Below, in pieces: positions 1 through 64,000 of a stretch of DNA of 64,000 nt. The first letter of the stretch is position 1. Every line of letters begins with the position of its first letter. The translations under genes were made by a program, and so were the position numbers. Source of the stretch: Xanthomonas bromi. Lineage in GTDB: Bacteria > Pseudomonadota > Gammaproteobacteria > Xanthomonadales > Xanthomonadaceae. The notes under the pieces are model-generated. The model saw only the letters and a program-made list of their open reading frames with translations, was not told the DNA's origin and did no database searches. Location of the stretch: assembly GCF_900092025.1 (NCBI RefSeq), contig NZ_FLTX01000039.1, positions 62,001-126,000 of the forward strand. Reading direction: 5' to 3'.

Positions 1-450
1 CAGACGCAGCTGCTCGGCCTCACTCATGCTGGCCGTTTCTGCGTGCAATAACGTGCAGGCATCGGGCAGCAGACTTTCGATCAAGGCCAAGCCGGCGGGC
101 TGCAGCGTCAGCACGATCTTGCGCCGATCTTCCGGGCTGCTGGCACGCGCAATCAGACCCTTCTCACACAGCTGATCTGTCAGCCGGGTGATGTTGGCCG
201 GCTTTTCGCTGGCAGCTTCGGCCACCTCGGTGGGGGTGATCGATTGCTCGGGCGTGCCATAGAGCATCATGAGAATTTCGTATTCGGGTGGACTGATGCC
301 ATACGGCTTGAGCCGCGTGCAGGCGAGCGTATGCAACCGCTTGTAAAGATGCTTGATCAGTCTCACCAGCACCGCCGGCTCCCGCGGGAAGGCGGAATAA
401 CGCACGCAGGTGTGGTCCACGCGATTTGCGGTTGGATCGAAACTACTCAT
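1..450 (-). CDS. MarR-family transcriptional regulator (3' end outside window)
   Basis: The reading frame is open from ATG at 450 to the window edge (150 codons); the C-terminus is missing. A winged-helix core of MarR type is visible: helices around residues 25-60, a recognition region with TPTEVAEAASEKPANITRL at about 77-95, and the wing segment RASSPEDRRKIVLTL at about 107-121, where D-R-R is the usual MarR wing motif. MarR proteins are dimeric repressors that release DNA on binding phenolic or other small ligands. It lies 66 bp downstream of the lipoprotein gene on the same strand, and a perfect 7-bp-arm palindrome (475-489) sits just before its start, so autoregulation is likely. The ligand and targets cannot be told from the fragment; genes beyond the edge may be its regulon. 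Confidence 0.85.
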   Translation of the reverse strand, partial: MSSFDPTANRVDHTCVRYSAFPREPAVLVRLIKHLYKRLHTLACTRLKPYGISPPEYEILMMLYGTPEQSITPTEVAEAASEKPANITRLTDQLCEKGLIARASSPEDRRKIVLTLQPAGLALIESLLPDACTLLHAETASMSEAEQLRL

Positions 451-474
451 ATCACCCGTTCGATTACCTTACTA

Positions 475-489
475 AATGTCCGGGACATT
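475..489. promoter_or_regulatory. Palindrome, candidate MarR operator
   Basis: AATGTCC-G-GGACATT is a perfect inverted repeat with 7-bp arms and a 1-bp centre. It lies 25 bp upstream of the marR start (450) in the short gap after the lipoprotein gene. MarR-family operators are typically 14-20 bp palindromes at this distance. Assignment to this regulator is inference. Confidence 0.5.
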
Positions 490-516
490 CAATCACATCA
501 TGCCCGGCGCAACACC

Positions 517-1362
517 TCAGCGAGCGAAGAGATGTGCATATTCCGGCGCGACCCAAGGCACTAACGTGGAAGCAGGGACCTCTGCCGTTTGCGTGCCATC
601 CGAGTAGGGGCCCACCTGATACGGCGGAAACACAAACCGCACGGCAGCGATCTGCCCGCTCGCATTCAACACCGGCACGAATTGTGCAAAATTATCCACC
701 TGCGGTGCAGTACCTTCGGCAATCATGCGATCAACCGATGCGACCTGTTCGGCCTGCTCTTCTACCGGCACGCGATCGGCTTGGACGCGCTGGGTCGCTG
801 CAGCATGCAATTGCGTCGCCACCTCGCCACCGATCTTTTCCCAGCCCGCCGGGTCCGGAATCAGCGCCTGCGCTGTCAATTGCTTGCGCTCCTTGAACAA
901 CCACACGAAGCGCGCCACCAGCGGCTCGGCATGCGCACCGCCGGTGTACCTGCTGCCGTCGGCGGAGATCACGATCAGGTCGGGGGTCTGCAACACGGTC
1001 TCGAACGCCAGCGACAGCTCATACGGCGCGGCCGGCTTGTCGTTGCCCAGGCCTGACACGGCCTGCATCAGTTCGGCACGCGCATCCTGCGCATAGCCGC
1101 GAATGAGCGCGGTGAGTTCAGGATACGCATCCAGCCCGCGCGGGTAGCTGATACCCACCATGTAGGCCGGTGCGTGTTCGATCGCATCTTCCAGCGGGCC
1201 GCTCTGCACGACGGTCGGCTCTGCAGGCGGCGTTGTCGCGGCCGCTGCTTCGGCTGCAGGCTCGCTCGGCTCTGCCGTTGTCGGTGCGCGCTGCGTACAG
1301 CCTGCCAACACGGCCAGCACCAGCAAGCCCTGCACTGCCTTCACTCCAAGCAACCGCCCCAT
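517..1362 (-). CDS. RsiV-like (DUF3298/DUF4163) lipoprotein
   Basis: I chose ATG at 1362 because AGGGGAG lies 8-9 nt upstream; the longer frame to 1407 lacks this. The product is about 281 residues. It begins with a short hydrophobic signal ending in the lipobox LAGC, so the mature protein should be anchored by a lipidated Cys. An Ala/Pro/Glu-rich linker follows, then a globular domain with features of the DUF3298 / RsiV-like family: the YTGGAHAEP segment and a C-terminal FPPYQVGPYSDG segment, both typical of that fold. Family members outside Bacillus are periplasmic or surface proteins of unknown role; in Bacillus RsiV is a lysozyme-sensing anti-sigma factor. No sigma factor gene is adjacent, so the anti-sigma role should not be transferred. 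It lies between a GNAT gene and marR on the same strand. Confidence 0.75.
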   Translation of the reverse strand: MGRLLGVKAVQGLLVLAVLAGCTQRAPTTAEPSEPAAEAAAATTPPAEPTVVQSGPLEDAIEHAPAYMVGISYPRGLDAYPELTALIRGYAQDARAELMQAVSGLGNDKPAAPYELSLAFETVLQTPDLIVISADGSRYTGGAHAEPLVARFVWLFKERKQLTAQALIPDPAGWEKIGGEVATQLHAAATQRVQADRVPVEEQAEQVASVDRMIAEGTAPQVDNFAQFVPVLNASGQIAAVRFVFPPYQVGPYSDGTQTAEVPASTLVPWVAPEYAHLFAR

Positions 1363-1413
1363 TACCGCCCACTCCCCTGAAATAATCGTGTTACGAGAAG
1401 ACGCCATCGCTGG

Positions 1414-1683
1414 TCAGGCCAGCAGATCCTGAAACTGCGGATGTCGCCGAAGATACGCATCGGCATAACTGCAGGCAGGAGCCACCTTCAAACCGTTTTG
1501 CCGTGCATATTCCAAAGCGGCCTGGACCAACACTGCAGCGACACCACGTCCGCCGATGGCGTCCGGTACCTGCGTGTGCGTAATGGTCATGATCTCACCC
1601 TCACGCCGATAGGCCAGTTCGGCGCGATGTCCATCGGTGTCTACGCTGAAACGCTGCCGTGACAGTTCGTGTTCTGCGTGCAC
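1414..1683 (-). CDS. Small GNAT-fold N-acetyltransferase (YjdJ-like)
   Basis: This encodes about 89 residues of the short GNAT type (COG2388-like). The acetyl-CoA-binding signature is DAIGGRGVAAVLVQAAL, a version of the Q/RxxGxG/A loop. The tail ACSYADAYLRRHPQFQDLL is typical of this subfamily. I placed the start at GTG (1683) because AGAGGGGG lies about 5 nt upstream; ATG at 1701 is the alternative, with no clear ribosome site. The 51-bp gap to the lipoprotein gene suggests co-transcription. The substrate is unknown for this family. Confidence 0.7.
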   Translation of the reverse strand: MHAEHELSRQRFSVDTDGHRAELAYRREGEIMTITHTQVPDAIGGRGVAAVLVQAALEYARQNGLKVAPACSYADAYLRRHPQFQDLLA

Positions 1684-1911
1684 TGACGCCCCCTCTTTCA
1701 TTGTCTGCGCCAAGCAGGAAGTGATCGTCAGTGTGACCAGCGCGACGCCGCGCCTGCGTGAAAGTGAACCGATGCTGTGATGGGCCGCCAGGCTTGCTGA
1801 AAGCGCGCTCAAGTTCGATCGGCAGACGCCGATAGCTGAGCCGAAGGCAATGGCTGCAACCGGTCTGCGGAAGCCGCCAACGTCTTCGCCTCTCTAAGAA
1901 GGAGCCACCGC

Positions 1912-2100
1912 ATGAACCACGATTCCGCAGGACACAGCGCAGACAGCGATAGCTCGTTGCTGGAAAACTTGTTTCAGTTCGCCCTTAAGGGCGACACCCA
2001 AAATCCGGATTTTACGCAGCTCAACGATACGGTGTACAAGCGCCTGCAGCAGGCCTACGGCGTGACCTCCAGCGCGGACCAGGAACGCAACGCGGCCTGA
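1912..2100 (+). CDS. Small conserved-looking hypothetical protein (62 aa)
   Basis: A strong ribosome binding site (AAGAAGGAG, about 8 nt before ATG) precedes a 62-codon frame with coding-like composition. The product is acidic, has no signal peptide, membrane segment or cysteine, and contains the segment LLENLFQFALKGDTQNPDF followed by a probable short amphipathic helix. I do not recognise the family. It stands alone between a minus-strand GNAT gene and a gene-free stretch. Support is the ribosome site and composition only. Confidence 0.6.
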   Translation: MNHDSAGHSADSDSSLLENLFQFALKGDTQNPDFTQLNDTVYKRLQQAYGVTSSADQERNAA

Positions 2101-2523
2101 TGAGTTGGTGTCGCTGCGCGGTGGCGGTCTAGTCGTCCGCTGCGCAGTCGTTGATCGCATGGAGCGAGCAGCCGTCGGCTGCGTCCCGACGGTCTGCCTG
2201 AAATCCGAACAGACGGCAGATGCCGGCTATGCCAGGCATCCATACCGGCCTCGTGGCTGCGCGATCCTCTTGCAAACCGCCGTCATCTGCCAAGACCACG
2301 CCAGCATGCGCGTCGGCCCTGGCTCGGCTTACGAGGCCTGCTTCTCATCCGCTTCCCGCAACGGCCCAGTCCGTTCCAACCTGCAGCCGTCACGCACCAA
2401 ATGGCGCTTGTTGCAACCGCCATTCGCTTGCGGACGCGCCGCGCCCCAACGAGCCCATCATCAATATGCGACTGCAGGTAGCGTGGCGACCTTATGCCAG
2501 CGCAACCGCCTCGCCCGCCGGGT
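2101..2523. other. Gene-free stretch
   Basis: About 420 bp between the small protein and the rhomboid gene. Open frames exist on both strands but have poor codon bias, no ribosome sites and no recognisable motifs. I see no RNA gene or clear terminator. Confidence 0.4.
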
Positions 2524-3132
2524 TCAGCCGAAGCGTGGGTTGGACAGCTGCTCCAGAAACACCTGCCACACCCGCGGCTCCATGATCAGCATGAACATCA
2601 CCCCGAATGCCGCACCGGCCAGGTGCGCGCTGTGGTTGATGCGATCGCCGCCGCGGCGGTCCATCCACAAGCTGTAGCCGACGTAGAACACTGCATAGAT
2701 GATCGCCGGTGCCGGAATGAACAACACCAGGATGATCGTCCATGGCTGCAGCAAGATGAAGGCGAACAGCACCGCCGACACTGCACCGGAGGCGCCCAGG
2801 CTCAGGTAGTTGGGATTTTTCTGGTTCTTCAGATAGCTGGGCAGGATCGACACCACCAGCGCGGCCAGATAGAACAACGGATAGGTCAGCACGCTGCCGG
2901 TGAGCTCGGCCATCACGCTCTCGATCACCCGTCCGAAAAAGAACAGCGTGACCATGTTGAAGACCAGGTGCCCCAGGTCGGCGTGGATGAAGCCGTAGGT
3001 CACCAGGCGGTCGTACTGGCGCTGTTTGTCCAGCGCCGGCGGCCACAGGATCAGCCGGTCGGCCAGCTTGCGGTTATTGAACGCCATCCAAGAGACGATG
3101 CCGGTGATGGCGATCAGGATCAGGGTAATCAT
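2524..3132 (-). CDS. Rhomboid-family intramembrane serine protease
   Basis: The start is ATG at 3132, with TGAGGT about 7 nt upstream; the longer frame adds a non-hydrophobic leader. The 202-residue protein has about six transmembrane segments. Rhomboid hallmarks are present: HADLGHLVFNM in TM2 (the H...GHL..N region), GASGAVSA with the nucleophilic Ser in TM4, and NHSAHLAGAAFG in TM6 with the catalytic His. Rhomboids cut single-pass membrane proteins within the bilayer. The gene lies 7 bp downstream of the POT transporter on the same strand, so the two are probably co-transcribed, though a functional link is not evident. Substrates are unknown. Confidence 0.85.
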   Translation of the reverse strand: MITLILIAITGIVSWMAFNNRKLADRLILWPPALDKQRQYDRLVTYGFIHADLGHLVFNMVTLFFFGRVIESVMAELTGSVLTYPLFYLAALVVSILPSYLKNQKNPNYLSLGASGAVSAVLFAFILLQPWTIILVLFIPAPAIIYAVFYVGYSLWMDRRGGDRINHSAHLAGAAFGVMFMLIMEPRVWQVFLEQLSNPRFG

Positions 3133-3139
3133 GCAGACC

Positions 3140-4705
3140 TCAGGCAGTACGGTAATTGTCGACCATGCGATAACGGCGTGCGTACAGACCAAAGGCCAGT
3201 GCTGCCAGAAATGCGAAGGCCGCGAAGAAGAACATCAGAAATGCGGCTTCGCTGAGCCCAGTATCGGCGATATGGGCAGTCACCGTCGCGTTGCGCACCG
3301 CCACGTTCGACAGCAGCACCCACAGGTTGCCGACCGTGGTGGTCAGATACCAGAAACTCATCACCACGCCCTTCATCGACGGCGGCGCCTGGCTGTAGGC
3401 GAACTCGATGCCGGTGGCCGACACCAGTACCTCGCCGAAGGTGAGCAGCGCATACGGCAGGATCTGCCAGGCGATGTGCATCGGCTCGCCACCGTCCATG
3501 ATCATCTGGATCGCCCCCACCGCAATCCAGGCCGCGCCACTGAAGGCGATGCCGCTGGTCATGCGACGCAACGGGGTCGGTTCCCAGCCGCCGCGGCGTA
3601 GCAGCGGGTACAGCACCAGGTTGTTGAAGGGAATCAGCAGCATCACCAGCAGCGGATTGAGCGCCTGCATCTGCGAGGCGGTGAACCAGGCCGGCATGGT
3701 CATCTCGCGCCCCTGCAGCACCCAGGTCGATGCCTTCTGATCGAACAACGAAAAGAACGGTGTCACCAGCGCGAAGATCATCAGCGCCCGCAACAATGCC
3801 CGCACGCCTTCGATCGCTGCATCCGGATGCATGCCGCGTGCGCGTTCCAGCTGCCACCAGGTGCCGCCGCCGATCCCGGCCAGCAGCAGCACCAGTGCAA
3901 TGCACAGGCACACCACGATGCCCAATTGGTCGACCAGCGCGAAGCCGGCAAGCGCCAGCAACACCGAAACGACCGCCAGCATCAAACCGGGACAGCCCCG
4001 CCCCGGCGCATGCGCCAGCAACGCAGTGCGCACCACCGCGGCGAAACCATGCGGGTCTTTCGGCGGCAACGGCACCAGCACATAGCGCTTGCGCCCCAGC
4101 CAGAACACCAACGTGGCCACGAACATCAGGATGCCGGGAATACCGAATGCCCAGGCCGGGCCGAGATTCTTCAGCGCCAGCGGGATCAGCAAGGAGGCGA
4201 ACAGCGAGCCAAAATTGATGATCCAGTAGAAGGCGTCGAACACCGGCTTGGCCATGTGCTTGTTGGACTGATCGAACTGGTCGCCCATGAACGAGGCCAC
4301 CAGCGGCTTGATACCGCCGGCGCCGAGCGCGATCAGCCCCAGCCCCACGAAGAAGCCGTTGCGGCTGCCCTCGAACAACGCCAGACACGCGTGGCCCGCG
4401 CAATAGATCAGGCTGAACCACAGAATGGTGTTGTATTTCCCGAAGAAGCGATCGGCCAGCCAGCCGCCCAGCAGCGGAAAGAAGAACACCCCGATCATGA
4501 AACTGTGCAGGATGTGCTTGGCCTCGGCTTCGCGCCCTGGGCCGCTGATTTCCTGCAGCAACAGCGAGGTGATCAGGAACTGCACCAGGATGTTGCGCAT
4601 GCCGTAGAAGCTGAAACGCTCGCAGGCCTCGTTGCCGATGATGAAAGGAATCTGCCGCGGCAGCCGCGCGCTGGCACAAGCGCCTGGCGAGATGGAAGTG
4701 GTCAA
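3140..4705 (-). CDS. POT/PTR-family proton-dependent oligopeptide transporter
   Basis: This is a 12-14-TM major facilitator of the POT (peptide) family. The signature NEACERFSFYGMR (the ExxERFxYYG motif for proton coupling and peptide binding) is near the N-terminus, and ALGAGGIKPLVASFMGDQF matches the second PTR motif. Proteins of this family import di- and tripeptides with protons. The frame is open back to ATG 4834, but that adds about 43 residues with no membrane character. I favour TTG at 4705, which leaves the usual short N-tail before TM1; GTG at about 4753 is another option. The gene is divergent from a secreted M14 carboxypeptidase, which fits a peptide-scavenging pair (inference). 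Confidence 0.85.
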   Translation of the reverse strand: MTTSISPGACASARLPRQIPFIIGNEACERFSFYGMRNILVQFLITSLLLQEISGPGREAEAKHILHSFMIGVFFFPLLGGWLADRFFGKYNTILWFSLIYCAGHACLALFEGSRNGFFVGLGLIALGAGGIKPLVASFMGDQFDQSNKHMAKPVFDAFYWIINFGSLFASLLIPLALKNLGPAWAFGIPGILMFVATLVFWLGRKRYVLVPLPPKDPHGFAAVVRTALLAHAPGRGCPGLMLAVVSVLLALAGFALVDQLGIVVCLCIALVLLLAGIGGGTWWQLERARGMHPDAAIEGVRALLRALMIFALVTPFFSLFDQKASTWVLQGREMTMPAWFTASQMQALNPLLVMLLIPFNNLVLYPLLRRGGWEPTPLRRMTSGIAFSGAAWIAVGAIQMIMDGGEPMHIAWQILPYALLTFGEVLVSATGIEFAYSQAPPSMKGVVMSFWYLTTTVGNLWVLLSNVAVRNATVTAHIADTGLSEAAFLMFFFAAFAFLAALAFGLYARRYRMVDNYRTA

Positions 4706-5058
4706 AGGCAGTCCGGTCGGGCTGAAGACAGACCCTATCGTACCGGCGGTCACCCGGATGCCGCCATTGCCGCCGGGTCTGCGACGCGCGGCGTCGAGCG
4801 GACGCAGCTGGCGACCTTCGCTCACTCGGGTCACGTCATGCGGTTCTCCGCAACAGTGATGGTGTCAAACAGCGTCCGAAGTCCGTGCTGTCGACGCACG
4901 CGCCGATGCCGCTCGCATCGCGGTCATCGGCGCCTTGCCGCGTCCGCTTGAAACCTGCGCGCAGCGCCGGGCGCAGTCAGACATGACGCAGTGCAGATTG
5001 GCCTTGTCCGCTTGCTCGGCTACATTGCAAACGTTTTCCTGGAACACTGGACCGCTGG

Positions 5059-6828
5059 ATGCCCCGCTTCACCCGCCTTGCCCTGAGCCTGTTGTTGTCG
5101 AGTTGCGCCCCCGCCGCGCTGGCCGCCGAACCGCTGACCACCCAGGCAGAGCGCAGCGGTTTCGTGCAGACCGGGCGCTACGACGAAGTCATTGCGCTGT
5201 GCGATGCCTTTGCGCAGCGCTACCCGCACGCGGCGCGTTGCATCCAGTTCGGCACCACACCGGAGGGCCGGCCGATGAAGGCCTTGATCGCCTCCACCAG
5301 CGGCGCGCTGGATGCCGACAGCGCCGCGCAGCGCAAGCTGCCGGTGGTACTGATTCAGGGCGGCATCCATGCCGGCGAAATCGATGGCAAGGACGCGGGC
5401 TTTCTGGCATTGCGCGAGCTGCTCGACGGCAAGGCCGGCAGAGGCGTGCTCGACAACTTGGTGTGGGTGTTCGTGCCGGTGTTCAACGTCGACGGGCACG
5501 AGCGCTTCGGCGCCTGGAACCGCCCCAACCAGCGCGGGCCCGAACAGATGGGCTGGCGCACCACCGCGCAGAACCTCAATCTCAACCGCGATTACGTCAA
5601 GGCCGATGCGCCGGAAATGCAGGCGATGCTGCAGTTGGTGCAGCAGTGGGACCCGCTGATGTATGTGGACCTGCACGTCACCGATGGCGCCAAGTTCGAA
5701 CACGACGTGTCGGTGCAGGTGGAGCCGGTGCATGCCGGCGATGCGACCTTGCAGCGCGATGGCACGCGCTGGCGCGACGCGGTGCTTGCCGACCTGAAAA
5801 AACAGGGCTCGCTGCCGCTGCCTTACTACCCATCCTTCGTACACGAAGACGACCCCAGTTCCGGCTTTGCCGACGACGTGTCGCCACCGCGCTTCTCGCA
5901 CGGCTATTTCCTGCTGCGCAATCGCTTCGGCATGTTGGTGGAAACGCACTCGTGGAAGGAGTACCCCACGCGTGTGCGGGTCACCCGCAACGCCATCGTC
6001 TCGCTGCTGCAGCAGGCCGCACACAATGGCGTGCAGTGGCGCGCCGATGCAGCGGCTGCCGATCAACGCGCCACGCATCTGGCCGGCACCGCCGAGCCGC
6101 TGAGCTTTGTCGCCGTCCCGCAGGCGCGCACGGTCGCGTTTCGTGGCTACGCGCATACGCGCACACCGTCGCCGATTTCCGGCGCGCTGATGACGCACTA
6201 CGACGAAAGCAAACCGCAAGTCTGGAAGGTGCCGCTGCGCGACCAGATCAAGCCCGATGTGGTGGTGGAAGCGCCACGCGGCGGCTATCTGGTCCCTGCT
6301 GCACAAGCTGCCTTGGTGGGCGAAAAACTGCGCCTGCATGGCATCGACTTTCGGACCATCGGTAGTGCAGCAGAGCGCCCGGTGCAGACCTTCCGTGCCG
6401 ACACTGTCACGTTCGCAGCACGCTCCAACGAAAGCCACCAGACCGTCGAACTCAGCGGGCAATGGCGCGAAGAGCGCCGCAGCGTGCCGGCAGGCTCGCT
6501 CTTCGTGCCGATCGCCCAACCCAAGGCACGCCTGGTGATGGCGATGCTCGAACCGCAGGCACCGGATTCGCTGCTGCAGTGGGGCTTTTTCAATACCGCG
6601 TTCGAGCGCAAGGAATACATGGAAGCCTACGTCGCCGAAGAGGTGGCGCGCGACATGCTTGCGCACGATCCCGCGTTGAAAGCGCAATTCGAACAGCGCA
6701 TCGCCAGCGACCCGGATTTCGCCAAGAACCCGCAGGCACGGCTGGAATTTTTCGCTAAACGCCATGCATCGTGGGATGAGCGCTATCAGCTCTACCCGGT
6801 GCTCCGCACCGCGCAGACCGACGTCTAA
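5059..6828 (+). CDS. Secreted M14-family zinc carboxypeptidase
   Basis: A 589-residue protein with a signal peptide of about 22 residues ending ALA. The M14 fold is indicated by IHAGEIDGKD (zinc ligands near His104 and Glu107) and the third ligand in YVDLHVTDG (near His206); VETHSW near residue 297 lies where the catalytic Glu is expected. A C-terminal region of about 250 residues lacks a motif I recognise. M14 enzymes remove C-terminal residues from peptides or act on cell-wall peptides. The position divergent from a POT peptide transporter suggests extracytoplasmic protein breakdown. The next gene, a GH3 glucosidase, follows after 108 bp and may be co-transcribed. Confidence 0.85.
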   Translation: MPRFTRLALSLLLSSCAPAALAAEPLTTQAERSGFVQTGRYDEVIALCDAFAQRYPHAARCIQFGTTPEGRPMKALIASTSGALDADSAAQRKLPVVLIQGGIHAGEIDGKDAGFLALRELLDGKAGRGVLDNLVWVFVPVFNVDGHERFGAWNRPNQRGPEQMGWRTTAQNLNLNRDYVKADAPEMQAMLQLVQQWDPLMYVDLHVTDGAKFEHDVSVQVEPVHAGDATLQRDGTRWRDAVLADLKKQGSLPLPYYPSFVHEDDPSSGFADDVSPPRFSHGYFLLRNRFGMLVETHSWKEYPTRVRVTRNAIVSLLQQAAHNGVQWRADAAAADQRATHLAGTAEPLSFVAVPQARTVAFRGYAHTRTPSPISGALMTHYDESKPQVWKVPLRDQIKPDVVVEAPRGGYLVPAAQAALVGEKLRLHGIDFRTIGSAAERPVQTFRADTVTFAARSNESHQTVELSGQWREERRSVPAGSLFVPIAQPKARLVMAMLEPQAPDSLLQWGFFNTAFERKEYMEAYVAEEVARDMLAHDPALKAQFEQRIASDPDFAKNPQARLEFFAKRHASWDERYQLYPVLRTAQTDV

Positions 6829-6936
6829 CCGCCTGCCGATTCCGGCACGCGGCCGCGCGGCGTCGCCGCGCCTGGCCGAGTCGGGCACTTCGGTGCCCCT
6901 CCCATTTGTGATGACCCAGCACTACAAGGACACCCC

Positions 6937-9198
6937 GTGCCGCAACTCGATATGAAACCGCTTACAACCCGCCGAAACCGCCCTCGCCCCCTGGTGCTGG
7001 CGGTCGTGATGGGGCTCGGCATTGCCCTGTTTGCACCAGTGGCACTCGCGCAAGGCGCGCCGTCTTCGCAGCCATGGATGGACACCGCATTGACTGCGGA
7101 TCAACGCGCCGACCGCTTGCTCGCGCAGATGACCGACGACGAAAAATTCCAGATGCTGCGCAGCTATTTCGGCTTGGGTACCGACAAGGTTCCCAAGCCC
7201 GAAGGCGCGCTGGGCTCGGCTGGCTACGTCCCCGGTATTCCGCGGCTGGGCATCCCCGCCCAGCAGCTGGCCGATGCCGGCGTGGGCGTGACCAACCCCG
7301 GTGGCATCCGCAAGGGCGACTACGCCACTGCGATGCCGTCTGGCCCGTCCACCGCATCGACTTGGAACCGGCAATTGGCGTATGCCGGAGGCAAGACCAT
7401 GGGCCGCGAATCCTGGCAACAGGGCTTCAACGTGCTGCTCGCCGGCAGCGTCAATCTGCAGCGCGACCCGCGTAGCGGGCGCAATTTCGAATACGCCGGT
7501 GAAGATCCGTTGCTGGCCGGCAGCATGGTCGGCGAATCGATTCGCGGCGTGCAAAGCGAACATGTGCTGTCGACGATGAAGCACTTCGCGCTCAACGACA
7601 TGGAGACGCGGCGCAACTTCCACAGCGCCGAGATCGGCGAGCAGGCGATGCACGAATCGGACCTGCTGGCCTTCGAGATCGCATTGAAGATCGGCGAACC
7701 GGCCTCGGTGATGTGTTCGTACAACAAGATCAACGGCATTTATGGTTGCGAACACGATTACCTGCTCAACAAGGTGCTCAAGCAGGAATGGAAATATCCC
7801 GGCTACGTGATGTCCGATTGGGGCGGCGTGCATAGCGGCTCCAAGGCGGCCTTGGCCGGGCTGGATCAACAATCGGCCGGCGAAGTATTCGACGCGGCGG
7901 TGTTCTTCGATGCGCCACTGCGGATGGCGGTCTCTGCCGGTGTAGTGCCGCGTGCGCGCTTCGATGACATGGTCAAGCGCGTACTACGCAGTCTGTTCGC
8001 GCATGGCGCGTTCGATGATCCGACCCAGCGTCAGCCCATCGATGGCAAGGCCGGGCTCCTGGCTGCGCAGCGCGTGGCCGAAGAAGGCAGCGTATTGCTG
8101 CGTAACGCGCAGGCCACGCTGCCGTTGTCCAAGGACGTGCGACGCATCGCCGTGATCGGCGGCTACGCCGACAAGGGCGTGATGTCCGGTGGCGGCTCCT
8201 CGCGCGTGGACTACACCATCAACGGCGGCAACGCGGTGCCCGGCATCACCCCGACCACCTGGCCCGGCCCGGTGATCATCCATCCGTCCTCGCCGCTGCA
8301 GGCACTGCGTGCTGCCTTGCCGAACGTGCAGATCGATTACGTGGACGGCAAGGACCGTGCCGCTGCCGTACGCGCCGCCAAGGCTGCCGATGTGGCGATC
8401 GTATTCGCCACCCAGTGGGCGGCCGAATCGGTGGACCTGCCGGACATGCGCTTGCCCGACAACCAGGATGCGTTGATCGAGGCGGTGGCCAAGGCCAATC
8501 CCAAGACCACCGTCGTGCTGGAAACCAACGGACCGGTGCGCATGCCGTGGGCCGAACGCGTGCCGGCGGTGCTGCAGGCGTGGTACCCCGGCATCGGTGG
8601 CGGCGAGGCGATTGCCAACCTGCTGACCGGCGCAGTGAATCCTTCCGGCCACCTGCCGGTGACCTGGCCGGTGGACGAATCGCAGCTGCCGCGCCCGTCG
8701 ATTCCAGGACTGGGCTTCAAGCCGGCCAATCAGGGCGAAGACACCATCGACTACGCCATCGAAGGCGCCAACGTCGGCTACAAGTGGTTCGCCGCGCGCA
8801 AGCTGACACCACGCTACCCGTTCGGCCATGGCCTGTCGTACACGCAGTTCCGCATGGGCGGGCTGCGCGTGCAGGCGAACGGCAGCCAGCTCACCGCCAG
8901 CTTCGAGGTGGAAAACACCGGCCCGCGCGAAGGCGCCGCCGTGCCGCAGCTCTACGTCACCTTGCCCGATGGTCACGCCACCCCGCTGCGCCTGATCGGT
9001 TGGCAGAAGCTCACCCTCAAGCCCGGCGAAAAACGCAGCGTGCAGGTCGTGGCCGAGCCCAAGACGCTCGCCGACTTCGACCCCAAAGCACGTCGCTGGA
9101 CGATTGCCGCCGGCACCTATCGCGTGCAGTTGGCGCGCTCGGCGAACGAACCGGTACAGAGCGCGGAGGTGACGCTACAGGCGGCACAGTTGCCCTAA
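6937..9198 (+). CDS. Periplasmic GH3-family beta-glucosidase
   Basis: The start is GTG at 6937, with AAGGA 7 nt upstream. The 753-residue product has a long N-region and signal peptide (cleavage near ALAQG). The GH3 N-domain carries the KHF motif (STMKHFALND) and the nucleophile Asp in VMSDWGG (about Asp294). The GH3 C-domain follows with the GGGSSRVDY and GIGGGEAIANLL segments, and a fibronectin-III-like domain is at the C-terminus (FEVENTGPREGAAVPQLYV). The length and three-domain order match BglX-type beta-glucosidases, which release glucose from cello-oligosaccharides or plant beta-glucosides, as expected of a plant-associated bacterium. The exact substrate is not readable from the sequence. 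Confidence 0.9.
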   Translation: MPQLDMKPLTTRRNRPRPLVLAVVMGLGIALFAPVALAQGAPSSQPWMDTALTADQRADRLLAQMTDDEKFQMLRSYFGLGTDKVPKPEGALGSAGYVPGIPRLGIPAQQLADAGVGVTNPGGIRKGDYATAMPSGPSTASTWNRQLAYAGGKTMGRESWQQGFNVLLAGSVNLQRDPRSGRNFEYAGEDPLLAGSMVGESIRGVQSEHVLSTMKHFALNDMETRRNFHSAEIGEQAMHESDLLAFEIALKIGEPASVMCSYNKINGIYGCEHDYLLNKVLKQEWKYPGYVMSDWGGVHSGSKAALAGLDQQSAGEVFDAAVFFDAPLRMAVSAGVVPRARFDDMVKRVLRSLFAHGAFDDPTQRQPIDGKAGLLAAQRVAEEGSVLLRNAQATLPLSKDVRRIAVIGGYADKGVMSGGGSSRVDYTINGGNAVPGITPTTWPGPVIIHPSSPLQALRAALPNVQIDYVDGKDRAAAVRAAKAADVAIVFATQWAAESVDLPDMRLPDNQDALIEAVAKANPKTTVVLETNGPVRMPWAERVPAVLQAWYPGIGGGEAIANLLTGAVNPSGHLPVTWPVDESQLPRPSIPGLGFKPANQGEDTIDYAIEGANVGYKWFAARKLTPRYPFGHGLSYTQFRMGGLRVQANGSQLTASFEVENTGPREGAAVPQLYVTLPDGHATPLRLIGWQKLTLKPGEKRSVQVVAEPKTLADFDPKARRWTIAAGTYRVQLARSANEPVQSAEVTLQAAQLP

Positions 9199-9329
9199 GC
9201 GCACGGCCGATGCGGACGTGCGCGACTATCGGGCTAGCTCGATTGCCATGCCGCGCACGTGGCAGCGAAAAAATATGCCGGATGCGTTGACAGTCTCGCG
9301 CGCAGCTTGCACAATTCGCATCCTGAGTC

Positions 9330-9416
9330 GCCCAGGTGGCGGAATTGGTAGACGCACTAGCTTCAGGTGCTAGCGGGGGCAACTTCGTGGAGGTTCGAGT
9401 CCTCTCCTGGGCACCA
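9330..9416 (+). tRNA. tRNA-Leu (anticodon CAG)
   Basis: The acceptor arms GCCCAGG (9330-9336) and CCTGGGC (9406-9412) pair perfectly, followed by A and an encoded CCA. The D-loop has GGAATTGGTAGACGC, the anticodon loop TTCAGGT places CAG at 9364-9366, the long variable arm (GGGGGCAACTTCGTGG) is class II, and the T-loop GGTTCGAGTCC is intact. It reads CUG, the commonest Leu codon in this genome. A terminator follows. Confidence 0.97.
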
Positions 9417-9434
9417 CGACTCACGGTAGATCGT

Positions 9435-9462
9435 AAAAAACCTCGCTTCGGCGGGTTTTTTT
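9435..9462 (+). terminator. Intrinsic terminator after tRNA-Leu
   Basis: The stem AACCTCGC / GCGGGTT (one G-T pair) has a TTCG tetraloop and is followed by a run of seven T. It lies 18 bp after the tRNA end. The A-run before the stem makes it potentially usable in both directions. Confidence 0.9.
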
Positions 9463-9717
9463 GCATTTGGGCGGTTGCTTGAGGGAGAGCTCTCCGCCGC
9501 AGGCACTGTCTGGCAGACAATCCAGCACGCACGTCAGCAAGGTTTGACGAAGACACCGAAAGCCGGCGAGCACCGCGCTAATCCGCGCGTGAGCGCAATG
9601 ATCTCCGAGCCGCGCGTTCGACAATTGAGTGCTGCGCCCGCTTCGCATGCAGTGCAGGCCCTTATCGCGATCGAACAGCGTCCAGCGCGACACGCGGAAG
9701 ATGGAGGAGGAAACCCG

Positions 9718-10258
9718 CGTGCTCTGATGCCACAGGTCGCCGGGGTGGCACACGAGGTGGTTGATCCAAGCTACGACGCACTCGGCGGCGTGGTCGAGGG
9801 CTTGACCGGCAGCTGGCTTACTGCCCGCAAGATCGAACGCCTGCGCACGCGCGCCAGCGATTATGGCAATGGCACGCTGGGCAAGGGCGCTCGGCAAGGG
9901 GCGCTGGGAGCAACAGGCCTTCGACGGCAACTTCGCGCATTAAGTCGAACAAGAAGCCGATACTTTCAAGGGCAGTATCGCGCGCCACATGATGTGGCAG
10001 ATCGCCACTGGCCGCGCGGACGGGATCGACGCCCGTGCGCAAGCGATGGATGGCCAACTGGATGCCAGATTGGACACGCGCGCAAGGACCATCGAAACCA
10101 GCGCCGCCGCGTTGTGCAGACATGTGCAGACCCTGCGTCGCCTGCAGGACGCGCTGGATGTGCGCTACCAGGGACAGCCGCTGCAGTTGCTTGACGTTAG
10201 GCCGGAGAGCGCTAGCGATACCCAAACGACAGCGGTACGCACGACCGACAAACGCTGA
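9718..10258 (+). pseudogene. Decayed DUF2884 (YggN-like) secreted-protein gene
   Basis: Two frames together give the C-terminal two thirds of a DUF2884-like protein. Frame 1 (9718 to about 9885) encodes RALMPQVAGVAHEVVDP and the following helix. Frame 2 (about 9886 to 10258) encodes GKGRWEQQAFDGNFAH, an in-frame TAA at 9941-9943, then VEQEADTFKGSIARH and ALCRHVQTLRRLQDALD with a final QPLQLLDV. A 13-bp near-duplication (GCTGGGCAAGGGC / GCTCGGCAAGGGGC) lies at the frame change. The expected N-terminal part (signal peptide and first domain) between the tRNA terminator and 9718 cannot be recognised. The family is predicted to be periplasmic and has no known function. One frameshift, one stop and a lost start point to decay rather than sequencing error. 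The family assignment is from memory of its C-terminal helix pattern. Confidence 0.6.
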
Positions 10259-10365
10259 CCGGACGAACTACTGCAAACGATAGCGTTCCTCAGTCGTCCC
10301 ACGCGGCGCAAGCGGCAGCCAGTAGCGATAGCACGCCGGCACTGCTGTCACGCATCGCCAGCGTC

Positions 10366-10836
10366 TCAGTTCGAACCGTTGGGAATGCTCTGCACCGTTT
10401 GCCTGGTGCTGTTGGCACGCGCAGCGTCTCCCGCCGCGTCATAAGCCTCCGCGAGGCTGTCCAATGCATTGCGTGACGCAGGAAACATCTGCGCATTGAG
10501 CGTAAATACGTGAATCGCAGCGTCGGCGCCCAGGTTGGACAAGATGGGATAGCCGGCTGCGTTGATCGCGCGCTCGAGCGCATCCCCCGAGAAACCGGAA
10601 TCCGTTCGCAGGGCCTCCGCAAGACTGCTGGCGTCCTTCTCGTCGGGCGCGCGCAATGCAAAAGCGATCAACGTTTCAGAGAGCGATGTGCCAGGAAACC
10701 GCTGCGGCGAAATCGTGGCAAGAAAGCTGTCCACCAGCACCCTGCTCCACACATTACGCGCACTGCCATTGCTCAGATAGACGATGCTGTAACTGTCGCC
10801 ATCCAACGTGCGGTCAAACACGATCCGTACCCTCAC
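10366..10836 (-). CDS. Hypothetical protein with TPR-like C-terminus
   Basis: A 156-codon frame starting at GTG 10836, overlapping the stop of the upstream ORF as GTGA. The last 50 residues (AIHVFTLNAQMFPASRNALD, then SLAEAYDAAGDAARA) look like a single TPR-type helix pair of the kind seen at the end of many secreted hydrolases. The first 100 residues match nothing I recognise. Codon bias is fair rather than strong. It may be a translationally coupled second gene or the 3' half of a gene split by a frameshift. Confidence 0.45.
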   Translation of the reverse strand: MRVRIVFDRTLDGDSYSIVYLSNGSARNVWSRVLVDSFLATISPQRFPGTSLSETLIAFALRAPDEKDASSLAEALRTDSGFSGDALERAINAAGYPILSNLGADAAIHVFTLNAQMFPASRNALDSLAEAYDAAGDAARANSTRQTVQSIPNGSN

Positions 10837-11072
10837 CAGCGCTGACGGTTGACCTGAAGTTGTTGGGTCAACACCTCGTCAAGCGACGCATGCGCGGCGA
10901 TCGCTTGAAAACAGCAGACCTGCGTGACAAGTATCGTCGCAGCCACGAGCACGCACAGCAGGCGTGCGGAGCGTCGCCGCAGTTGATGGGAGTGCCCTCT
11001 ACGCACCGATGGCAACCTGCCTTCGAACACGCTCCTTCGCCCGCACGCCATCTCTACCGACCACTTGACCAT
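10833..11072 (-). CDS. Hypothetical protein with one hydrophobic segment
   Basis: A 79-codon frame with a basic N-region and a hydrophobic stretch LLCVLVAATILVTQVCCF, which could be a signal anchor or late signal peptide, then ASLDEVLTQQL. Its TGA overlaps the GTG of the next ORF. Read together, the two would make a secreted protein of about 230 residues with a membrane signal and a TPR-like tail, which is why a frameshift near 10835 is worth considering. I do not recognise it. Confidence 0.3.
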   Translation of the reverse strand: MVKWSVEMACGRRSVFEGRLPSVRRGHSHQLRRRSARLLCVLVAATILVTQVCCFQAIAAHASLDEVLTQQLQVNRQRW

Positions 11073-11124
11073 CGCCGCGCTCCTGCGTTGACGGCGCGAG
11101 TCTAGCAGCCCCTAACCGCCTGGC

Positions 11125-12705
11125 TCAGTGCCCCCCGGCCGCCGCCGCACCACCGGCGCCCGCACCGAACGGCGGCTTGGCCAGCCACAGGAAGAAAATG
11201 ATCACCAGGAACGTCCAACCGAGCAGATAGAAGATGTCGTTGAAGCCCATCTGCGACGCCTGGTGATTGATCATGTTGTTGAGCGATGCCGCGCCACGTT
11301 GCAGGTTGCCCTGCCCCATCGCAGCCACTTGTTCCTGCATGCCCGGCGTATAGACCGAAATGTGCTCGGTGATATGCGCGTGGTGCACCTGAGTGCGGCG
11401 CGCCCACAGATACGTTGTCAACGAGGCAGCGAAACTACCGCCCAACGTCCGCAGGAACGTCGCGAGGCCGGAACCTGCAGCGATTTCGCGGCCATCCAGG
11501 TCCGACAGCAGGATCTGCAGCACCGGCATGAAGAACAACGCCACGCCCACACCCATCACCAGCTGGATGATAGCCACATGGCTGAAGTCCACCTGCAGGT
11601 TGAAGTTGGAGCGGAAGAAGCTGGTGAACGACATGAAGATAAAGGCGATGGTGGCCAGCATGCGCAGGTCGAAGCGCAGCGCATATTTGCCCACGAACGG
11701 CGTCATCAACACGGGCAAAATGCCGATCGGTGCGGTTGCAAGGCCGGCCCAGATTGCGGTGTAGCCCATGTCACGCTGCAGCCATTGCGGGATCAGCAGG
11801 CTCACGCTGAAGAACGCGGCATACGCCACCACCATGGCCAGCGTGCCGGCGCGGAAATTGCGATGCCGGAACAGCTTGAGATCGACGATGGGATCTTTGT
11901 CCGTGAGCTCCCAGATGACGAAGACCACCAGCGCCACCGCAGCGATGCAGGCAAGCACCACGATCTTGTCCGAGGAGAACCAGTCTTCGTCGTTTCCCAG
12001 GTCCAACACCAGCTGCAGCGCGCCCACGCCGACCACCAGCAGGATCAGGCCGATGTAATCCATGCGCGGTTTTTCGAGCCGTTCGGGGCGATGCCGCAAC
12101 TGCGAGCCCACGATACTGCTGGCGATAATGCCCAGCGGCACATTGATCAGGAAGATCCATTCCCAGCTGTAGTTGTCGGTGATCCAACCGCCGAGAATCG
12201 GCCCGGCGATGGGCGCCACCACGGTAATCATCGCCAGCAACGCCAGCGCCTGTCCGCGTTTCTCGCGCGGATAGATCGACACCAGCAGACTCTGGGTAAT
12301 GGGGTACATCGGCCCGGCCACGAAACCCTGCAGCGCACGCGCCACCACCAGCATGCCCATGCTCTGCGCCAGACCGCACAGCAGCGAGGCAATGGTGAAT
12401 GCCAGCGTGGACCACACGAACAATGTGGTTTCGCCGAAGCGTCGACTCAACCAGCCGGTCAACGGCAACGCGATCGCAGTGCTGACGGCGAAGGACGTGA
12501 TGACCCAGGTGGCCTGCTGCGAACTGGCGCCGAGATTGCCGGCGATGGTGGGCAGCGAGACATTGGCGATGGTGGTGTCCAGCACCTGCATGAACGAGGC
12601 CATGGCCAGGCCCACGGTGCACAACGCCACGCTGGCCGGACGAAAACCGGCAGCGGGCGCCGGTGCCGCCGGACCGCCGGGCGCGGTGGGAGCTTGCGAA
12701 GACAT
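11125..12705 (-). CDS. emrB: DHA2-family (EmrB/QacA-type) multidrug efflux permease
   Basis: A 526-residue inner-membrane protein with 14 predicted TM segments. The DHA2 hallmark LDTTIANVSLPTIAGNLG is in TM1, the motif-A-like GWLSRRFGETTLF lies between TM2 and TM3, and motif C (APIAGPILGGWITDN) is in TM5. With EmrA and the outer-membrane partner it should form a tripartite pump that moves hydrophobic drugs, uncouplers or plant phenolics across both membranes using proton motive force. Only 6 bp separate it from emrA. It is the last gene of the operon. The Ala/Gly-rich termini are low complexity. Confidence 0.93.
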   Translation of the reverse strand: MSSQAPTAPGGPAAPAPAAGFRPASVALCTVGLAMASFMQVLDTTIANVSLPTIAGNLGASSQQATWVITSFAVSTAIALPLTGWLSRRFGETTLFVWSTLAFTIASLLCGLAQSMGMLVVARALQGFVAGPMYPITQSLLVSIYPREKRGQALALLAMITVVAPIAGPILGGWITDNYSWEWIFLINVPLGIIASSIVGSQLRHRPERLEKPRMDYIGLILLVVGVGALQLVLDLGNDEDWFSSDKIVVLACIAAVALVVFVIWELTDKDPIVDLKLFRHRNFRAGTLAMVVAYAAFFSVSLLIPQWLQRDMGYTAIWAGLATAPIGILPVLMTPFVGKYALRFDLRMLATIAFIFMSFTSFFRSNFNLQVDFSHVAIIQLVMGVGVALFFMPVLQILLSDLDGREIAAGSGLATFLRTLGGSFAASLTTYLWARRTQVHHAHITEHISVYTPGMQEQVAAMGQGNLQRGAASLNNMINHQASQMGFNDIFYLLGWTFLVIIFFLWLAKPPFGAGAGGAAAAGGH

Positions 12706-12711
12706 GGTGGC

Positions 12712-13905
12712 TTAGCCCGCCTTGCTGGCAACCTGCGGCGGCAGGTTGTCCTGGATGATGCGCTGGATGTCGGCGTCGGCTGCCTTGAGCTGCTGCGCAT
12801 ACACATCGGTGGAGAACACCGCACCGTTGGCGAACTTGGTCGGCAGCACGCTGCCCTGCTGGTCGTGCAGGTTGACCTCGACCTTCATCGACAGGCCGAT
12901 CCGCAGCGGATTGCTGGCCAGCTGCTTGCTGTCCACGGCAATACGCACCGGCACGCGCTGCACGATCTTGATCCAGTTGCCGCTGGCGTTTTGCGCCGGC
13001 AGCAGCGAGAACGCGCTGCCGGTGCCCAGGCCCAGGCTCTCGATACGACCGGTGTAGCTCACGCCGCCGCCGTACAAATCAGAATGCAGTTCCACCTCCT
13101 GGCCCAGCCGCATGTGCTTGAGCTGGGTTTCCTTGAAGTTGGCTTCCACCCACACCTGCTCCAGCGGCACCACCGCCATCAGCACACTGCCCGGCTGCAC
13201 GCGCTGGCCGACCTGCGCCGAGCGCCGTGCGACATAGCCGGACACCGGTGCCACCACGCCGGTGCGCGCATGATTCAAATACGCCTGACGCAGCTGTGCG
13301 GCAGCGGTCTGCACGTCCGGCTGATTGGCCACCGCACTGTCGTCCACCAAGGCACGGCTGCGTTCCAAGCCCTCGCGCGAGCCGCTCGCGGCCGCTTCGG
13401 CAGCGGCCAGTTCCTCGCGGGCATGCGCCAGTTCTTCGTTGGAGATCGCGCCGGTGGCGGCCAGGTCCTTGCGCCGTGCGAAGTCCGAGCGCGCACTGCG
13501 CAGCGCGACTTCGCGTGCGGACACTTCGGCCTGCGCGCCTTCCACGCTGCGATACAAGCCGCGTACTTGACGCACGGTCTTGGCGAGGTTGGCTTCGGCC
13601 TGCTGCACGGCGACCTCGGTGTCGGCCGGATCCAGCCGTACCAGCAACTGGCCGCGCTCGACGCGCATGCCCTCTTCGGCGCCGATGCTGATCACGGTGC
13701 CGCCCACCATCGGGGTGATCTGCACCTGGTTGCCCTGCACATACGCGTCGTCGGTGTCTTCGTGCCAACGGCCGACCAGGAAGTACCACGCCACCAGGCC
13801 GATGATCGCCAGGATCACTACAATGGCTACGATGCGCAGCGCAGCACGGCGCTTGCTGGGCGCGGCCGGTGCGGGTTGAGGAGAAGTTGAAGTCGTCTGG
13901 CTCAT
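12712..13905 (-). CDS. emrA: HlyD/EmrA-type membrane fusion protein
   Basis: The start is ATG 13905 (MSQTTSTSP...), since the longer frame adds a non-coding-like leader. The 397-residue protein has a cytoplasmic Pro/Ala tail, one TM helix (about residues 23-43, AIVVILAIIGLVAWYFLVG), the DTDDAYVQGNQVQITPMVGG lipoyl-half motif, a long coiled-coil hairpin (about 95-210), the second lipoyl half (GVVAPVSGYVARRSAQVGQR) and a beta-barrel domain. It bridges the permease to the outer-membrane channel. The gap is 10 bp from the upstream channel gene and 6 bp to emrB, so all are on one transcript. Confidence 0.93.
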   Translation of the reverse strand: MSQTTSTSPQPAPAAPSKRRAALRIVAIVVILAIIGLVAWYFLVGRWHEDTDDAYVQGNQVQITPMVGGTVISIGAEEGMRVERGQLLVRLDPADTEVAVQQAEANLAKTVRQVRGLYRSVEGAQAEVSAREVALRSARSDFARRKDLAATGAISNEELAHAREELAAAEAAASGSREGLERSRALVDDSAVANQPDVQTAAAQLRQAYLNHARTGVVAPVSGYVARRSAQVGQRVQPGSVLMAVVPLEQVWVEANFKETQLKHMRLGQEVELHSDLYGGGVSYTGRIESLGLGTGSAFSLLPAQNASGNWIKIVQRVPVRIAVDSKQLASNPLRIGLSMKVEVNLHDQQGSVLPTKFANGAVFSTDVYAQQLKAADADIQRIIQDNLPPQVASKAG

Positions 13906-13915
13906 CGTCGATGTC

Positions 13916-15433
13916 TCAGGAATCCGGTTGTGCGGAAGTGGCCGCGGCGTGTGCGGTGTCGCGTGCGGGTTCCGGCGTGAATCCGCCGCCCAGCGCACGC
14001 TGCAACCTCACCGAGGCCAGAAGTTGTTGCGACTGCAGCCCGGCCATGCGTTGGCGTGCGACGAGCAACTGCTCCTGCACGCTGAGCACTTCCAGATAGC
14101 TGCCGATGCCGGCGCGGTAGCGCTGCTGGGCCAGATCGAAGGCCGCCGTGGCGGTTTGCACGGCATCGTTCTGCGACTGCGCACGTTGTTCCAGCGAGCG
14201 CACGGCAGTGACTTGGTCGGCCACTTCGCGCAGCGCAGCAATCACTTTCTGGTTGTAGTCGGCCACGGCCAGGTCGTACTGCGCATCGCTGCCGGCCAGA
14301 TTGGCGCGCCGCTTGCCGCCGTCGAAGATCGGCAGACTCAGCGCCGGCGCGACCAGACCGAACACCGAACCGCTTTCCAGCAACTTGCCGACATCCGGGT
14401 TGATCACACCGCCCAGCGCAGTGAGATTGAGGCTGGGATAGAAGCGGGTCTTGGCGACCGCGATGTCCTTGTCGGCCGCCTCCACGCGCCAGCGCGCGGC
14501 CACCACGTCGGGGCGACGGCCCAGCAGATCCGCCGGCAGCATGCTCGGCAACCGGGTGGCGATACCTGCGCCCACTACCGGACGGGCGATGTCCAGGCCG
14601 CGATCCGGGCCCTGCCCGACCAACGCCGCCAGTGCGGTGCGGGCTTCGTCGATCTGCTGCTGTGCGGACTGCACCTGCTGCTGCGCAGCAGGCACGCGCG
14701 CTTGCGCCTGACGCACCTGCAACTCGTTGTCGATGCCGGCGCTGCGGCGTTGCCGGGTCAACTCCAGCATCTTCTGCGCGCGGGCCAATTCGTCATTGGC
14801 CAGGTCGTGCAGGCTCCACGCGTAAGCCAGCTGCGCATAGCCTTCGGTAATCGCCGACGACAGGTTCAATCGCGCCGCCTGCGCATCCACGTCGGCCGCA
14901 TGCGCCTGATCGACCGCAGCTTCCCACGCACTGCGCTTGCCGCCCCACAGATCGATGCCGTAGCGAAAATCCAGCGTTACCTGCGCGCTGCTGCCGTATT
15001 TGCCACCGAGCTCTTCACCGGCCATGGATTCGGGCAGTTGCAGGCCGGCGTAGCCACCGGACACCGAGAAGCTGGGGCCGCGCTCGGCCTGCGCACTGCC
15101 GATGCGTGCCTGCGCCTGTTGCAAGCGCGCATCGACCGCAGCGAGGCTGGGGCTGTACTGCAGGCCTTCGGCGATCAGCGCGTCCAGCTGCGCATCGCCC
15201 AGCGCGCGCCACCAATCGCTGGCCGGCCATGCTGCCGGGCTCAGCGTGGTCTGCTGCGCCAGGGTGCGCTCTGCGTGCAGTGTGCCGGGGTCCAGCACGG
15301 CGCCTTGCGGAGTCAGACCACGGCTGCTGGCACATGCGGCCAACGCCAGCGCAAAGGCAGTGATGACGAACGGCCGCGCCAGGCGCATCGAGCGCGGGCG
15401 CAGTCTCTGGGTCGGGGAACTAGCAGCGTTCAT
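13916..15433 (-). CDS. NodT/TolC-type outer-membrane efflux lipoprotein
   Basis: The ATG at 15433 overlaps the marR stop as ATGA, which fixes the start and implies coupling. The 505-residue protein has a signal peptide with lipobox (LALAAC) and two outer-membrane-efflux repeats of long coiled-coil helices; internal motifs include DLWGGKRSAWEA, LPADLLGRRPDVVAA and the second-repeat LPIFDGGKRRANL. It is the outer-membrane channel of the pump encoded with emrA and emrB. The frame remains open far upstream but that part overlaps marR and is a shadow. Confidence 0.92.
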   Translation of the reverse strand: MNAASSPTQRLRPRSMRLARPFVITAFALALAACASSRGLTPQGAVLDPGTLHAERTLAQQTTLSPAAWPASDWWRALGDAQLDALIAEGLQYSPSLAAVDARLQQAQARIGSAQAERGPSFSVSGGYAGLQLPESMAGEELGGKYGSSAQVTLDFRYGIDLWGGKRSAWEAAVDQAHAADVDAQAARLNLSSAITEGYAQLAYAWSLHDLANDELARAQKMLELTRQRRSAGIDNELQVRQAQARVPAAQQQVQSAQQQIDEARTALAALVGQGPDRGLDIARPVVGAGIATRLPSMLPADLLGRRPDVVAARWRVEAADKDIAVAKTRFYPSLNLTALGGVINPDVGKLLESGSVFGLVAPALSLPIFDGGKRRANLAGSDAQYDLAVADYNQKVIAALREVADQVTAVRSLEQRAQSQNDAVQTATAAFDLAQQRYRAGIGSYLEVLSVQEQLLVARQRMAGLQSQQLLASVRLQRALGGGFTPEPARDTAHAAATSAQPDS

Positions 15434-15870
15434 GAGTTGAGTGCATCGCGGACACGGAGAAGAAGTGAGGTAAGAAGTTCGCGTTCGGGCGCAGACAGAT
15501 CGCGCAGGCCGTGCTCGATGGCGCGTTCGCCGCGCAAGCGCAGCCGCTCCCATAGCACCACGCCCTCCTCGGTCATGACGATCTGCAGTGCGCGGCGGTC
15601 CTGCGCGTGCGGCTCGCGCCGTACCGCGCCCAGCGCTTCGAGCTTGTCGAGCAGTCGGGTCACCGCACTCGGGGTCTGGTCCAGCGCCAGCGCCAATTCG
15701 TTGGCGGTGCACGGCGAGCGCACCGCCAGGATCTTCAGGCCCACGTAGTGGCTGAAGCCGAAATCGGGCAGCTCGCCCTTCATTTCGGCATCGAGCTGGC
15801 GCATCAGCGCATCGCGCACCTGACGCAGCAGCAGGCCGAACGACGGCGCGGCGGTAGACGAAACATTCAT
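15430..15870 (-). CDS. MarR/EmrR-family regulator of the efflux operon
   Basis: A 146-residue winged-helix protein (ATG 15870; an in-frame ATG at 15879 adds three residues). The DNA-binding region is CTANELALALDQTPSAVTRLL and the wing EPHAQDRRALQIVMTEEG has the DRR motif. It is the first gene of the operon and overlaps the channel gene by 4 bp. By analogy with EmrR it should repress the operon and be released by pump substrates (inference). An AT-rich palindrome upstream is the obvious operator. Confidence 0.9.
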   Translation of the reverse strand: MNVSSTAAPSFGLLLRQVRDALMRQLDAEMKGELPDFGFSHYVGLKILAVRSPCTANELALALDQTPSAVTRLLDKLEALGAVRREPHAQDRRALQIVMTEEGVVLWERLRLRGERAIEHGLRDLSAPERELLTSLLLRVRDALNS

Positions 15871-15887
15871 GCAGCGCATTTTGTTCT

Positions 15888-15903
15888 GAAAAATATATTT
15901 GTC
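15888..15903. promoter_or_regulatory. AT-rich palindrome, candidate operator of the efflux operon
   Basis: GAAAAATATATTTGTC has a perfect 10-bp core (AAATATATTT) and near-symmetric flanks. It is 18 bp upstream of the marR start and stands out against GC-rich surroundings. On the minus strand TTGACA overlaps it, so bound repressor would block a -35 element. It also lies in the divergent region upstream of the AraC gene. Confidence 0.5.
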
Positions 15904-15992
15904 AAAGCAATTATCCCAGCAGGGATTAAACCGCCCGCAAGGATCGCCACCTTACGCGGCATCTCCACTGGCTCGGTAATACAATTCGGCCA

Positions 15993-16844
15993 ATGAGTAT
16001 CGAAAACTCGCCAACCCAGATCGACGCCTTGCCTGCCGGCGTGCGTGCCAGCTTCGAAAAGGCCGATGGACCGGTGCTGATTGCGTTCCTGGCAGAGTTG
16101 CGCGCGGTCTGGGCCCCGGAAACCGCGTGGCACGCGCATGTCCGCGGCCAGCTGATGTATGTGGAACACGGTGTGCTCACCGTGCATACCGAACAAGGCA
16201 CCTTGTCGCTGCCGCCGGGCTGCGCCGGCTGGATGCCCCCCGGGCAGCAACACACGGTCGAGCTGGCCGGCCCGATGCGCGGCTGGGGCGTGGTGGTGCG
16301 GCCGGATGCCTGTGCCGCCCTGCCCGCGCAAGGCGGGGTGATCCGGCTGACCGGACTGGCCCGCGAGGCCGTCATGCGGGCTGCCAGCTGGCCGCTGGAG
16401 CAGCCGCTGGATACCGCCCAGCAACGCGTGGCCGCGGTGCTGCTGGACGAACTACGCCAGGTCCAGATCGACCACCTGCACCTGCCGATGCCGGCCGACC
16501 GCCGGCTGCTGCGGATCGCCCGGCAGCTGCTCGATACTCCCGACGACCCGCGTTCGCTGGAGCAGTGGGCCGACTGGGGCGGACTGTCGTCGCGCAGCTT
16601 GAGCCGGCATTTCCGCGACGAGACCGGCCTGAGTTTTGCGCAGTGGCGACAGCAGGCCCGGCTGACGGAAGGCTTGCGGCGGCTGAGCCAGGGCAATGCG
16701 GTGGCGCAGGTGGCCGACCAGTTGGGCTACAGCAGCCCCAGCGCCTTCGTCAGCGTGTTCCACCGCCATTTCGGCGCTCCGCCCGCCCGTTATCTGGCCA
16801 GCCCCCACGCGCGCAGCTTGGCATCCCCCGCCGCATCCGGATAA
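15993..16844 (+). CDS. AraC-family regulator with N-terminal cupin
   Basis: A 283-residue protein. Residues about 45-110 form a cupin sensor (WHAHVRGQLMYVEHGVLTV, then the LPPGCAGWMPPGQQHTV strand pair), and the last 100 residues contain two helix-turn-helix motifs (SLEQWADWGGLSSRSLSRHF and VAQVADQLGYSSPSAFVSVF), as in the NimR/YdhB subgroup of AraC regulators. Such proteins often control an adjacent efflux gene, and here the divergent neighbour is the emrAB operon. That link is inference; no operator for it was identified. No clear ribosome site precedes the ATG. Confidence 0.88.
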   Translation: MSIENSPTQIDALPAGVRASFEKADGPVLIAFLAELRAVWAPETAWHAHVRGQLMYVEHGVLTVHTEQGTLSLPPGCAGWMPPGQQHTVELAGPMRGWGVVVRPDACAALPAQGGVIRLTGLAREAVMRAASWPLEQPLDTAQQRVAAVLLDELRQVQIDHLHLPMPADRRLLRIARQLLDTPDDPRSLEQWADWGGLSSRSLSRHFRDETGLSFAQWRQQARLTEGLRRLSQGNAVAQVADQLGYSSPSAFVSVFHRHFGAPPARYLASPHARSLASPAASG

Positions 16845-16904
16845 TCGGCGCTCTTCGAGTCCGTGCCCCGGTGCGGACTCCTCTTACGCAGGACCTGGCT
16901 TTAC

Positions 16905-19148
16905 ATGACCGATCTGACCCGCCCCACCTTCCATGGCTTCGAACAGCTGCCGCTGCGCGAGTACGCCGAACGCGCCTATCTCGACTATTCGATGTACGTG
17001 GTGCTCGACCGCGCCCTGCCGTTCCTGGGCGACGGCCTGAAACCGGTGCAGCGGCGCATCATCTTCGCGATGAGCGAGCTGGGCCTGAACGCGGCCGCCA
17101 AACCGAAGAAGTCCGCGCGCACCGTGGGCGATGTCATCGGTAAGTACCATCCGCACGGCGACAGCGCGTGCTACGAGGCGCTGGTGCTGATGGCGCAGCC
17201 GTTCTCGTACCGCTACCCGCTGATCGAAGGCCAGGGCAACTTCGGCTCCACCGACGACCCCAAGTCGTTCGCGGCGATGCGTTACACCGAATCCAAGCTG
17301 ACCCCGATCGCCGAGGTACTGCTGGGCGAGATCAGCCAGGGCACCACCGACTGGGCGGCCAACTTCGACGGCACCCTGGAAGAACCCACCTGGCTGCCGG
17401 CGCGCCTGCCGCACCTGTTGCTGAACGGCACCACCGGCATTGCGGTGGGCATGGCCACCGACGTGCCGCCGCACAACCTCAACGAGATCGTCAGCGCGCT
17501 GCTGCGCCTGCTCGACAATCCCGATGCCACGGTCGCCGAGCTCTGCGAGCACGTGCTCGGTCCGGACTACCCGACCACCGCCGAAATCATCACCCCGGTG
17601 GCCGACCTGCGCGCGATCTACGAGACCGGCCATGGCAGCGTGCGTGCGCGTGCCACCTACAAGAAAGAACACGCCAACATCGTCATCGACGCGTTGCCGT
17701 ATCAGGTGTCGCCGTCCAAGGTGATCGAGCAGATCGCCCAGCAGATGCGCGCCAAGAAGCTGCCATGGCTGGAAGACATCCGCGACGAATCCGACCACAC
17801 CAGCCCGGTGCGGGTGGTGCTGGTGCCGCGTTCCAACCGCGTCGATGCCGAACAGCTGATGGGCCACTTGTTCGTCACCACCGATCTTGAGCGCAGCTAC
17901 CGCTGCAACCTCAACGTGATCGGCCTGGATGGCCGTCCGCAGGTCAAGAACCTGCGCCAGTTGCTGAGCGAATGGCTGACCTTCCGCAGCGACACCGTCA
18001 CCCGCCGCCTCAACCATCGCCTGCAGAAGGTCGAACGTCGCCTGCACCTGTTGGAAGGCTTGTTGATCGCCTTCCTTAATCTCGACGAAGTGATCCGCAT
18101 CGTCCGCAGCGAGGACGAACCCAAGCCGGTGCTGATCGCGCGCTTTGCGCTCAGCGAGGAACAGGCCGAATACATTTTGGAAACCAAGCTGCGCCAACTG
18201 GCGCGCCTGGAAGAAATGAAGATCCGCGGCGAGCAGGAAGCGCTCGCCAAGGAACGTGCGCAGATCATGGCGATCCTGGAGAGCAAGACCAAGCTGAAGA
18301 AGCTGATCAAGGACGAGCTGACGGCCGACGCCAAGAAATTCGGCGATGCACGCCGCTCGCCGCTGGTGCAGCGTGGCGCCGCGCAGGCCATCGACGAAAC
18401 CGAGATGGTCGCCAGCGAACCGATGACCGTGGTGCTGTCGGAAAAGGGCTGGGTGCGCGCGGCCAAGGGCCACGAGGTGGATCCGGCCAGCATGTCGTAT
18501 CGCGATGGCGACAGCCTGCTGGCAGCGGTGCGCAGCCGCAGCACGCACCAGGTGGCGTTCCTGGATTCGGAAGGGCGCGCCTATTCCACCGCCGTGCACA
18601 CCCTGCCCTCGGCGCGTGGTAATGGCGAACCCTTGACCGGGAGGTTCTCGCCGGCATCGGGCGCAGCGTTCCAGGTCATGGCCAGCGCCGACAACGCCAC
18701 CCGCTTCGTGCTGGCGTCCTCGCACGGCTACGGTTTCGTCACCCGCTTCGAAAACCTCACCGGCCGCAACAAGGCCGGCAAGGCGATGCTCAACCTGACC
18801 GCCGGCTCGCACGTGCTGACGCCGGCGCAGGTAAGCAACCCGCAGACCGACCGGATTGTCGCGGTCACCAGCGCCGGCAATCTGCTGGCGGTGCCGGCCA
18901 CGGACGTGCCCGAACTGGACAAGGGCAAAGGCAACAAGATCATCGAAATTCCCAAGGCCAAGCTCGGCACCGAACGGGTGGTCGCCGTGGTTGCGATGGC
19001 CCCGGGCAACACGCTGCTGGTACGCAGCGGCGCACGCACCATGAGCCTGTCGTTCAAGGATCTGGACACGTATGTGGGTGCACGTGCGAGCCGTGGGTCG
19101 TTGTTGCCGAGAGGGTGGCAGAAGGTCGATGGGCTGGAAGTGCAGTAA
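16905..19148 (+). CDS. parC: DNA topoisomerase IV subunit A
   Basis: The start is ATG 16905; the 747-residue length matches ParC. The N-terminus ([28 protein letters not shown], shown here only in part as [14 protein letters not shown]) is diagnostic of ParC over GyrA. The catalytic Tyr is in [10 protein letters not shown] (about Tyr127). The quinolone-resistance region [11 protein letters not shown] keeps Ser87 and Glu91, the usual sensitive residues. The C-terminal domain has degenerate beta-pinwheel blades ([20 protein letters not shown]). With ParE it decatenates daughter chromosomes. It appears to be monocistronic; parE is not in the window. Confidence 0.96.
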
Positions 19149-19252
19149 GGGAGATTCACCTACATGGCGCGCAGCGGCGCGACCGGAACTGACTGCGCCA
19201 TGCCCCACTCTTCGAATGACCGCAGTGAAGACAGCCACTGACAAGGCGATGC

Positions 19253-19909
19253 ATGGACACACACTTCTGGTTGGAACGTTGGCAGCTCGGACACACCGGC
19301 TTTCATCAGCCAGAGGTGTTGCCACTGCTGCAAAAGCACTGGCCCGTGCTGCAGTTGTCGAAGCAGGCACGCGTGCTGGTGCCCTTGTGCGGCAAGACGC
19401 TGGACATGCATTGGCTGGCGGCGCAGGGCCATCGCGTGCTCGGTGTGGAGGTGTCGCCGCTGGCGGTGGCGCACTTCTTCGACGAGGCAGGACTGCAACC
19501 GCAGCGCCACAACAGCCCTGCCGGTGAGCATTTCATCGCCGGCCCGATCGAGATCATCTGTGGCGATGCGTTCGCGTTGGACGCCAACATGCTTGCCGAT
19601 TGCATGGCCGTCTAAGACCGTGCCGCCCTGGTCGCGCTACCGGCCGACCTGCGCCGGCGCTATCTGCAAACGGTCTACGCGCATTTGCCCGCACACTGCC
19701 GCGGCTTGCTGATCACCCTGGAATATCCGCAAGCAGAAAGGGACGGTCCACCGTTCTCTGTGGACGTAACAGAAGTGCATGCTTGTTTCGATGCCGCCTG
19801 GCAGGTCGACCTGCTGGAAAACCGCGACATCCTCGATCAGGAACCACGCTTCCGCGCCCAGGGTGTCACCGCACTAGCAACCGCTGTCTATCACTTGCAA
19901 CGGCACTAA
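19253..19909 (+). pseudogene. tpm: Thiopurine S-methyltransferase gene with an in-frame stop
   Basis: A single frame runs from ATG 19253 (AAGGCG upstream) to TAA 19907-19909, 218 codons, the normal length for bacterial TPMT, but codon 121 is TAA (19613-19615). Homologues have a tyrosine near this position (AVYDRAAL), so a TAC/TAT to TAA change explains it. Upstream: MDTHFWLERWQLGHTGFHQ, then VLVPLCGKTLDMHWLAAQGH (SAM-binding loop). Downstream: LPADLRRRYLQTVYAHLP, LLITLEYPQAERDGPPF and a C-terminal domain, all intact. The enzyme methylates thiol, selenium or tellurium compounds. Because the rest is undamaged, the mutation is recent or is a sequencing error; a truncated 120-residue product would lack half the fold. 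Confidence 0.9.
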
Positions 19910-20162
19910 ACGCGGTAGGCGATCGCCGCATGGCGCACGATGCCGATGAGTGCAGGTTTCGCACGCGTTACGCGCCGCACGCCAACCAGATCGCGCGGCA
20001 TTGCGCCACGCGGCAGTCCTGCGGCACAGCGCAATCGACCAGACAGCAAGTCGCAAGCGGGTCACGCTGAGCGAAGACGGGACGGCAAGGCACTCGTAAG
20101 GATACCGGTCCCACACGCACGCTACGCGAGCCAAAACGCCTGCGCAGACGTCGGTCGCCGAA
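19910..20162. other. Gene-free convergent gap
   Basis: About 250 bp between tpm and bfr, which converge. No open frame with coding bias, no tRNA and no clear bidirectional terminator was found. Confidence 0.3.
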
Positions 20163-20648
20163 TCAGCCGGCGACATGGCCCTTGTCGATCTTCGAAGTCT
20201 GGTACAGCTCCAGGCCGATGCGCTTGATCAGGCCCAGCTGCTGCTCCAGCCACCAGGCGTGATCTTCTTCGGTGTCCTGCAACTGCTTGAGCAGCATGTC
20301 GCGGCTGACGTAGTCGCCGTGGTCTTCGCACAGCTTCATGCCGGCGGCGAGCGCGGCACGCACTTCGTATTCGACGACCAGGTCGCGCTCGAGCATCTCC
20401 ACCACCGTCTTGCCGGGCGCAAACTCGACCGGGCGCATGTCCGGGTCGCCTTCCAGGAACAGGATGCGCCGCAGCAAGGCATCGGCGTGTTCGGTCTCCT
20501 CTTCCATTTCGTGGTTGATGCGCTCGTACAGCGCCATCAAGCCCTGATCCTCGTAGCGACGAGAATGCAGGAAATATTGATCGCGTGCCGCCAATTCGCC
20601 GCGCAGCAGCTGCTTGAGGTAATCGACGACTTCGGGATGGCCTTTCAT
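20163..20648 (-). CDS. bfr: Bacterioferritin-type iron storage protein
   Basis: A 161-residue four-helix protein from ATG 20648, collinear with E. coli Bfr ([37 protein letters not shown]). The diiron ligands are conserved: Glu18, Glu51, His54, Glu93 (E. coli Glu94), Glu127 and His130. The haem-axial Met52 of E. coli is Thr52 here (EETEHAD against DEMKHAD), so this subunit should not bind haem in the usual way. It stores iron as a 24-mer. The gene appears monocistronic. Confidence 0.92.
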
Positions 20649-20794
20649 GGTGTGCTCCAGCGACGCAATGCCCGCATGGTGCCCTAAGCCGGCGGGCAAT
20701 GATCTAATCGGAATCACTTTCAGTTGCGCTTGCGGCCAGACCCAACACGGTCATGTCCGCCGGCCACACTTCAACCGGGCTCAAGGAACCGACA

Positions 20795-23212
20795 ATGCGT
20801 AAATGGCTAGGCCGGCTGCTGCTGGGAATCGTGCTGCTGGTCGTGACGGCCAGCCTGGCGCTCTATCTGCTGATGCGCGGCAGCCTGCCGCAGCTGGATG
20901 GCGACGGCGCCCTGCGCGGCCTGGCTGCGCCGGCCAGCGTGCAGCGCGATCGGCTGGGTGTCGTGACCATCGATGCAGCGAACCAGCTTGATGCGATGCG
21001 TGCGCTTGGCTACGTGCACGCGCAGGAGCGCTATTTCGAAATGGATCTGATGCGCCGCGCACCCGCCGGTGAGTTGTCCGAGCTGTTTGGCGCCAAGGCC
21101 GTAGATCTGGACAAGCGCAACCGCGTGCACCGTCTGCGTGCGCGCGTGCATGCCAGCCTGGACATCGCCGCCGGCAGCCAACGCGCCGCATTGCAGGCGT
21201 ATACCGATGGCGTCAACGCCGGGCTTGCCGCACTCCGGGTCCGGCCCTGGCCCTACCTGCTGCTGCGCCAGACCCCGCGCGCATGGACCCTGGACGACTC
21301 CATCCTCACCGGCCTTGCGATGTACGCGGACCTGCAGGACAGCAGCAATCAGACCGAGCTGGCCGCCGCGCGCATTCGTGCCGTGGTGCCGCCTGCGCTG
21401 GCGGCGCTGCTCGACCACCAGGGTTCCAGCTGGGACGCGCCGTTGTTCGGGCCGCCGCAGGGCGACGCCAGCCTGCCGGACGCGGCCACGCTGGACTTGC
21501 GGCGTCTGCCGCATGCGCCTGCCGCGCCACACGCCGAAACGCCCACACCGGGCAGCAACAACTTCGCGGTGGATGGCAGCCTCACCGCCGACGGCCGCGC
21601 CATCGTTGCCGACGACATGCACCTGAGCCTGCGCGCGCCCAATCTCTGGTTCCGCGCGCGCCTGCGCTATGCAGACAGCAACGCGCCCGATGGCAAGGTG
21701 GATGTCACCGGATTCACCCTGCCCGGCCTGCCGGCGGTGGTGGTCGGCAGCAACGGGCATGTGGCCTGGGCGTTTACCAACAGCTATATCGACACGGCGG
21801 ATTTCGCACGCATTCCTGCACCCACGCCAGGCCACCCGCAAGCGCTGACCACGCATGTGGAGACCATCCGCGTGGCCGGTGCAGCGCCGGTGCGTTTGCA
21901 GGTGCGCGAAGCGGCGTGGGGGCCGGTGATGTACACCAACGCTGACGGCAGCGTGCTGGCGTTGCGCTGGGCTGCACAGCTGCCGGGGGCGATTCGGCTG
22001 GACTTCGCGCAGATGAGCACAGCAGGCGATCTGCAGGTGGCGTTTACGGTGGCCGACCGCTCCGGCATTCCGGCGCAGAACCTGCTGCTGGCCGATCGCA
22101 GCGGGCGCATCGCCTGGCGTCTGATCGGTGCGCGTCCAGCTCGGAATGCGGGGTGCGGCCCGAGCGGCGTTGCCGAACTTGCGACCTCTGCGCCTATGTC
22201 GAACGCCGTCTCCCGTACCCCTGCAGATACGGCTGCGACGCCTTCGATACCCGGTGCTTGCCTGCCATGGTCGCTACGCAGCGATGCTGCGCCTGCGCTG
22301 ATCGACCCGCCTTCGCACCGGCTCTGGACTGCCAACAGCCGTATCGTCGATGCGCAACAACTCGCCACGCTTGGCAATGCCGGTTACGACCTTGGAGCGC
22401 GTGCGCAACAGATTCGCGACGGGCTGTTCGCAAAGCAACGCTTCACCGAACGCGATCTGCTCGCCATACAGCTCGACGACCGTGCCGTGCTGCTGACGCG
22501 CTGGTGGCAGTTGCTGCGCGGCGTGGTCGACCACAGCAAGGACCCGGCGCTGCAACAGATCGCACGCGCCACGCGCGATTGGGATGGGCACGCATCCACC
22601 CAGTCGACCAGCTACCGCATCGTGCGCGCATTCCGCAGCAAGACCATCGATGCGGTGGAAGCCGGCCTGCTGGCGCCTGCCAACGCCGCGCTTGGCGGGA
22701 ATTTTCTGCCGCCACGTCGCACGCAGCTGGAGGGCATCGTCTGGCCGTTACTGCAACAACGCCCGGCCAACCTGTTACCGCCGACGTTCACAAGTTGGGA
22801 TCAACTACTGCGCGATGCAGCGCGCAATGCGCAATCAGACGTGATCGCAGAAGACGCACAGAGCGACGCGCGCGGCCAGCACACCTGGGGCCAGCGCAAT
22901 ACCGCTGCCATCTGCCACCCCATCGCGCGTGCACTGCCTGCCCTTGCCAAGCGCTGGCTATGCATGCCGCCCGATCAACTACCGGGCGACCGCGACATGC
23001 CGCGCGTGCAAGGCCCTGCATTCGGCGCCTCCGAACGCATGGTGGTCTCGCCCAGCCACGAGCAGGACGGCATCGTGCACATGCCGGGCGGCCAGAGCGG
23101 ACACCCGCTGTCGCCATTCTGGGGCGCAGGACACGACGACTGGGTGCATGGAAGACCAACCCCGTTTCTGCCCACTGCCACGCGCTACACGCTGCAATTG
23201 CACCCGCAGTAG
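20795..23212 (+). CDS. Penicillin acylase-family Ntn hydrolase (membrane-anchored or periplasmic)
   Basis: The start is ATG 20795 with AAGGA upstream. The 805-residue precursor has an N-terminal hydrophobic segment (LLLGIVLLVVTASLALYLL), an alpha-chain region with ALGYVHAQERYFEMDLMRR (conserved in the family), a spacer, and GSNNFAV with the autoproteolytic nucleophile Ser near residue 254. The beta chain contains LPGLPAVVVGSNGHVAWAFT and a C-terminal SPSHEQDGIVHMPGGQSGHP, both typical. The family includes penicillin G, cephalosporin and acyl-homoserine-lactone acylases. Substrate cannot be assigned; quorum-signal cleavage is only a possibility. A cysteine-bearing insert at about residues 450-505 is less conserved-looking. 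Confidence 0.88.
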   Translation: MRKWLGRLLLGIVLLVVTASLALYLLMRGSLPQLDGDGALRGLAAPASVQRDRLGVVTIDAANQLDAMRALGYVHAQERYFEMDLMRRAPAGELSELFGAKAVDLDKRNRVHRLRARVHASLDIAAGSQRAALQAYTDGVNAGLAALRVRPWPYLLLRQTPRAWTLDDSILTGLAMYADLQDSSNQTELAAARIRAVVPPALAALLDHQGSSWDAPLFGPPQGDASLPDAATLDLRRLPHAPAAPHAETPTPGSNNFAVDGSLTADGRAIVADDMHLSLRAPNLWFRARLRYADSNAPDGKVDVTGFTLPGLPAVVVGSNGHVAWAFTNSYIDTADFARIPAPTPGHPQALTTHVETIRVAGAAPVRLQVREAAWGPVMYTNADGSVLALRWAAQLPGAIRLDFAQMSTAGDLQVAFTVADRSGIPAQNLLLADRSGRIAWRLIGARPARNAGCGPSGVAELATSAPMSNAVSRTPADTAATPSIPGACLPWSLRSDAAPALIDPPSHRLWTANSRIVDAQQLATLGNAGYDLGARAQQIRDGLFAKQRFTERDLLAIQLDDRAVLLTRWWQLLRGVVDHSKDPALQQIARATRDWDGHASTQSTSYRIVRAFRSKTIDAVEAGLLAPANAALGGNFLPPRRTQLEGIVWPLLQQRPANLLPPTFTSWDQLLRDAARNAQSDVIAEDAQSDARGQHTWGQRNTAAICHPIARALPALAKRWLCMPPDQLPGDRDMPRVQGPAFGASERMVVSPSHEQDGIVHMPGGQSGHPLSPFWGAGHDDWVHGRPTPFLPTATRYTLQLHPQ

Positions 23213-23282
23213 AGGCGGGCGGCAACGCGCCTGGGCAGCGGCAAGGAAGAAGGACCAAGACGTTCAAGCATCTCCGCTCCAC

Positions 23283-23321
23283 AAGCCCCTCTCCTCTCGG
23301 GAGAGGGGTTGGGGTGAGGGT
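23283..23321. repeat. Intergenic hairpin repeat (CCCCTCTCC type)
   Basis: A stem CCCCTCTCC / GGGAGAGGGG with a short loop (23286-23308) is followed by TTGGGGTGAGGGT. It belongs to a short repeat type I associate with Xanthomonas intergenic regions. It lies 70 bp after the acylase gene and could act as an RNA 3' end. Confidence 0.5.
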
Positions 23322-23417
23322 ACGGCCATCGCGCAGTCTTGGAGTGGTGCGCAGTACCGCTCCGCACCTAGACATTCAAAAATGCGCAGGCACACCGCGC
23401 ACGAGGCTGCGCACGTC

Positions 23418-23460
23418 CCTTCATCCGCCCTTCGGGCACCTTCTCCCGGCGGAGAAGGCA
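23418..23460. repeat. Intergenic double-hairpin repeat
   Basis: Two adjacent inverted repeats: GCCC-TTC-GGGC (23428-23438) and CCTTCTCCC-GGC-GGAGAAGG (about 23439-23458). Neither is followed by a T run. It lies between the acylase and the TonB receptor. Confidence 0.5.
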
Positions 23461-23628
23461 CGCCATGCATTCTGCATTCCTGGCCTCTGCGCCTCCATCT
23501 CTCGCGTGTGCACCTCTGCGCGTGTACGTGCATTTGCCCCGAACAAATCGCACCTCCGCTACCAAGCCGTGACCCAGCACCGCAGCGACCTCTGCAATTC
23601 AACAAACACATCATGCTAAGATGCACTT

Positions 23629-23647
23629 GATAACCATTCCCATTAGT
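23629..23647 (+). promoter_or_regulatory. Candidate Fur box
   Basis: GATAACCATTCCCATTAGT matches the 19-bp GATAATGATAATCATTATC consensus at 12 positions, including GATAA and CATTA. It ends 5 bp before the receptor ATG and overlaps the expected ribosome site region; a TAAGAT -10-like element is just upstream. Iron-repressed siderophore receptors usually carry such a site. Confidence 0.5.
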
Positions 23648-23652
23648 GACCA

Positions 23653-25791
23653 ATGCGCCCCACGCTTCTTGTCACCGCGCTCGCCGCTGCGCTCGCACTG
23701 CCCGCCCTGCCCGCCTTCGCTCAACACACCACCGCACCCGCCGTCACCGAGCTGGATGGCGTGGACGTCGTGGGTCGTGCGCAGACGCTCTACAAATCCG
23801 AAGACGCTGCCGTTGCCACTCGCACCGATACGCCGCTGGCGCTGGTGCCGCAATCGGTGCAGGTGCTGCCGCGCGAATTGATCGACGACCAGGCCGCGCG
23901 TCAGATCACCGATCTGTATCGCAGCATCAGTGGCATCAGCTTTTTCAGCTATGCCGGTGTGACCCTGCGCGGTTTCCGCCAGGAAAACGTGCTGTACGAC
24001 GGCCTGCGCGGCGACCCGTATGCCGGCTTCTCGGTGCCGCAGCTGTTCAACATCGAACGCGTGGAAGTGCTCAAGGGTCCGGCCGGTGCGCTGTATGGCG
24101 GCGGCGAACCGGGTGGTGTGATCAACTACGTAACGCGCAAACCCGGCCATCAGGCGGAGCGGCGAATCGAACTGCAGGTCGGCAATCAATCCTTCGGTGC
24201 AACCTCGTTCGAAGCCACCGGCCCTGCACGCGCGGATGACCGCATCCGCTACCGCATCGGCGCCTATGCCGATGGCGAAGACGGATTTCGCTGGAATACC
24301 GATAGCCAGAGCCAGATTGGCGATGCGTCGGTGGCCTTCGATATCGGCGACACCGGCGAGCTCACCCTGCAGTACACCGACATCACCCAGAACCTGGGCG
24401 GTAACCGCCTGCGCGGCGTGCCGGTGGATAACGCCGGCAACTTCCTCACCGACCGCCGTTGGAACCACAACGAACCCACCGACTTCCTGGACATGCGTGC
24501 CAAGGTGGCATTTGCGCAATACCGGTTTGCGCCGTCCAGCGCGTGGGATGTGGACATGGCGCTGCGCTGGTTCAAGAACGACGAACATCAGATCTATCAC
24601 GAGCCGATGGGCTTGATCGACCGCGATCGCGATGGCATCGCAGAGTGGATGACCCGGCAGTTGCGCAATCAATACCGCGACAACGATGCGATCTCCGGCA
24701 ACGTCAACGCGGTGTTCCGCACCAGCACCGGCGCCATCGAGCACAAGCTGCTGACGGGCGCGGACGACTATCGGCTGGATGCGGATTTCCGCGCGCAAAC
24801 GGCCAACACCGCCGACACCGGCCGCGTGCGCGGGCCAGTGCCGGGCATCGATCTGTTCAACCCGGTGTACGGCCGTAGCGGCTTTTACGATTACGGTCTG
24901 GACGCCCTGCCCTGGCGCGCCACCAGCACGCGCAGCCAACGCTATGGCGCGTATCTGCAGGACGAACTCACGCTGACCTCGCGCTGGTATGCAATGGCCG
25001 GGCTGCGCTGGGACGGCTTCAAGGACGACAACCTGCTGGACGGCTCGCGCGTCACCGGCAACGACCTCAGTTGGCGCGTCGGCAGCACCGTCGTACTGCG
25101 CGATGGCATCAACGCGTACGCAAGTTATGCCAGCGGCTTTCTGCCGCAGGATGCGGCCAATCAGGACAGCAGCGTGGGCGGCCCGTTCGCACCGGAACGC
25201 AGCACGCAATGGGAAGTGGGCCTGAAGGCTGCGCTCAACGACGGCGGGCTCACCCTCAACACGGCGCTGTATCGCATCGAGCGCAGCAACATCGTGCAAG
25301 CGAACGGCCGCATCGTCGATGGTGTCAATCAGCTCTCCGCGCTTGGTCTGGTGCGCAGCGAAGGCCTGGAAGTGGACGTGCTGGCCGATCTCACCGAGCG
25401 CTGGGTGCTCAACCTGACGTACGCCTACAACGATGCACGCGTGCTCGATGCGGGTACCAACGGCATCACCAATGCCTCTGGCGACCGCTTCGCCAATGCA
25501 CCGCGCAACACGTTCGGCCTGTGGACGCGTTACGACCTACCCGGGTGGCGCTCGGCGATCGCCTTCGGTGCCGATTACGTGGGCGAACGCGTCAGCCTGG
25601 ACGGGCAGCGCGTCAAACCGTATGCCATCTACGACATCAGCTGGCAGACGCAGTGGGACGCGTGGAAACTGCAGATCAACGTCAAGAACCTGTTCGACAA
25701 GGTCTACGCGGTGAGCGGTTTCAACACGCGTGCCGGGCATTTCCCCGGCGAGCCTCGCCGCATCTACGCGCAGCTGGCTTACAGTTTCTGA
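23653..25791 (+). CDS. TonB-dependent siderophore receptor
   Basis: A 712-residue outer-membrane protein with a signal peptide (cleavage near AFAQ), a TonB-box-like segment (VTELDGVDVVG), a plug domain (about residues 55-165; PQSVQVLPRELIDDQ, then VLKGPAGALYGGGEPGGVINY) and a 22-strand barrel ending in AQLAYSF with the terminal Phe needed for assembly. The plug signature is of the ferrichrome/ferric-siderophore receptor class. The ligand cannot be assigned. No FecIR-type regulators or transport genes are adjacent. The candidate Fur box upstream supports iron control. Confidence 0.93.
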   Translation: MRPTLLVTALAAALALPALPAFAQHTTAPAVTELDGVDVVGRAQTLYKSEDAAVATRTDTPLALVPQSVQVLPRELIDDQAARQITDLYRSISGISFFSYAGVTLRGFRQENVLYDGLRGDPYAGFSVPQLFNIERVEVLKGPAGALYGGGEPGGVINYVTRKPGHQAERRIELQVGNQSFGATSFEATGPARADDRIRYRIGAYADGEDGFRWNTDSQSQIGDASVAFDIGDTGELTLQYTDITQNLGGNRLRGVPVDNAGNFLTDRRWNHNEPTDFLDMRAKVAFAQYRFAPSSAWDVDMALRWFKNDEHQIYHEPMGLIDRDRDGIAEWMTRQLRNQYRDNDAISGNVNAVFRTSTGAIEHKLLTGADDYRLDADFRAQTANTADTGRVRGPVPGIDLFNPVYGRSGFYDYGLDALPWRATSTRSQRYGAYLQDELTLTSRWYAMAGLRWDGFKDDNLLDGSRVTGNDLSWRVGSTVVLRDGINAYASYASGFLPQDAANQDSSVGGPFAPERSTQWEVGLKAALNDGGLTLNTALYRIERSNIVQANGRIVDGVNQLSALGLVRSEGLEVDVLADLTERWVLNLTYAYNDARVLDAGTNGITNASGDRFANAPRNTFGLWTRYDLPGWRSAIAFGADYVGERVSLDGQRVKPYAIYDISWQTQWDAWKLQINVKNLFDKVYAVSGFNTRAGHFPGEPRRIYAQLAYSF

Positions 25792-26240
25792 CGGCCGGCG
25801 CAGCTGGCATGCGCGGCACGTCCGCCTGCCAGCTGCGGTGTCGATGCGGACAGCGCATCACGCCTGGGACTCTCACGCGCTCAAAGCAAGCTCTTGTTGG
25901 GAGAGAAAAACAGCGTTTCGCCTGCTGTCGCAATCGCATGCGCGAAATACCTGCCACCACGTGCACGTCGTGCGCCGGAACGGCGGAACTGGTTCACCGC
26001 TGGTGATCGCAACGCTGAGACAGCAGCGTGCTGCACGCGCAATGTGATGCAGGTCAGCCAACGCGACCGCATGCAACAGCCGATGCAGGCCCGACCGCAG
26101 CGAGGTAATGAACCTGCGCCGAATCGCGCGGGCGCGCATCGGCTAGACCTTAACGTCCGGTAAGACACACTAGCGCCCGTCGCGATGTGGAGCCTTGCTC
26201 CATCCATCGCCCTCCTTCCCCCCCACTGACCGGAATCCGC
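25792..26240. other. Gene-free stretch
   Basis: About 450 bp with open frames on both strands that lack ribosome sites and coding bias. It presumably holds the promoter of the beta-helix gene. No repeat or RNA was recognised. Confidence 0.35.
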
Positions 26241-27293
26241 ATGCCCTTGCTTGCCCGCTCCGTTTCCGCCCTGTTGCCACTCATGTTTGCCACTGCCTGC
26301 TCGGCAGCGCCGCCAGCCGAATCCGGCCCACCGGATGCGCCTGTGGCTGCCTGCACCGCCAAAGTACGTCCTGGCCAGGACCTGCAAAAAGCCATCGACA
26401 AACTGCCGCAAAGCGACAAGCCGTCAGTGCTTTGCCTGGAAAAAGGCGAATTTCCGCTCAACGGTTTGGTGTCGATCCATCGCGGCAATCTCACCCTGCG
26501 CGGCCAGGGCCCCAGCACCGTGGTGCGCATGGCCGATGGCGTGCAGCAGCCAGTGTTGGTGGTCGGCGATTACGAAAACCAGCAGCCCACCGGTGTGATC
26601 CGCAATGTCAGCATCGAAGACATGCAGATCGTCGCCAGCACCGGCGACAAGGAGTTCATGCCGGAGCGGCCGTACCTGAGCAATAGCGCGGTGGTGGTGC
26701 GATCCGGGCAAGGCATCCGGCTTGCCGGCCTGCAGGTCAACAAGTGCCGCAGCGCCTGCCTGCTGAGCGAGTACGATACGCGCGAGATCACCATCGAAAA
26801 CAACGATGTGTCAGGTGCCATCTGGGACGGCGTTTCGTTCAACCGCACCGCCAAGGTCACGATGGTCAACAACTACATCCACGATAACGTGGCCGCAGGC
26901 CTGACTACCGAACACCTGGAAGATAGCGAGATCCGTAACAACCGCTTCGAGCGTAATGGCAGCCAGGGCATCTATCTGTCGGATGCGCGAGGTAATCGCT
27001 TCAGCAACAATCAGTTCGATGGCAACAAGGTGGCCGGTGTGTTCCTGGCCTGCGCGGTCCGCTATCGCACGCCTGAAATCCTGTGCTGGGACAACAGCAT
27101 GAGCCAGGACAACGTGTTCGAGAACAACCGCTTCGTCAACACGCCGTTTACCTACACCATCGGGGTGGACCGTGCGGCCAACTGCAGCGCCGCCGACTTC
27201 AAGCCGAACCTGTGGCGCAACAACCAGGCCGAGATAGCGGGTGTGGATATCGAACCGCAGCGTTACGGTTACTGCGTGCGCCACGAGCAGTAA
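26241..27293 (+). CDS. Right-handed parallel beta-helix lipoprotein or secreted protein
   Basis: The start is ATG 26241 (MPLLARSVSALLPL), as the upstream extension is not signal-like. A 350-residue product with a signal peptide ending ATAC (possible lipobox) and a region of repeating beta-helix rungs with Asn ladders (ITIENNDVSGAIWDGVSF, VTMVNNYIHDNVAAGL, IRNNRFERNGSQGIYLSD, NRFSNNQFDGN). This is the PbH1/NosD-like fold used by polysaccharide lyases and by periplasmic carbohydrate-binding proteins. Six cysteines in the C-terminal half may form disulfides. No lyase motif is evident, so enzymatic activity is unproven. Confidence 0.8.
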   Translation: MPLLARSVSALLPLMFATACSAAPPAESGPPDAPVAACTAKVRPGQDLQKAIDKLPQSDKPSVLCLEKGEFPLNGLVSIHRGNLTLRGQGPSTVVRMADGVQQPVLVVGDYENQQPTGVIRNVSIEDMQIVASTGDKEFMPERPYLSNSAVVVRSGQGIRLAGLQVNKCRSACLLSEYDTREITIENNDVSGAIWDGVSFNRTAKVTMVNNYIHDNVAAGLTTEHLEDSEIRNNRFERNGSQGIYLSDARGNRFSNNQFDGNKVAGVFLACAVRYRTPEILCWDNSMSQDNVFENNRFVNTPFTYTIGVDRAANCSAADFKPNLWRNNQAEIAGVDIEPQRYGYCVRHEQ

Positions 27294-27361
27294 GCCACGT
27301 GCACGAAGCACAGCGGCCGGCGGTGCGACAATGCACGCCGGCCGCTGCCCTTATCGCGGCA

Positions 27362-29056
27362 TTACGAGGCCAGTGCCTGCTCGTGCACCCCTGCAATCGC
27401 GCGGCCCGATGGGTCGGCCATTGCGGCAAAACTCGCATCCCAGGCAATCGCCGTCGGCGAGGAACACGCAATCGACTTGCCGCCAGGCACCGTTTCTGCT
27501 GCTGCCTGGCTTGGGAAAAACTGCTCGAACAAGGTGCGATAGAAATAGGCCTCCTTGGTCTGCGGCGGGTTGACCGGGTAGCGTCGGTCGGCGGCGGCGA
27601 GTTCACGGTCGCTCACGTTCGCTGCGGCATGCGCCTTCAGCCCGTCGATCCAGCCATAGCCGACGCCGTCGCTAAACTGCTCTTTCTGACGCCACAGGAT
27701 CGATTCGGGCAGATAGCCGGAAAATGCTTCGCGCAGCACGCCCTTTTCCATGCGCGCGGCGCCGCTGCTGGTCTTGTCGATCATCTTGAAACGAGCGTCC
27801 ATGTGCATCGCCACGTCGAGGAATTCGCGATCCAGGAACGGCACACGCGGCTCCACGCCCCAGGCCATCATCGACTTGTTCGCGCGCAGGCAATCGTAGT
27901 TGTTGAGCGCGTCGAGCTTGCGCACCAGCTCTTCGTGGAATTCGCGCGCGTTCGGCGCCTTGTGGAAATACAGGTAGCCACCGAAGATTTCATCGCTGCC
28001 CTCGCCGGAGAGCACCATCTTGACGCCCATCGCCTTGATCCGCCGTGCCAGCAAAAACATCGGTGTGGAGGCGCGAATGGTCGTGACGTCGTAGGTTTCG
28101 ATGTGGCGAATGACGTCGGGCAACGCATCCAGACCTTCTTCGAAGGTGTATTCGAAGCCGTGGTGCACGGTACCCAGCGCTGCTGCGGCCACCTCCGCCG
28201 CAGCCAGGTCGGGCGAGCCTTTCAAGCCGATCGCGAACGAGTGCAAGCGCGGCCACCAGGCTTCGGTGGTGTCGTTTTCTTCGATGCGGTGACGGGCGTA
28301 GCGCGCGGCGACGGCCGCGACCAACGAAGAATCCAATCCACCCGACAACAGCACGCCATACGGCACGTCGGTCATCAGCTGACGATGCACCGCACGCTCG
28401 AAGGCTTCGCGCAATTCCTGCAGTTCCACCTGCACGCCTTCCACCTCGCCATAGTCGCGCCAGGCGCGTTCGTAGTAACGGCTCAGTACACCGGTGGCGC
28501 TGTCGTACCAATGGCCCGGCGGAAACTGCGCGGCATCGGCGCAATGGTCCACCAGCGATTTCAACTCCGAGGCCACCCGCAGCCGCCCTTCGCGGTCGTG
28601 GCCCCAGTACAGCGGCACCACGCCGATCGGATCGCGCGCGATGATCACCCGCCCGGCGGCCTTGTCCCACAGCGCGAACGCGAAGATGCCGTTGAGGCGG
28701 TTGAGATACGAAGCCGGCGCATCCTCGCGGTACAGCGCATTGATCACTTCGCAATCGGAGGCGGTCTGGAACGCGTACGGCTGCAGCAGCTCGGCCTTGA
28801 GTTCGCGATGGTTATAGATCTCGCCATTGACCGCCAGCGCGAGTTGCCCGTCTTCGGACAGCAACGGCTGCGAACCGCCGGCCGGGTCGACGATGGCCAG
28901 GCGCTCGTGCACCAGGATGGCCCCGGCATCGACGTACACGCCGCTCCAGTCGGGCCCGCGATGGCGCTGCCGCTGCGAACATTCCAGCGCCTGCCGGCGC
29001 AATGCCCGCAGGTCGTCACCGGGTTGCAGGCCGAAAATACCGAAGATGGAACACAT
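27362..29056 (-). CDS. asnB: Asparagine synthetase B (glutamine-hydrolysing)
   Basis: A 564-residue class-II amidotransferase. Met-Cys (MCSIFGIF) exposes the nucleophilic Cys2 of the glutaminase domain (residues 1-200; RHRGPDWSGVY, VNGEIYNHREL, FAFALWD). The synthetase domain has the PP-loop LLSGGLDSSLVAA and SGEGSDEIFGGYLYFHKAPN. It makes asparagine from aspartate, glutamine and ATP in the cytoplasm. AGGAG lies 8 nt before ATG. Upstream lie an intrinsic terminator (29128-29159) and an Asn-rich 29-codon ORF, the arrangement of a transcription attenuator, so expression probably rises when charged tRNA-Asn falls. Separated from dapE by 295 bp. Confidence 0.95.
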   Translation of the reverse strand: MCSIFGIFGLQPGDDLRALRRQALECSQRQRHRGPDWSGVYVDAGAILVHERLAIVDPAGGSQPLLSEDGQLALAVNGEIYNHRELKAELLQPYAFQTASDCEVINALYREDAPASYLNRLNGIFAFALWDKAAGRVIIARDPIGVVPLYWGHDREGRLRVASELKSLVDHCADAAQFPPGHWYDSATGVLSRYYERAWRDYGEVEGVQVELQELREAFERAVHRQLMTDVPYGVLLSGGLDSSLVAAVAARYARHRIEENDTTEAWWPRLHSFAIGLKGSPDLAAAEVAAAALGTVHHGFEYTFEEGLDALPDVIRHIETYDVTTIRASTPMFLLARRIKAMGVKMVLSGEGSDEIFGGYLYFHKAPNAREFHEELVRKLDALNNYDCLRANKSMMAWGVEPRVPFLDREFLDVAMHMDARFKMIDKTSSGAARMEKGVLREAFSGYLPESILWRQKEQFSDGVGYGWIDGLKAHAAANVSDRELAAADRRYPVNPPQTKEAYFYRTLFEQFFPSQAAAETVPGGKSIACSSPTAIAWDASFAAMADPSGRAIAGVHEQALAS

Positions 29057-29127
29057 GGAAACACTCCTGAAGAACTGCGGGGGTTGGCGGCCGGTGAAAT
29101 AGCGTGCTGCACGGAAATGACACCCAT

Positions 29128-29159
29128 AAAAAAAACCCGCATCGGCCGATGCGGGTTTT
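29128..29159 (-). terminator. Intrinsic terminator in the asnB leader (attenuator)
   Basis: A perfect 28-bp palindrome (29132-29159; arms AAAACCCGCATC with a central GGCC) is followed on the minus strand by eight U (29135-29128). It ends 72 nt before asnB and about 30 nt after the leader ORF stop. It could simply end dapE transcription, but its 5' arm can alternatively pair with the upstream segment 29199-29211. Confidence 0.9.
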
Positions 29160-29211
29160 CTGATTCCTGGGCGTTTGGTGTACTTCGCCTAGTCGCAGAC
29201 CCGCAGCGGCC
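29144..29211 (-). promoter_or_regulatory. Proposed antiterminator of the asnB attenuator
   Basis: On the minus strand, segment 2 (29211-29199, GGCCGCTGCGGGT) lies within the last codons of the leader ORF. It is complementary at 12 of 13 positions to segment 3 (29156-29144, ACCCGCATCGGCC), the 5' arm of the terminator. Segment 4, the 3' arm (GGCCGATGCGGGT), is a 12/13 copy of segment 2. So 2:3 and 3:4 pairing exclude each other. A ribosome stalled on the Asn codons just upstream would leave segment 2 free and favour antitermination. Confidence 0.75.
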
Positions 29212-29278
29212 GCGCACGATTATTGGCGCGCAGGTTGTTGCGGTTGGCGTTATTGAGGTTGGCGAGTCGAATGACCAT
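29189..29278 (-). CDS. Asparagine-rich leader peptide of asnB
   Basis: A 29-codon ORF (ATG at 29278, TAG at 29191-29189). The sequence starts MVIRLANLNNANRNNLRANN and ends in RVCD. Asn occurs at residues 7, 9, 10, 12, 14, 15, 19 and 20, that is 8 of 14 consecutive residues, while Asn is otherwise uncommon here. The only in-frame start is this ATG (an in-frame stop lies 27 nt upstream). No good Shine-Dalgarno is seen; a weak TTGCGT/TTAGCT promoter would start transcription almost at the ATG, so a nearly leaderless message is conceivable. Its role would be to sense Asn-tRNA charging for the attenuator; the peptide itself probably has no function. Confidence 0.8.
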   Translation of the reverse strand: MVIRLANLNNANRNNLRANNRARPLRVCD

Positions 29279-29351
29279 GCGACCGAAGCTAACCGTTCGG
29301 TTTCACCGACGCAACTGTTTCAGCGGCAACGACAGCGTGTGCGTTGTCCGC

Positions 29352-30482
29352 TCACCCGACCAGCAAGCGCTCGATCAGCGTGCGATACAGCGCTGGCAGT
29401 GCTTGTAGATCGGCCACGCGCACATGCTCGTCGACCTGATGGATGCTGGCATTGACCGGGCCGACTTCGATGCATTGCGCGCCCAGCGGTGCAATGAAGC
29501 GCGCATCGGAAGTGCCGCCACCAGTGCTCTCTTCCGGCGGCGCACCGGCGAACTCGCCCAACACCTCACGCGCGACGCTGCGCAACCGCCCTTCCGGGGT
29601 GTAGAACGGCTCGCCGCTGCGATGCCAGCGCAGCGCGTAGTCCAGCGCATGCCGATCGAGCAGTGCGGTGATTTCGGCCTCCAGCCGCGGCGCATCCCAA
29701 TGCGGGGTGTAGCGCAGATTGAACGCCACCTGCAGCTCGCCGGGAATCACGTTGTTGGCGCCGGTGCCGGCATGGATGTTGGAAAGTTGCAGGCTGGTCG
29801 GCGGGAAGCTTTCGAAGCCGTCGTCCCATTGCCGCGCGACCAATTCAGCCAGCGCAGGCGCTGCCAGATGGATCGGGTTGCGCGCCTTGTGCGGGTACGC
29901 CACATGCCCCTGCACACCCTTGACGATCAGCGTGCCGGACAAGCTGCCGCGACGGCCGACGCGCAACAGATCGCCCAAGCGCTCGGTGGACGACGGCTCG
30001 CCGGTGATGCACCAGTCGATCGTCTGCCCGCGTTCGCGAAACAGGTCTGCGACTCGGCGCACGCCATCGATGGCATCGCCCTCCTCGTCCGAAGTCAGCA
30101 ACACTGCCAGCGTGCCGGTATGCGTGGGATGCGCGGCAACGAACTGCTCGGCGGCGACAACGAACGCGGCCACGCTGCCTTTCATGTCGGCCGTGCCGCG
30201 CCCGTACAACACGCCATCGCGGATCTGCGGTGCGAACGGATCGCTGGTCCACGCCTCGCGCGGACCGGGCGGCACCACGTCGGTATGCCCGAGTAACACC
30301 AACACCGGTGCACCGCTGCCGTGCGTGGCCCACAGATTGTCGACATCCCCCAGGCGCAGGTGTTCGCAGGCGAAGCCTGCGGCAGTCAAGCGCTCTGCAA
30401 GCAGTGCCTGGCAGCCGGCATCGTCGGGCGTGACCGACGCACGGGCGAGCAGATCGCAGGTCAACTCCAGCACATCGTTCAT
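29352..30482 (-). CDS. dapE: Succinyl-diaminopimelate desuccinylase
   Basis: A 376-residue M20-family dizinc hydrolase. Zinc ligands: His66 in [11 protein letters not shown], Asp99 in [10 protein letters not shown], and the DEEGDA motif with the catalytic Glu near residue 132; later GEPSS and the C-terminal His in [10 protein letters not shown]. The dimerisation lid (residues about 180-290) is present. It converts N-succinyl-LL-diaminopimelate to LL-DAP for lysine and peptidoglycan. dapD lies 1.3 kb upstream on the same strand. Confidence 0.95.
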
Positions 30483-30500
30483 GTCATTGCCTCTCAGTCA

Positions 30501-30988
30501 TCACAAGGTCGGCTCGGCAGTGCCTTCTTCGGCATGCCGTCCAGGCCACCGCAGCGTCCACACGCTGACCATAAAACGTTCGTTGCCCGGCATCCGACCG
30601 CGATGACTGCCTGTCTCCACGAAACCGCAGCGTCGATAGAACGCCTGCGCTGCACGATTCCCTTCCAGCAACTCCAACGTCAGTCCCATGGGATGCGCCT
30701 GCTTGGCCGCATCGACCAGCGCTGTGCCGACATCGCGGCGGCGCACGTCTGGCGCGACGTACAGCCAGGCCAGTTCGTGCGCGTCGTAGGCGACGAATCC
30801 GACCACCCGTTCGTCCAGCACTGCGACGCAGAGCCGGTAGTGGACGAACAAGCCCTCACGCTCGGCGGCGACCGACAAGGGCAGGAAGGCCTCCGCCAGC
30901 CCGGCTGCCGCAACTCGTCCTGACGCGCAGCATCGTGGACGGCGCACAGCGCCGACCAGTCGTCGTGGCGGTACGGCCGCAGCGTCAC
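30501..30988 (-). pseudogene. GNAT acetyltransferase gene with a frameshift
   Basis: The frame begins at GTG 30988, overlapping the arsC-like stop as GTGA, and encodes VTLRPYRHDDWSALCAVHDA then ARQDELR. Near 30903 it must shift to the frame that continues AGLAEAFLPLSVAAEREGLF, FVAYDAHELAWLYVAPDVRR, DVGTALVDAAKQ and ELLEGNRAAQAFYRRCGFVE to the stop at 30501. Loss of one base in the run CGGCAGCCGGG (minus strand) explains it. Both halves together make a complete GNAT of about 162 residues with the V-x4-R-x5-G/A acetyl-CoA loop and the NxxAxxFYxxxGF motif. Real mutation and base-call error are both possible. Confidence 0.75.
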
Positions 30989-31341
30989 CCGATACCCAGG
31001 CGCTGCTTGAAACCATTGTCGGAGAAGCCCTGGCTGAAGGCGCCATCGTCGGTGATGACCACCGGCCGCCGAATCAGCTGCGGGTATTCGCGCAACAACA
31101 GTTTCCACTCCGCCTCCGAGCCGGGCGACTTCTTGTTGTCGGGCAACTGCCGCCAGGTGGTGGAAGACGTGTTGATCAAGGCATCGAATCCGCCGGCCTT
31201 GCCGGCCCACTCCAGCAGCGTCTCGGGCGAGGGCTTGTTGTCGCGGTAATCCACAAACGTATAGGCGACCCCGAAACGGTCCAGCCACTTGGTGGCCTTC
31301 TTGCAGGTGTCGCAGTTCTTCAATCCGTAGAGCGTGGTCAT
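30985..31341 (-). CDS. ArsC/Spx-family protein (YffB-like)
   Basis: A 118-residue thioredoxin-fold protein. The N-terminal GLKNCDTCKKATKWL has a CxxC where arsenate reductases have CxxS, as in YffB/Spx-type members. RRPVVITDDG is the cis-Pro strand region. Family members are glutathione-dependent reductases or RNA-polymerase-binding regulators; this one is unassigned. Its ATG overlaps the upstream hypothetical gene and its stop overlaps the GNAT frame, so the three form a coupled string. Confidence 0.88.
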   Translation of the reverse strand: MTTLYGLKNCDTCKKATKWLDRFGVAYTFVDYRDNKPSPETLLEWAGKAGGFDALINTSSTTWRQLPDNKKSPGSEAEWKLLLREYPQLIRRPVVITDDGAFSQGFSDNGFKQRLGIG

Positions 31342-31781
31342 GTCGTACTCGCTTCAGCTGCCCGGCGCGCGCTCGCACGCGCCTGCAGCATGGTTGCCAA
31401 TTGATGATGGTCTTGCTCGCGTGCCGGCAGGAACACCACGGCGTCGTGCTCGCCGTGCAATGTCAGCGCGAGCCGCACCGGCGGGACCAGCCAGGCAGCG
31501 TCCACCGCGCGCAGATGGGCAAGGTCCACGCGGCGAACGCGTCCGTGCTGCGCGATCTCCAGCGCGTCGCCTGCATCGCGCACCTGCGCCCACCGCCGGG
31601 AACACCAGACCTGCCGCACCGTCAACACCACCATCAGGGCCGGCACCAGCCAACGCAGGACCTCTCCCTGCCGCGGTGCGCCGTCGCGCAGCAACAAGCC
31701 TGCGACATAGACCGCGACCCATCCCAGCCAGATGGCCGGAATACCCCAGCGCGCCCAACCACTGGCAGCACGCGACAACAT
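31338..31781 (-). CDS. Hypothetical membrane protein, two TM segments
   Basis: I placed the start at ATG 31781 (MLSRAASGWARWG), 27 bp after dapD; the longer frame runs into dapD. The 147-residue product has two hydrophobic helices near the N-terminus (IPAIWLGWVAVYVAGLLL and VLRWLVPALMVVLTV) and then a soluble domain with alternating strands (LEIAQHGRVRRVDLAHLRAV, LALTLHGEHDAVVFLPA), resembling the small PH-like domains found after paired TM helices in many bacterial proteins. I do not recognise a named family. The stop overlaps the next gene's ATG as ATGA. Confidence 0.65.
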   Translation of the reverse strand: MLSRAASGWARWGIPAIWLGWVAVYVAGLLLRDGAPRQGEVLRWLVPALMVVLTVRQVWCSRRWAQVRDAGDALEIAQHGRVRRVDLAHLRAVDAAWLVPPVRLALTLHGEHDAVVFLPAREQDHHQLATMLQARASARRAAEASTT

Positions 31782-31807
31782 CGCGCCGGTGGCCGGGCGT
31801 GCCGTGC

Positions 31808-33007
31808 TCAATCCGCAAGCCCACGCAGCAACTCGTTGACGCTGGTCTTGCTGCGCGTTTTCGCATCCACCTGCTTGACGATCACCGCGCAATACAGCGA
31901 GTGCGATCCATCCTTGGAGGGCAGTTGGCCGGACACCACCACGCTGTACGGTGGCACGTACCCATAGGAACTCTCGCCGGTGGCGCGGTTATAGATGCGC
32001 GTGCTCTGGCCGATGAACACGCCCATGCCGATCACGCTGTGATGGCCGATGACCACGCCTTCGACCACTTCCGAGCGTGCACCGATGAAGCAATGGTCTT
32101 CGATGATGGTGGGGCTGGCTTGCAGCGGTTCGAGCACGCCACCGATGCCGGCACCGCCGGACAGATGGCAATGCTTGCCGATCTGCGCGCACGACCCCAC
32201 CGTGGCCCAGGTGTCGACCATGGTGCCTTCGCCGACGTAGGCGCCGATATTGGTGAAGCTCGGCATCAGCACCACGTCCTTGCCGAAGTAACTGCCGCGA
32301 CGCGCCACCGCGCCGGGCACCACGCGCACGCCGGCCTTGCGGAATTCGGCTTCATGGAAGCCTGCAAAGCGCGATTCCACCTTGTCCCAGAACGGCGCCG
32401 GCTGCGCATCGATCACCGCCATCTCGTTGACGCGGAAATACAGCAGCACGGCTTTCTTCAACCACGCGTTGACGGTCCAGCCGCCCTGCCCGTCCGGCTC
32501 GGCGACGCGGAATTCGCCGCTTTCCAGGCCGTCGATCACGCGGGTGACGATGGCGCGGGTGGAGCCGTCGATCTCGTCCAGGGTCAGCATCGCGCGACGT
32601 TCGAACGCGCTTTCGATCCCGAATTTCAGTTCGTCGCTGCCGACCTGCGTTGCGGCACTGTGCACGGCCTGCTCGGCGAGCGGTAGTTTCTTTGCAGCAG
32701 CCGTCTTCTTGCCGGCCGGCGCAGAGACCACCTTGGTCGGCTGCGTGGTCATGCGCGGCGCGGCGGACGCCGCGGTCTTGCCGACCGCCTTCCTTGCAGC
32801 GGTCTTCTGGCCTGCTGCGCCAGGCGCAACGGATTTCTTGCCGGGAGCGCCAGCCGTAGCGCGCTTCTTGCCGACGCCAACAACTGGCTTGGAGTCGGCA
32901 GCGACCGACGCCTTGGCGGCCTTGCCGCGCGCAGCACCCGCGGGCTTGGACGCTGCGTGGGTGGTGGTCGCGCTGGACGTGCGCGCAGTCTTCTTGCTGG
33001 TGGCCAT
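31808..33007 (-). CDS. dapD: Tetrahydrodipicolinate N-succinyltransferase with H1-like N-terminal extension
   Basis: Start ATG 33007 with GGAG 8 nt upstream and 16 bp after glnD; 399 residues. Residues from about 124 align with E. coli DapD (274 aa): [54 protein letters not shown], the left-handed beta-helix with [19 protein letters not shown], and [18 protein letters not shown]. It catalyses the succinyl-CoA step of DAP/lysine synthesis. The first 120 residues are Ala/Lys/Thr-rich ([34 protein letters not shown]), like histone-H1 tails, and are absent from standard DapD. No alternative ATG with a ribosome site is evident before the core, so the extension is probably translated. Confidence 0.92.
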
Positions 33008-33023
33008 GGGGGTCTCCGGAGTG

Positions 33024-35633
33024 CTAGACGGGGTCGAGGCAGGCGCACAGCGCATCGCGCAGGGCCTGCCGGGCGGATTCGGACAACGGGCGGGCGTGCT
33101 CGTCGGTGATCTGGAACTGGTCTTCGGCGCGCTCGCCGAAGGTGGCGATGCGCGCGTCGTGCACGCGCAGGTGCTGGATGCGCAACACATGCGCGACATC
33201 GGCGAGCAGGCCCGGGCGGTCGGGTGCGACCAGGCTGATGCGGGTACGGCGGCCACCGGCGCTTTCGCTGAATTCCACCCGCGGTGCGAAGCGGAAATGC
33301 CGCAACTGGCGTGGCACTGCGCGCCGTGCCGGGCGCACCTTCTGCAGGTCGCCGGCGAGCACCTGGCGCAGCGTTGCCGCCAGTCGCTGCGGGTCGCCGT
33401 CGGCGTATGTTTCCTGCGGCAATACTTCGAACACGTCGAAGATTGCGTCATGTGGCGCGTCCAGCACGCGTGCGCGATGGATGCCGTAGCCCTTGCGATC
33501 GAGCGTGGCCACGATGGCCGCAAACAGCCCATCGCGGTCGGGCGAATACACGAACACTTCCAGCGCATCGTTGTCAGGCACTGCGCGACGCGCCTTGACC
33601 AGGGTCTGGCCGATGTCCACTTCGATCAGCGCGGCGGCCTGCCAGGCCAATTGCTCGGGCCGGAAGCGCAGGAAATTCTCGTCCGGCATGCCGGCGAATT
33701 GCCGGTCGATGGTGGCATCGTCATGGCCTTGCGCCTGCATCAGCGCACGTGCGGATTCGCGCGCTTCGCGGAGCCGTTCTTCGCGCGGCGGCGGGTGCTC
33801 CAGGCCTTCGCGCAAGGCGCGGCGCGCAGCGAAATACAGATCCGCCAACAACCGGTCTTTCCATGCATTCCACAGCTTGGGACTGGTGCCGGCGATGTCG
33901 GCGCAGGTCAGCAGATACAGGTAATCCAGACGCTCGCGCGTGCCGACCAGGGTGGCGAAACGGTGGATCACTTCCGGGTCGGAAATGTCCTGCTTCTGCG
34001 CGGTGACCGACATGCGCAAGTGTTGCTCCACCAGCCAGGTCACCAGTTCGGTATCGCCTTGACTGAGGCGATGCGCGAGGCAGAACGCGCGCGCATCCAC
34101 CGCACCCAGTTCGGAATGATCGCCGCCGCGGCCCTTGGCAATGTCGTGAAACAGCCCGGCCAGCAGCAGCAATTCCGGCTTGCGCAGGCGCGGCCACACT
34201 TCATGCGCGATCGAGAAACGCTCGTCGGCGCGCCCGGCGGCAAACAACGCGATGTTCCGCAGCACCATCAAGGTGTGCTGGTCCACCGTGTAGACATGGA
34301 ACAGGTCGAACTGCATGCGTCCGGAAACGCTGGCGAATGCCGGGATCCACTGCCCCAGCACGCCCAGCCGCGCCATGCGATTGAGCGTTTCCACCGCACG
34401 CGGGCCGCGTAGCAGCGACATGAAGCGTTCGCGGGCAATGGCATCGGCAACCTCGTAAGCCGGCAGGTTGTGCAGTACCTCGGCCAGCGCGCGCGCGGTC
34501 AGCGAATGCAGCCCGCGCACCTCGCGATGCGCGGCCCATTGCGCAAACAGCGCGAACACCTGCAACACATCGCCGCCCGGCCAGCTCTCTGCATCGGCAG
34601 CCAGATAGCCGCGACGCAGGCTGAAGCCGCCACCGAGCGGTTCGGGCGTCGCTTCGCCATCGAACTGTTCTTCGAAGCGCTGCAACAACCGGTCGCTGAT
34701 GCGGCGAATCAATGCAGCGCTGCAGTAGAAGCGCTGCATCATTTTTTCCACGCCCAGGCTTTCCAGGTCGTCGGCAAACCCGAGCCGCTCGGCGAGGGTC
34801 TTCTGATAATCGAAACGCAGGCGCTCTTCCGGTCGGTTGGCCACCATGTGCAGACCGAAACGCAGACGGGCAAGCGCTTCGCGTTCGCGGCGCAGCGCGG
34901 CTGCTTCGTCGCAGCCGACATGGCCCAGCCCGACCAAGGCTTCCAGGTCCTTGACCCCGAACGCACGCAAGGCCATCCAGCCCAGCGTCTGCAGATCGCG
35001 CAGACCGCCGGGGCCATCCTTGATGTCGGGTTCGAGATTATCGGCGGTGTCGCCGAAGCGCTGATGGCGCGCCAGCAATTCCTCGCGCTTGGCCTGGAAG
35101 AAGTCGCGCGGCGGCCACACCTGCGGCGGCGCGATCGCCGTCGCCAGCGCAGCGCGCGCGGCGGCATCGGCCACCAGCGCGCGCGATTCGATCAGCGCGG
35201 TGAGCACCGTCTGGTCGGCCGCGGCCACCGTGCATTGCGCGGGCGAGCGCACCGCGTGGCTGATTGGCAGACCCACATGCCACAGTAGCGCGAACAGGCG
35301 CGCCAAGTTTTGCTCATGCTGCTGCTGGGCCGCGCTTTCGCCCAGCACCAGCACATCCACATCCGAACGCGGGAACAGTTCGCCACGCCCGTAGCCGCCG
35401 ACCGCATGCAGCGACAAACCGCTATCGGCCGGAATGCAGCGGGTCCAGGCGTTACGCATCAATTGGTCGACTGCGCGTGCGCGCAACGCGACCAGCCGCT
35501 CGATCGGCTCGCCCTGATCGAAACGTTTGCACAGGCGCGTGTCCGCGTGCACCAGCAGCGGACGGGCCTGTGCGGCCCATTCCGCGTCGCCGGCGACACC
35601 CGGGTCGGGTCGCTCCGCCGGCGCGTCCGTCAT
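33024..35633 (-). CDS. glnD: Bifunctional uridylyltransferase / uridylyl-removing enzyme (PII)
   Basis: ATG 35633 overlaps the map stop (ATGA). An 869-residue protein with four domains: nucleotidyltransferase ([20 protein letters not shown], about residues 80-100), a linker/GlnE-like region, an HD domain ([20 protein letters not shown], about 495-515) and two C-terminal ACT domains ([20 protein letters not shown] and [20 protein letters not shown]). It uridylylates PII when glutamine is low and removes UMP when high, which sets glutamine synthetase and nitrogen gene activity. Co-location with asnB and dap genes groups amino-nitrogen functions. Confidence 0.96.
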
Positions 35634-36406
35634 ACCGGCGCGGGCGAATTGGCCGACAGCGTCAGCACGTCCACGCCGTCTTCGGTGACCGCCACCATGT
35701 GTTCCCACTGCGCAGACAACTTGCGGTCCTTGGTGACCACGGTCCAGCCGTCCGGCAGCGTCTTATGGTGATAGGTGCCTTCGTTGATCATCGGTTCGAT
35801 GGTGAAGGTCATCCCCGGTTTGAGCACCAGGCCTTCGCCCGGACGGCCGTAATGCATCACCTGCGGCTCGTCGTGATAGACCTTGCCGATGCCGTGGCCG
35901 CAGTAATCACGCACCACGCTGAAGCGCTCGGATTCGGCGAACTTCTGGATGGCATGGCCCACATCGCCCAGCGTGGCGCCCGGCTTGACCGCCCGGATAC
36001 CGCGCCACATCGCTTCATACGTGGTGTCGACCAGGCGCTTGGCCATCACCGACGGGGTCCCGACGTAGTACATGCGACTGGTATCGCCGTGCCAGCCGTC
36101 CTTGATGACGGTGACGTCGATATTGACGATGTCGCCGTCCTTCAACACCTTGGCTGCGCTCGGGATGCCGTGGCAGATCACGTTATTGACCGAGGTACAC
36201 ACGCTTTTGGGGAAGCCGCGGTAACCCACGTTGGCAGGAATGGTGCCCTGCACGTTGACGATGTGGTCGTGGCAGATACGGTCCAGCTCGGCAGTGGTCA
36301 CGCCCGGTTGAACGTACGGAGCCACGACATCGAGCACTTCGGCGGCCAGGCGGCCAGCGACGCGCATCAGTTCGATTTCTTCTTTGGTTTTTAGATTGAC
36401 GCTCAT
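35630..36406 (-). CDS. map: Methionine aminopeptidase, type I
   Basis: Start ATG 36406 (MSVNLKTKEEIELM), 258 residues, the usual length. Metal ligands are visible: Asp in VNIDVTVIKDGWHGDTSRM, His in CGHGIGKVYHDEPQV, Glu in MTFTIEPMI and Glu in SAQWEHMVAV. The enzyme removes initiator Met from nascent proteins. In many proteobacteria map sits beside rpsB; here a fimbrial operon of 6 kb lies between the divergent map and rpsB-tsf, which suggests an insertion at that junction (inference). Confidence 0.96.
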   Translation of the reverse strand: MSVNLKTKEEIELMRVAGRLAAEVLDVVAPYVQPGVTTAELDRICHDHIVNVQGTIPANVGYRGFPKSVCTSVNNVICHGIPSAAKVLKDGDIVNIDVTVIKDGWHGDTSRMYYVGTPSVMAKRLVDTTYEAMWRGIRAVKPGATLGDVGHAIQKFAESERFSVVRDYCGHGIGKVYHDEPQVMHYGRPGEGLVLKPGMTFTIEPMINEGTYHHKTLPDGWTVVTKDRKLSAQWEHMVAVTEDGVDVLTLSANSPAPV

Positions 36407-36627
36407 GGCCGCGATTATCGCCGATTCGGGCTGAATCTGAACGCCCGAGGTGCTACGTGCTGCAAGCGGGCGGGAGAACAGCAATCTGGCGCGGGCGCGG
36501 AGATCTTTGTGAACCCGCGCAACCTCCGCCAATTCGATGGCGACCGACGTCAAGCAATGGGCGCCGCACTTCGGCAAAAAGGCTTGCCAAAGGGACTTTA
36601 GAGTCATGTGAAAGCGGCGTTAATTAA

Positions 36628-36643
36628 TGGCACGGCTGATGCA
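36628..36643 (+). promoter_or_regulatory. Candidate sigma-54 promoter of the fimbrial operon
   Basis: TGGCACGGCTGATGCA matches the RpoN consensus TGGCACG-N4-TTGCA with one mismatch. The invariant GG (36629-36630) and GC (36641-36642) are exactly 12 bp apart. Transcription would begin near 36654, giving a leader of about 48 nt to the first pilin ATG. An enhancer-binding protein site was not identified. Confidence 0.6.
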
Positions 36644-36701
36644 TTGCCTTCAGCACGACATCCCGTCGCCTCAAATGACCAGTTCGGTCAAGGAAATGTC
36701 C

Positions 36702-37226
36702 ATGCGCACTGCCCGCCCTGTCCTGCTGTCCCTCGGCCTGCTGTCGACCATTGGCGTTGCCACTGCAGCAGATACCACCACATTCAATGTCAAGATCGCC
36801 GTCACCAAGGCCTGCACGATCACCGCAGCCTCTGCGACGGACGTCGACTTCGGCTCGGTGCTTTCGACCTCGACCGCCAATGCCGACGCCAACGGCAGCG
36901 TGACCGCGCAGTGTACCGCGCTGACTCCGTACAACATCGCGTTGAGCGCGGGCAGCAATGCCGGCACCGCCAACGACGTCACCACCCGCCGGATGAAGAA
37001 TGCCGACCCGCTGGTCACCACCAACAACTTCATTGCCTACCAGCTGTATCAGGACCTGGGACGCAGCACGGTCTGGGGCAGCACCAGCGGCACCAATACG
37101 CTGAGCCGCACCGCGACCGGCATCAACCAGGTCTACCCGGTCTACGGCCGTGTGACCAACCCGTCCGCCAACAATCCCGCCACCGGTAGCTACCAAGATA
37201 CGATCACCGCAACGATTGTCTACTGA
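36702..37226 (+). CDS. Spore coat protein U-type fimbrial subunit
   Basis: I chose ATG 36702 because AAGGA lies 9 nt upstream. A 174-residue secreted protein with signal peptide (cleavage after VATA-AD) and one SCPU domain: VKIAVTKACTITAASATDVD at the start with the first Cys, VTAQCTALTPYNIALSAG with the second Cys, and the final strand DTITATIVY. These are Csu-type archaic chaperone-usher pilins that assemble into thin fibres for attachment and biofilm. It is the first gene and probably the major subunit. The candidate sigma-54 promoter lies 60 bp upstream. Confidence 0.88.
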   Translation: MRTARPVLLSLGLLSTIGVATAADTTTFNVKIAVTKACTITAASATDVDFGSVLSTSTANADANGSVTAQCTALTPYNIALSAGSNAGTANDVTTRRMKNADPLVTTNNFIAYQLYQDLGRSTVWGSTSGTNTLSRTATGINQVYPVYGRVTNPSANNPATGSYQDTITATIVY

Positions 37227-37234
37227 GCCCGCGC

Positions 37235-38002
37235 ATGACACTGCACCAGCCGTCATCACGCCTGCCGACTTGGCTGGCTCCGACCGGACTACGCGTGCTT
37301 CTGGCGCTGGCCGGTGCGTGGTCGCTGCAGGCCGCGCACGCCGCCAGCCTGCAGCTGGCGCCGACCTCGCTGACGCTGAGCGCGCAGCAGTCCGCTGACG
37401 GACTGTGGCTGAGCAACAGCGGCGGTGCGCCGGTACAGGTGCAGACCCGTGCCTATCGTTGGACACAGACCGATGGCAAGGACCAACTCGATCCGACCCA
37501 GGACCTGCTGATCAGCCCACCGATGCGCACCCTTGCCGCTGGCGAACGCCAGCTCATCCGGGTGATTCGCGCCGGACCTGCGCCTACCGGCCAGGAAGCC
37601 TGTTACCGCATCATCGTCGACGAACTGCCCAACGCCGATGCCGATCGCAAGGGCATGCAGTTCGTGCTGCGCTACTCGGTGCCGATCTTCGTGCTGCCGC
37701 CCGGCAAGACCGAGCCCATGCCGATCCTGCGCACTCAGGTGGTCGCCGGCAGCGACGGCAATGCGCAGATCCAGATCAGCAACACCGGCGATGGACACGC
37801 CCAGGTCGCCGACCTGCGGCATCAGGTCGATGGGGCGACCAAAACCGCATTGAACGGTCTGGTCGGCTATGTGCTGGCCGGCCAGACCATGCGCTGGTCG
37901 CTGGGCGCACCGCTGGCCCAGTTCGGGCACGGCACCATCATCGCAAGGATCAATGGTGAGGCGGACGAACGCACCCTGTTGGCAGCGCCTGCGGCGCCGT
38001 GA
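37235..38002 (+). CDS. Periplasmic pilus assembly chaperone (PapD-like)
   Basis: A 255-residue protein with a signal peptide ending AHAA and two immunoglobulin-like domains. N-domain: LQLAPTSLTLSAQQSADGLW, LSNSGGAPVQVQTRAYRW, and ERQLIRVIRAGPAP with the subunit-binding Arg region; the C-domain starts near residue 150. It caps pilin subunits by donor-strand complementation in the periplasm and hands them to the usher. It begins 9 bp after the pilin gene. Confidence 0.88.
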   Translation: MTLHQPSSRLPTWLAPTGLRVLLALAGAWSLQAAHAASLQLAPTSLTLSAQQSADGLWLSNSGGAPVQVQTRAYRWTQTDGKDQLDPTQDLLISPPMRTLAAGERQLIRVIRAGPAPTGQEACYRIIVDELPNADADRKGMQFVLRYSVPIFVLPPGKTEPMPILRTQVVAGSDGNAQIQISNTGDGHAQVADLRHQVDGATKTALNGLVGYVLAGQTMRWSLGAPLAQFGHGTIIARINGEADERTLLAAPAAP

Positions 38003-38018
38003 TGCGGGGCGGCTGGCG

Positions 38019-40370
38019 ATGACGCTGCTCGCGACCGCCACCAGCCTGGCCTACGGCGCCTCCGGCGACCTGGCCGATATGACAACGCTCCCGGATCAGG
38101 CGCAGCAAAGCGCTGCGGCCTTGCCGCAGACGCTGTATCTGGACGTCACCCTGAATCAGGCCGACCGCGGCCTGGCGCCGTTCGAACTGATCGACGGCCA
38201 CCTGCGTGGCTCGGTCGAAACGCTGCGCAAGCTGGGCTTCGTCCTGGCCGACCGCGCTGCCGGGGACCTGATCGACCTGGACCGACTGCCCGATGTGGAA
38301 GTGCGTTACGACGCCGCGCTGCAGCGGCTCGCGCTGCAGGTGCCGTTGGCGCAACTGTCGCTCTCCACCACGGTCCTGAAGGCCGAACAAATCGCGCCGC
38401 CGAGCGCTATCGCTTCGCCCGGCGTGCTGATCAATTACGACCTCTATGCCACGCGCAACACCGGCTCCAGCAACGTGTCGCTGGCGACCGAACTGCGCGG
38501 CTTCGGCATCGGTCGCGGCATGATCGACACCACCGCCGTGTTCCTGGCCTACGACAGACCGCAGGACGGGCGCTGGCGCAGTGAAGCGGTGCGCCTGGAC
38601 AGCGCCTGGCAGATGGATTTTCCCGACAGCGCCACCAGCCTCACCGTCGGCGACTTCTACAGTGGCTTTGTGGACTGGAGCCGCTCGATCCGCCTGGGCG
38701 GCGTGCAGGTCGGCCGCAATTACGCGTTGCAGCCGTACCGCGTGTTGACACCGACGCCCAGCTTCCTGGGCGAAGCGGTGGTGCCATCGACCGTGGAGCT
38801 TTACGTCGATGGCCTGCGCCAGTACAGCGGCCAGGTGCCTGCCGGCCCCTTCCAACTGGCCGCGCAACCGGGCATCAGCGGCACCGGCCAGGCGCAGATC
38901 GTGGTGACCGATGCCTTCGGCCAGGTGCGTCGGCTGGACTTTGCGTTCTACGGCACGCCGCAATTGCTGGCACGCGGCATTTCTGAGTGGTCGGCCGGCA
39001 TTGGCCACCTGCGCCAGGACTATGGCGTGCGCTCGTTTTCCTACGAATCGCGCACCGTGGCCAGCGCCACCTTGCGCAAAGGCCTGCGCGAGGACGTCAC
39101 CATCGAAGCGCATGCCGAAGCCGGCGGTGGCGTGGTCAATGCCGGTGCCGGCGGTGTGTGGTTGCTTGGCGTGGGCGGTGTGTTCAACGCCGCCTACGCG
39201 CACAGCCGGATGGACGCGCTGCGGGGCGGCCAGTACGTGCTGGGCTACGCCTGGAATAACCGGCGTTTCAACCTCAATCTGGCCACCCAGCGCACCCACG
39301 GCGACTACCGCGACCTGGGTGCGCTGCAAGGCGCGTTACCGGCACGCATCAGCGACCGCGCGGTGTTCGGCGTCAACGTCAATCAGATCGGCTCGCTGGG
39401 CACCAGCTACGTGCGGTTGAGTTATCCGCAGGGCGAGACCTCGCGCTACGCCAGCCTGTTCTGGTCGCGCAGTTTCGGGCGCAACTGGGCCGCCAACCTG
39501 TCCGGCAATCAAAATCTGGACGTCCACAGCGATCGCAGCCTGTACCTGTCGCTGTCAACTACCTTCGGCGAGTTGCGCCAGGCCAGCGCATCGATGCAGC
39601 GCAACGGCAACCGCACCGGATTCGTCGCCGATGTCAGCCAGCCGTTGCCCGGCGACGGCGACCTGGGCGGCATCGGCTGGCGCGTGCAGGGACGCGCCGG
39701 CGACGATGCCAGTGGCGGGCTGGCCGAGCTGGGCTGGTTGAATCGGATCGGCCGCTACAACCTCGGCGCGGCCAATCAGGGCGGCGACAGCTTTGGCTAT
39801 GCCAGCGCCAGTGGCAGCCTGGTGTGGATGAACGGTCGCGGCTTCGCCGCACGCGATATCCAGGATGCGTTCGCGGTGGTCTCCACAGACGGCCAGGCCG
39901 GCATTCCGGTCCGGCTGGAGAATCGCCTGATCGGCGTCACCGACGCTCGTGGCATGCTGCTGGTGACACCCCTGCAATCGTGGCAACGCAATCAATTGTC
40001 GATCGATACCTTGAACCTGCCGGCAGATCTGCGTGTGGACCGCGTCGATACCGCCGTCACCCCGCGCCAGCAATCCGGGGTGGCGGTGCGTTTTGGCATC
40101 ACCCGCGTGCGCGCGGCGATCATCGTGCTGCACGATGCGCAAGGCGTGCCGTTGCCGGTCGGCAGCGTGGTGCAGCGCGAGGGCGACGCCGAGCGCGTGG
40201 TGGTCGGCTACGACGGCGAAACCTATCTGGACAACCTGCAGCACGACAACCGCCTCCTGGTCGAATTGCCGGAGGGGCGCTGCACCGCACAGTTCGTCTA
40301 TCCCTCCAATCCCAGCGGAATTCCGCGTATCGGTCCGCTGCCCTGTGTGGGTGAGCAGAAAGCGCCATGA
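38019..40370 (+). CDS. Outer-membrane fimbrial usher
   Basis: A usher of about 783 residues starting at ATG 38019 (GGGGCGG upstream); the frame is open further 5' but overlaps the chaperone. The order is N-terminal chaperone-binding domain (LYLDVTLNQADRGLAPFELI), a 24-strand barrel (YALQPYRVLTPTPSFLGEAV, YGVRSFSYESRTVASATLRK) with plug, and two C-terminal domains (RGFAARDIQDAFAVVSTDGQ, GITRVRAAIIVLHDAQGVPL). It polymerises and secretes the fibre. The signal peptide is short and not basic from this start, so translation may begin slightly upstream at a non-ATG codon. Confidence 0.88.
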   Translation: MTLLATATSLAYGASGDLADMTTLPDQAQQSAAALPQTLYLDVTLNQADRGLAPFELIDGHLRGSVETLRKLGFVLADRAAGDLIDLDRLPDVEVRYDAALQRLALQVPLAQLSLSTTVLKAEQIAPPSAIASPGVLINYDLYATRNTGSSNVSLATELRGFGIGRGMIDTTAVFLAYDRPQDGRWRSEAVRLDSAWQMDFPDSATSLTVGDFYSGFVDWSRSIRLGGVQVGRNYALQPYRVLTPTPSFLGEAVVPSTVELYVDGLRQYSGQVPAGPFQLAAQPGISGTGQAQIVVTDAFGQVRRLDFAFYGTPQLLARGISEWSAGIGHLRQDYGVRSFSYESRTVASATLRKGLREDVTIEAHAEAGGGVVNAGAGGVWLLGVGGVFNAAYAHSRMDALRGGQYVLGYAWNNRRFNLNLATQRTHGDYRDLGALQGALPARISDRAVFGVNVNQIGSLGTSYVRLSYPQGETSRYASLFWSRSFGRNWAANLSGNQNLDVHSDRSLYLSLSTTFGELRQASASMQRNGNRTGFVADVSQPLPGDGDLGGIGWRVQGRAGDDASGGLAELGWLNRIGRYNLGAANQGGDSFGYASASGSLVWMNGRGFAARDIQDAFAVVSTDGQAGIPVRLENRLIGVTDARGMLLVTPLQSWQRNQLSIDTLNLPADLRVDRVDTAVTPRQQSGVAVRFGITRVRAAIIVLHDAQGVPLPVGSVVQREGDAERVVVGYDGETYLDNLQHDNRLLVELPEGRCTAQFVYPSNPSGIPRIGPLPCVGEQKAP

Positions 40371-41401
40371 CCAGGTACGCACCTTGGCGCCTGCTGCTGG
40401 CGCTGACCCTCGCTACCCTGTGGCTTGCGCCCAGCCAGGCGGCGCGGGCGGACACCACCTGCACGGCCACCCTGGGCACGACGCTGGCGTTCGGCAATGT
40501 CGCCGCCAATGGCACCACCGATGCGGTGGCAACGCTCAACGTCTCCTGTGCGACCGCCGCGCTCAGCGTCCTGGGGTACGCGCAGGTGAGCCTGTGCCTG
40601 GATCTGGGGCCCGGTAGCGCCAGTGGCGGCCTGTATGCGCCGCGCCGTATGCGCAACTCCACCAGCGACAGCCTGGACTTCCAGATCTATAGCAATGCCT
40701 CACGCACCCAGGTCTGGGGCGCCACCGCATCGACCACTCCCTCACCGGTTCTATTGACGCTGTCGTACGGCGTCCCGGTGATCACCGGCGGCTCGCAGAC
40801 CACCAGCGTCACGCTGTACGGGCGCATTCCAACCAATCAAATCCTGTCGATCGGCAACCACACCAGCACGTTCGGCGGCACCGACACGGTGCTGCGCTAT
40901 TCCTACAACGAGAGCGTCATCGGCGTCCCACCGGCGCCGAGCAGTTGTACGGCCGGTGGCACCGGCAGCAAGACCGCCAGCAACGCGTTCCCCTTCACCG
41001 CCTCGGCCAACGTGCCGGCACGCTGCAACACCTATGTCACCACCGACCTGGATTTCGGCAGCATCGCCGGCAGCATCAATACCGCCATCGACCGCACCTC
41101 CACCATCAGCCTGGCCTGCACCAACCGCACCGCCTGGAACATCGGCCTGGACAACGGCGTCAACGCCAGCGGCGGCACCCGACGCATGCGCCATGCCTCC
41201 AGCGCCAACTATGTCGCCTACCAACTCTACCGGGATGCCGGGCGCGCCAACCTCTGGGGCGCCACGATCGGCGTGGATACGCTGGCCGGCACCGGCAACG
41301 GCGGGACCCAGACGGTCACCGTCTACGGGCGTGCGGCCGCCTCGCAACTGCCCATCGCAGGGGCCTACAACGACACGGTGACGGTCTCCATCACTTACTG
41401 A
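40367..41401 (+). CDS. Two-domain SCPU fimbrial protein, probable tip adhesin
   Basis: ATG overlaps the usher stop (ATGA). The 344-residue secreted protein has a signal peptide (LWLAPSQAARA) and two SCPU domains, residues about 28-185 (TTCTATLGTTLAFGNVAANG, TLYGRIPTNQ) and about 190-344 (RCNTYVTTDLDFGSIAGS, QTVTVYGRAAASQLPIAGAY, final TVTVSITY). A pilin domain joined to a receptor-binding-like domain is how tip subunits such as CsuE are built, so the N-terminal domain may be the adhesin. Confidence 0.83.
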   Translation: MTRYAPWRLLLALTLATLWLAPSQAARADTTCTATLGTTLAFGNVAANGTTDAVATLNVSCATAALSVLGYAQVSLCLDLGPGSASGGLYAPRRMRNSTSDSLDFQIYSNASRTQVWGATASTTPSPVLLTLSYGVPVITGGSQTTSVTLYGRIPTNQILSIGNHTSTFGGTDTVLRYSYNESVIGVPPAPSSCTAGGTGSKTASNAFPFTASANVPARCNTYVTTDLDFGSIAGSINTAIDRTSTISLACTNRTAWNIGLDNGVNASGGTRRMRHASSANYVAYQLYRDAGRANLWGATIGVDTLAGTGNGGTQTVTVYGRAAASQLPIAGAYNDTVTVSITY

Positions 41402-41467
41402 CAGTTAATAAAGTTCGCTATGGGCACGTCGCTATTTGTTACGTCTCCAATGCAAACGATTGCCTTC

Positions 41468-41779
41468 ATGACACTGGTCACTCTCCTGAAGCGCTTGGCT
41501 TTGGTTGCTTTCGCCTGCGCCGCGGCCTCTACTGCGGCAAGCGCGGCCACCGGGCTGGGGCCGGAAAATTCCACACTGCACATCGGCCTGCGCCTGCTCA
41601 GTGGCTGCGAATTGCGGACCACGCCGCCACGCGCCAGTTGTTCCCGGGGCACGCCGATGGCGATCGCCGAGCCGGCCGGCAGCGAAGTGCCTTACGTCAC
41701 CAGCACCGGCCAGGACGCCGCCGCACTCGCCGGGCCGACGTCCGCCGGCAGCGCGCGCATCACCACCATCGCATTCTGA
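41468..41779 (+). CDS. Short secreted protein in the fimbrial operon, possible truncated pilin
   Basis: About 103 residues from ATG 41468 (41420 and 41450 are alternatives). There is a signal peptide (LKRLALVAFACAAASTAASA), then STLHIGLRLLSGCELRTTPP, a second Cys in RASCSRGTPM, and a final strand SAGSARITTIAF. The start and end strands resemble a fimbrial subunit but the middle is too short for a complete SCPU domain, so it may be an internally deleted pilin or a small chaperone-subunit cap. No good ribosome site. Its position between tip gene and second chaperone supports expression with the operon. Confidence 0.5.
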   Translation: MTLVTLLKRLALVAFACAAASTAASAATGLGPENSTLHIGLRLLSGCELRTTPPRASCSRGTPMAIAEPAGSEVPYVTSTGQDAAALAGPTSAGSARITTIAF

Positions 41780-41781
41780 GC

Positions 41782-42495
41782 ATGACCACGCCCCGCCACG
41801 TTCGCGGTCTGCTGGCTTCGGTGTTGGCCCTGGCCTGCGTCGCGGGAAGCGGCGCCGCCAGCGCTGCCGAGATCGCCATCGCTCCGACCACTGCGCATAT
41901 TCCGGCCGACAGCGATCAGGCCACCGTCTGGCTCTACAACCAGGCCGCGCAGCCATGGCGCGCAGACGCCAAGCTCTACCGCTGGCGCCAGAACGGCGAG
42001 CGCGAACTGCTCGAGCCGGCCACCGGCGCCACCGTCAGCCCGTCGCATTTCGAAATACCGTCGCAGGGCCGACAGCTGCTGCGCGTGATCCGACTCGGCC
42101 CCAGCCCCGCCCACGCCGAAGACAGCTACCGACTCGTCGTCACCCAGCACGCCATCGGCAACGAGAGCGAATTGCTGCGCTATTCCACTCCGGTGTTTGC
42201 ACTGCCCAGCCAACCCAGCGCAGCGCAACCGGCACTGCAGGCCACCCTGGCCGGACAAGGCAGCCAGCGTACTTTGCGGATCTATAACTCCGGCCTCAGC
42301 CATGCGCGCCTGGCTGATCTGGCCTATATCGATGCCGGCGGCACCCGCCGCCGCATCCGCGACGACCTCGCCGGCTACGTGCTAGCCGGGCAGACACGCC
42401 AATGGGCTTTGCCCGCCAACCTGCCCGCGGGCAGCGGCCGCTTTGTGGTGCGTATCAACAGCGATATCGAGAGTACGTTGGCCTTGGAACCGTGA
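41782..42495 (+). CDS. Second periplasmic fimbrial chaperone
   Basis: A 237-residue protein with signal peptide (VAGSGAASAAEIAI) and two Ig-like domains: IAIAPTTAHIPADSDQATVW, LYNQAAQPWRADAKLYRWRQ, and RQLLRVIRLGPSPAHAEDSY. It is clearly related to the first chaperone of this operon but divergent, so it probably serves another subunit. It starts 2 bp after the short protein. Codons at its end run into a GGGAATC-type repeat. Confidence 0.85.
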   Translation: MTTPRHVRGLLASVLALACVAGSGAASAAEIAIAPTTAHIPADSDQATVWLYNQAAQPWRADAKLYRWRQNGERELLEPATGATVSPSHFEIPSQGRQLLRVIRLGPSPAHAEDSYRLVVTQHAIGNESELLRYSTPVFALPSQPSAAQPALQATLAGQGSQRTLRIYNSGLSHARLADLAYIDAGGTRRRIRDDLAGYVLAGQTRQWALPANLPAGSGRFVVRINSDIESTLALEP

Positions 42496-42549
42496 ACCGT
42501 GAACCGTGAATGGGGAATGGGGAATGGGGAATCGGGAATCGGGAATTGG
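42488..42549. repeat. GGGAATC-type repeat at the 3' end of the fimbrial operon
   Basis: Tandem GAACCGT units followed by GGGGAATGGGGAATGGGGAA and then GGGAATC copies. It starts inside the last codons of the chaperone gene. The same family recurs after pyrH, lpxA, lpxB and dnaE. Confidence 0.7.
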
Positions 42550-42625
42550 TAGAGCGCTGTGCGGTGGCTGATCGCTTCTGGACCTGTGCATGTTCAGGTG
42601 AACTAGGCTTCCCGCTTCCCGCCAA

Positions 42626-42654
42626 TTGCACCATGCCCCCTAGACGGCTATACT
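42626..42654 (+). promoter_or_regulatory. Sigma-70 promoter of rpsB-tsf
   Basis: TTGCAC (42626-42631) and TATACT (42649-42654) are separated by 17 bp. Transcription from about 42661 gives a leader of about 240 nt before rpsB, the kind of long leader through which ribosomal protein S2 represses its own operon in enterobacteria. The leader (to 42902) has GC-rich inverted segments but I could not fold it reliably. Confidence 0.65.
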
Positions 42655-42902
42655 CCGCCGGCTGTTTTGCGTCTCTTACGCATTGCGTCGTCCACGTCGG
42701 ACGTCACCGACGAATTCACACCTGCTGCCGCCATCCGCGCCGGGGTGCCCTCACAAGGGGTTCGTCGCGGAGGCAACAGGGAAGCCCAACCCCGGAATCT
42801 TGTGCGTTTTGATGCGAGTTGCTCGCAAGAACCGCGCAGTCCCTGTGCGGACTTGCAACAACAAGCCGCGCACGGCGATTCCGCTCTTACGGAGTTACTG
42901 CA

Positions 42903-43706
42903 ATGCCCCAAGTCACCATGCGTCAGATGCTGGAAGCCGGCGTCCATTTCGGCCACCAGACCCGCTACTGGAACCCCAAGATGGCGCCGTACATCTTCGG
43001 CGCGCGCGGCAAGATCCACATCATCAACCTCGAGAAGACCGTTCCGCTCTTCAACGACGCGATGAACTTCCTCTCCTCGATCGCGCAGAAGCGCGGCACC
43101 GTGCTGTTCCTGGGCACCAAGCGCAGCGCGCGCGAGTCCATCAAGGAAGAAGCAGAGCGTTGCAACATGCCGTTCATGACCCAGCGCTGGCTCGGCGGCA
43201 CGCTGACCAACTTCCGCACCGTCAAGCAGTCGGTCGCCCGCCTGAAGGAACTGGAAGCCGCTGAAACCGACGGCACCTTCGAAAAGCTGGTCAAGCACGA
43301 AGTGCTGGGCCTGCGTCGTGAGCGCGAAAAGCTGGACGCCTCGCTCGGCGGCATCAAGGAAATGAACCGCCTGCCCGACGCGATCTTCGTGATCGACATC
43401 GGCCATGAAGACATCGCCATCAAGGAAGCCAAGAAGCTCGGCATCCCGGTGATCGCCGTGGTCGACACCAACTACGATCCGGCCCTGGTCGACTACGCCA
43501 TCCCGGGTAACGACGACGCCATCCGCGCCGTGCAGCTGTACGCACGTGCCGCTGCCGATGCCGTGCTGGAAGGCAAGGCCGCTGCGCCGAACTCGGCGTC
43601 GGTGCGCGAAGAAGAGTTCTCGGCCGAAGGCGCCGACGAAGGCAAGGGCCGTCGCGCTCCGGCCAAGAAGGGCGAGAAGAAGGCCGACGCCACGGCTGCC
43701 GAGTAA
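42903..43706 (+). CDS. rpsB: 30S ribosomal protein S2
   Basis: ATG 42903 with GGAG about 10 nt upstream. A 267-residue protein: [57 protein letters not shown], and [20 protein letters not shown] are diagnostic. A C-terminal acidic then Lys/Ala-rich tail (about residues 235-267) extends past the E. coli length. It binds late in 30S assembly near S1. It is followed by tsf after a 169-bp gap containing a hairpin. Confidence 0.98.
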
Positions 43707-43717
43707 TCGGCATGCAA

Positions 43718-43745
43718 TGCGGCCGCACCATGCTGTGCGGCCGCA
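43718..43745 (+). promoter_or_regulatory. rpsB-tsf intercistronic hairpin
   Basis: Two copies of the palindrome TGCGGCCGCA (43718-43727, 43736-43745) are separated by 8 nt and form a 10-bp stem. No T run follows, so complete termination is unlikely; it may be a processing site or partial terminator that sets the S2 to EF-Ts ratio. Confidence 0.5.
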
Positions 43746-43875
43746 GCCCCGACGGTGCCATCACGGCCCGTCGTTGAGGCCACTGACTACATCTACGGGG
43801 GCGGCGGCATGCTGCACCGTCTCCTACTGGCGGAATCACTTCCGCCGCACGCATTCGTCCATATGAGGTAATTCC

Positions 43876-44754
43876 ATGGAAATCACTGCTTCCCTGGTCA
43901 AGGAACTGCGCGAGCGCACCGGCGCCGGCATGATGGAGTGCAAGAAGGCACTCGTCGAAAACGCAGGTGACATCGACGCCGCGGCCGAGTGGCTGCGCAA
44001 GTCGGGCCTGGCCAAGGCCGACAAGAAGGCCGACCGCGTTGCCGCCGAAGGCCGTATCGCCACCGCACAGGCCGGCGGCAAGGCCGTTCTGGTCGAAGTC
44101 AATTCCGAGACCGACTTCGTCGCCAAGGACGAGAACTTCCTGGCCTTCACCGAAGTCGTCGCCAACGCTGCACTGAACTCCGACGTCGCCGATGCCGACG
44201 CGCTCAAGAGCGTCAAGCTCGACAGCGGCGAGACCATCGAAGAGCGTCGCGCTGCGGTCATCGCCAAGGTTGGCGAGAACCTGCAGGTGCGTCGCCTGGT
44301 CCGTCTCGACAGCGCCAACAACGTCGCGGCCTATGTGCACGGCGGCCGGATCGGCGTGCTGGTCGAGCTGAAGGGTGGCGACGTCGAGCTGGCACGCGGC
44401 ATCGCCATGCACGTCGCTGCGATGAACCCGCCGCACGTCAAGGCCTCCGATGTTCCGGCCGAATTCGTTGCCAAGGAAAAGGAAATCGAACTGGCCAAGA
44501 TGTCCGAGAAGGACAAGTCCAAGCCGGCCGAGATCCTGGAAAAGATCATCAGCGGCAAGATCAGCAAGATCGTCAACGAAGTGACGCTGTACGGCCAGCC
44601 GTACGTGCTCAACACCGATCAGACCGTCGAGCAGGCAGTCAAGGCCGCCGGTGCCGACGTGATCGGCTTCCAGCGCCTGGCCGTTGGCGAAGGCATCGAG
44701 AAGGTGGTGGAAGACTACGCCGCCGAAGTGATGAAGCAGGCCGGTTTGGCCTAA
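43876..44754 (+). CDS. tsf: Elongation factor Ts
   Basis: A 292-residue protein with the signature [18 protein letters not shown], then the [10 protein letters not shown] motif that contacts EF-Tu, and the C-terminal [16 protein letters not shown]. It exchanges GDP for GTP on EF-Tu. AGGTAATTCC precedes the ATG. A strong terminator follows, so the operon is rpsB-tsf and pyrH is not on this transcript. Confidence 0.98.
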
Positions 44755-44768
44755 TTCTTCACCGCTCA

Positions 44769-44800
44769 GAAAAAAACCGCGGCATGCCGCGGTTTTTTTT
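44769..44800 (+). terminator. Intrinsic terminator of rpsB-tsf
   Basis: The 12-bp perfect stem AAAACCGCGGCA / TGCCGCGGTTTT has almost no loop and is followed by eight T. It begins 15 bp after the tsf stop. The A run on the other side could also stop minus-strand transcription. Confidence 0.92.
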
Positions 44801-45030
44801 GCCTGCACGTTGCCCATCCACAACACGGCACGAACCTGAAGCGAACGCATACGACACAGCAGCAAGCGACCTCAACCCTACAGATTTCATCGGTGTTGCC
44901 GTTACCTTTGAATGCCGACCAGGCTTTTGGCGTCCATCACGCATGTTTTGCTGCGCGGCGATGGCGGAGCATGGCGCCTCCCACTCAACGACCGCGACTG
45001 TATGCTGGCGGTCACTGTCGGCGATGACTC

Positions 45031-46554
45031 ATGCAACCAGATCTCCAGGCCGCCCTGCACTACTGCCGTAACCTGCCATCGCCGCCCGGCGTTGCGCTGC
45101 GCATCATCGAACTTGCGCAGGACCCGGATGTAGACATGACCACGACCGCCAACGTCATCAGCATGGACATGGCATTGAGCGCGCGCATGCTGCGGGTGGC
45201 CAATTCGCCGCTCTACGCCAGCCGCCGCCGCATCGACAACCTTGGTCAGGCGTTGACCATGCTCGGCCTCAACGCGACCCTGAGCCTGGCACTGGGGTTT
45301 TCGATGGTGCATGGCGTACGCAGCACCTTCATCGCACACCCGTTGCATGAGCGCATCTGGCGCCGCGCCGGCCTGTGCGCGCTGGCCAGCCGCATCCTTG
45401 GCCAGGCCTACGGCATCCGCAAGCCGGAAGAATTGATGCTGGCCGGCCTGCTGCAGGACATCGGCAAACTCGCATTGCTGCAAGGCGCGCCCGAGGCGTA
45501 CGCGCCGCTGCTGGAGCAGGCACCCGACAATGCATCGCTGCTGGAAGCCGAACGCGAACATCTGGGTGCCACCCATGCCGAAGTCGGTGCGTGGCTGGCG
45601 CATCAATGGCAGTTGCCGCCGTATCTGCAGAATGCGATCGCACAAAGCGAAGAAGAGCCGGCGAGCCTGGAGCCCTTCATGGCCTGCGTGGCCCTATCCG
45701 GACACCTGGCCGACATCTGGCTCTCCGCCAGCGCCGTCACTGCCACCGAACGTGCGCAGCGGCAGGCCCAGGACGTGCTGGAACTGGACGCCGAACGCTT
45801 CGAGAAAGTGATCGAACGCATCGCCGAATCGCTGCCGGAACTGGAAGCGCTGTTCGATATCCGCGTGCCGCAGCCCGAGCACATCCAGATGATCTTCGAG
45901 CAGGCGCGCGAGCTGGCGATGCTGCGCAGCCTGCGCGAATTGCAGGATGTTGCCGAAGCGCGCCGGCATGCAGACGAATCGGAAAACCGCATGCGTCACC
46001 TGGCCGAGCAGGCCAGCCGCGATGCACTGACCGGGCTGTTCAATCGGCATCAGCTCGACACCGCGCTGACGCATGAGTTCGAACTGGCCTCGCGGCAGAG
46101 CTGGCCGCTGTCGATCGCCTTCATCGACCTGGACGAATTCAAGCGCGTCAACGATGCGCACGGGCACCTGGTCGGCGACGAAGTGCTGCGCAACTTCGCG
46201 CAAACCTTGCAGCGCATGGTGCGCACCAGCGATCTGGTCGCACGCTACGGCGGCGAAGAATTTCTGGTGATCCTGCCCAATACGCCCGCCGATGCGGCGC
46301 TGACGGTGATCGAACGCATCCTGACCGAAACTGCACGCACGCCGATGGCGCAACTGCCCGGCGGCCCGCTGCATATCACCTTCTCGGCGGGCCTGGCCAC
46401 GCACGGTGGTGTCGAGCGCCAGTTCGAAAGCATCGAACATTTATTGCAGGCCGCCGACAGCACGCTGTATCGCTCCAAGCATCGCGGCCGCAACCGCGTC
46501 ACCGCGTACGATGCGACCGAAGTACCAACGCCGCCGAACCCGCGCGCGCACTGA
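45031..46554 (+). CDS. HDOD-GGDEF protein, probable diguanylate cyclase
   Basis: A 507-residue soluble protein. Residues about 15-215 form an HDOD domain (LPSPPGVALRIIELAQDPDV, ISMDMALSARMLRVANSPLY, AGLLQDIGKLALLQ, where the HD dyad is QD, as is usual for HDOD). A short coiled coil follows (about 290-325), and residues about 335-490 are a GGDEF domain (SRDALTGLFNRHQLD, FIDLDEFKRVNDAHGHLVGD) with an intact active site GGEEF at 407-411. An inhibitory I-site RxxD is not obvious. It should make cyclic di-GMP, which controls motility, biofilm and virulence in this group. It stands alone between the tsf terminator and pyrH. Confidence 0.92.
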   Translation: MQPDLQAALHYCRNLPSPPGVALRIIELAQDPDVDMTTTANVISMDMALSARMLRVANSPLYASRRRIDNLGQALTMLGLNATLSLALGFSMVHGVRSTFIAHPLHERIWRRAGLCALASRILGQAYGIRKPEELMLAGLLQDIGKLALLQGAPEAYAPLLEQAPDNASLLEAEREHLGATHAEVGAWLAHQWQLPPYLQNAIAQSEEEPASLEPFMACVALSGHLADIWLSASAVTATERAQRQAQDVLELDAERFEKVIERIAESLPELEALFDIRVPQPEHIQMIFEQARELAMLRSLRELQDVAEARRHADESENRMRHLAEQASRDALTGLFNRHQLDTALTHEFELASRQSWPLSIAFIDLDEFKRVNDAHGHLVGDEVLRNFAQTLQRMVRTSDLVARYGGEEFLVILPNTPADAALTVIERILTETARTPMAQLPGGPLHITFSAGLATHGGVERQFESIEHLLQAADSTLYRSKHRGRNRVTAYDATEVPTPPNPRAH

Positions 46555-46661
46555 GCAACCGGTCAGGCAGCCGCCAACAAAGGAATTTTTACCACGCCAG
46601 GTGACGGGCATCCGCTAGAATTGCCGGCGTTTGCCGATCCCCTACCCCGAGGCCCTCCCCC

Positions 46662-47384
46662 ATGTCCGAACTTTCCTATCGCCGCATTCTTCTCAAACTT
46701 TCCGGGGAGGCGCTGATGGGAGACGGGGATTACGGCATCGACCCCAAGGTCATCAATCGGCTGGCGCACGAAGTGATCGAAGCCCAGCAGGCCGGCGCGC
46801 AGGTGGCACTGGTCATCGGCGGCGGCAATATCTTTCGCGGTGCCGGCCTGGCCGCCAGCGGCATGGACCGCGTCACCGGCGATCACATGGGCATGCTGGC
46901 CACGGTGATCAATGCGCTGGCCATGCAGGATGCGCTGGAAAAGCTCGGCGCCAAGGTGCGCGTGATGAGCGCGATCAAGATCAACGACGTCTGCGAGGAT
47001 TTCATCCGTCGCCGCGCCATGCGTCACCTGGAAAAGGGCCGTATCGCGATCTTCGCCGCCGGCACCGGCAATCCGTTCTTCACCACCGATTCGGGCGCCG
47101 CGCTGCGTGCGATCGAGATCGGTGCCGACCTGCTGCTGAAGGCAACCAAGGTCGATGGCGTGTACGACAAGGACCCGAAGAAGCACAGCGACGCGGTGCG
47201 CTACGACAGCCTGACCTACGACGAGGTCATCCTGCAGGGACTGGAAGTGATGGACACCGCCGCGTTCGCGCTGGCACGCGACAGCGATTTGCCGCTGCGC
47301 ATCTTCGGCATGAGCGAGCCCGGCGTGCTGCTGCGCATCCTGCGCGGCGAGCAGATCGGCACGCTGGTGCAGGGACGTAGCTGA
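46662..47384 (+). CDS. pyrH: UMP kinase
   Basis: A 240-residue amino-acid-kinase-fold protein: [45 protein letters not shown] and [13 protein letters not shown] are diagnostic. It phosphorylates UMP to UDP for RNA and for UDP-sugars used in lipid A and peptidoglycan. A TAGAAT -10-like element lies at 46616-46621. A GGGAATC-type repeat starts at the stop codon, then 190 bp to frr. Confidence 0.98.
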
Positions 47385-47385
47385 G

Positions 47386-47411
47386 TTTCGGGAATCCGGA
47401 TTGGGGAATCG
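47386..47411. repeat. GGGAATC-type repeat after pyrH
   Basis: Two degenerate units, CGGGAATCCGG and TTGGGGAATCGC, begin 2 bp after the pyrH stop. Confidence 0.55.
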
Positions 47412-47513
47412 CACAGGCGCAGTGCCGCACGCTGTGCGGCGATCTCCAACCCGGGCACTCGGCGTCAACAGGGTCGGCAAGTGAACCGGCTGCGCGGGTC
47501 CTGACGGCCCGCA

Positions 47514-47542
47514 AGTCGTGAAACCTCAGTCCCGGCTATAAT
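47514..47542 (+). promoter_or_regulatory. Possible promoter upstream of frr
   Basis: A perfect -10 hexamer TATAAT (47537-47542) lies 31 bp before the frr ATG. The -35 region (AGTCGT at 17 bp spacing) is poor. It could drive the frr-uppS-cdsA-dxr-rseP-bamA string. Confidence 0.4.
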
Positions 47543-47573
47543 CCCCGGATTCAGCTCCACACGGATTCCGGCG

Positions 47574-48131
47574 ATGCTCACCCAGATCAAACAAGACGCG
47601 CAGACGCGCATGACCAAGAGCATCGATGCTCTGCGCCATTCCCTGACCACCATCCGTACCGGCCGTGCCTCGCCGGCGTTGCTGGACGGCATCAAGGTCA
47701 AGGCCTACGGCACCGACACGCCACTGAATCAGGTCGCCAGCATCAGCGTGTCCGAAGGCCGCTCGCTGGTCATCAGCCTGTTCGACAAGGGCATGATCAA
47801 GGACGTGGAAAAAGCCATTTACGCCTCGGATCTGGGGCTGACCCCGACCGTGGTCGGCACCGTGATCCGTCTGAACCTGCCGCCGCTGACCGAGGAGCGC
47901 CGCAAGGAGCTCAGCAAGTCCGTGCATGGCGAAGGCGAAGACAGCAAGGTGGCCATTCGCAACATCCGCCGCGATGCCAACCAGCAGGTCAAGGATCTGC
48001 TCAAGGACAAGGCCGTCACCGAAGACGAAGCGCGCAGCGCCGAAGACGATATCCAGAAGCTCACCGACAAGGCGATCAAGGATGTGGATGAGGTCGTCAA
48101 GGGCAAGGAACAGGAATTGATGACGGTCTGA
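47574..48131 (+). CDS. frr: Ribosome recycling factor
   Basis: A 185-residue protein of standard length: [56 protein letters not shown] and a long C-terminal helix. With EF-G it splits post-termination ribosomes. It precedes uppS by 2 bp. Confidence 0.98.
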
Positions 48132-48133
48132 TC

Positions 48134-48910
48134 GTGGCATCGCCTGCCATGCATCCAGTCCCCTCTGCTGCCGCGATCCCGCGCCACATTGCCATCATCA
48201 TGGATGGCAACGGGCGTTGGGCGCAGCGTCGGCGTCGTCCGCGCGTGATCGGCCACCGCGCCGGCGCGCGCGCGGTCAATCGCACGATCGATTTCTGCCT
48301 GGAAAAAGGCGTTTCGGCGCTGACCCTGTTCGCGTTCTCCAGCGAAAACTGGGGCCGTCCGCAGGATGAGATCGACGCGCTCATGAAACTGTTCCTGCAC
48401 GCGCTCGACCGCGAGGTCGAAGAGCTGCAGCGGCGCGGCGTGCAGGTGCGCTTCATCGGCGATCGCAGCCGCTTTGCCGCACCGCTGCGCGACCGCATGG
48501 CCGGCGCCGAGCGCAGCACCGCTGCCAACGCGCGGCTGGTGCTGAGCATCGCAGCCAGCTATGGCGGCCGCCAGGACATCGCAGCAGCTGCGCGCGCATT
48601 GGCCGAAGACGTCGCCGCCGGCCGGCTGCAGCCGCAGCAGATCGACGAGGCCCTGCTGTCCAGCCGGGTCGCCCTGGCCGACCTGCCGGCGCCGGATCTG
48701 TTCATCCGCACCGGTGGCGATACCCGCATCAGCAATTTCCTGCTGTGGCAGCTGGCCTACACCGAGCTGTGGTTTACCGAAACCCTGTGGCCGGAGTTCG
48801 ATGCCGGCGTGTTGCAGCAGGCGCTGGACGACTATGCCGGGCGCGAACGCCGTTTCGGCCTGACCAGCGCACAGATCGCCGGCAAGGCGACGGAGAGTTC
48901 CTCCGCATGA
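48134..48910 (+). CDS. uppS: Undecaprenyl diphosphate synthase (cis-prenyltransferase)
   Basis: GTG start at 48134 (ATG at 48149 is possible). A 258-residue protein with the active-site motif [16 protein letters not shown], then [13 protein letters not shown] and the C-terminal [20 protein letters not shown]. It condenses eight IPP onto FPP to give the C55 carrier for peptidoglycan and O-antigen. It overlaps cdsA by 4 bp. Confidence 0.97.
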
Positions 48911-49734
48911 CCAAGACCCGCGTGATTGCCGCGCTGATCATGGCGCCGCTCGCGATTTGCGCGATCGTCCTGCTGCCCACCCAATGGCTGGCAGCGTTGT
49001 CGGCGGTCCTGTTCCTGATCGGCCTGTGGGAGTGGCTCAAGCTCTCCGGCATCGACGACAGCCTGCCGCGTACCGTGCTGCTGATGCTCAATCTGCTAGT
49101 GATGGTGCTGATGGTGTGGGCCTCGGCCGGCTCCATGGTGCTGTTTCGGATCGCCGCGCTGGTCGGTGTGGTGTGGTGGGTGCTGGCGCTGCTGTGGCTG
49201 CGCTTTTTCACCTTCGGCGCCGATCATGGCAACGGCCACGCGCGTGCACTCAAACTGGCCGCCGGCACCCTGGCGGTGCTACCGGCATGGGCGGCGCTGG
49301 TGCTGCTGCACGCCAACCCGGACAAGGGCAACCTGTGGCTGCTGACTGCGCTGACCATGGTGTGGGCGGCCGATTCGGGCGCCTACTTCGCCGGCCGCGC
49401 GTTCGGCAAGCACAAGCTGGCACCGCGCATCAGCCCCAACAAGACCATCGAAGGCCTGATCGGCGGGATGCTCGCCGGTATTGCGGTTGCCTGCGCGTTC
49501 GGCTGGCTGGCCGGGCTGACGCTGGCGCATGTGCCGCAGCTGGTCATGGTCTCGGCGCTGGCGGTGCTGGCGTCGGTGCTGGGCGATCTGTTCGAGAGCC
49601 TGCTCAAGCGCCACGCCGGCGCCAAGGACTCGGGCACCCTGATCCCAGGCCACGGCGGCGTGCTGGATCGCATCGACGGCGTGCTCGCCGCCCTGCCGGT
49701 GTTCGCACTCGGCAAGGAAATTCTCGGATTCTAG
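48907..49734 (+). CDS. cdsA: Phosphatidate cytidylyltransferase
   Basis: ATG 48907 overlaps the uppS stop (ATGA). A 275-residue membrane protein with about seven TM segments; [19 protein letters not shown] and the CdsA signature around [19 protein letters not shown] are present. It makes CDP-diacylglycerol, precursor of all phospholipids. A 2-bp gap precedes dxr. Confidence 0.97.
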
Positions 49735-49736
49735 GC

Positions 49737-50927
49737 ATGGCTGGCTCTCCTCTTCGTCAGGTCGCCGTGTTCGGCGCCACCGGCTCGATCGGCGCATCGG
49801 CGCTGGACGTGATCGCGCGTCACCCCGAGCGGCTGCGCGCCAGCGTGCTGTCGGCCGGCAGCAAGGTCGAGGACCTGCTGGCGCTATGCGCCACCCACCG
49901 GCCTGCGCACGCGGTGATCGCCGATGACGCGCAGTACCCGGCGCTGCGCGACGGCCTGCGCGCGCTCGGCCTGGCGACCCAGCCGCATGCCGGCGTCGAA
50001 GCGCTGGACGCGCTGGCCGGCAGCGACGCCTGCGACACCGTGGTGGCGGCGATTGTTGGGGCGGCCGGACTGCCGTCCACCCTGGCCGCGGCCCGCGCCG
50101 GCAAGCGCTTGCTGCTGGCCAACAAGGAATCGCTGGTGCTGGCCGGCGAGCTGCTGACCCGCACCGCAGCCGCTGCCGGGGCTGAAATCATCCCGATCGA
50201 CAGCGAACACAGCGCCATCTTCCAATGCCTGCGCTCCTGCGACGCCAGCCGCGGCGTGCGGCGGGTGATCCTGACCGCCTCCGGTGGCCCGTTCCGTGGC
50301 TGGGACCGTGCCGCGCTGGCGGCGGTCACGCCTGCGCAGGCCGTGGCGCATCCCAAGTGGTCGATGGGGCCGAAGATCTCGGTGGATTCGGCGACCCTGA
50401 TGAACAAGGGCCTGGAAGTGATCGAGGCGCATCATCTGTTTGGCCTGCCGGGCGAGCAGATCGATGTACTGGTGCACCCGCAAAGCCTGGTGCATTCGCT
50501 GGTGGAATTCGTGGACGGCTCTACCCTCGCCCAGCTTGGCCTGCCGGACATGCGCACCACCCTGGCGGTTGGCCTTGCCTGGCCGGAGCGGGTCGAATCC
50601 GGGGTCGGCGGGCTGGACCTGCTCAGCCAGGGCCGACTGGATTTCGAGGCCCCGGACACCGCCGCGTTCCCGTGTCTGCGCCTGGCCTGGGACGCATTGC
50701 GGGCCGGCGGCACCGCGCCGGCGATCCTGAACGCGGCCAACGAAGTGGCTGTTTCAGCGTTTCTTCAGGGCCAGGTGGGTTTCCTAGCGATCCCTGCGTT
50801 GGTCGAACACACGCTGACAACGCTTCCGCGGCACAATGCCGACTCTCTCGACACTCTGCTTTTTGCCGATGCGCAAGCCCGGCAAATCACTGAACGCGCC
50901 CTCGCCCACCACGCCCTTCATGCCTGA
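49737..50927 (+). CDS. dxr: 1-deoxy-D-xylulose 5-phosphate reductoisomerase
   Basis: ATG 49737; 396 residues, standard length. NADPH-binding [17 protein letters not shown], the metal and substrate segment [25 protein letters not shown], and [20 protein letters not shown] identify it. It commits carbon to the MEP pathway and so feeds uppS two genes upstream. rseP follows after 26 bp. Confidence 0.98.
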
Positions 50928-50953
50928 TCGATCCACGCACGCGAGCTGCACAC

Positions 50954-52300
50954 ATGGGTGACTTCATCGGTTCGGTCTGGTGGATGATCGTCAGCCTGGG
51001 CGTGTTGGTGACCTTCCACGAATTCGGGCATTTCTGGGTCGCACGTCGCTGCGGGGTCAAGGTGTTGCGCTTTTCGGTGGGCTTTGGCAAACCGCTGTGG
51101 ATGCGCCGCGACCGCCACGGCACCGAGTTCGTGGTTGCCGCGATTCCGCTGGGCGGCTACGTCAAAATGCTGGACGAACGCGAAGGCGAGGTGCATCCGG
51201 CCGAGCAGGATCAGGCCTTCAATCGCAAGACCGTGTGGCAGCGCATCGCCATCGTGGCCGCCGGCCCAATCGCCAATTTATTGCTGTGTATGGCGATGCT
51301 GTGGGCGATGTTCGTGGTGGGCAAGCAGGATTATTCGGCCACCATCGGCCGCGCCGATGGGCTGGCCGCCGAAGCCGGGCTGAATCCGGGCGAGCGCATC
51401 GTGCGCATCGACGGTCGTCGCGTCAGCAGCTGGAGCGACGCCAGCATGCAGTTCACCACCGCGGCAATGGACAAGCACGATGTCCGCGTCCTGACCGCCT
51501 CCGACACGGCGAGCAGCAGCGAACACACCTTGCGTCTGTCGCAATTGCCGGCTGGTTTCGACGAACGCCGCGTGGCCACGCTGGCCGGCATCGGCTGGCA
51601 ATTCATGCTGCAGCCGCCAGTGGTGGACAAGGTAGTGGCCGGCTCGGCGGCAGATGGCCTTCTGAAGCCGGGAGATCGCATCGTGGCCATCGATGGCCAG
51701 ACGATCCGCTCGGCCAGCGAAGTGTCGGCCCAACTCCAGGCGCTGGGCGCACAGGGCGGCACCGGCATGATCGAGGTCGCACGCAAGGACGACCGGCTGG
51801 CGCTGGAAGTCTCCCCACGCAAGTCGCCCGATGGCCAATGGAGGCTGGGCGTGGGGTTCGCGGCCGCCGCGGCGCCGGAATACGATAGCCGCCAGCAGTA
51901 CGGGCCGTTCGCCGCCGTGCCGGCCGCGATCCGCGAAACCGGCCGGATGACCGCCGATTCGTTGGGCATGATGAAGCGCATGCTGACTGGCCAGGCCTCG
52001 GTCAAGAACATTTCCGGTCCGGTCACCATCGCGCGCGCCGCCAATGCCTCGGCCGAACGCGGGCTCGACTGGTTCCTGTATTTCTTGGGATTGCTGTCGC
52101 TCAGCCTGGCGATCATCAACCTGATGCCCATCCCGATCTTGGACGGGGGGCACCTGCTGTATTACCTTATCGAGTTGATCAAGGGCAGCCCGATCAGCGA
52201 ACGGGCCATGATTGCCGGACAATACGTCGGCCTGGCGGTCCTGGCCGGGTTGATGGGACTGGCGTTCTACAACGACATCCTCGGCCTGGTTTCACGATGA
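50954..52300 (+). CDS. rseP: Site-2 intramembrane zinc protease RseP
   Basis: A 448-residue protein with the zinc motif HEFGH at residues 22-26 in the first TM helix, two PDZ domains (about 115-200 and 205-290; GLNPGERIVRIDGRRV and GLLKPGDRIVAIDGQTI), and NLMPIPILDGGHLLYY in a C-terminal TM with the third zinc ligand. It cleaves the anti-sigma factor RseA after DegS and so activates sigma-E. Its stop overlaps an in-frame ATG of the bamA frame. Confidence 0.97.
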   Translation: MGDFIGSVWWMIVSLGVLVTFHEFGHFWVARRCGVKVLRFSVGFGKPLWMRRDRHGTEFVVAAIPLGGYVKMLDEREGEVHPAEQDQAFNRKTVWQRIAIVAAGPIANLLLCMAMLWAMFVVGKQDYSATIGRADGLAAEAGLNPGERIVRIDGRRVSSWSDASMQFTTAAMDKHDVRVLTASDTASSSEHTLRLSQLPAGFDERRVATLAGIGWQFMLQPPVVDKVVAGSAADGLLKPGDRIVAIDGQTIRSASEVSAQLQALGAQGGTGMIEVARKDDRLALEVSPRKSPDGQWRLGVGFAAAAAPEYDSRQQYGPFAAVPAAIRETGRMTADSLGMMKRMLTGQASVKNISGPVTIARAANASAERGLDWFLYFLGLLSLSLAIINLMPIPILDGGHLLYYLIELIKGSPISERAMIAGQYVGLAVLAGLMGLAFYNDILGLVSR

Positions 52301-52383
52301 AGCTGCTCCACTCTTTCCGCCTGTTGTCGTCGTCATACGCCGGCATCCAGCAACACCCGAATACGACTCCAACCGGATGTGAC

Positions 52384-54747
52384 ATGACGCGTCTTCCCAC
52401 TCGCCGCCTGCTTGCCCTCGCTCTTGCCGCAGGCCTCAGCCTGCCGGCCGTTGCCCTGGCCGCCGAGCCGTTCGTTGCCAGCGACATCCGCGTCGACGGT
52501 CTGCAGCGCATCGCCTCCGGTACCGTCTTCACCTATCTGCCGGTGAACCGCGGCGACACCGTGGACGATGCCAAGGTGGCCGACTCGATCCGTGCGCTCT
52601 ACCGCACCGGCTTCTTCGAGGACGTGCAACTGGATCGCCAGGGCAACATCCTGGTGATCACGGTCAAGGAGCGCCCGGCAATCAACAAGCTCACCGTGAC
52701 CGGCAACAAGGACATCAAGTCCGAAGAACTGCTCAAGGGCCTGGGCGACATCGGCCTGACCGAGGGCGGCACCTTCGACCGCCTGAGCCTGGACCGGGTG
52801 ACCCAGGAACTGACGCGCCAGTACAACAACCGCGGCAAGTACAACGTGGAAATCACCCCGACGGTGAGCCCGTTGGACCGTAACCGCGTCGATGTGGCCA
52901 TCGCCATCAAGGAAGGCAAGGCGGCCAAGATCCGCCACGTCAACCTGATCGGTACCGAAAAGTTCGCCAACGCGGACATCCTGGACAACTGGGAATCCAA
53001 GGAGCACAACTGGGCCTCGTGGTACCGCCGCGACGACCAGTACTCCAAGGAAAAGATGTCCGGCGACCTGGAAAAGCTCAACTCCTGGTACCTGGACCGC
53101 GGCTACGTCGATTTCAGCATCGACTCCACCCAGGTCTCGATCAGTCCCGACAAACGCGATATGTTCATCAGCGCCGGCGTCACCGAGGGCGAGCAGTACA
53201 AGATTTCCGAGATCAAGGTGACCGGCGACACCGTGCTGCCGCAGGCCGACATCGAGCGCCTGGTGATCCCCAAGGCCGGCGACATCTTCTCGCGTGCGCT
53301 GCTGGAGTACACCTCCGATGCGATCACCAACACGTTGAGCAACGTCGGCTATGCGTTCGCCAAGGTCAACCCGCTCCCGACGCCGAATCGCGAAGACCGT
53401 ACCGTGGCGGTGAACCTGCAGGTGGTGCCCGGCCCGCGCGTGACCGTGCGCCGCATCCTCTACAAGGGCAACAGCCGCACCTCCGACGAAGTGTTGCGCC
53501 GCGAAATGCGCCAGTTCGAAAACACCTGGTACTCGCAGGCCGCGATCGATCGTTCCAAGATCCGTCTGCAGCGCCTGGGCTACTTCGAGAGCGTGGACGT
53601 GGAAACGCCAGCGGTGCCGGGCAGCAACGACCAGGTCGACGTGGTCTACAACGTCAAGGAAACCACCTCCGGCAGCTTCGTGTTCGGCCTGGGGTATTCG
53701 CAGAGCTTCGGTGTGACCACCTCGGTGCAGTTGTCGCAGAACAACTTCCTGGGCGGCGGTAACCGCGTGGCGGTGGAGGCCTCGCGCAGCACCTTCCAGC
53801 AGCGCTATGCGTTCTCCTATACCAACCCGTTCTTTACCGACGACGGTGTATCGCTGGGCTACAACCTGTCCTGGCGATCGCTGGATTACTCGGACTTCAA
53901 CACCGCGCAATACAACAGCAAGAACGGCTCGGCGCAGGTGGTGTTTGGCGTGCCGATCACGGAGAACGATACCGTCTCGGCGATGGTCGGCATCGACAGC
54001 AACCAGATCAACACGTTCCCAGGAACGCCACGAGCGATCGTCGACTACATCGATGCAGTCGGGACACGCACGTTCCATGCCTGGCGCACGGAATTGGGTT
54101 GGGCGCGCGACACCCGCAACGATTTCTTCATGCCCACCCGCGGCATGTACCAGCGCGTTGGCCTGGAAACCACCCTGCCCGGCTCCACGGTCGAGTATTA
54201 CAAGCTCAATTACCAGATCTCCAACTACTGGCCGATCATTCCGGCGCTGGTGTTGAATACGCGTTTCGAGCTGGGCTATGGCGACAGCTACGGCAGCGAC
54301 AGCAGCCGCGTGGTCACCAACCCGGATGGCTCGACCAGGACCATCACCGCCACCGGCCTGCCGTTCTACGAGAACTTCTATGCCGGCGGTACCAACTCGG
54401 TACGCGGCTTTGAAGACAACACCCTGGGCCCGCGTTCGGAAGTGCTACCTGGCTTCAACCGCGGCCAGCCGCTGGGTGGCTCTTTCAAGACCGTCGGTTC
54501 GGTGGAAATGTACTTCCCGAAACTGTTCGACAGCCCGTCGGCGCGCGTTTCGGCGTTCGTCGACTTCGGCAACGTGTACAACGGCGTGGACAACTTCAAG
54601 GCCAACGAGCTGCGTGCGTCCACTGGTGTGGCGCTGTTGTGGCGCGCCCCGGTCGGCCCCATTTCGATCAGCTACGCGTTCCCGCTGAAGAAGGAAGACA
54701 ACGACGAGATCGAGCGTCTGCAGTTCACCTTCGGCGGTCAGTTCTAA
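52384..54747 (+). CDS. bamA: Outer membrane protein assembly factor BamA
   Basis: I chose ATG 52384 because it opens directly into a signal peptide (TRRLLALALAAGLSLPAVAL, cleavage near ALA-AEPF). The frame also begins at ATG 52297, overlapping rseP (ATGA), but would add 29 residues. The mature protein has five POTRA domains (FVASDIRVDGLQRIASGTV marks the first) and a 16-strand barrel with the conserved loop-6 VRGFEDNTLGPR and a C-terminal strand ending in TFGGQF. It folds beta-barrel proteins into the outer membrane, including the usher and TonB receptor here. Confidence 0.96.
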   Translation: MTRLPTRRLLALALAAGLSLPAVALAAEPFVASDIRVDGLQRIASGTVFTYLPVNRGDTVDDAKVADSIRALYRTGFFEDVQLDRQGNILVITVKERPAINKLTVTGNKDIKSEELLKGLGDIGLTEGGTFDRLSLDRVTQELTRQYNNRGKYNVEITPTVSPLDRNRVDVAIAIKEGKAAKIRHVNLIGTEKFANADILDNWESKEHNWASWYRRDDQYSKEKMSGDLEKLNSWYLDRGYVDFSIDSTQVSISPDKRDMFISAGVTEGEQYKISEIKVTGDTVLPQADIERLVIPKAGDIFSRALLEYTSDAITNTLSNVGYAFAKVNPLPTPNREDRTVAVNLQVVPGPRVTVRRILYKGNSRTSDEVLRREMRQFENTWYSQAAIDRSKIRLQRLGYFESVDVETPAVPGSNDQVDVVYNVKETTSGSFVFGLGYSQSFGVTTSVQLSQNNFLGGGNRVAVEASRSTFQQRYAFSYTNPFFTDDGVSLGYNLSWRSLDYSDFNTAQYNSKNGSAQVVFGVPITENDTVSAMVGIDSNQINTFPGTPRAIVDYIDAVGTRTFHAWRTELGWARDTRNDFFMPTRGMYQRVGLETTLPGSTVEYYKLNYQISNYWPIIPALVLNTRFELGYGDSYGSDSSRVVTNPDGSTRTITATGLPFYENFYAGGTNSVRGFEDNTLGPRSEVLPGFNRGQPLGGSFKTVGSVEMYFPKLFDSPSARVSAFVDFGNVYNGVDNFKANELRASTGVALLWRAPVGPISISYAFPLKKEDNDEIERLQFTFGGQF

Positions 54748-54760
54748 GATTGGCTGGAAG

Positions 54761-54800
54761 AACAATGGCGGCCCGGACGTCCGGGCTGCCATTGTTTATT
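54761..54800 (+). terminator. Hairpin after bamA
   Basis: Long inverted repeat 54761-54796: AACAATGGC and GCCATTGTT arms enclosing GCCCGGAC / GTCCGGGC, with a mismatch pair between. It is followed by TATTTG, a weak U tract, and begins 13 bp after bamA. It may be a terminator or an mRNA-stabilising end. Confidence 0.6.
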
Positions 54801-54824
54801 TGCATTACCTGGTGTGAAACAGCT

Positions 54825-55064
54825 TTAGAAGTCGTTGTTCCAGACGTTGCCCAGACAAGTCGCGGTGGCCCTCCACTCGAATGAATCCACGCAGCGCACC
54901 TGCTGGTCCCAGAAGCGCAGAACGTTGGCGCGCTGCTGCGCGAAATCGCCGACCGATGCACTGGTGACTGCGCCCAGCAGGATCACGCTACCGAAGATTA
55001 AAGAGGACGTTTTCGTATGCTTCTTCCTGGGTTCGCCGCATGGTTGCGACCCGGCAGGAGACAC
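54825..55064 (-). CDS. Possible small secreted protein antisense to the bamA-lpxD gap
   Basis: A 79-codon frame (GTG at 55064 to TAA at 54825) with GC3-biased codons in its C-terminal part. It has a basic stretch then a hydrophobic run (KKHTKTSSLIFGSVILLGAV) that reads like a signal peptide, followed by about 45 residues with two Cys and several Trp. The ribosome site is weak and I do not recognise the product. The frame on the other strand (54835-55086) looks less coding-like. Low confidence. Confidence 0.35.
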   Translation of the reverse strand: MSPAGSQPCGEPRKKHTKTSSLIFGSVILLGAVTSASVGDFAQQRANVLRFWDQQVRCVDSFEWRATATCLGNVWNNDF

Positions 55065-55139
55065 CTCTGGCCACTTGGCTGCTTGATAATATTTCCCCGG
55101 TAAAACCAGCCACTTACCGTTTACGCGAGGTTTCCCCTG

Positions 55140-56153
55140 ATGCGATTGACCGCCAGTGCGATTGCCGAACAATTTGGGTTGACCGTCGTTGGTGACGGCA
55201 CCACCGAAGTCAGCGGCGTCGCCACCCTGGCCCATGCCGGCGCGGGGCAACTGAGCTTCCTGTCCAACCCGCGCTATCGCCCGCAACTGGCCGACACGCA
55301 TGCCGCTGTCGTGGTGTTGCGTGCCGACGATGCGGACGCGGCCAAGGGCACCGCGCTGGTCGCCAAGGATCCGTATACCGCGTTCGCCAAGATCGCCGCG
55401 CTGTTCGATGTGGCGCCGGTGCGCGAGCCGGGTATCCATGCGTCTGCGGTGATCGACCCGACCGCGCAGGTGTCGGCCACCGCGCATGTCGGCCCGTTCG
55501 TCAGCATTGGCGCGCGTAGCCGCGTGGGCGATGGCTGCGTGATCGGCACCGGCAGCATCATCGGCGAAGCCTGCGTGGTGGACGACGGCAGCGAGCTGCT
55601 CGCCCGCGTCACCCTGGTCACCCGCGTGCGGCTGGGCAAGCGCGTGCGGATCCACCCCGGCGCTGTGATCGGTGCCGATGGCTTCGGCTTGGCCATGGAT
55701 GCCGGGCACTGGATCAAGGTGCCGCAATTGGGCGGTGTGGTGATCGGCGACGATTGCGAGATTGGCGCCAACACCTGCATCGACCGCGGCGCGCTGGAAG
55801 ACACCGTACTGGAAGAAGACGTGCGCGTGGACAACCTGGTGCAGATTGCGCACAACTGCCGCATCGGCGCACACAGCGCCATCGCCGGCTGCACCGGCAT
55901 TGCCGGTAGCGCCAAGATCGGCCGGTATTGCCTGCTTGGCGGCCACGTCGGCGTGGTCGGCCACTTGGAAATCTGCGACAAGGTGGTCATCACCGGCAAA
56001 TCGGTCGTGCGCAATTCCATCCATGAGCCGGGCGAGTATTCGTCCGGCACCCCTCTCACCGACAATCGCACGTGGCGCAAGAATGCCGCGCGCTTCAAAC
56101 AACTCGATGCGCTCGCCAGGCGCATCCTGGCTGTGGGCAAGGAAAAAGAATGA
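55140..56153 (+). CDS. lpxD: UDP-3-O-(3-hydroxyacyl)glucosamine N-acyltransferase
   Basis: A 337-residue left-handed beta-helix acyltransferase: N-terminal uridine-binding domain (SGVATLAHAGAGQLSFLSNP), hexapeptide repeats (IGARSRVGDGCVIGTGSIIG, IGDDCEIGANTCIDRG), and the catalytic His in LVQIAHNCRIG. It adds the second 3-hydroxyacyl chain in lipid A synthesis. It overlaps fabZ by 4 bp. Confidence 0.97.
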   Translation: MRLTASAIAEQFGLTVVGDGTTEVSGVATLAHAGAGQLSFLSNPRYRPQLADTHAAVVVLRADDADAAKGTALVAKDPYTAFAKIAALFDVAPVREPGIHASAVIDPTAQVSATAHVGPFVSIGARSRVGDGCVIGTGSIIGEACVVDDGSELLARVTLVTRVRLGKRVRIHPGAVIGADGFGLAMDAGHWIKVPQLGGVVIGDDCEIGANTCIDRGALEDTVLEEDVRVDNLVQIAHNCRIGAHSAIAGCTGIAGSAKIGRYCLLGGHVGVVGHLEICDKVVITGKSVVRNSIHEPGEYSSGTPLTDNRTWRKNAARFKQLDALARRILAVGKEKE

Positions 56154-56611
56154 GCCATCCCGTTTACGAGCTGCCGATCGAAATCAATCAGATCCACACG
56201 CTGATCCCGCACCGCTATCCGTTTCTGCTGGTCGACAGGGTTGTCGAGCTGGACCTGGAAGCCAAGCGCATCATCGGGCAGAAGAACGTCACTATCAACG
56301 AGCCATTTTTTCAGGGCCACTTCCCCACCCGCCCGGTGATGCCCGGCGTGCTGATCATCGAAGCATTGGCGCAGGCCGGTGGTGTGATGACCCAGCTCGG
56401 GCTGGGACGCGATGCGCTGTCCACGCTGTTCTACATGGTCAAGGTCGACAACGCCCGCTTCAACAAGCAGGTGGTGCCGGGCGACGTGCTGATGCTGGAA
56501 GTGCAGATGAAGCGTCTGATCCGCAACATGGGATGCTATTACGGCGAAGCAAAGGTCGACGGCGAGGTCGTGGCCAGTGCCGAAATCATGTGTGCCGGCG
56601 CCAAGGAATAA
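56150..56611 (+). CDS. fabZ: 3-hydroxyacyl-ACP dehydratase
   Basis: ATG 56150 overlaps the lpxD stop (ATGA). A 153-residue hot-dog fold: HTLIPHRYPFLLVDRV contains the catalytic His, FQGHFPTRPVMPGVLIIEAL the catalytic Glu helix. It dehydrates 3-hydroxyacyl-ACP for fatty acid elongation and competes with LpxA/LpxD for the same substrate pool. Confidence 0.98.
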   Translation: MSHPVYELPIEINQIHTLIPHRYPFLLVDRVVELDLEAKRIIGQKNVTINEPFFQGHFPTRPVMPGVLIIEALAQAGGVMTQLGLGRDALSTLFYMVKVDNARFNKQVVPGDVLMLEVQMKRLIRNMGCYYGEAKVDGEVVASAEIMCAGAKE

Positions 56612-56634
56612 CCCGTTTCTTGAGGTGAGACACG

Positions 56635-57426
56635 ATGCGTGATTCAACACCGTTGATTCATCCGACGGCAGTCATCGATCCATCAGCGACGCTGGCCGAC
56701 GACGTGCGCGTCGGCGCCTTCTCGCTGATTGGCGCCGATGTGCAGATCGGGGCGGGCACCGAGGTGGGGCCGCATTGCTCGATCCACGGCCCGACCCGGA
56801 TCGGTCGCAACAACCGCTTCATCGGGCACGCCGCGATCGGTGGCGAGCCGCAGGACAAGAAGTACGCTGGCGAACGCACCGAATTGGTGATCGGCGACGG
56901 CAACGTGATCCGCGAATTCGTCACCATCAATCGCGGCACCGGCGGCGGCGGCGGCATCACCGTGGTCGGCAACGGCAACTGGATGCTGGCCTATACGCAC
57001 GTGGCGCACGACTGCCATGTGGGCGACCACTGCGTGTTTTCCAACAACACCACGCTGGCCGGGCACGTCACCGTGGGCGACTACGTGATCATCAGCGGCT
57101 TTGCCGGCGCGCATCAGTTCTGCCGCATCGGCGCGCACGCGTTCCTGGGCATGGGCGCGTTGACCAACGGCGACGTCCCGCCCTTCACCATGGTCGGCAG
57201 CGATTCGCTGGGCCGCCCGCGCGGCATCAATAGCGAAGGCCTCAAGCGTCACGGCTTCGATGCCGAACGCATCACCGCGATCAAGCGCGCCTACCGCACG
57301 CTGTACGTCGCCGGCCTGCCGTTGGCCGACGCCAAACTGCAGCTGGCCGAACAAGCCAAGGACAGCGAAGACGTCCGCGGGATGCTTGAGTTCATCGAAG
57401 CCGCAGAACGGCCGTTATTGCGATGA
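56635..57426 (+). CDS. lpxA: UDP-N-acetylglucosamine acyltransferase
   Basis: A 263-residue beta-helix acyltransferase: [40 protein letters not shown] and the catalytic His in [32 protein letters not shown] is diagnostic. It performs the first step of lipid A synthesis. The stop overlaps the lpxB ATG, and a repeat element begins at that point. Confidence 0.98.
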
Positions 57427-58736
57427 CGGGAATCGGGAATCGGGAATCGGGAATCGAACCAGGCGCGCGTGATCGCGCGCCTGCAAGCGGCGACCCGACT
57501 GCTCTGCCGATCCCCCATTCCCCACTCCCGATTTCCGGCAGGCGCCCCACCCGCATCGCGCTGATCGCCGGTGAAGCCTCCGGCGACATCCTCGGCGCGG
57601 GGTTGATCGAGCAATTGCGGCTGCGCTACCCGGGCGCCGAATTCGTGGGCATCGGCGGCGATGCGATGCGCGGTGCGGGCTGCCAGACCTGGTTCGATGC
57701 CAGCGAGCTGGCGGTGATGGGGCTGACCGAAGTGCTGCGCCATCTGCCGCGCCTGCTCAAGCTGCGCAGCGCGTTCCGCGAGCGCGTGCTGGCGTGGAAG
57801 CCGGACGTGTTCATCGGCATCGACGCGCCGGATTTCAATCTGCCGGTGGAGCGCTGGCTCAAGCAGCGCGGCATCAAGACCGTGCATTACGTCAGCCCTT
57901 CGGTCTGGGCCTGGCGCGAGAAGCGTGCGGAAAAGATCGGCGTCAGTGCCGACCTGGTGCTGTGCCTGTTCCCGATGGAACCGCCGATCTATGCCAGACA
58001 CGGCGTGGACGCGCGCTTCGTCGGCCACCCGATGGCCGACGACATCGCCTACCAGGCCGACCGCGCGGCGGCGCGCGCCAAGCTGGGGTTGTCCGCCTCC
58101 AGCACCGTGCTGGCAGTGCTGCCGGGCAGCCGGCATGGCGAGATCAGCCGGCTCGGCGACACCTTCTTCCAGGCTGCCTGGCTGGTGTCCGAACACATCC
58201 CGAACCTGCACGTGCTGGTGCCGGCAGCCAACCCGGGATGCAAGCAATTACTGGCCGAGCAGCTCTCACGCTCGTCGCTGCCGGTACTGCGCTCGCATCT
58301 GCTCGACGGCCAGGCGCGCACTGCGATGCTGGCCGCCGACGTGGTGTTGCTGGCCTCGGGCACCGCTACGCTGGAAGCCATGCTGGTCAAGCGCCCGATG
58401 GTGGTCAGCTACAAGGTGGCGCCGCTGACCTACCGCATCGTCAAGACGCTGGGCCTGCTCAAGGTCAACCGCTACGCCCTGCCCAATATCCTGGCCAACG
58501 ACGATCTGGCCCCGGAACTGATGCAGGACGACTGCACCCCGGAGCGGCTGTGCGTGGCGCTGTTGGACTGGTTCAAGCACCCCGCCAAGGTGGCCGCCCT
58601 GCAGCCGCGCTATCTGGCCCTGCACGCCGAGCTGCGCCGCGACGCCTCGGCGCGCGCGGCCGATGCGGTAGCAGAGCTGCTGACGCAGCCGGAATTGGGA
58701 ATCGGGAATCGGGAATCGGCAGGAGCCAGGCCATGA
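57423..58736 (+). CDS. lpxB: Lipid A disaccharide synthase with repeat-encoded termini
   Basis: A 437-residue GT19 glycosyltransferase. The conserved protein starts near residue 41 ([20 protein letters not shown]), whereas E. coli LpxB has only about 8 residues before this point. Residues about 2-39 are encoded by an inverted GGGAATC repeat ([13 protein letters not shown] ... [11 protein letters not shown]). No ATG, GTG or TTG lies between 57423 and the conserved start, so the repeat must be translated. Later motifs: [56 protein letters not shown]. The last 14 residues ([14 protein letters not shown]) are again repeat-encoded. It condenses UDP-diacylglucosamine and lipid X. Confidence 0.96.
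57427..57536. repeat. Inverted GGGAATC repeat within the 5' end of lpxB
   Basis: Four CGGGAATC units (57427-57456) are matched by an inverted arm (57509-57536, CCCCCATTCCCCACTCCCGA). Between them is a second perfect hairpin, GGCGCGCG-TGAT-CGCGCGCC (57462-57481). The whole element of about 110 bp begins one base after the lpxA stop and is open in the lpxB frame. Confidence 0.8.
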
Positions 58737-58829
58737 AGCGCTCAAGCTCCCACGCTGCGATTGTCGTTCCGACGAAGCAGGACTCGCTCTTCCACGATTC
58801 CCCAATCCCGATTCCCGATTCTCGTTTGA
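58689..58829. repeat. Inverted GGGAATC repeat spanning the lpxB-rnhB junction
   Basis: The direct arm 58689-58719 (GGAATTGGGAATCGGGAATC and one more unit) encodes the end of LpxB; the inverted arm about 58795-58829 (GATTCCCCAATCCCGATTCC and more) encodes residues about 22-31 of RnhB. The 4-bp gene overlap lies in the loop, so a stem would place the rnhB start in a hairpin loop. Confidence 0.75.
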
Positions 58830-59461
58830 TCGCCGGCGTCGACGAAGCCGGCCGTGGCCCGTTGGCGGGTCCCGTGGCAGTGGCAGCGGTGGTGTTCGAC
58901 CCGAACAAACCGCGCATCAACGGGCTGGACGATTCCAAGCAGCTCAGCGCTGAGCGCCGCGAACAGTTGTACGCACGCATCGTCGATCGGGCGCTGGCGT
59001 GGTCGGTGGTGTTGATCGACAGCGAGGAGATCGACCGCATCAACATCTACCAGGCCACCATGCTCGGCATGCGGCGCGCGGTGGAAGGCGTGGCGCATGT
59101 GGCCGGGTTTGCGCGCATCGACGGCAACCGCGTCCCCAAGGGGTTGCCCTGCCCGGCCGAGGCGCTGATCGGCGGCGATGCGCTGGACTGCGCCATCATG
59201 GCCGCCTCGATCGTGGCCAAGGTCACCCGCGACCGGCTGATGCACGAACTTCACGCGCGGCACCCGGAGTATCGCTTCGACCAGCACAAGGGCTACAGCA
59301 CGCCGGTGCACCTGGCCGCGTTGCAAACCCACGGACCATGCCCGCAACATCGCCGCAGTTTTGCGCCGGTCCGGTTGGCGCTGGAAGGCCGTGAACAGGG
59401 AGCGGCCGCGAAGCGCGAGCCGGAGCAGTTGCAGGTCGCACACCTGGGTGGGCCGATCTAA
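58733..59461 (+). CDS. rnhB: Ribonuclease HII
   Basis: ATG 58733 overlaps the lpxB stop (ATGA); 242 residues. Catalytic carboxylates: Asp37-Glu38 in [15 protein letters not shown] and Asp in [20 protein letters not shown]. The tail [18 protein letters not shown] is diagnostic. Residues about 21-31 ([11 protein letters not shown]) come from a repeat arm. It removes ribonucleotides from DNA and RNA-DNA hybrids. TTG at the codon for Leu32 is a theoretical alternative start. Confidence 0.96.
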
Positions 59462-59858
59462 AAGGCGCAGCGTTCCGTACGCGAGGCGCCTGGTGCTGCC
59501 CAGGTCCACACAACAGCGAGAAAGCCGCGGGCCGCGGCAACCGGCCAGAGCCGTTGAAAGAACGGATCGCTTCACTCCTGACCTCCCTGCCTCGTTTCGG
59601 TACAGGTGACAGCCGAGTTGCGGGGTGCGCGTTGCCGTTTAAGGCGCGGATTGTTCCACCCCACAGGCCCGGCAGCCTCCGGTGTCGCGAAAGGCCGGCC
59701 CGCAGCGCCTTTCACAGCTTGGTCGCCAAACGAGTCACCGCCATCCGGGGGCACCATCTTCACTTCACGGTGCCGCCCCGCCCTCGTCTGCCCGCCTGTC
59801 AAGCCTTGTTCGCCCCCGTCCCCGCCGGTACCCTGACCGCGCATTATTCCGGTCTCGC
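59462..59858. other. Gap upstream of dnaE
   Basis: About 400 bp without a supported gene. The dnaE frame is open back to 59682 but this part lacks coding character. It presumably holds the dnaE promoter; no clear hexamers or hairpins were found. Composition is less biased than in the flanking genes. Confidence 0.35.
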
Positions 59859-62800
59859 ATGTCCACTTCCCGCTTCGTCCATCTGCACGTCCACACCGAG
59901 TTCTCGCTGGCGGATTCCACCATCCGTGTGCCCGAGAAACCGGATCAGGCTGACCCGAAAAAGGCCAAACAGGCCAATTTGCTGAGCCGGGCGGTCGAAC
60001 TCGACATGCCTGCGCTGGCGGTCACCGACCTCAATAACCTGTTCGCGCTGGTCAAGTTCTACAAGGCCGCCGAAGGCGTGGGCATCAAGCCGATCGCCGG
60101 CGCCGACGTGATGATCGCCACCCCGGACATGACGCCCTGGCGCATGACCTTGCTGTGCCGCGACCGCGAAGGCTACCTGAGCCTGTCGCGGCTGCTGACG
60201 CGCGCCTGGATGGAAGGCCACCGCCCCGAAGGCGGCGTGGCGATCCATCCGGAATGGCTGCAGGCCGGCCACGCCAACCTGTTTGCGCTGGCCGGCCGCG
60301 ACAGCCTGGCCGGGCGGTTGTTCAGCGAGGGCCGCGCCGATCTGGCCGAGCAACAACTGGCCGACTGGCAACGCGTGTTTGGCGATGGCCTGCATCTGGA
60401 ACTCACCCGCACCGGGCGCGACGGCGAAGAACGTTTCAACCAGTTCGCGTTAAACGCGGCCGGCGTGCGCGGGCTGCCGGTGGTGGCCAGCAACGACGTG
60501 CGCTTCCTGTACGCCAGCGACTTCAACGCGCACGAAGCGCGCGTGTGCATTTCGTCCGGCCGCGTGCTGGATGACCCCAAGCGCCCGCGCGAGTACAGCG
60601 ATCAGCAGTACCTGAAGTCCGGCGACGAAATGGCCGCGCTGTTCGCCGACGTGCCCGACGCGATCGACAACACGCATGCGCTGGCGCAGCGCTGCAACAT
60701 CGAGATGCGCCTGGGCACCTACTTCCTGCCCGCCTACCCGGTGCCGGAAGACGAGACCCTGGACAGCTGGATCCGCAGCCAGTCGCGCGACGGTCTGGCC
60801 GCGCGCCTGGAAAAGAGCCCGATCGCCCCCGGCAAGACCCGCCAGGACTACGTGGACCGGCTCGAATTCGAGCTGGACACCATCATCAAGATGGGGTTTC
60901 CCGGCTACTTCCTGATCGTGGCCGACTTCATCCAGTGGGGCAAGAACCAGGGCATTCCGATCGGCCCGGGCCGCGGTTCCGGCGCCGGTTCGCTGGTGGC
61001 GTGGGCGCTGCAGATCACCGACCTCGACCCGTTGCCGTACAACCTGCTGTTCGAGCGCTTTTTGAATCCAGAGCGCGTGTCGATGCCCGACTTCGACATC
61101 GACTTCTGCATGGACCGCCGCGACGAAGTCATCGACTACGTGGCGCGCAAGTACGGCCGCGAACGCGTCAGCCAGATCATCACCTACGGCACCATGGCCG
61201 CCAAGGCGGTGGTGCGCGATGCCGGACGCGTGCTCGGCTTCACCTACGGGCTGGTCGACAGCGTGGCCAAGCTGATCCCCAACATCCTGGGCATCACGCT
61301 CAAGGATGCGATGGGCGAAGGCAAGGATTCGGAGATGGCCTCGCCGGACCTGATCCAGCGTTACCAGGTCGAAGACGACGTACGCGACCTGATGGACCTG
61401 GCCCGCCAGCTGGAAGACCTCACCCGCAACGCCGGCAAGCACGCCGGCGGCGTGGTGATTGCGCCCGAGCCGCTGTCCGAGTTCTGCCCGCTGTTCGCCG
61501 AACACGACGAGGACGGCCGCGGCAAGAATCCGGTCACCCAGTTCGACAAGGACGACGTCGAAGCGGTGGGCCTGGTGAAGTTCGACTTCCTCGGCCTGCG
61601 CACGCTGACCATCATCGATTGGGCGGTCAAGGCGATCAACGTGCGCCATGCGCGCGCCGGCATCGATCCGGTCGACATCACCACCATTCCGCTCGACGAC
61701 GTGCCCACCTACAAGGGCGTGTTCGCCTCGGGCAATACCGGCGCGGTGTTCCAGTTCGAATCCTCGGGCATGCGCCGCCTGCTCAAGGACGCGCGCCCGG
61801 ACCGTTTCGAAGACCTGATCGCGCTGGTGTCGCTGTACCGCCCCGGCCCGATGGACCTGATCCCGGACTTCAACGCCCGTAAGCACGGCCAGCAGGAGAT
61901 CGTGTATCCCGATCCGCGCACCGAAGTCATCCTGAAAGACACCTACGGCATCATGGTGTACCAGGAGCAGGTGATGCAGATGGCGCAGATCGTCGGCGAT
62001 TATTCGCTGGGCGGCGCCGACCTGTTGCGTCGCGCGATGGGCAAGAAGGTGCCGGCCGAAATGGCCAAGCACCGCGAAATCTTCCGCGAAGGTGCAGCCA
62101 AGGGCGGCGTGAGCGCAGCCAAGGCCGACGAAATCTTCGATTTGATGGAGAAGTTCGCCGGCTATGGCTTCAACAAGTCGCACGCCGCCGCCTACGCACT
62201 GGTCAGCTACCAGACCGCCTGGCTGAAACGGCATTACCCTGCCGAATTCATGGCCGCGACGCTGTCCTCGGACATGGACAATACCGACAAGGTGGTCGGC
62301 TTTCTCGATGAGGTGCGCAACCTCGGCCTCACCGTCAAGCCGCCGCACGTCAACGCATCGGCCTACATGTTCGAGGCGGCCAGCCCGGACACCATTCAAT
62401 ACGGTCTGGGCGCGATCAAGGGCGTCGGCCAGGGCGCCTGCGAGGCGATCGTCGAAGAACGCCAGCGCGGTGGACCCTACACCACGCTGCTGGATTTCTG
62501 CACGCGCGTGGGCACCGCAAAGCTCAACCGCCGCACGCTGGAAGCGATGATCAATGCCGGCGCGATGGATGGCCTTGGCAAGAACCGCGCCTCGCTGATG
62601 CTGCAGCTGCCCGAGGTGATGAAGGCCACCGAGCAGATGGCGCGCGAACGTGCCTCGGGGCAGAACTCGCTATTCGGCGGGCCGGACCCGAGCGCGCCGG
62701 CGATGCGCCTGGATCTGCCCGAAAGCAAGGAATGGCCGCTAGGCCAGCTGCTCACCGGCGAGCGCGAAACGCTGGGCTTTTACCTCAGCGGGCATCCGTT

Positions 62801-63467
62801 CGATCCGCACCGCGAGGAAGTGCGCGAGCTGGTCGGCTGCGACCTGGGCGCGCTGGAAAAGATCCTGGCCTCGCAGCAACGTGGTGGTGGTGGTGGTGGT
62901 GGTGGCGGTGGTGGTGGCGACGGCGAAAAGCGCACCTGGCGCCCGGAAGTCAGCGCCATTCTGGCCGGCCTGGTGGTCGGCGTGCGCCGCAAGGGCGACA
63001 GCCAGGTGTTCGTGCAACTGGAAGACGGTCGCGGGCGGGTGGAATGCAGCGCGTTCTCCGATGCGATGGCCGAATTCGGCCACCTGCTCACCCGCGACCG
63101 CATCCTGATCGTCAAAGGCGGCCTGCGCGAGGACGAATTCAACGGCGGCTACAGCCTGCGCATCCGCCAATGCTGGGACTACGAGCAGATCTGCGCCGAC
63201 CACGCGCAACGCCTGTCGCTGCGCCTGGACCTGCGCGAGAAGCAGGCCTTCAAACGCATCGACGCGCTGCTGGCCAAGCACCGCCCCGGCAAGACGCCGC
63301 TGCGCCTGGACCTGCTGCTGCGCGCGAAAAGCGGCGGCGTGGCCGGCATGCTCGACCTCAACGGCAGCCACTCGGTGCGCATCGACCAGCAGCTGATGGA
63401 CAGCCTGCGCGCCGACCCGGCGGTGCGGACGGTGAAGATCAAGTACAGCCCGCCGTGGGCGCAGTGA
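59859..63467 (+). CDS. dnaE: DNA polymerase III alpha subunit
   Basis: ATG 59859 opens into the PHP domain (FVHLHVHTEFSLADSTIRV); 1202 residues. The C-family polymerase active site is MPDFDIDFCMDRRDEVIDYV with two Asp and VKFDFLGLRTLT with the third. KFAGYGFNKSHAAAYALVSY and GLGAIKGVGQGACEAIV (helix-hairpin-helix) follow. The internal clamp-binding motif is QNSLFG (about residue 934). A 12-glycine run (1009-1020) separates the polymerase part from the OB-fold (VSAILAGLVVGVRRKGDSQV), followed by the tau-binding C-terminus. It is the replicative polymerase. The stop codon begins a GGGAATC repeat. Confidence 0.97.
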   Translation: MSTSRFVHLHVHTEFSLADSTIRVPEKPDQADPKKAKQANLLSRAVELDMPALAVTDLNNLFALVKFYKAAEGVGIKPIAGADVMIATPDMTPWRMTLLCRDREGYLSLSRLLTRAWMEGHRPEGGVAIHPEWLQAGHANLFALAGRDSLAGRLFSEGRADLAEQQLADWQRVFGDGLHLELTRTGRDGEERFNQFALNAAGVRGLPVVASNDVRFLYASDFNAHEARVCISSGRVLDDPKRPREYSDQQYLKSGDEMAALFADVPDAIDNTHALAQRCNIEMRLGTYFLPAYPVPEDETLDSWIRSQSRDGLAARLEKSPIAPGKTRQDYVDRLEFELDTIIKMGFPGYFLIVADFIQWGKNQGIPIGPGRGSGAGSLVAWALQITDLDPLPYNLLFERFLNPERVSMPDFDIDFCMDRRDEVIDYVARKYGRERVSQIITYGTMAAKAVVRDAGRVLGFTYGLVDSVAKLIPNILGITLKDAMGEGKDSEMASPDLIQRYQVEDDVRDLMDLARQLEDLTRNAGKHAGGVVIAPEPLSEFCPLFAEHDEDGRGKNPVTQFDKDDVEAVGLVKFDFLGLRTLTIIDWAVKAINVRHARAGIDPVDITTIPLDDVPTYKGVFASGNTGAVFQFESSGMRRLLKDARPDRFEDLIALVSLYRPGPMDLIPDFNARKHGQQEIVYPDPRTEVILKDTYGIMVYQEQVMQMAQIVGDYSLGGADLLRRAMGKKVPAEMAKHREIFREGAAKGGVSAAKADEIFDLMEKFAGYGFNKSHAAAYALVSYQTAWLKRHYPAEFMAATLSSDMDNTDKVVGFLDEVRNLGLTVKPPHVNASAYMFEAASPDTIQYGLGAIKGVGQGACEAIVEERQRGGPYTTLLDFCTRVGTAKLNRRTLEAMINAGAMDGLGKNRASLMLQLPEVMKATEQMARERASGQNSLFGGPDPSAPAMRLDLPESKEWPLGQLLTGERETLGFYLSGHPFDPHREEVRELVGCDLGALEKILASQQRGGGGGGGGGGGGDGEKRTWRPEVSAILAGLVVGVRRKGDSQVFVQLEDGRGRVECSAFSDAMAEFGHLLTRDRILIVKGGLREDEFNGGYSLRIRQCWDYEQICADHAQRLSLRLDLREKQAFKRIDALLAKHRPGKTPLRLDLLLRAKSGGVAGMLDLNGSHSVRIDQQLMDSLRADPAVRTVKIKYSPPWAQ
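62883..62918 (+). repeat. GGT microsatellite in dnaE (12 Gly codons)
   Basis: Seven GGT, one GGC, three GGT and one GGC in frame, encoding Gly1009-Gly1020 just before the OB-fold. A pure trinucleotide run of this kind can change copy number by slippage without breaking the frame. Confidence 0.9.
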
Positions 63468-63553
63468 ATCGGGAATTGGGAATGGGGAATCGCAAAAGCG
63501 AGGCCGTCGGATACTTTGCTCTGATTCCCGATTCTCCATCCCGATTCCGCTCC
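63466..63553. repeat. Inverted GGGAATC repeat between dnaE and accA
   Basis: A direct arm begins within the dnaE TGA (GAATCGGGAATTGGGAATGG, 63466 on) and an inverted arm lies at about 63521-63553 (GATTCCCGATTCTCCATCCC). They can form a long stem in the 156-bp gap. No U run follows. Confidence 0.75.
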
Positions 63554-63623
63554 CAACGCCCCCGTACGGGCCAGCCACACCGCTTCAGCTACACTCCCCG
63601 CCTTACGTTGACGACGCCATTGC

Positions 63624-64000
63624 ATGAATCCTAACTACCTCGACTTCGAGCAACCCATCGCCGATCTGGAAGCCAAGATCCAGGAACTGCGCAACGCCAG
63701 TGCCGGCCCTGCAGTCAACGTGGAGACCGAGGTGCGGGCGCTGCGCGACAAGGCACGCGTGCGCACTGCGCAGATCTTCCGTGACCTGTCGTCGTGGCAG
63801 ATCTCGCAGCTGGCGCGCCACCCGCAGCGCCCGTACACGCTGGACTATATCAACACCATCTGCGACGAATTCCAGGAGCTGGCCGGCGACCGTGCCTATG
63901 CCGACGACAAGGCGATCGTCGGCGGGCTGGGCCGTATCGACGGCCGCCCGGTGGTCATCATCGGGCACCAGAAGGGCCGCGATACCAAGACCAAGGTGGC
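63624..64000 (+). CDS. accA: Acetyl-CoA carboxylase carboxyltransferase subunit alpha (3' end outside window)
   Basis: ATG 63624 opens [20 protein letters not shown], then [40 protein letters not shown] and [20 protein letters not shown], the AccA N-terminal crotonase-like domain. 125 codons are present. It forms malonyl-CoA with AccD, the first committed step of fatty acid synthesis. dnaE-accA adjacency is as in E. coli. Confidence 0.96.

Follow-up and report, generated by a model that had tools for sequence, protein, structure and literature searches.

Transcription attenuators governed by the translation of a leader peptide are known for several amino acids, and those of the his, trp, leu and thr leaders follow the same logic as the one proposed here for asnB. 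Vitreschak and colleagues reportedly made a comparative study of attenuators in proteobacteria in 2004. In the Firmicutes, asnB and asnS are under T-box control, in which the charging of tRNA-Asn is sensed and acts through antitermination. The classical features of the attenuator class, i.e., a codon run, competing segments and a terminator, are also described in the accessible part of PMC2659441. According to the accessible part of PMC8632094, the uORFC-8-2 motif found before cysS in Rhodobacterales is a predicted amino-acid-specific uORF attenuator, and attenuator leader ORFs on leaderless RNAs are described, in the portions available of the two papers, for trpL/rnTrpL of Sinorhizobium meliloti (PMC7298713) and for the ilvBNC leader of Corynebacterium glutamicum (PMC11857589). 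The literature searched covered asparagine and asnB, attenuators and leaderless mRNAs, with most subscription journals outside its coverage, and among the papers listed from it there was neither an Asn leader peptide nor an asnB attenuator, which agrees with the statement of an earlier sequence-only reading of this DNA that it knew of no described Asn leader peptide for asnB.

The window, a stretch of 64,000 nucleotides from Xanthomonas bromi, carries on its minus strand what is, judging from sequence comparison and modelling, very probably a ribosome-mediated, Asn-specific and probably leaderless transcription attenuator for asnB, sensing charged tRNA-Asn. The gene under its putative control, asnB (27362-29056, minus strand), encodes a glutamine-hydrolysing asparagine synthase (NF006949, 865 bits against a cut-off of 499), and its upstream neighbour on the same strand is dapE (29352-30482; TIGR01246, 549 bits). 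Between the two lies a 29-codon, probably leaderless ORF (29278-29189, minus strand), identified by direct reading and by its conservation, whose translation is MVIRLANLNNANRNNLRANNRARPLRVCD. Its eight Asn residues (7, 9, 10, 12, 14, 15, 19 and 20) all fall within residues 7-20, so that, as in the attenuator class, the leader has a run of codons for the amino acid made by the downstream gene; direct reading found the coordinates and codon counts of the sequence-only reading to be correct and confirmed that an Asn-rich ORF and a terminator precede asnB. When 167 asnB-upstream stretches were dinucleotide-shuffled 40 times each and short ATG ORFs were counted, at least 4 Asn in 14 residues occurred in 97 of the 6680 shuffles, at least 5 in 12 and 8 in none. 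The asnB leader is the one place in the genome with the codon pattern NNxNxNN, and this count alone proves little because the reversed pattern, taken as a control, also occurs once. A known leader-peptide family was considered and rejected, as four leader peptides tried against Pfam and NCBIfam had no match at E values up to 1.

The stem of an intrinsic terminator (29159-29128, minus strand) starts 29 nt past the leader stop codon, between the leader ORF and asnB as is usual for attenuators, and is evident from the sequence, from RNAfold and from relatives. It is composed of AAAACCCGCATC-GGCC-GATGCGGGTTTT, a 12-bp perfect stem with a 4-nt loop, and includes a T8 tract at 29135-29128, in which four of the eight T are paired with the AAAA of the stem; the perfect stem and U8 reported earlier could be read directly at these positions. 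The end of the leader ORF holds segment 2, GGCCGCTGCGGGT (29199-29211, minus strand), the 5' arm of the antiterminator. This is a 12/13 copy of the terminator 3' arm GGCCGATGCGGGT (segment 4, 29135-29147, minus strand) and is 12/13 complementary to ACCCGCATCGGCC (segment 3, 29144-29156, minus strand), which consists of the terminator 5' arm and the loop and may pair with either segment 2 or segment 4, the GGCC loop being common to segments 3 and 4. Since the antiterminator uses the terminator 5' arm, the 2:3 and 3:4 pairings are mutually exclusive, as in the known attenuators, and this part of the earlier proposal is borne out by the sequence. The 1:2 pairing suggested at the same time (ACCTGC with GCGGGT) did not appear in RNAfold; instead, CCGCA within the Asn run (segment 1, 29239-29243, minus strand) pairs with TGCGG of segment 2 in both the MFE and the centroid structure, and an 8-bp hairpin CTGCGCGC/GTGCGCGG (29210-29233, minus strand) is predicted inside this pairing. 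The RNAfold structure of 29126-29300 contains the terminator and the 1:2 structure, with a z-score of -2.34, and 2 of 200 shuffles fold equally well. An automated scan of the window region called no terminator and no sigma-70 promoter; the terminator was presumably missed because a perfect palindrome leaves a loop outside the scan range, and the promoter because its hexamers match weakly. Translational control was rejected, since the hairpin ends about 60 nt ahead of the asnB Shine-Dalgarno sequence (AGGAG, 29064-29068, minus strand) and the T8 tract is present.

The influence of a translating ribosome on these helices was modelled with the nascent transcript of the window, in which the RNA extended to the end of segment 3 and was masked as far as 13 nt beyond the A-site codon's first base. 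The model leaves 11-12 pairs of 2:3 with codons 1-19 in the A site, 8.2 with codon 20, 6.0 with codon 21, 2.3 with codon 22 and none from codon 23 onwards, which puts the switch point of the window between codons 20 and 23. With 8-12 pairs left, every one of the eight Asn codons (7-20) falls on the antitermination side, and codons 23-29 fall on the termination side, so that, as expected of an attenuator, a modelled stalled ribosome frees the antiterminator arm and a ribosome at the stop codon covers it. The geometry was also modelled in 90 loci, namely the detail set of 66 loci defined below and 24 of 28 newer leader loci (L114, L117, L120 and L125 were excluded). With the ribosome waiting at an Asn codon, 2:3 keeps half or more of its maximal pairing for 568 of their 590 Asn codons. 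The zero 2:3 pairing seen here with a ribosome at the stop codon is a consequence of the footprint assumed. The last Asn codon tracks the switch point (sd of the difference 1.99 codons, against 6.75 for its own position), but this does not single out the switch because the stop codon is tracked about equally well (sd 2.03). In the full-length transcript, 3:4 at -49.2 kcal/mol is favoured by 3.6 kcal/mol over forced 2:3 at -45.6 kcal/mol; the switch must therefore be kinetic, with segment 2 meeting segment 3 before segment 4 exists.

In the proposed mechanism, transcription would most likely start at the leader ATG or within about one base of it, and translation would begin from a 5'-terminal AUG. 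With ample Asn-tRNA, the ribosome would pass codon 22, proceed to the stop codon and cover segment 2, on which 3:4 would pair and transcription would end at the T tract. With scarce Asn-tRNA, the ribosome would wait at one of the eight Asn codons and leave segment 2 free, which could then pair with segment 3 before segment 4 is made, and the polymerase would read into asnB. With no ribosome on the leader, 1:2 and 3:4 would form and transcription would stop; it counts against the scheme that, with a ribosome at codon 1 of the nascent chain, 2:3 still wins in the model though 1:2 is free to form.

The distribution of the element was followed through AsnB relatives, for which the best 80 of at least 590 from named genomes, together with 30 loci from 41 relatives, were taken and their upstream regions screened for Asn-rich ORFs. 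Sixty-six loci formed the detail set; 25 Xanthomonas loci were kept for detail and two copies left out. Excluded from the 66 were L095 and L104 (copies of L001 and L002), L016, L025 and L041 (AsnB 74-80% identical, no leader), and L043-L055, L057-L064, L066-L080 and L108-L110. In none of this last group does an ORF with at least 3 Asn stand ahead of a T-tailed hairpin, and five of its members (L051, L068, L071, L078 and L079) have 4 Asn within 14 residues of a short ORF. Absence of the Asn run or of the competing stem from close relatives had been named beforehand as refuting the attenuator reading; the reading passed this test, all 25 Xanthomonas loci having both the Asn run and the terminator hairpin. 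The arrangement was also found in loci named Stenotrophomonas, Pseudoxanthomonas, Luteimonas, Thermomonas, Lysobacter, Dyella, Rhodanobacter and others, with leaders of 20-44 residues, of which those of L013, L020, L056 and L137 have 3 Asn. The records of L016, L025 and L041, in which asnB lacks the Asn leader, are named Holophagales, Rhodococcus and Deltaproteobacteria, and mis-binning, contamination or transfer are candidate readings of their AsnB, 74-80% identical to that of the window.

In an unselected draw of 111 genomes across the order, 64 had an AsnB at an E value no worse than 1e-150, and each of these was screened upstream of asnB (over about 325 nt in the case of L161). Asn-rich leaders were present in 16 of the 17 genomes of the window's own family (f1; exception G115), in 12 of 13 in family f12 (exception G091; that of G134 is weak, with 3 Asn), in 3 of 3 in f2, and in 1 of 31 in all other families. 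The f12 family is probably Rhodanobacteraceae, to judge from peptides near-identical to those of named Rhodanobacter and Dyella loci. The AsnB proteins of the two exceptions, G091 (L145) and G115 (L146), are more divergent (66% and 64%) and their genes lack the leader, as if the gene had been replaced. The one case outside these families, L144 (G106, family f7), has in its positions 1-665 a divergent Asn-rich leader and a terminator before asnB and is apparently not leaderless. Its leader MFAIYNTINTTNNRLLRSAGSF contains 4 Asn (2 of 40 shuffles reach as many) and is followed by AAAAGCCCGCTTCAAAAGCGGGCTTTTTTTT directly ahead of asnB, and it is possibly an independent or an older copy.

Two other readings were weighed. 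The hairpin might be the terminator of dapE and the Asn-rich ORF a chance frame in its 3' flank; indeed, dapE ends some 190 nt ahead of the terminator on this strand, and its transcripts might be stopped there as well. Yet in 27 of the 66 loci no dapE is present in the fetched flank (which is shorter than 0.9 kb in three of them, L008, L033 and L040), and the Asn ORF and the hairpin are still found with asnB, which shows that the element belongs to asnB. With a run of at least 5 Asn in 14 residues in 12 of 6680 shuffles, and a promoter-like element between dapE and the leader, this explanation is extremely improbable; it was rejected on the 27 loci and the shuffles. The terminated leader RNA or its peptide might alternatively act mainly in trans, with the control of asnB secondary. 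Leaderless attenuator RNAs can do so, as the accessible part of PMC7298713 describes for rnTrpL/peTrpL of Sinorhizobium. However, apart from the Asn run and the structured part, the peptide varies strongly between genera, and we hold a main role in trans to be highly unlikely; our loci were found through asnB, and copies elsewhere were sought with one pattern, in the genome of the window. Control of the adjacent asnB in cis by the attenuator is the reading we keep.

The pairings of this attenuator were compared among relatives in an alignment of 21 Xanthomonadaceae-type sequences (A1). The 3:4 helix is paired in 97.2% of the cells, with three pairs changed on both sides; three double-changed pairs were reached by 9 of 500 shuffles and the covariation score by none of 500. 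For 2:3, 86.8% of the cells are paired, as compared to 26.9-55.3% if the arms are slid by 1-3 columns. Two of its pairs are changed on both sides, a number matched or exceeded in 172 of 500 shuffles, and its covariation score is reached by 3 of 500. The 1:2 structure (89.3% of cells paired; 96.1% for segment 1 with TGCGG and 85.1% for the 8-bp hairpin) has zero compensatory changes and is for this reason the weakest part. A second alignment of 17 sequences has segment 2 as GGYGGGCC in register in 10 rows and segment 3 as GGCCCGCC in most. We relied for 2:3 on a test with full arms in 42 of the 66 loci, hand-picked to thin near copies. Its mean z was -2.65, and at least 190 of 200 shuffles gave a poorer duplex in 28 loci, as against about 2 expected; the excess over shuffles was not significant in the other 14 (L007, L012, L022, L028, L029, L030, L032, L034, L035, L036, L037, L039, L042 and L107). 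With shortened arms, at most 3 of 60 shuffles were as good in 38 of the 66 loci by duplex and in 44 of 66 by base-pair sum. The hairpin is present in 90 of 90 loci when a tail is not required, and a T-rich tail follows it in 63 of 66 by script and also in L011; the hairpin of L028 and L030 has no clear T tract after it, and in some other loci the tract is interrupted. Some covariation is thus seen in both alternative helices. Taken with the conservation of the Asn run and the hairpin and with the modelled geometry, this supports the attenuator interpretation given earlier.

The DNA ahead of the leader has a promoter-like layout. A -35-like element, TTGCGT (29309-29314, minus strand), is followed after a 17-nt spacer by a -10-like element, TAGCTT (29286-29291, minus strand), which matches 3/6 of TATAAT and lies 7 nt before the ATG. 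The fair count of this spacing is over 38 loci (17 Xanthomonas and 21 others) in which a single in-frame ATG lies 21 or more codons ahead of the stop, because 27 of the 66 loci have several in-frame ATGs and their starts were chosen partly by promoter score; the leader of L039 has a start codon other than ATG and no ATG in frame. In all 38 of these, the start of TTGC is 35-37 nt ahead of the leader ATG; at the asnB ATG of the same loci, as a control, it is in place in 2 of 38. A T is found at -7/-8 in 37 of 38, and in Xanthomonas and relatives the -10-like hexamer, ending in T, stands 6-8 nt before the leader ATG. Hexamers with 4/6 of TATAAT are not enriched in Xanthomonas and are present in 13 of the 41 other loci. 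No Shine-Dalgarno match of at least 4 nt precedes the leader ATG in any of the 25 Xanthomonas loci, and asnB has a 5-nt match in all 25; among the 41 non-Xanthomonas loci, the leader has no match in 28, a 4-nt match in 11 and a 5-nt match in 2. A second TTGC (29326-29329, minus strand) precedes the -35 TTGC by 15 nt, a spacing that is kept exactly in 32 of 66 loci, and in several Xanthomonadaceae the region reads like GTTGCnnnnGmAACnGTTGC (29329-29311 in the window); it is possibly an operator or an upstream element.

The TTGC spacing in 38 of 38 loci makes the leader probably leaderless, and it fits a transcription start at the leader ATG; the weak -10 hexamers count against this. The same Asn attenuator might nevertheless be transcribed from further upstream or from dapE, with the leader translated from a 5' UTR, for which speak the Shine-Dalgarno matches in 13 of the 41 non-Xanthomonas loci, the weak -10 matches, the lack of a sigma-70 site in the automated scan, and L144, whose -10-like hexamer 25 nt before the ATG points to a short 5' UTR there. 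We regard this as rather unlikely in view of the TTGC in all 38 loci with one candidate ATG, of the absent leader Shine-Dalgarno in Xanthomonas, and of a like spacing in other leaders of the family. The thr and ilv leaders, which a search with short peptides located in 5 and 8 of 30 genomes (that of the window among them), lie before an aspartokinase gene and near an acetolactate synthase gene, and TTGACA stands 36-37 nt before an in-frame ATG in 13 of 13. That ATG is the single candidate in five of them (L180, L184, L186, L188 and L189) and one of two to four in the other eight. The own-genome leaders of thr and ilv are at L175 380-547 and L177 1504-1663 (minus strand). By this spacing, they too look leaderless. 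With moderate confidence, Asn attenuation may be seen as the ancestral control of asparagine synthesis in these families and as part of a wider Xanthomonadaceae design, in which the examined Asn, Thr and Ile/Val/Leu attenuators would all be leaderless.

The charging of tRNA-Asn reports asparagine most directly if AsnRS is used. All 26 Xanthomonas genomes drawn have asnS, the gene for AsnRS, and a search for asnA found it in 0 of 26. This fits what the attenuator logic requires, and no asparagine synthetase besides AsnB was found except for more distant AsnB-like proteins. A leader signal different from Asn-tRNA charging, such as the queuosine of tRNA-Asn, read through the many AAT codons, or a general slowdown of translation, would be consistent with the share of AAT among Asn codons, which is 207 of 438 in the 66 leaders versus 22 of 94 in five genes of the window. 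But one and the same leader position may carry AAC or AAT: among 23 of the 25 Xanthomonas leaders, codon 14 is AAC in 17 and AAT in 4, and codon 19 is AAC in 4 and AAT in 19. Moreover, the controlled gene makes asparagine, and the low G+C of the Asn run may serve to keep it unstructured, so another signal is very unlikely and the charging of tRNA-Asn remains the preferred one. As a further control, a script searched the kilobase upstream of hisG for a his attenuator and found no ORF with at least 6 His in 14 residues. A small ORF upstream of hisG (L176 624-950), with ttaatgtactaacacgctattacattaac before it, looks like what we take to be a TrpR-type repressor, and his may here be repressor-controlled rather than attenuated.

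The element does not correspond to a known Rfam family, and this candidate was rejected, since neither the window region nor any of 12 relatives scored at the gathering threshold of any family. The closest amino-acid leader in the window was Leu_leader (RF00512; 25.7 bits, gathering score 50), and Thr_leader (RF00506) scored 21.3 against 55; no T-box was among the 18 Rfam matches up to E 5 in 28900-29500. The mechanism class is old, and what is probably new is asparagine as the sensed amino acid, the unusual feature being the probable leaderless start. If this holds, asparagine would join the amino acids for which leader-peptide attenuation is known, and the control of asnB without a T-box would be explained in a group including many plant-associated bacteria. 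The RNA would start with the leader AUG and the ribosome would load once the 5' end emerges, making leaderless initiation part of the sensor; the layout of the promoters points to leaderless mRNAs as the carriers of attenuation in this family, and this bears on how early the ribosome must load.

As compared to the his, trp, leu, thr and ilv attenuators of Proteobacteria, the asnB leader has in common the codon run for the product amino acid, the competing segments, the intrinsic terminator and the biosynthetic gene downstream, and it differs in its Asn codons, in asnB as the gene and in probably having no 5' UTR. It shares with the T-box the presumed sensing of tRNA-Asn charging, the asparagine genes and antitermination, but the T-box binds the tRNA directly, whereas here a ribosome on the Asn-rich ORF would read it. 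The uORFC-8-2 motif, as far as its description was available, likewise stands outside the classical attenuator set, and unlike the asnB leader it has two Cys codons, precedes a tRNA synthetase gene and belongs to Alphaproteobacteria. The S. meliloti trpL and C. glutamicum ilvBNC leaders, likened to the asnB leader from the accessible parts of their descriptions, concern other amino acids in another class or phylum. Similar in layout are the family's thr and ilv leaders, those of this genome included, in which TTGACA takes the place, 36-37 nt before the ATG, that TTGC has in the Asn leader, and which differ in their codon runs for Thr/Ile and Val/Leu/Ile.
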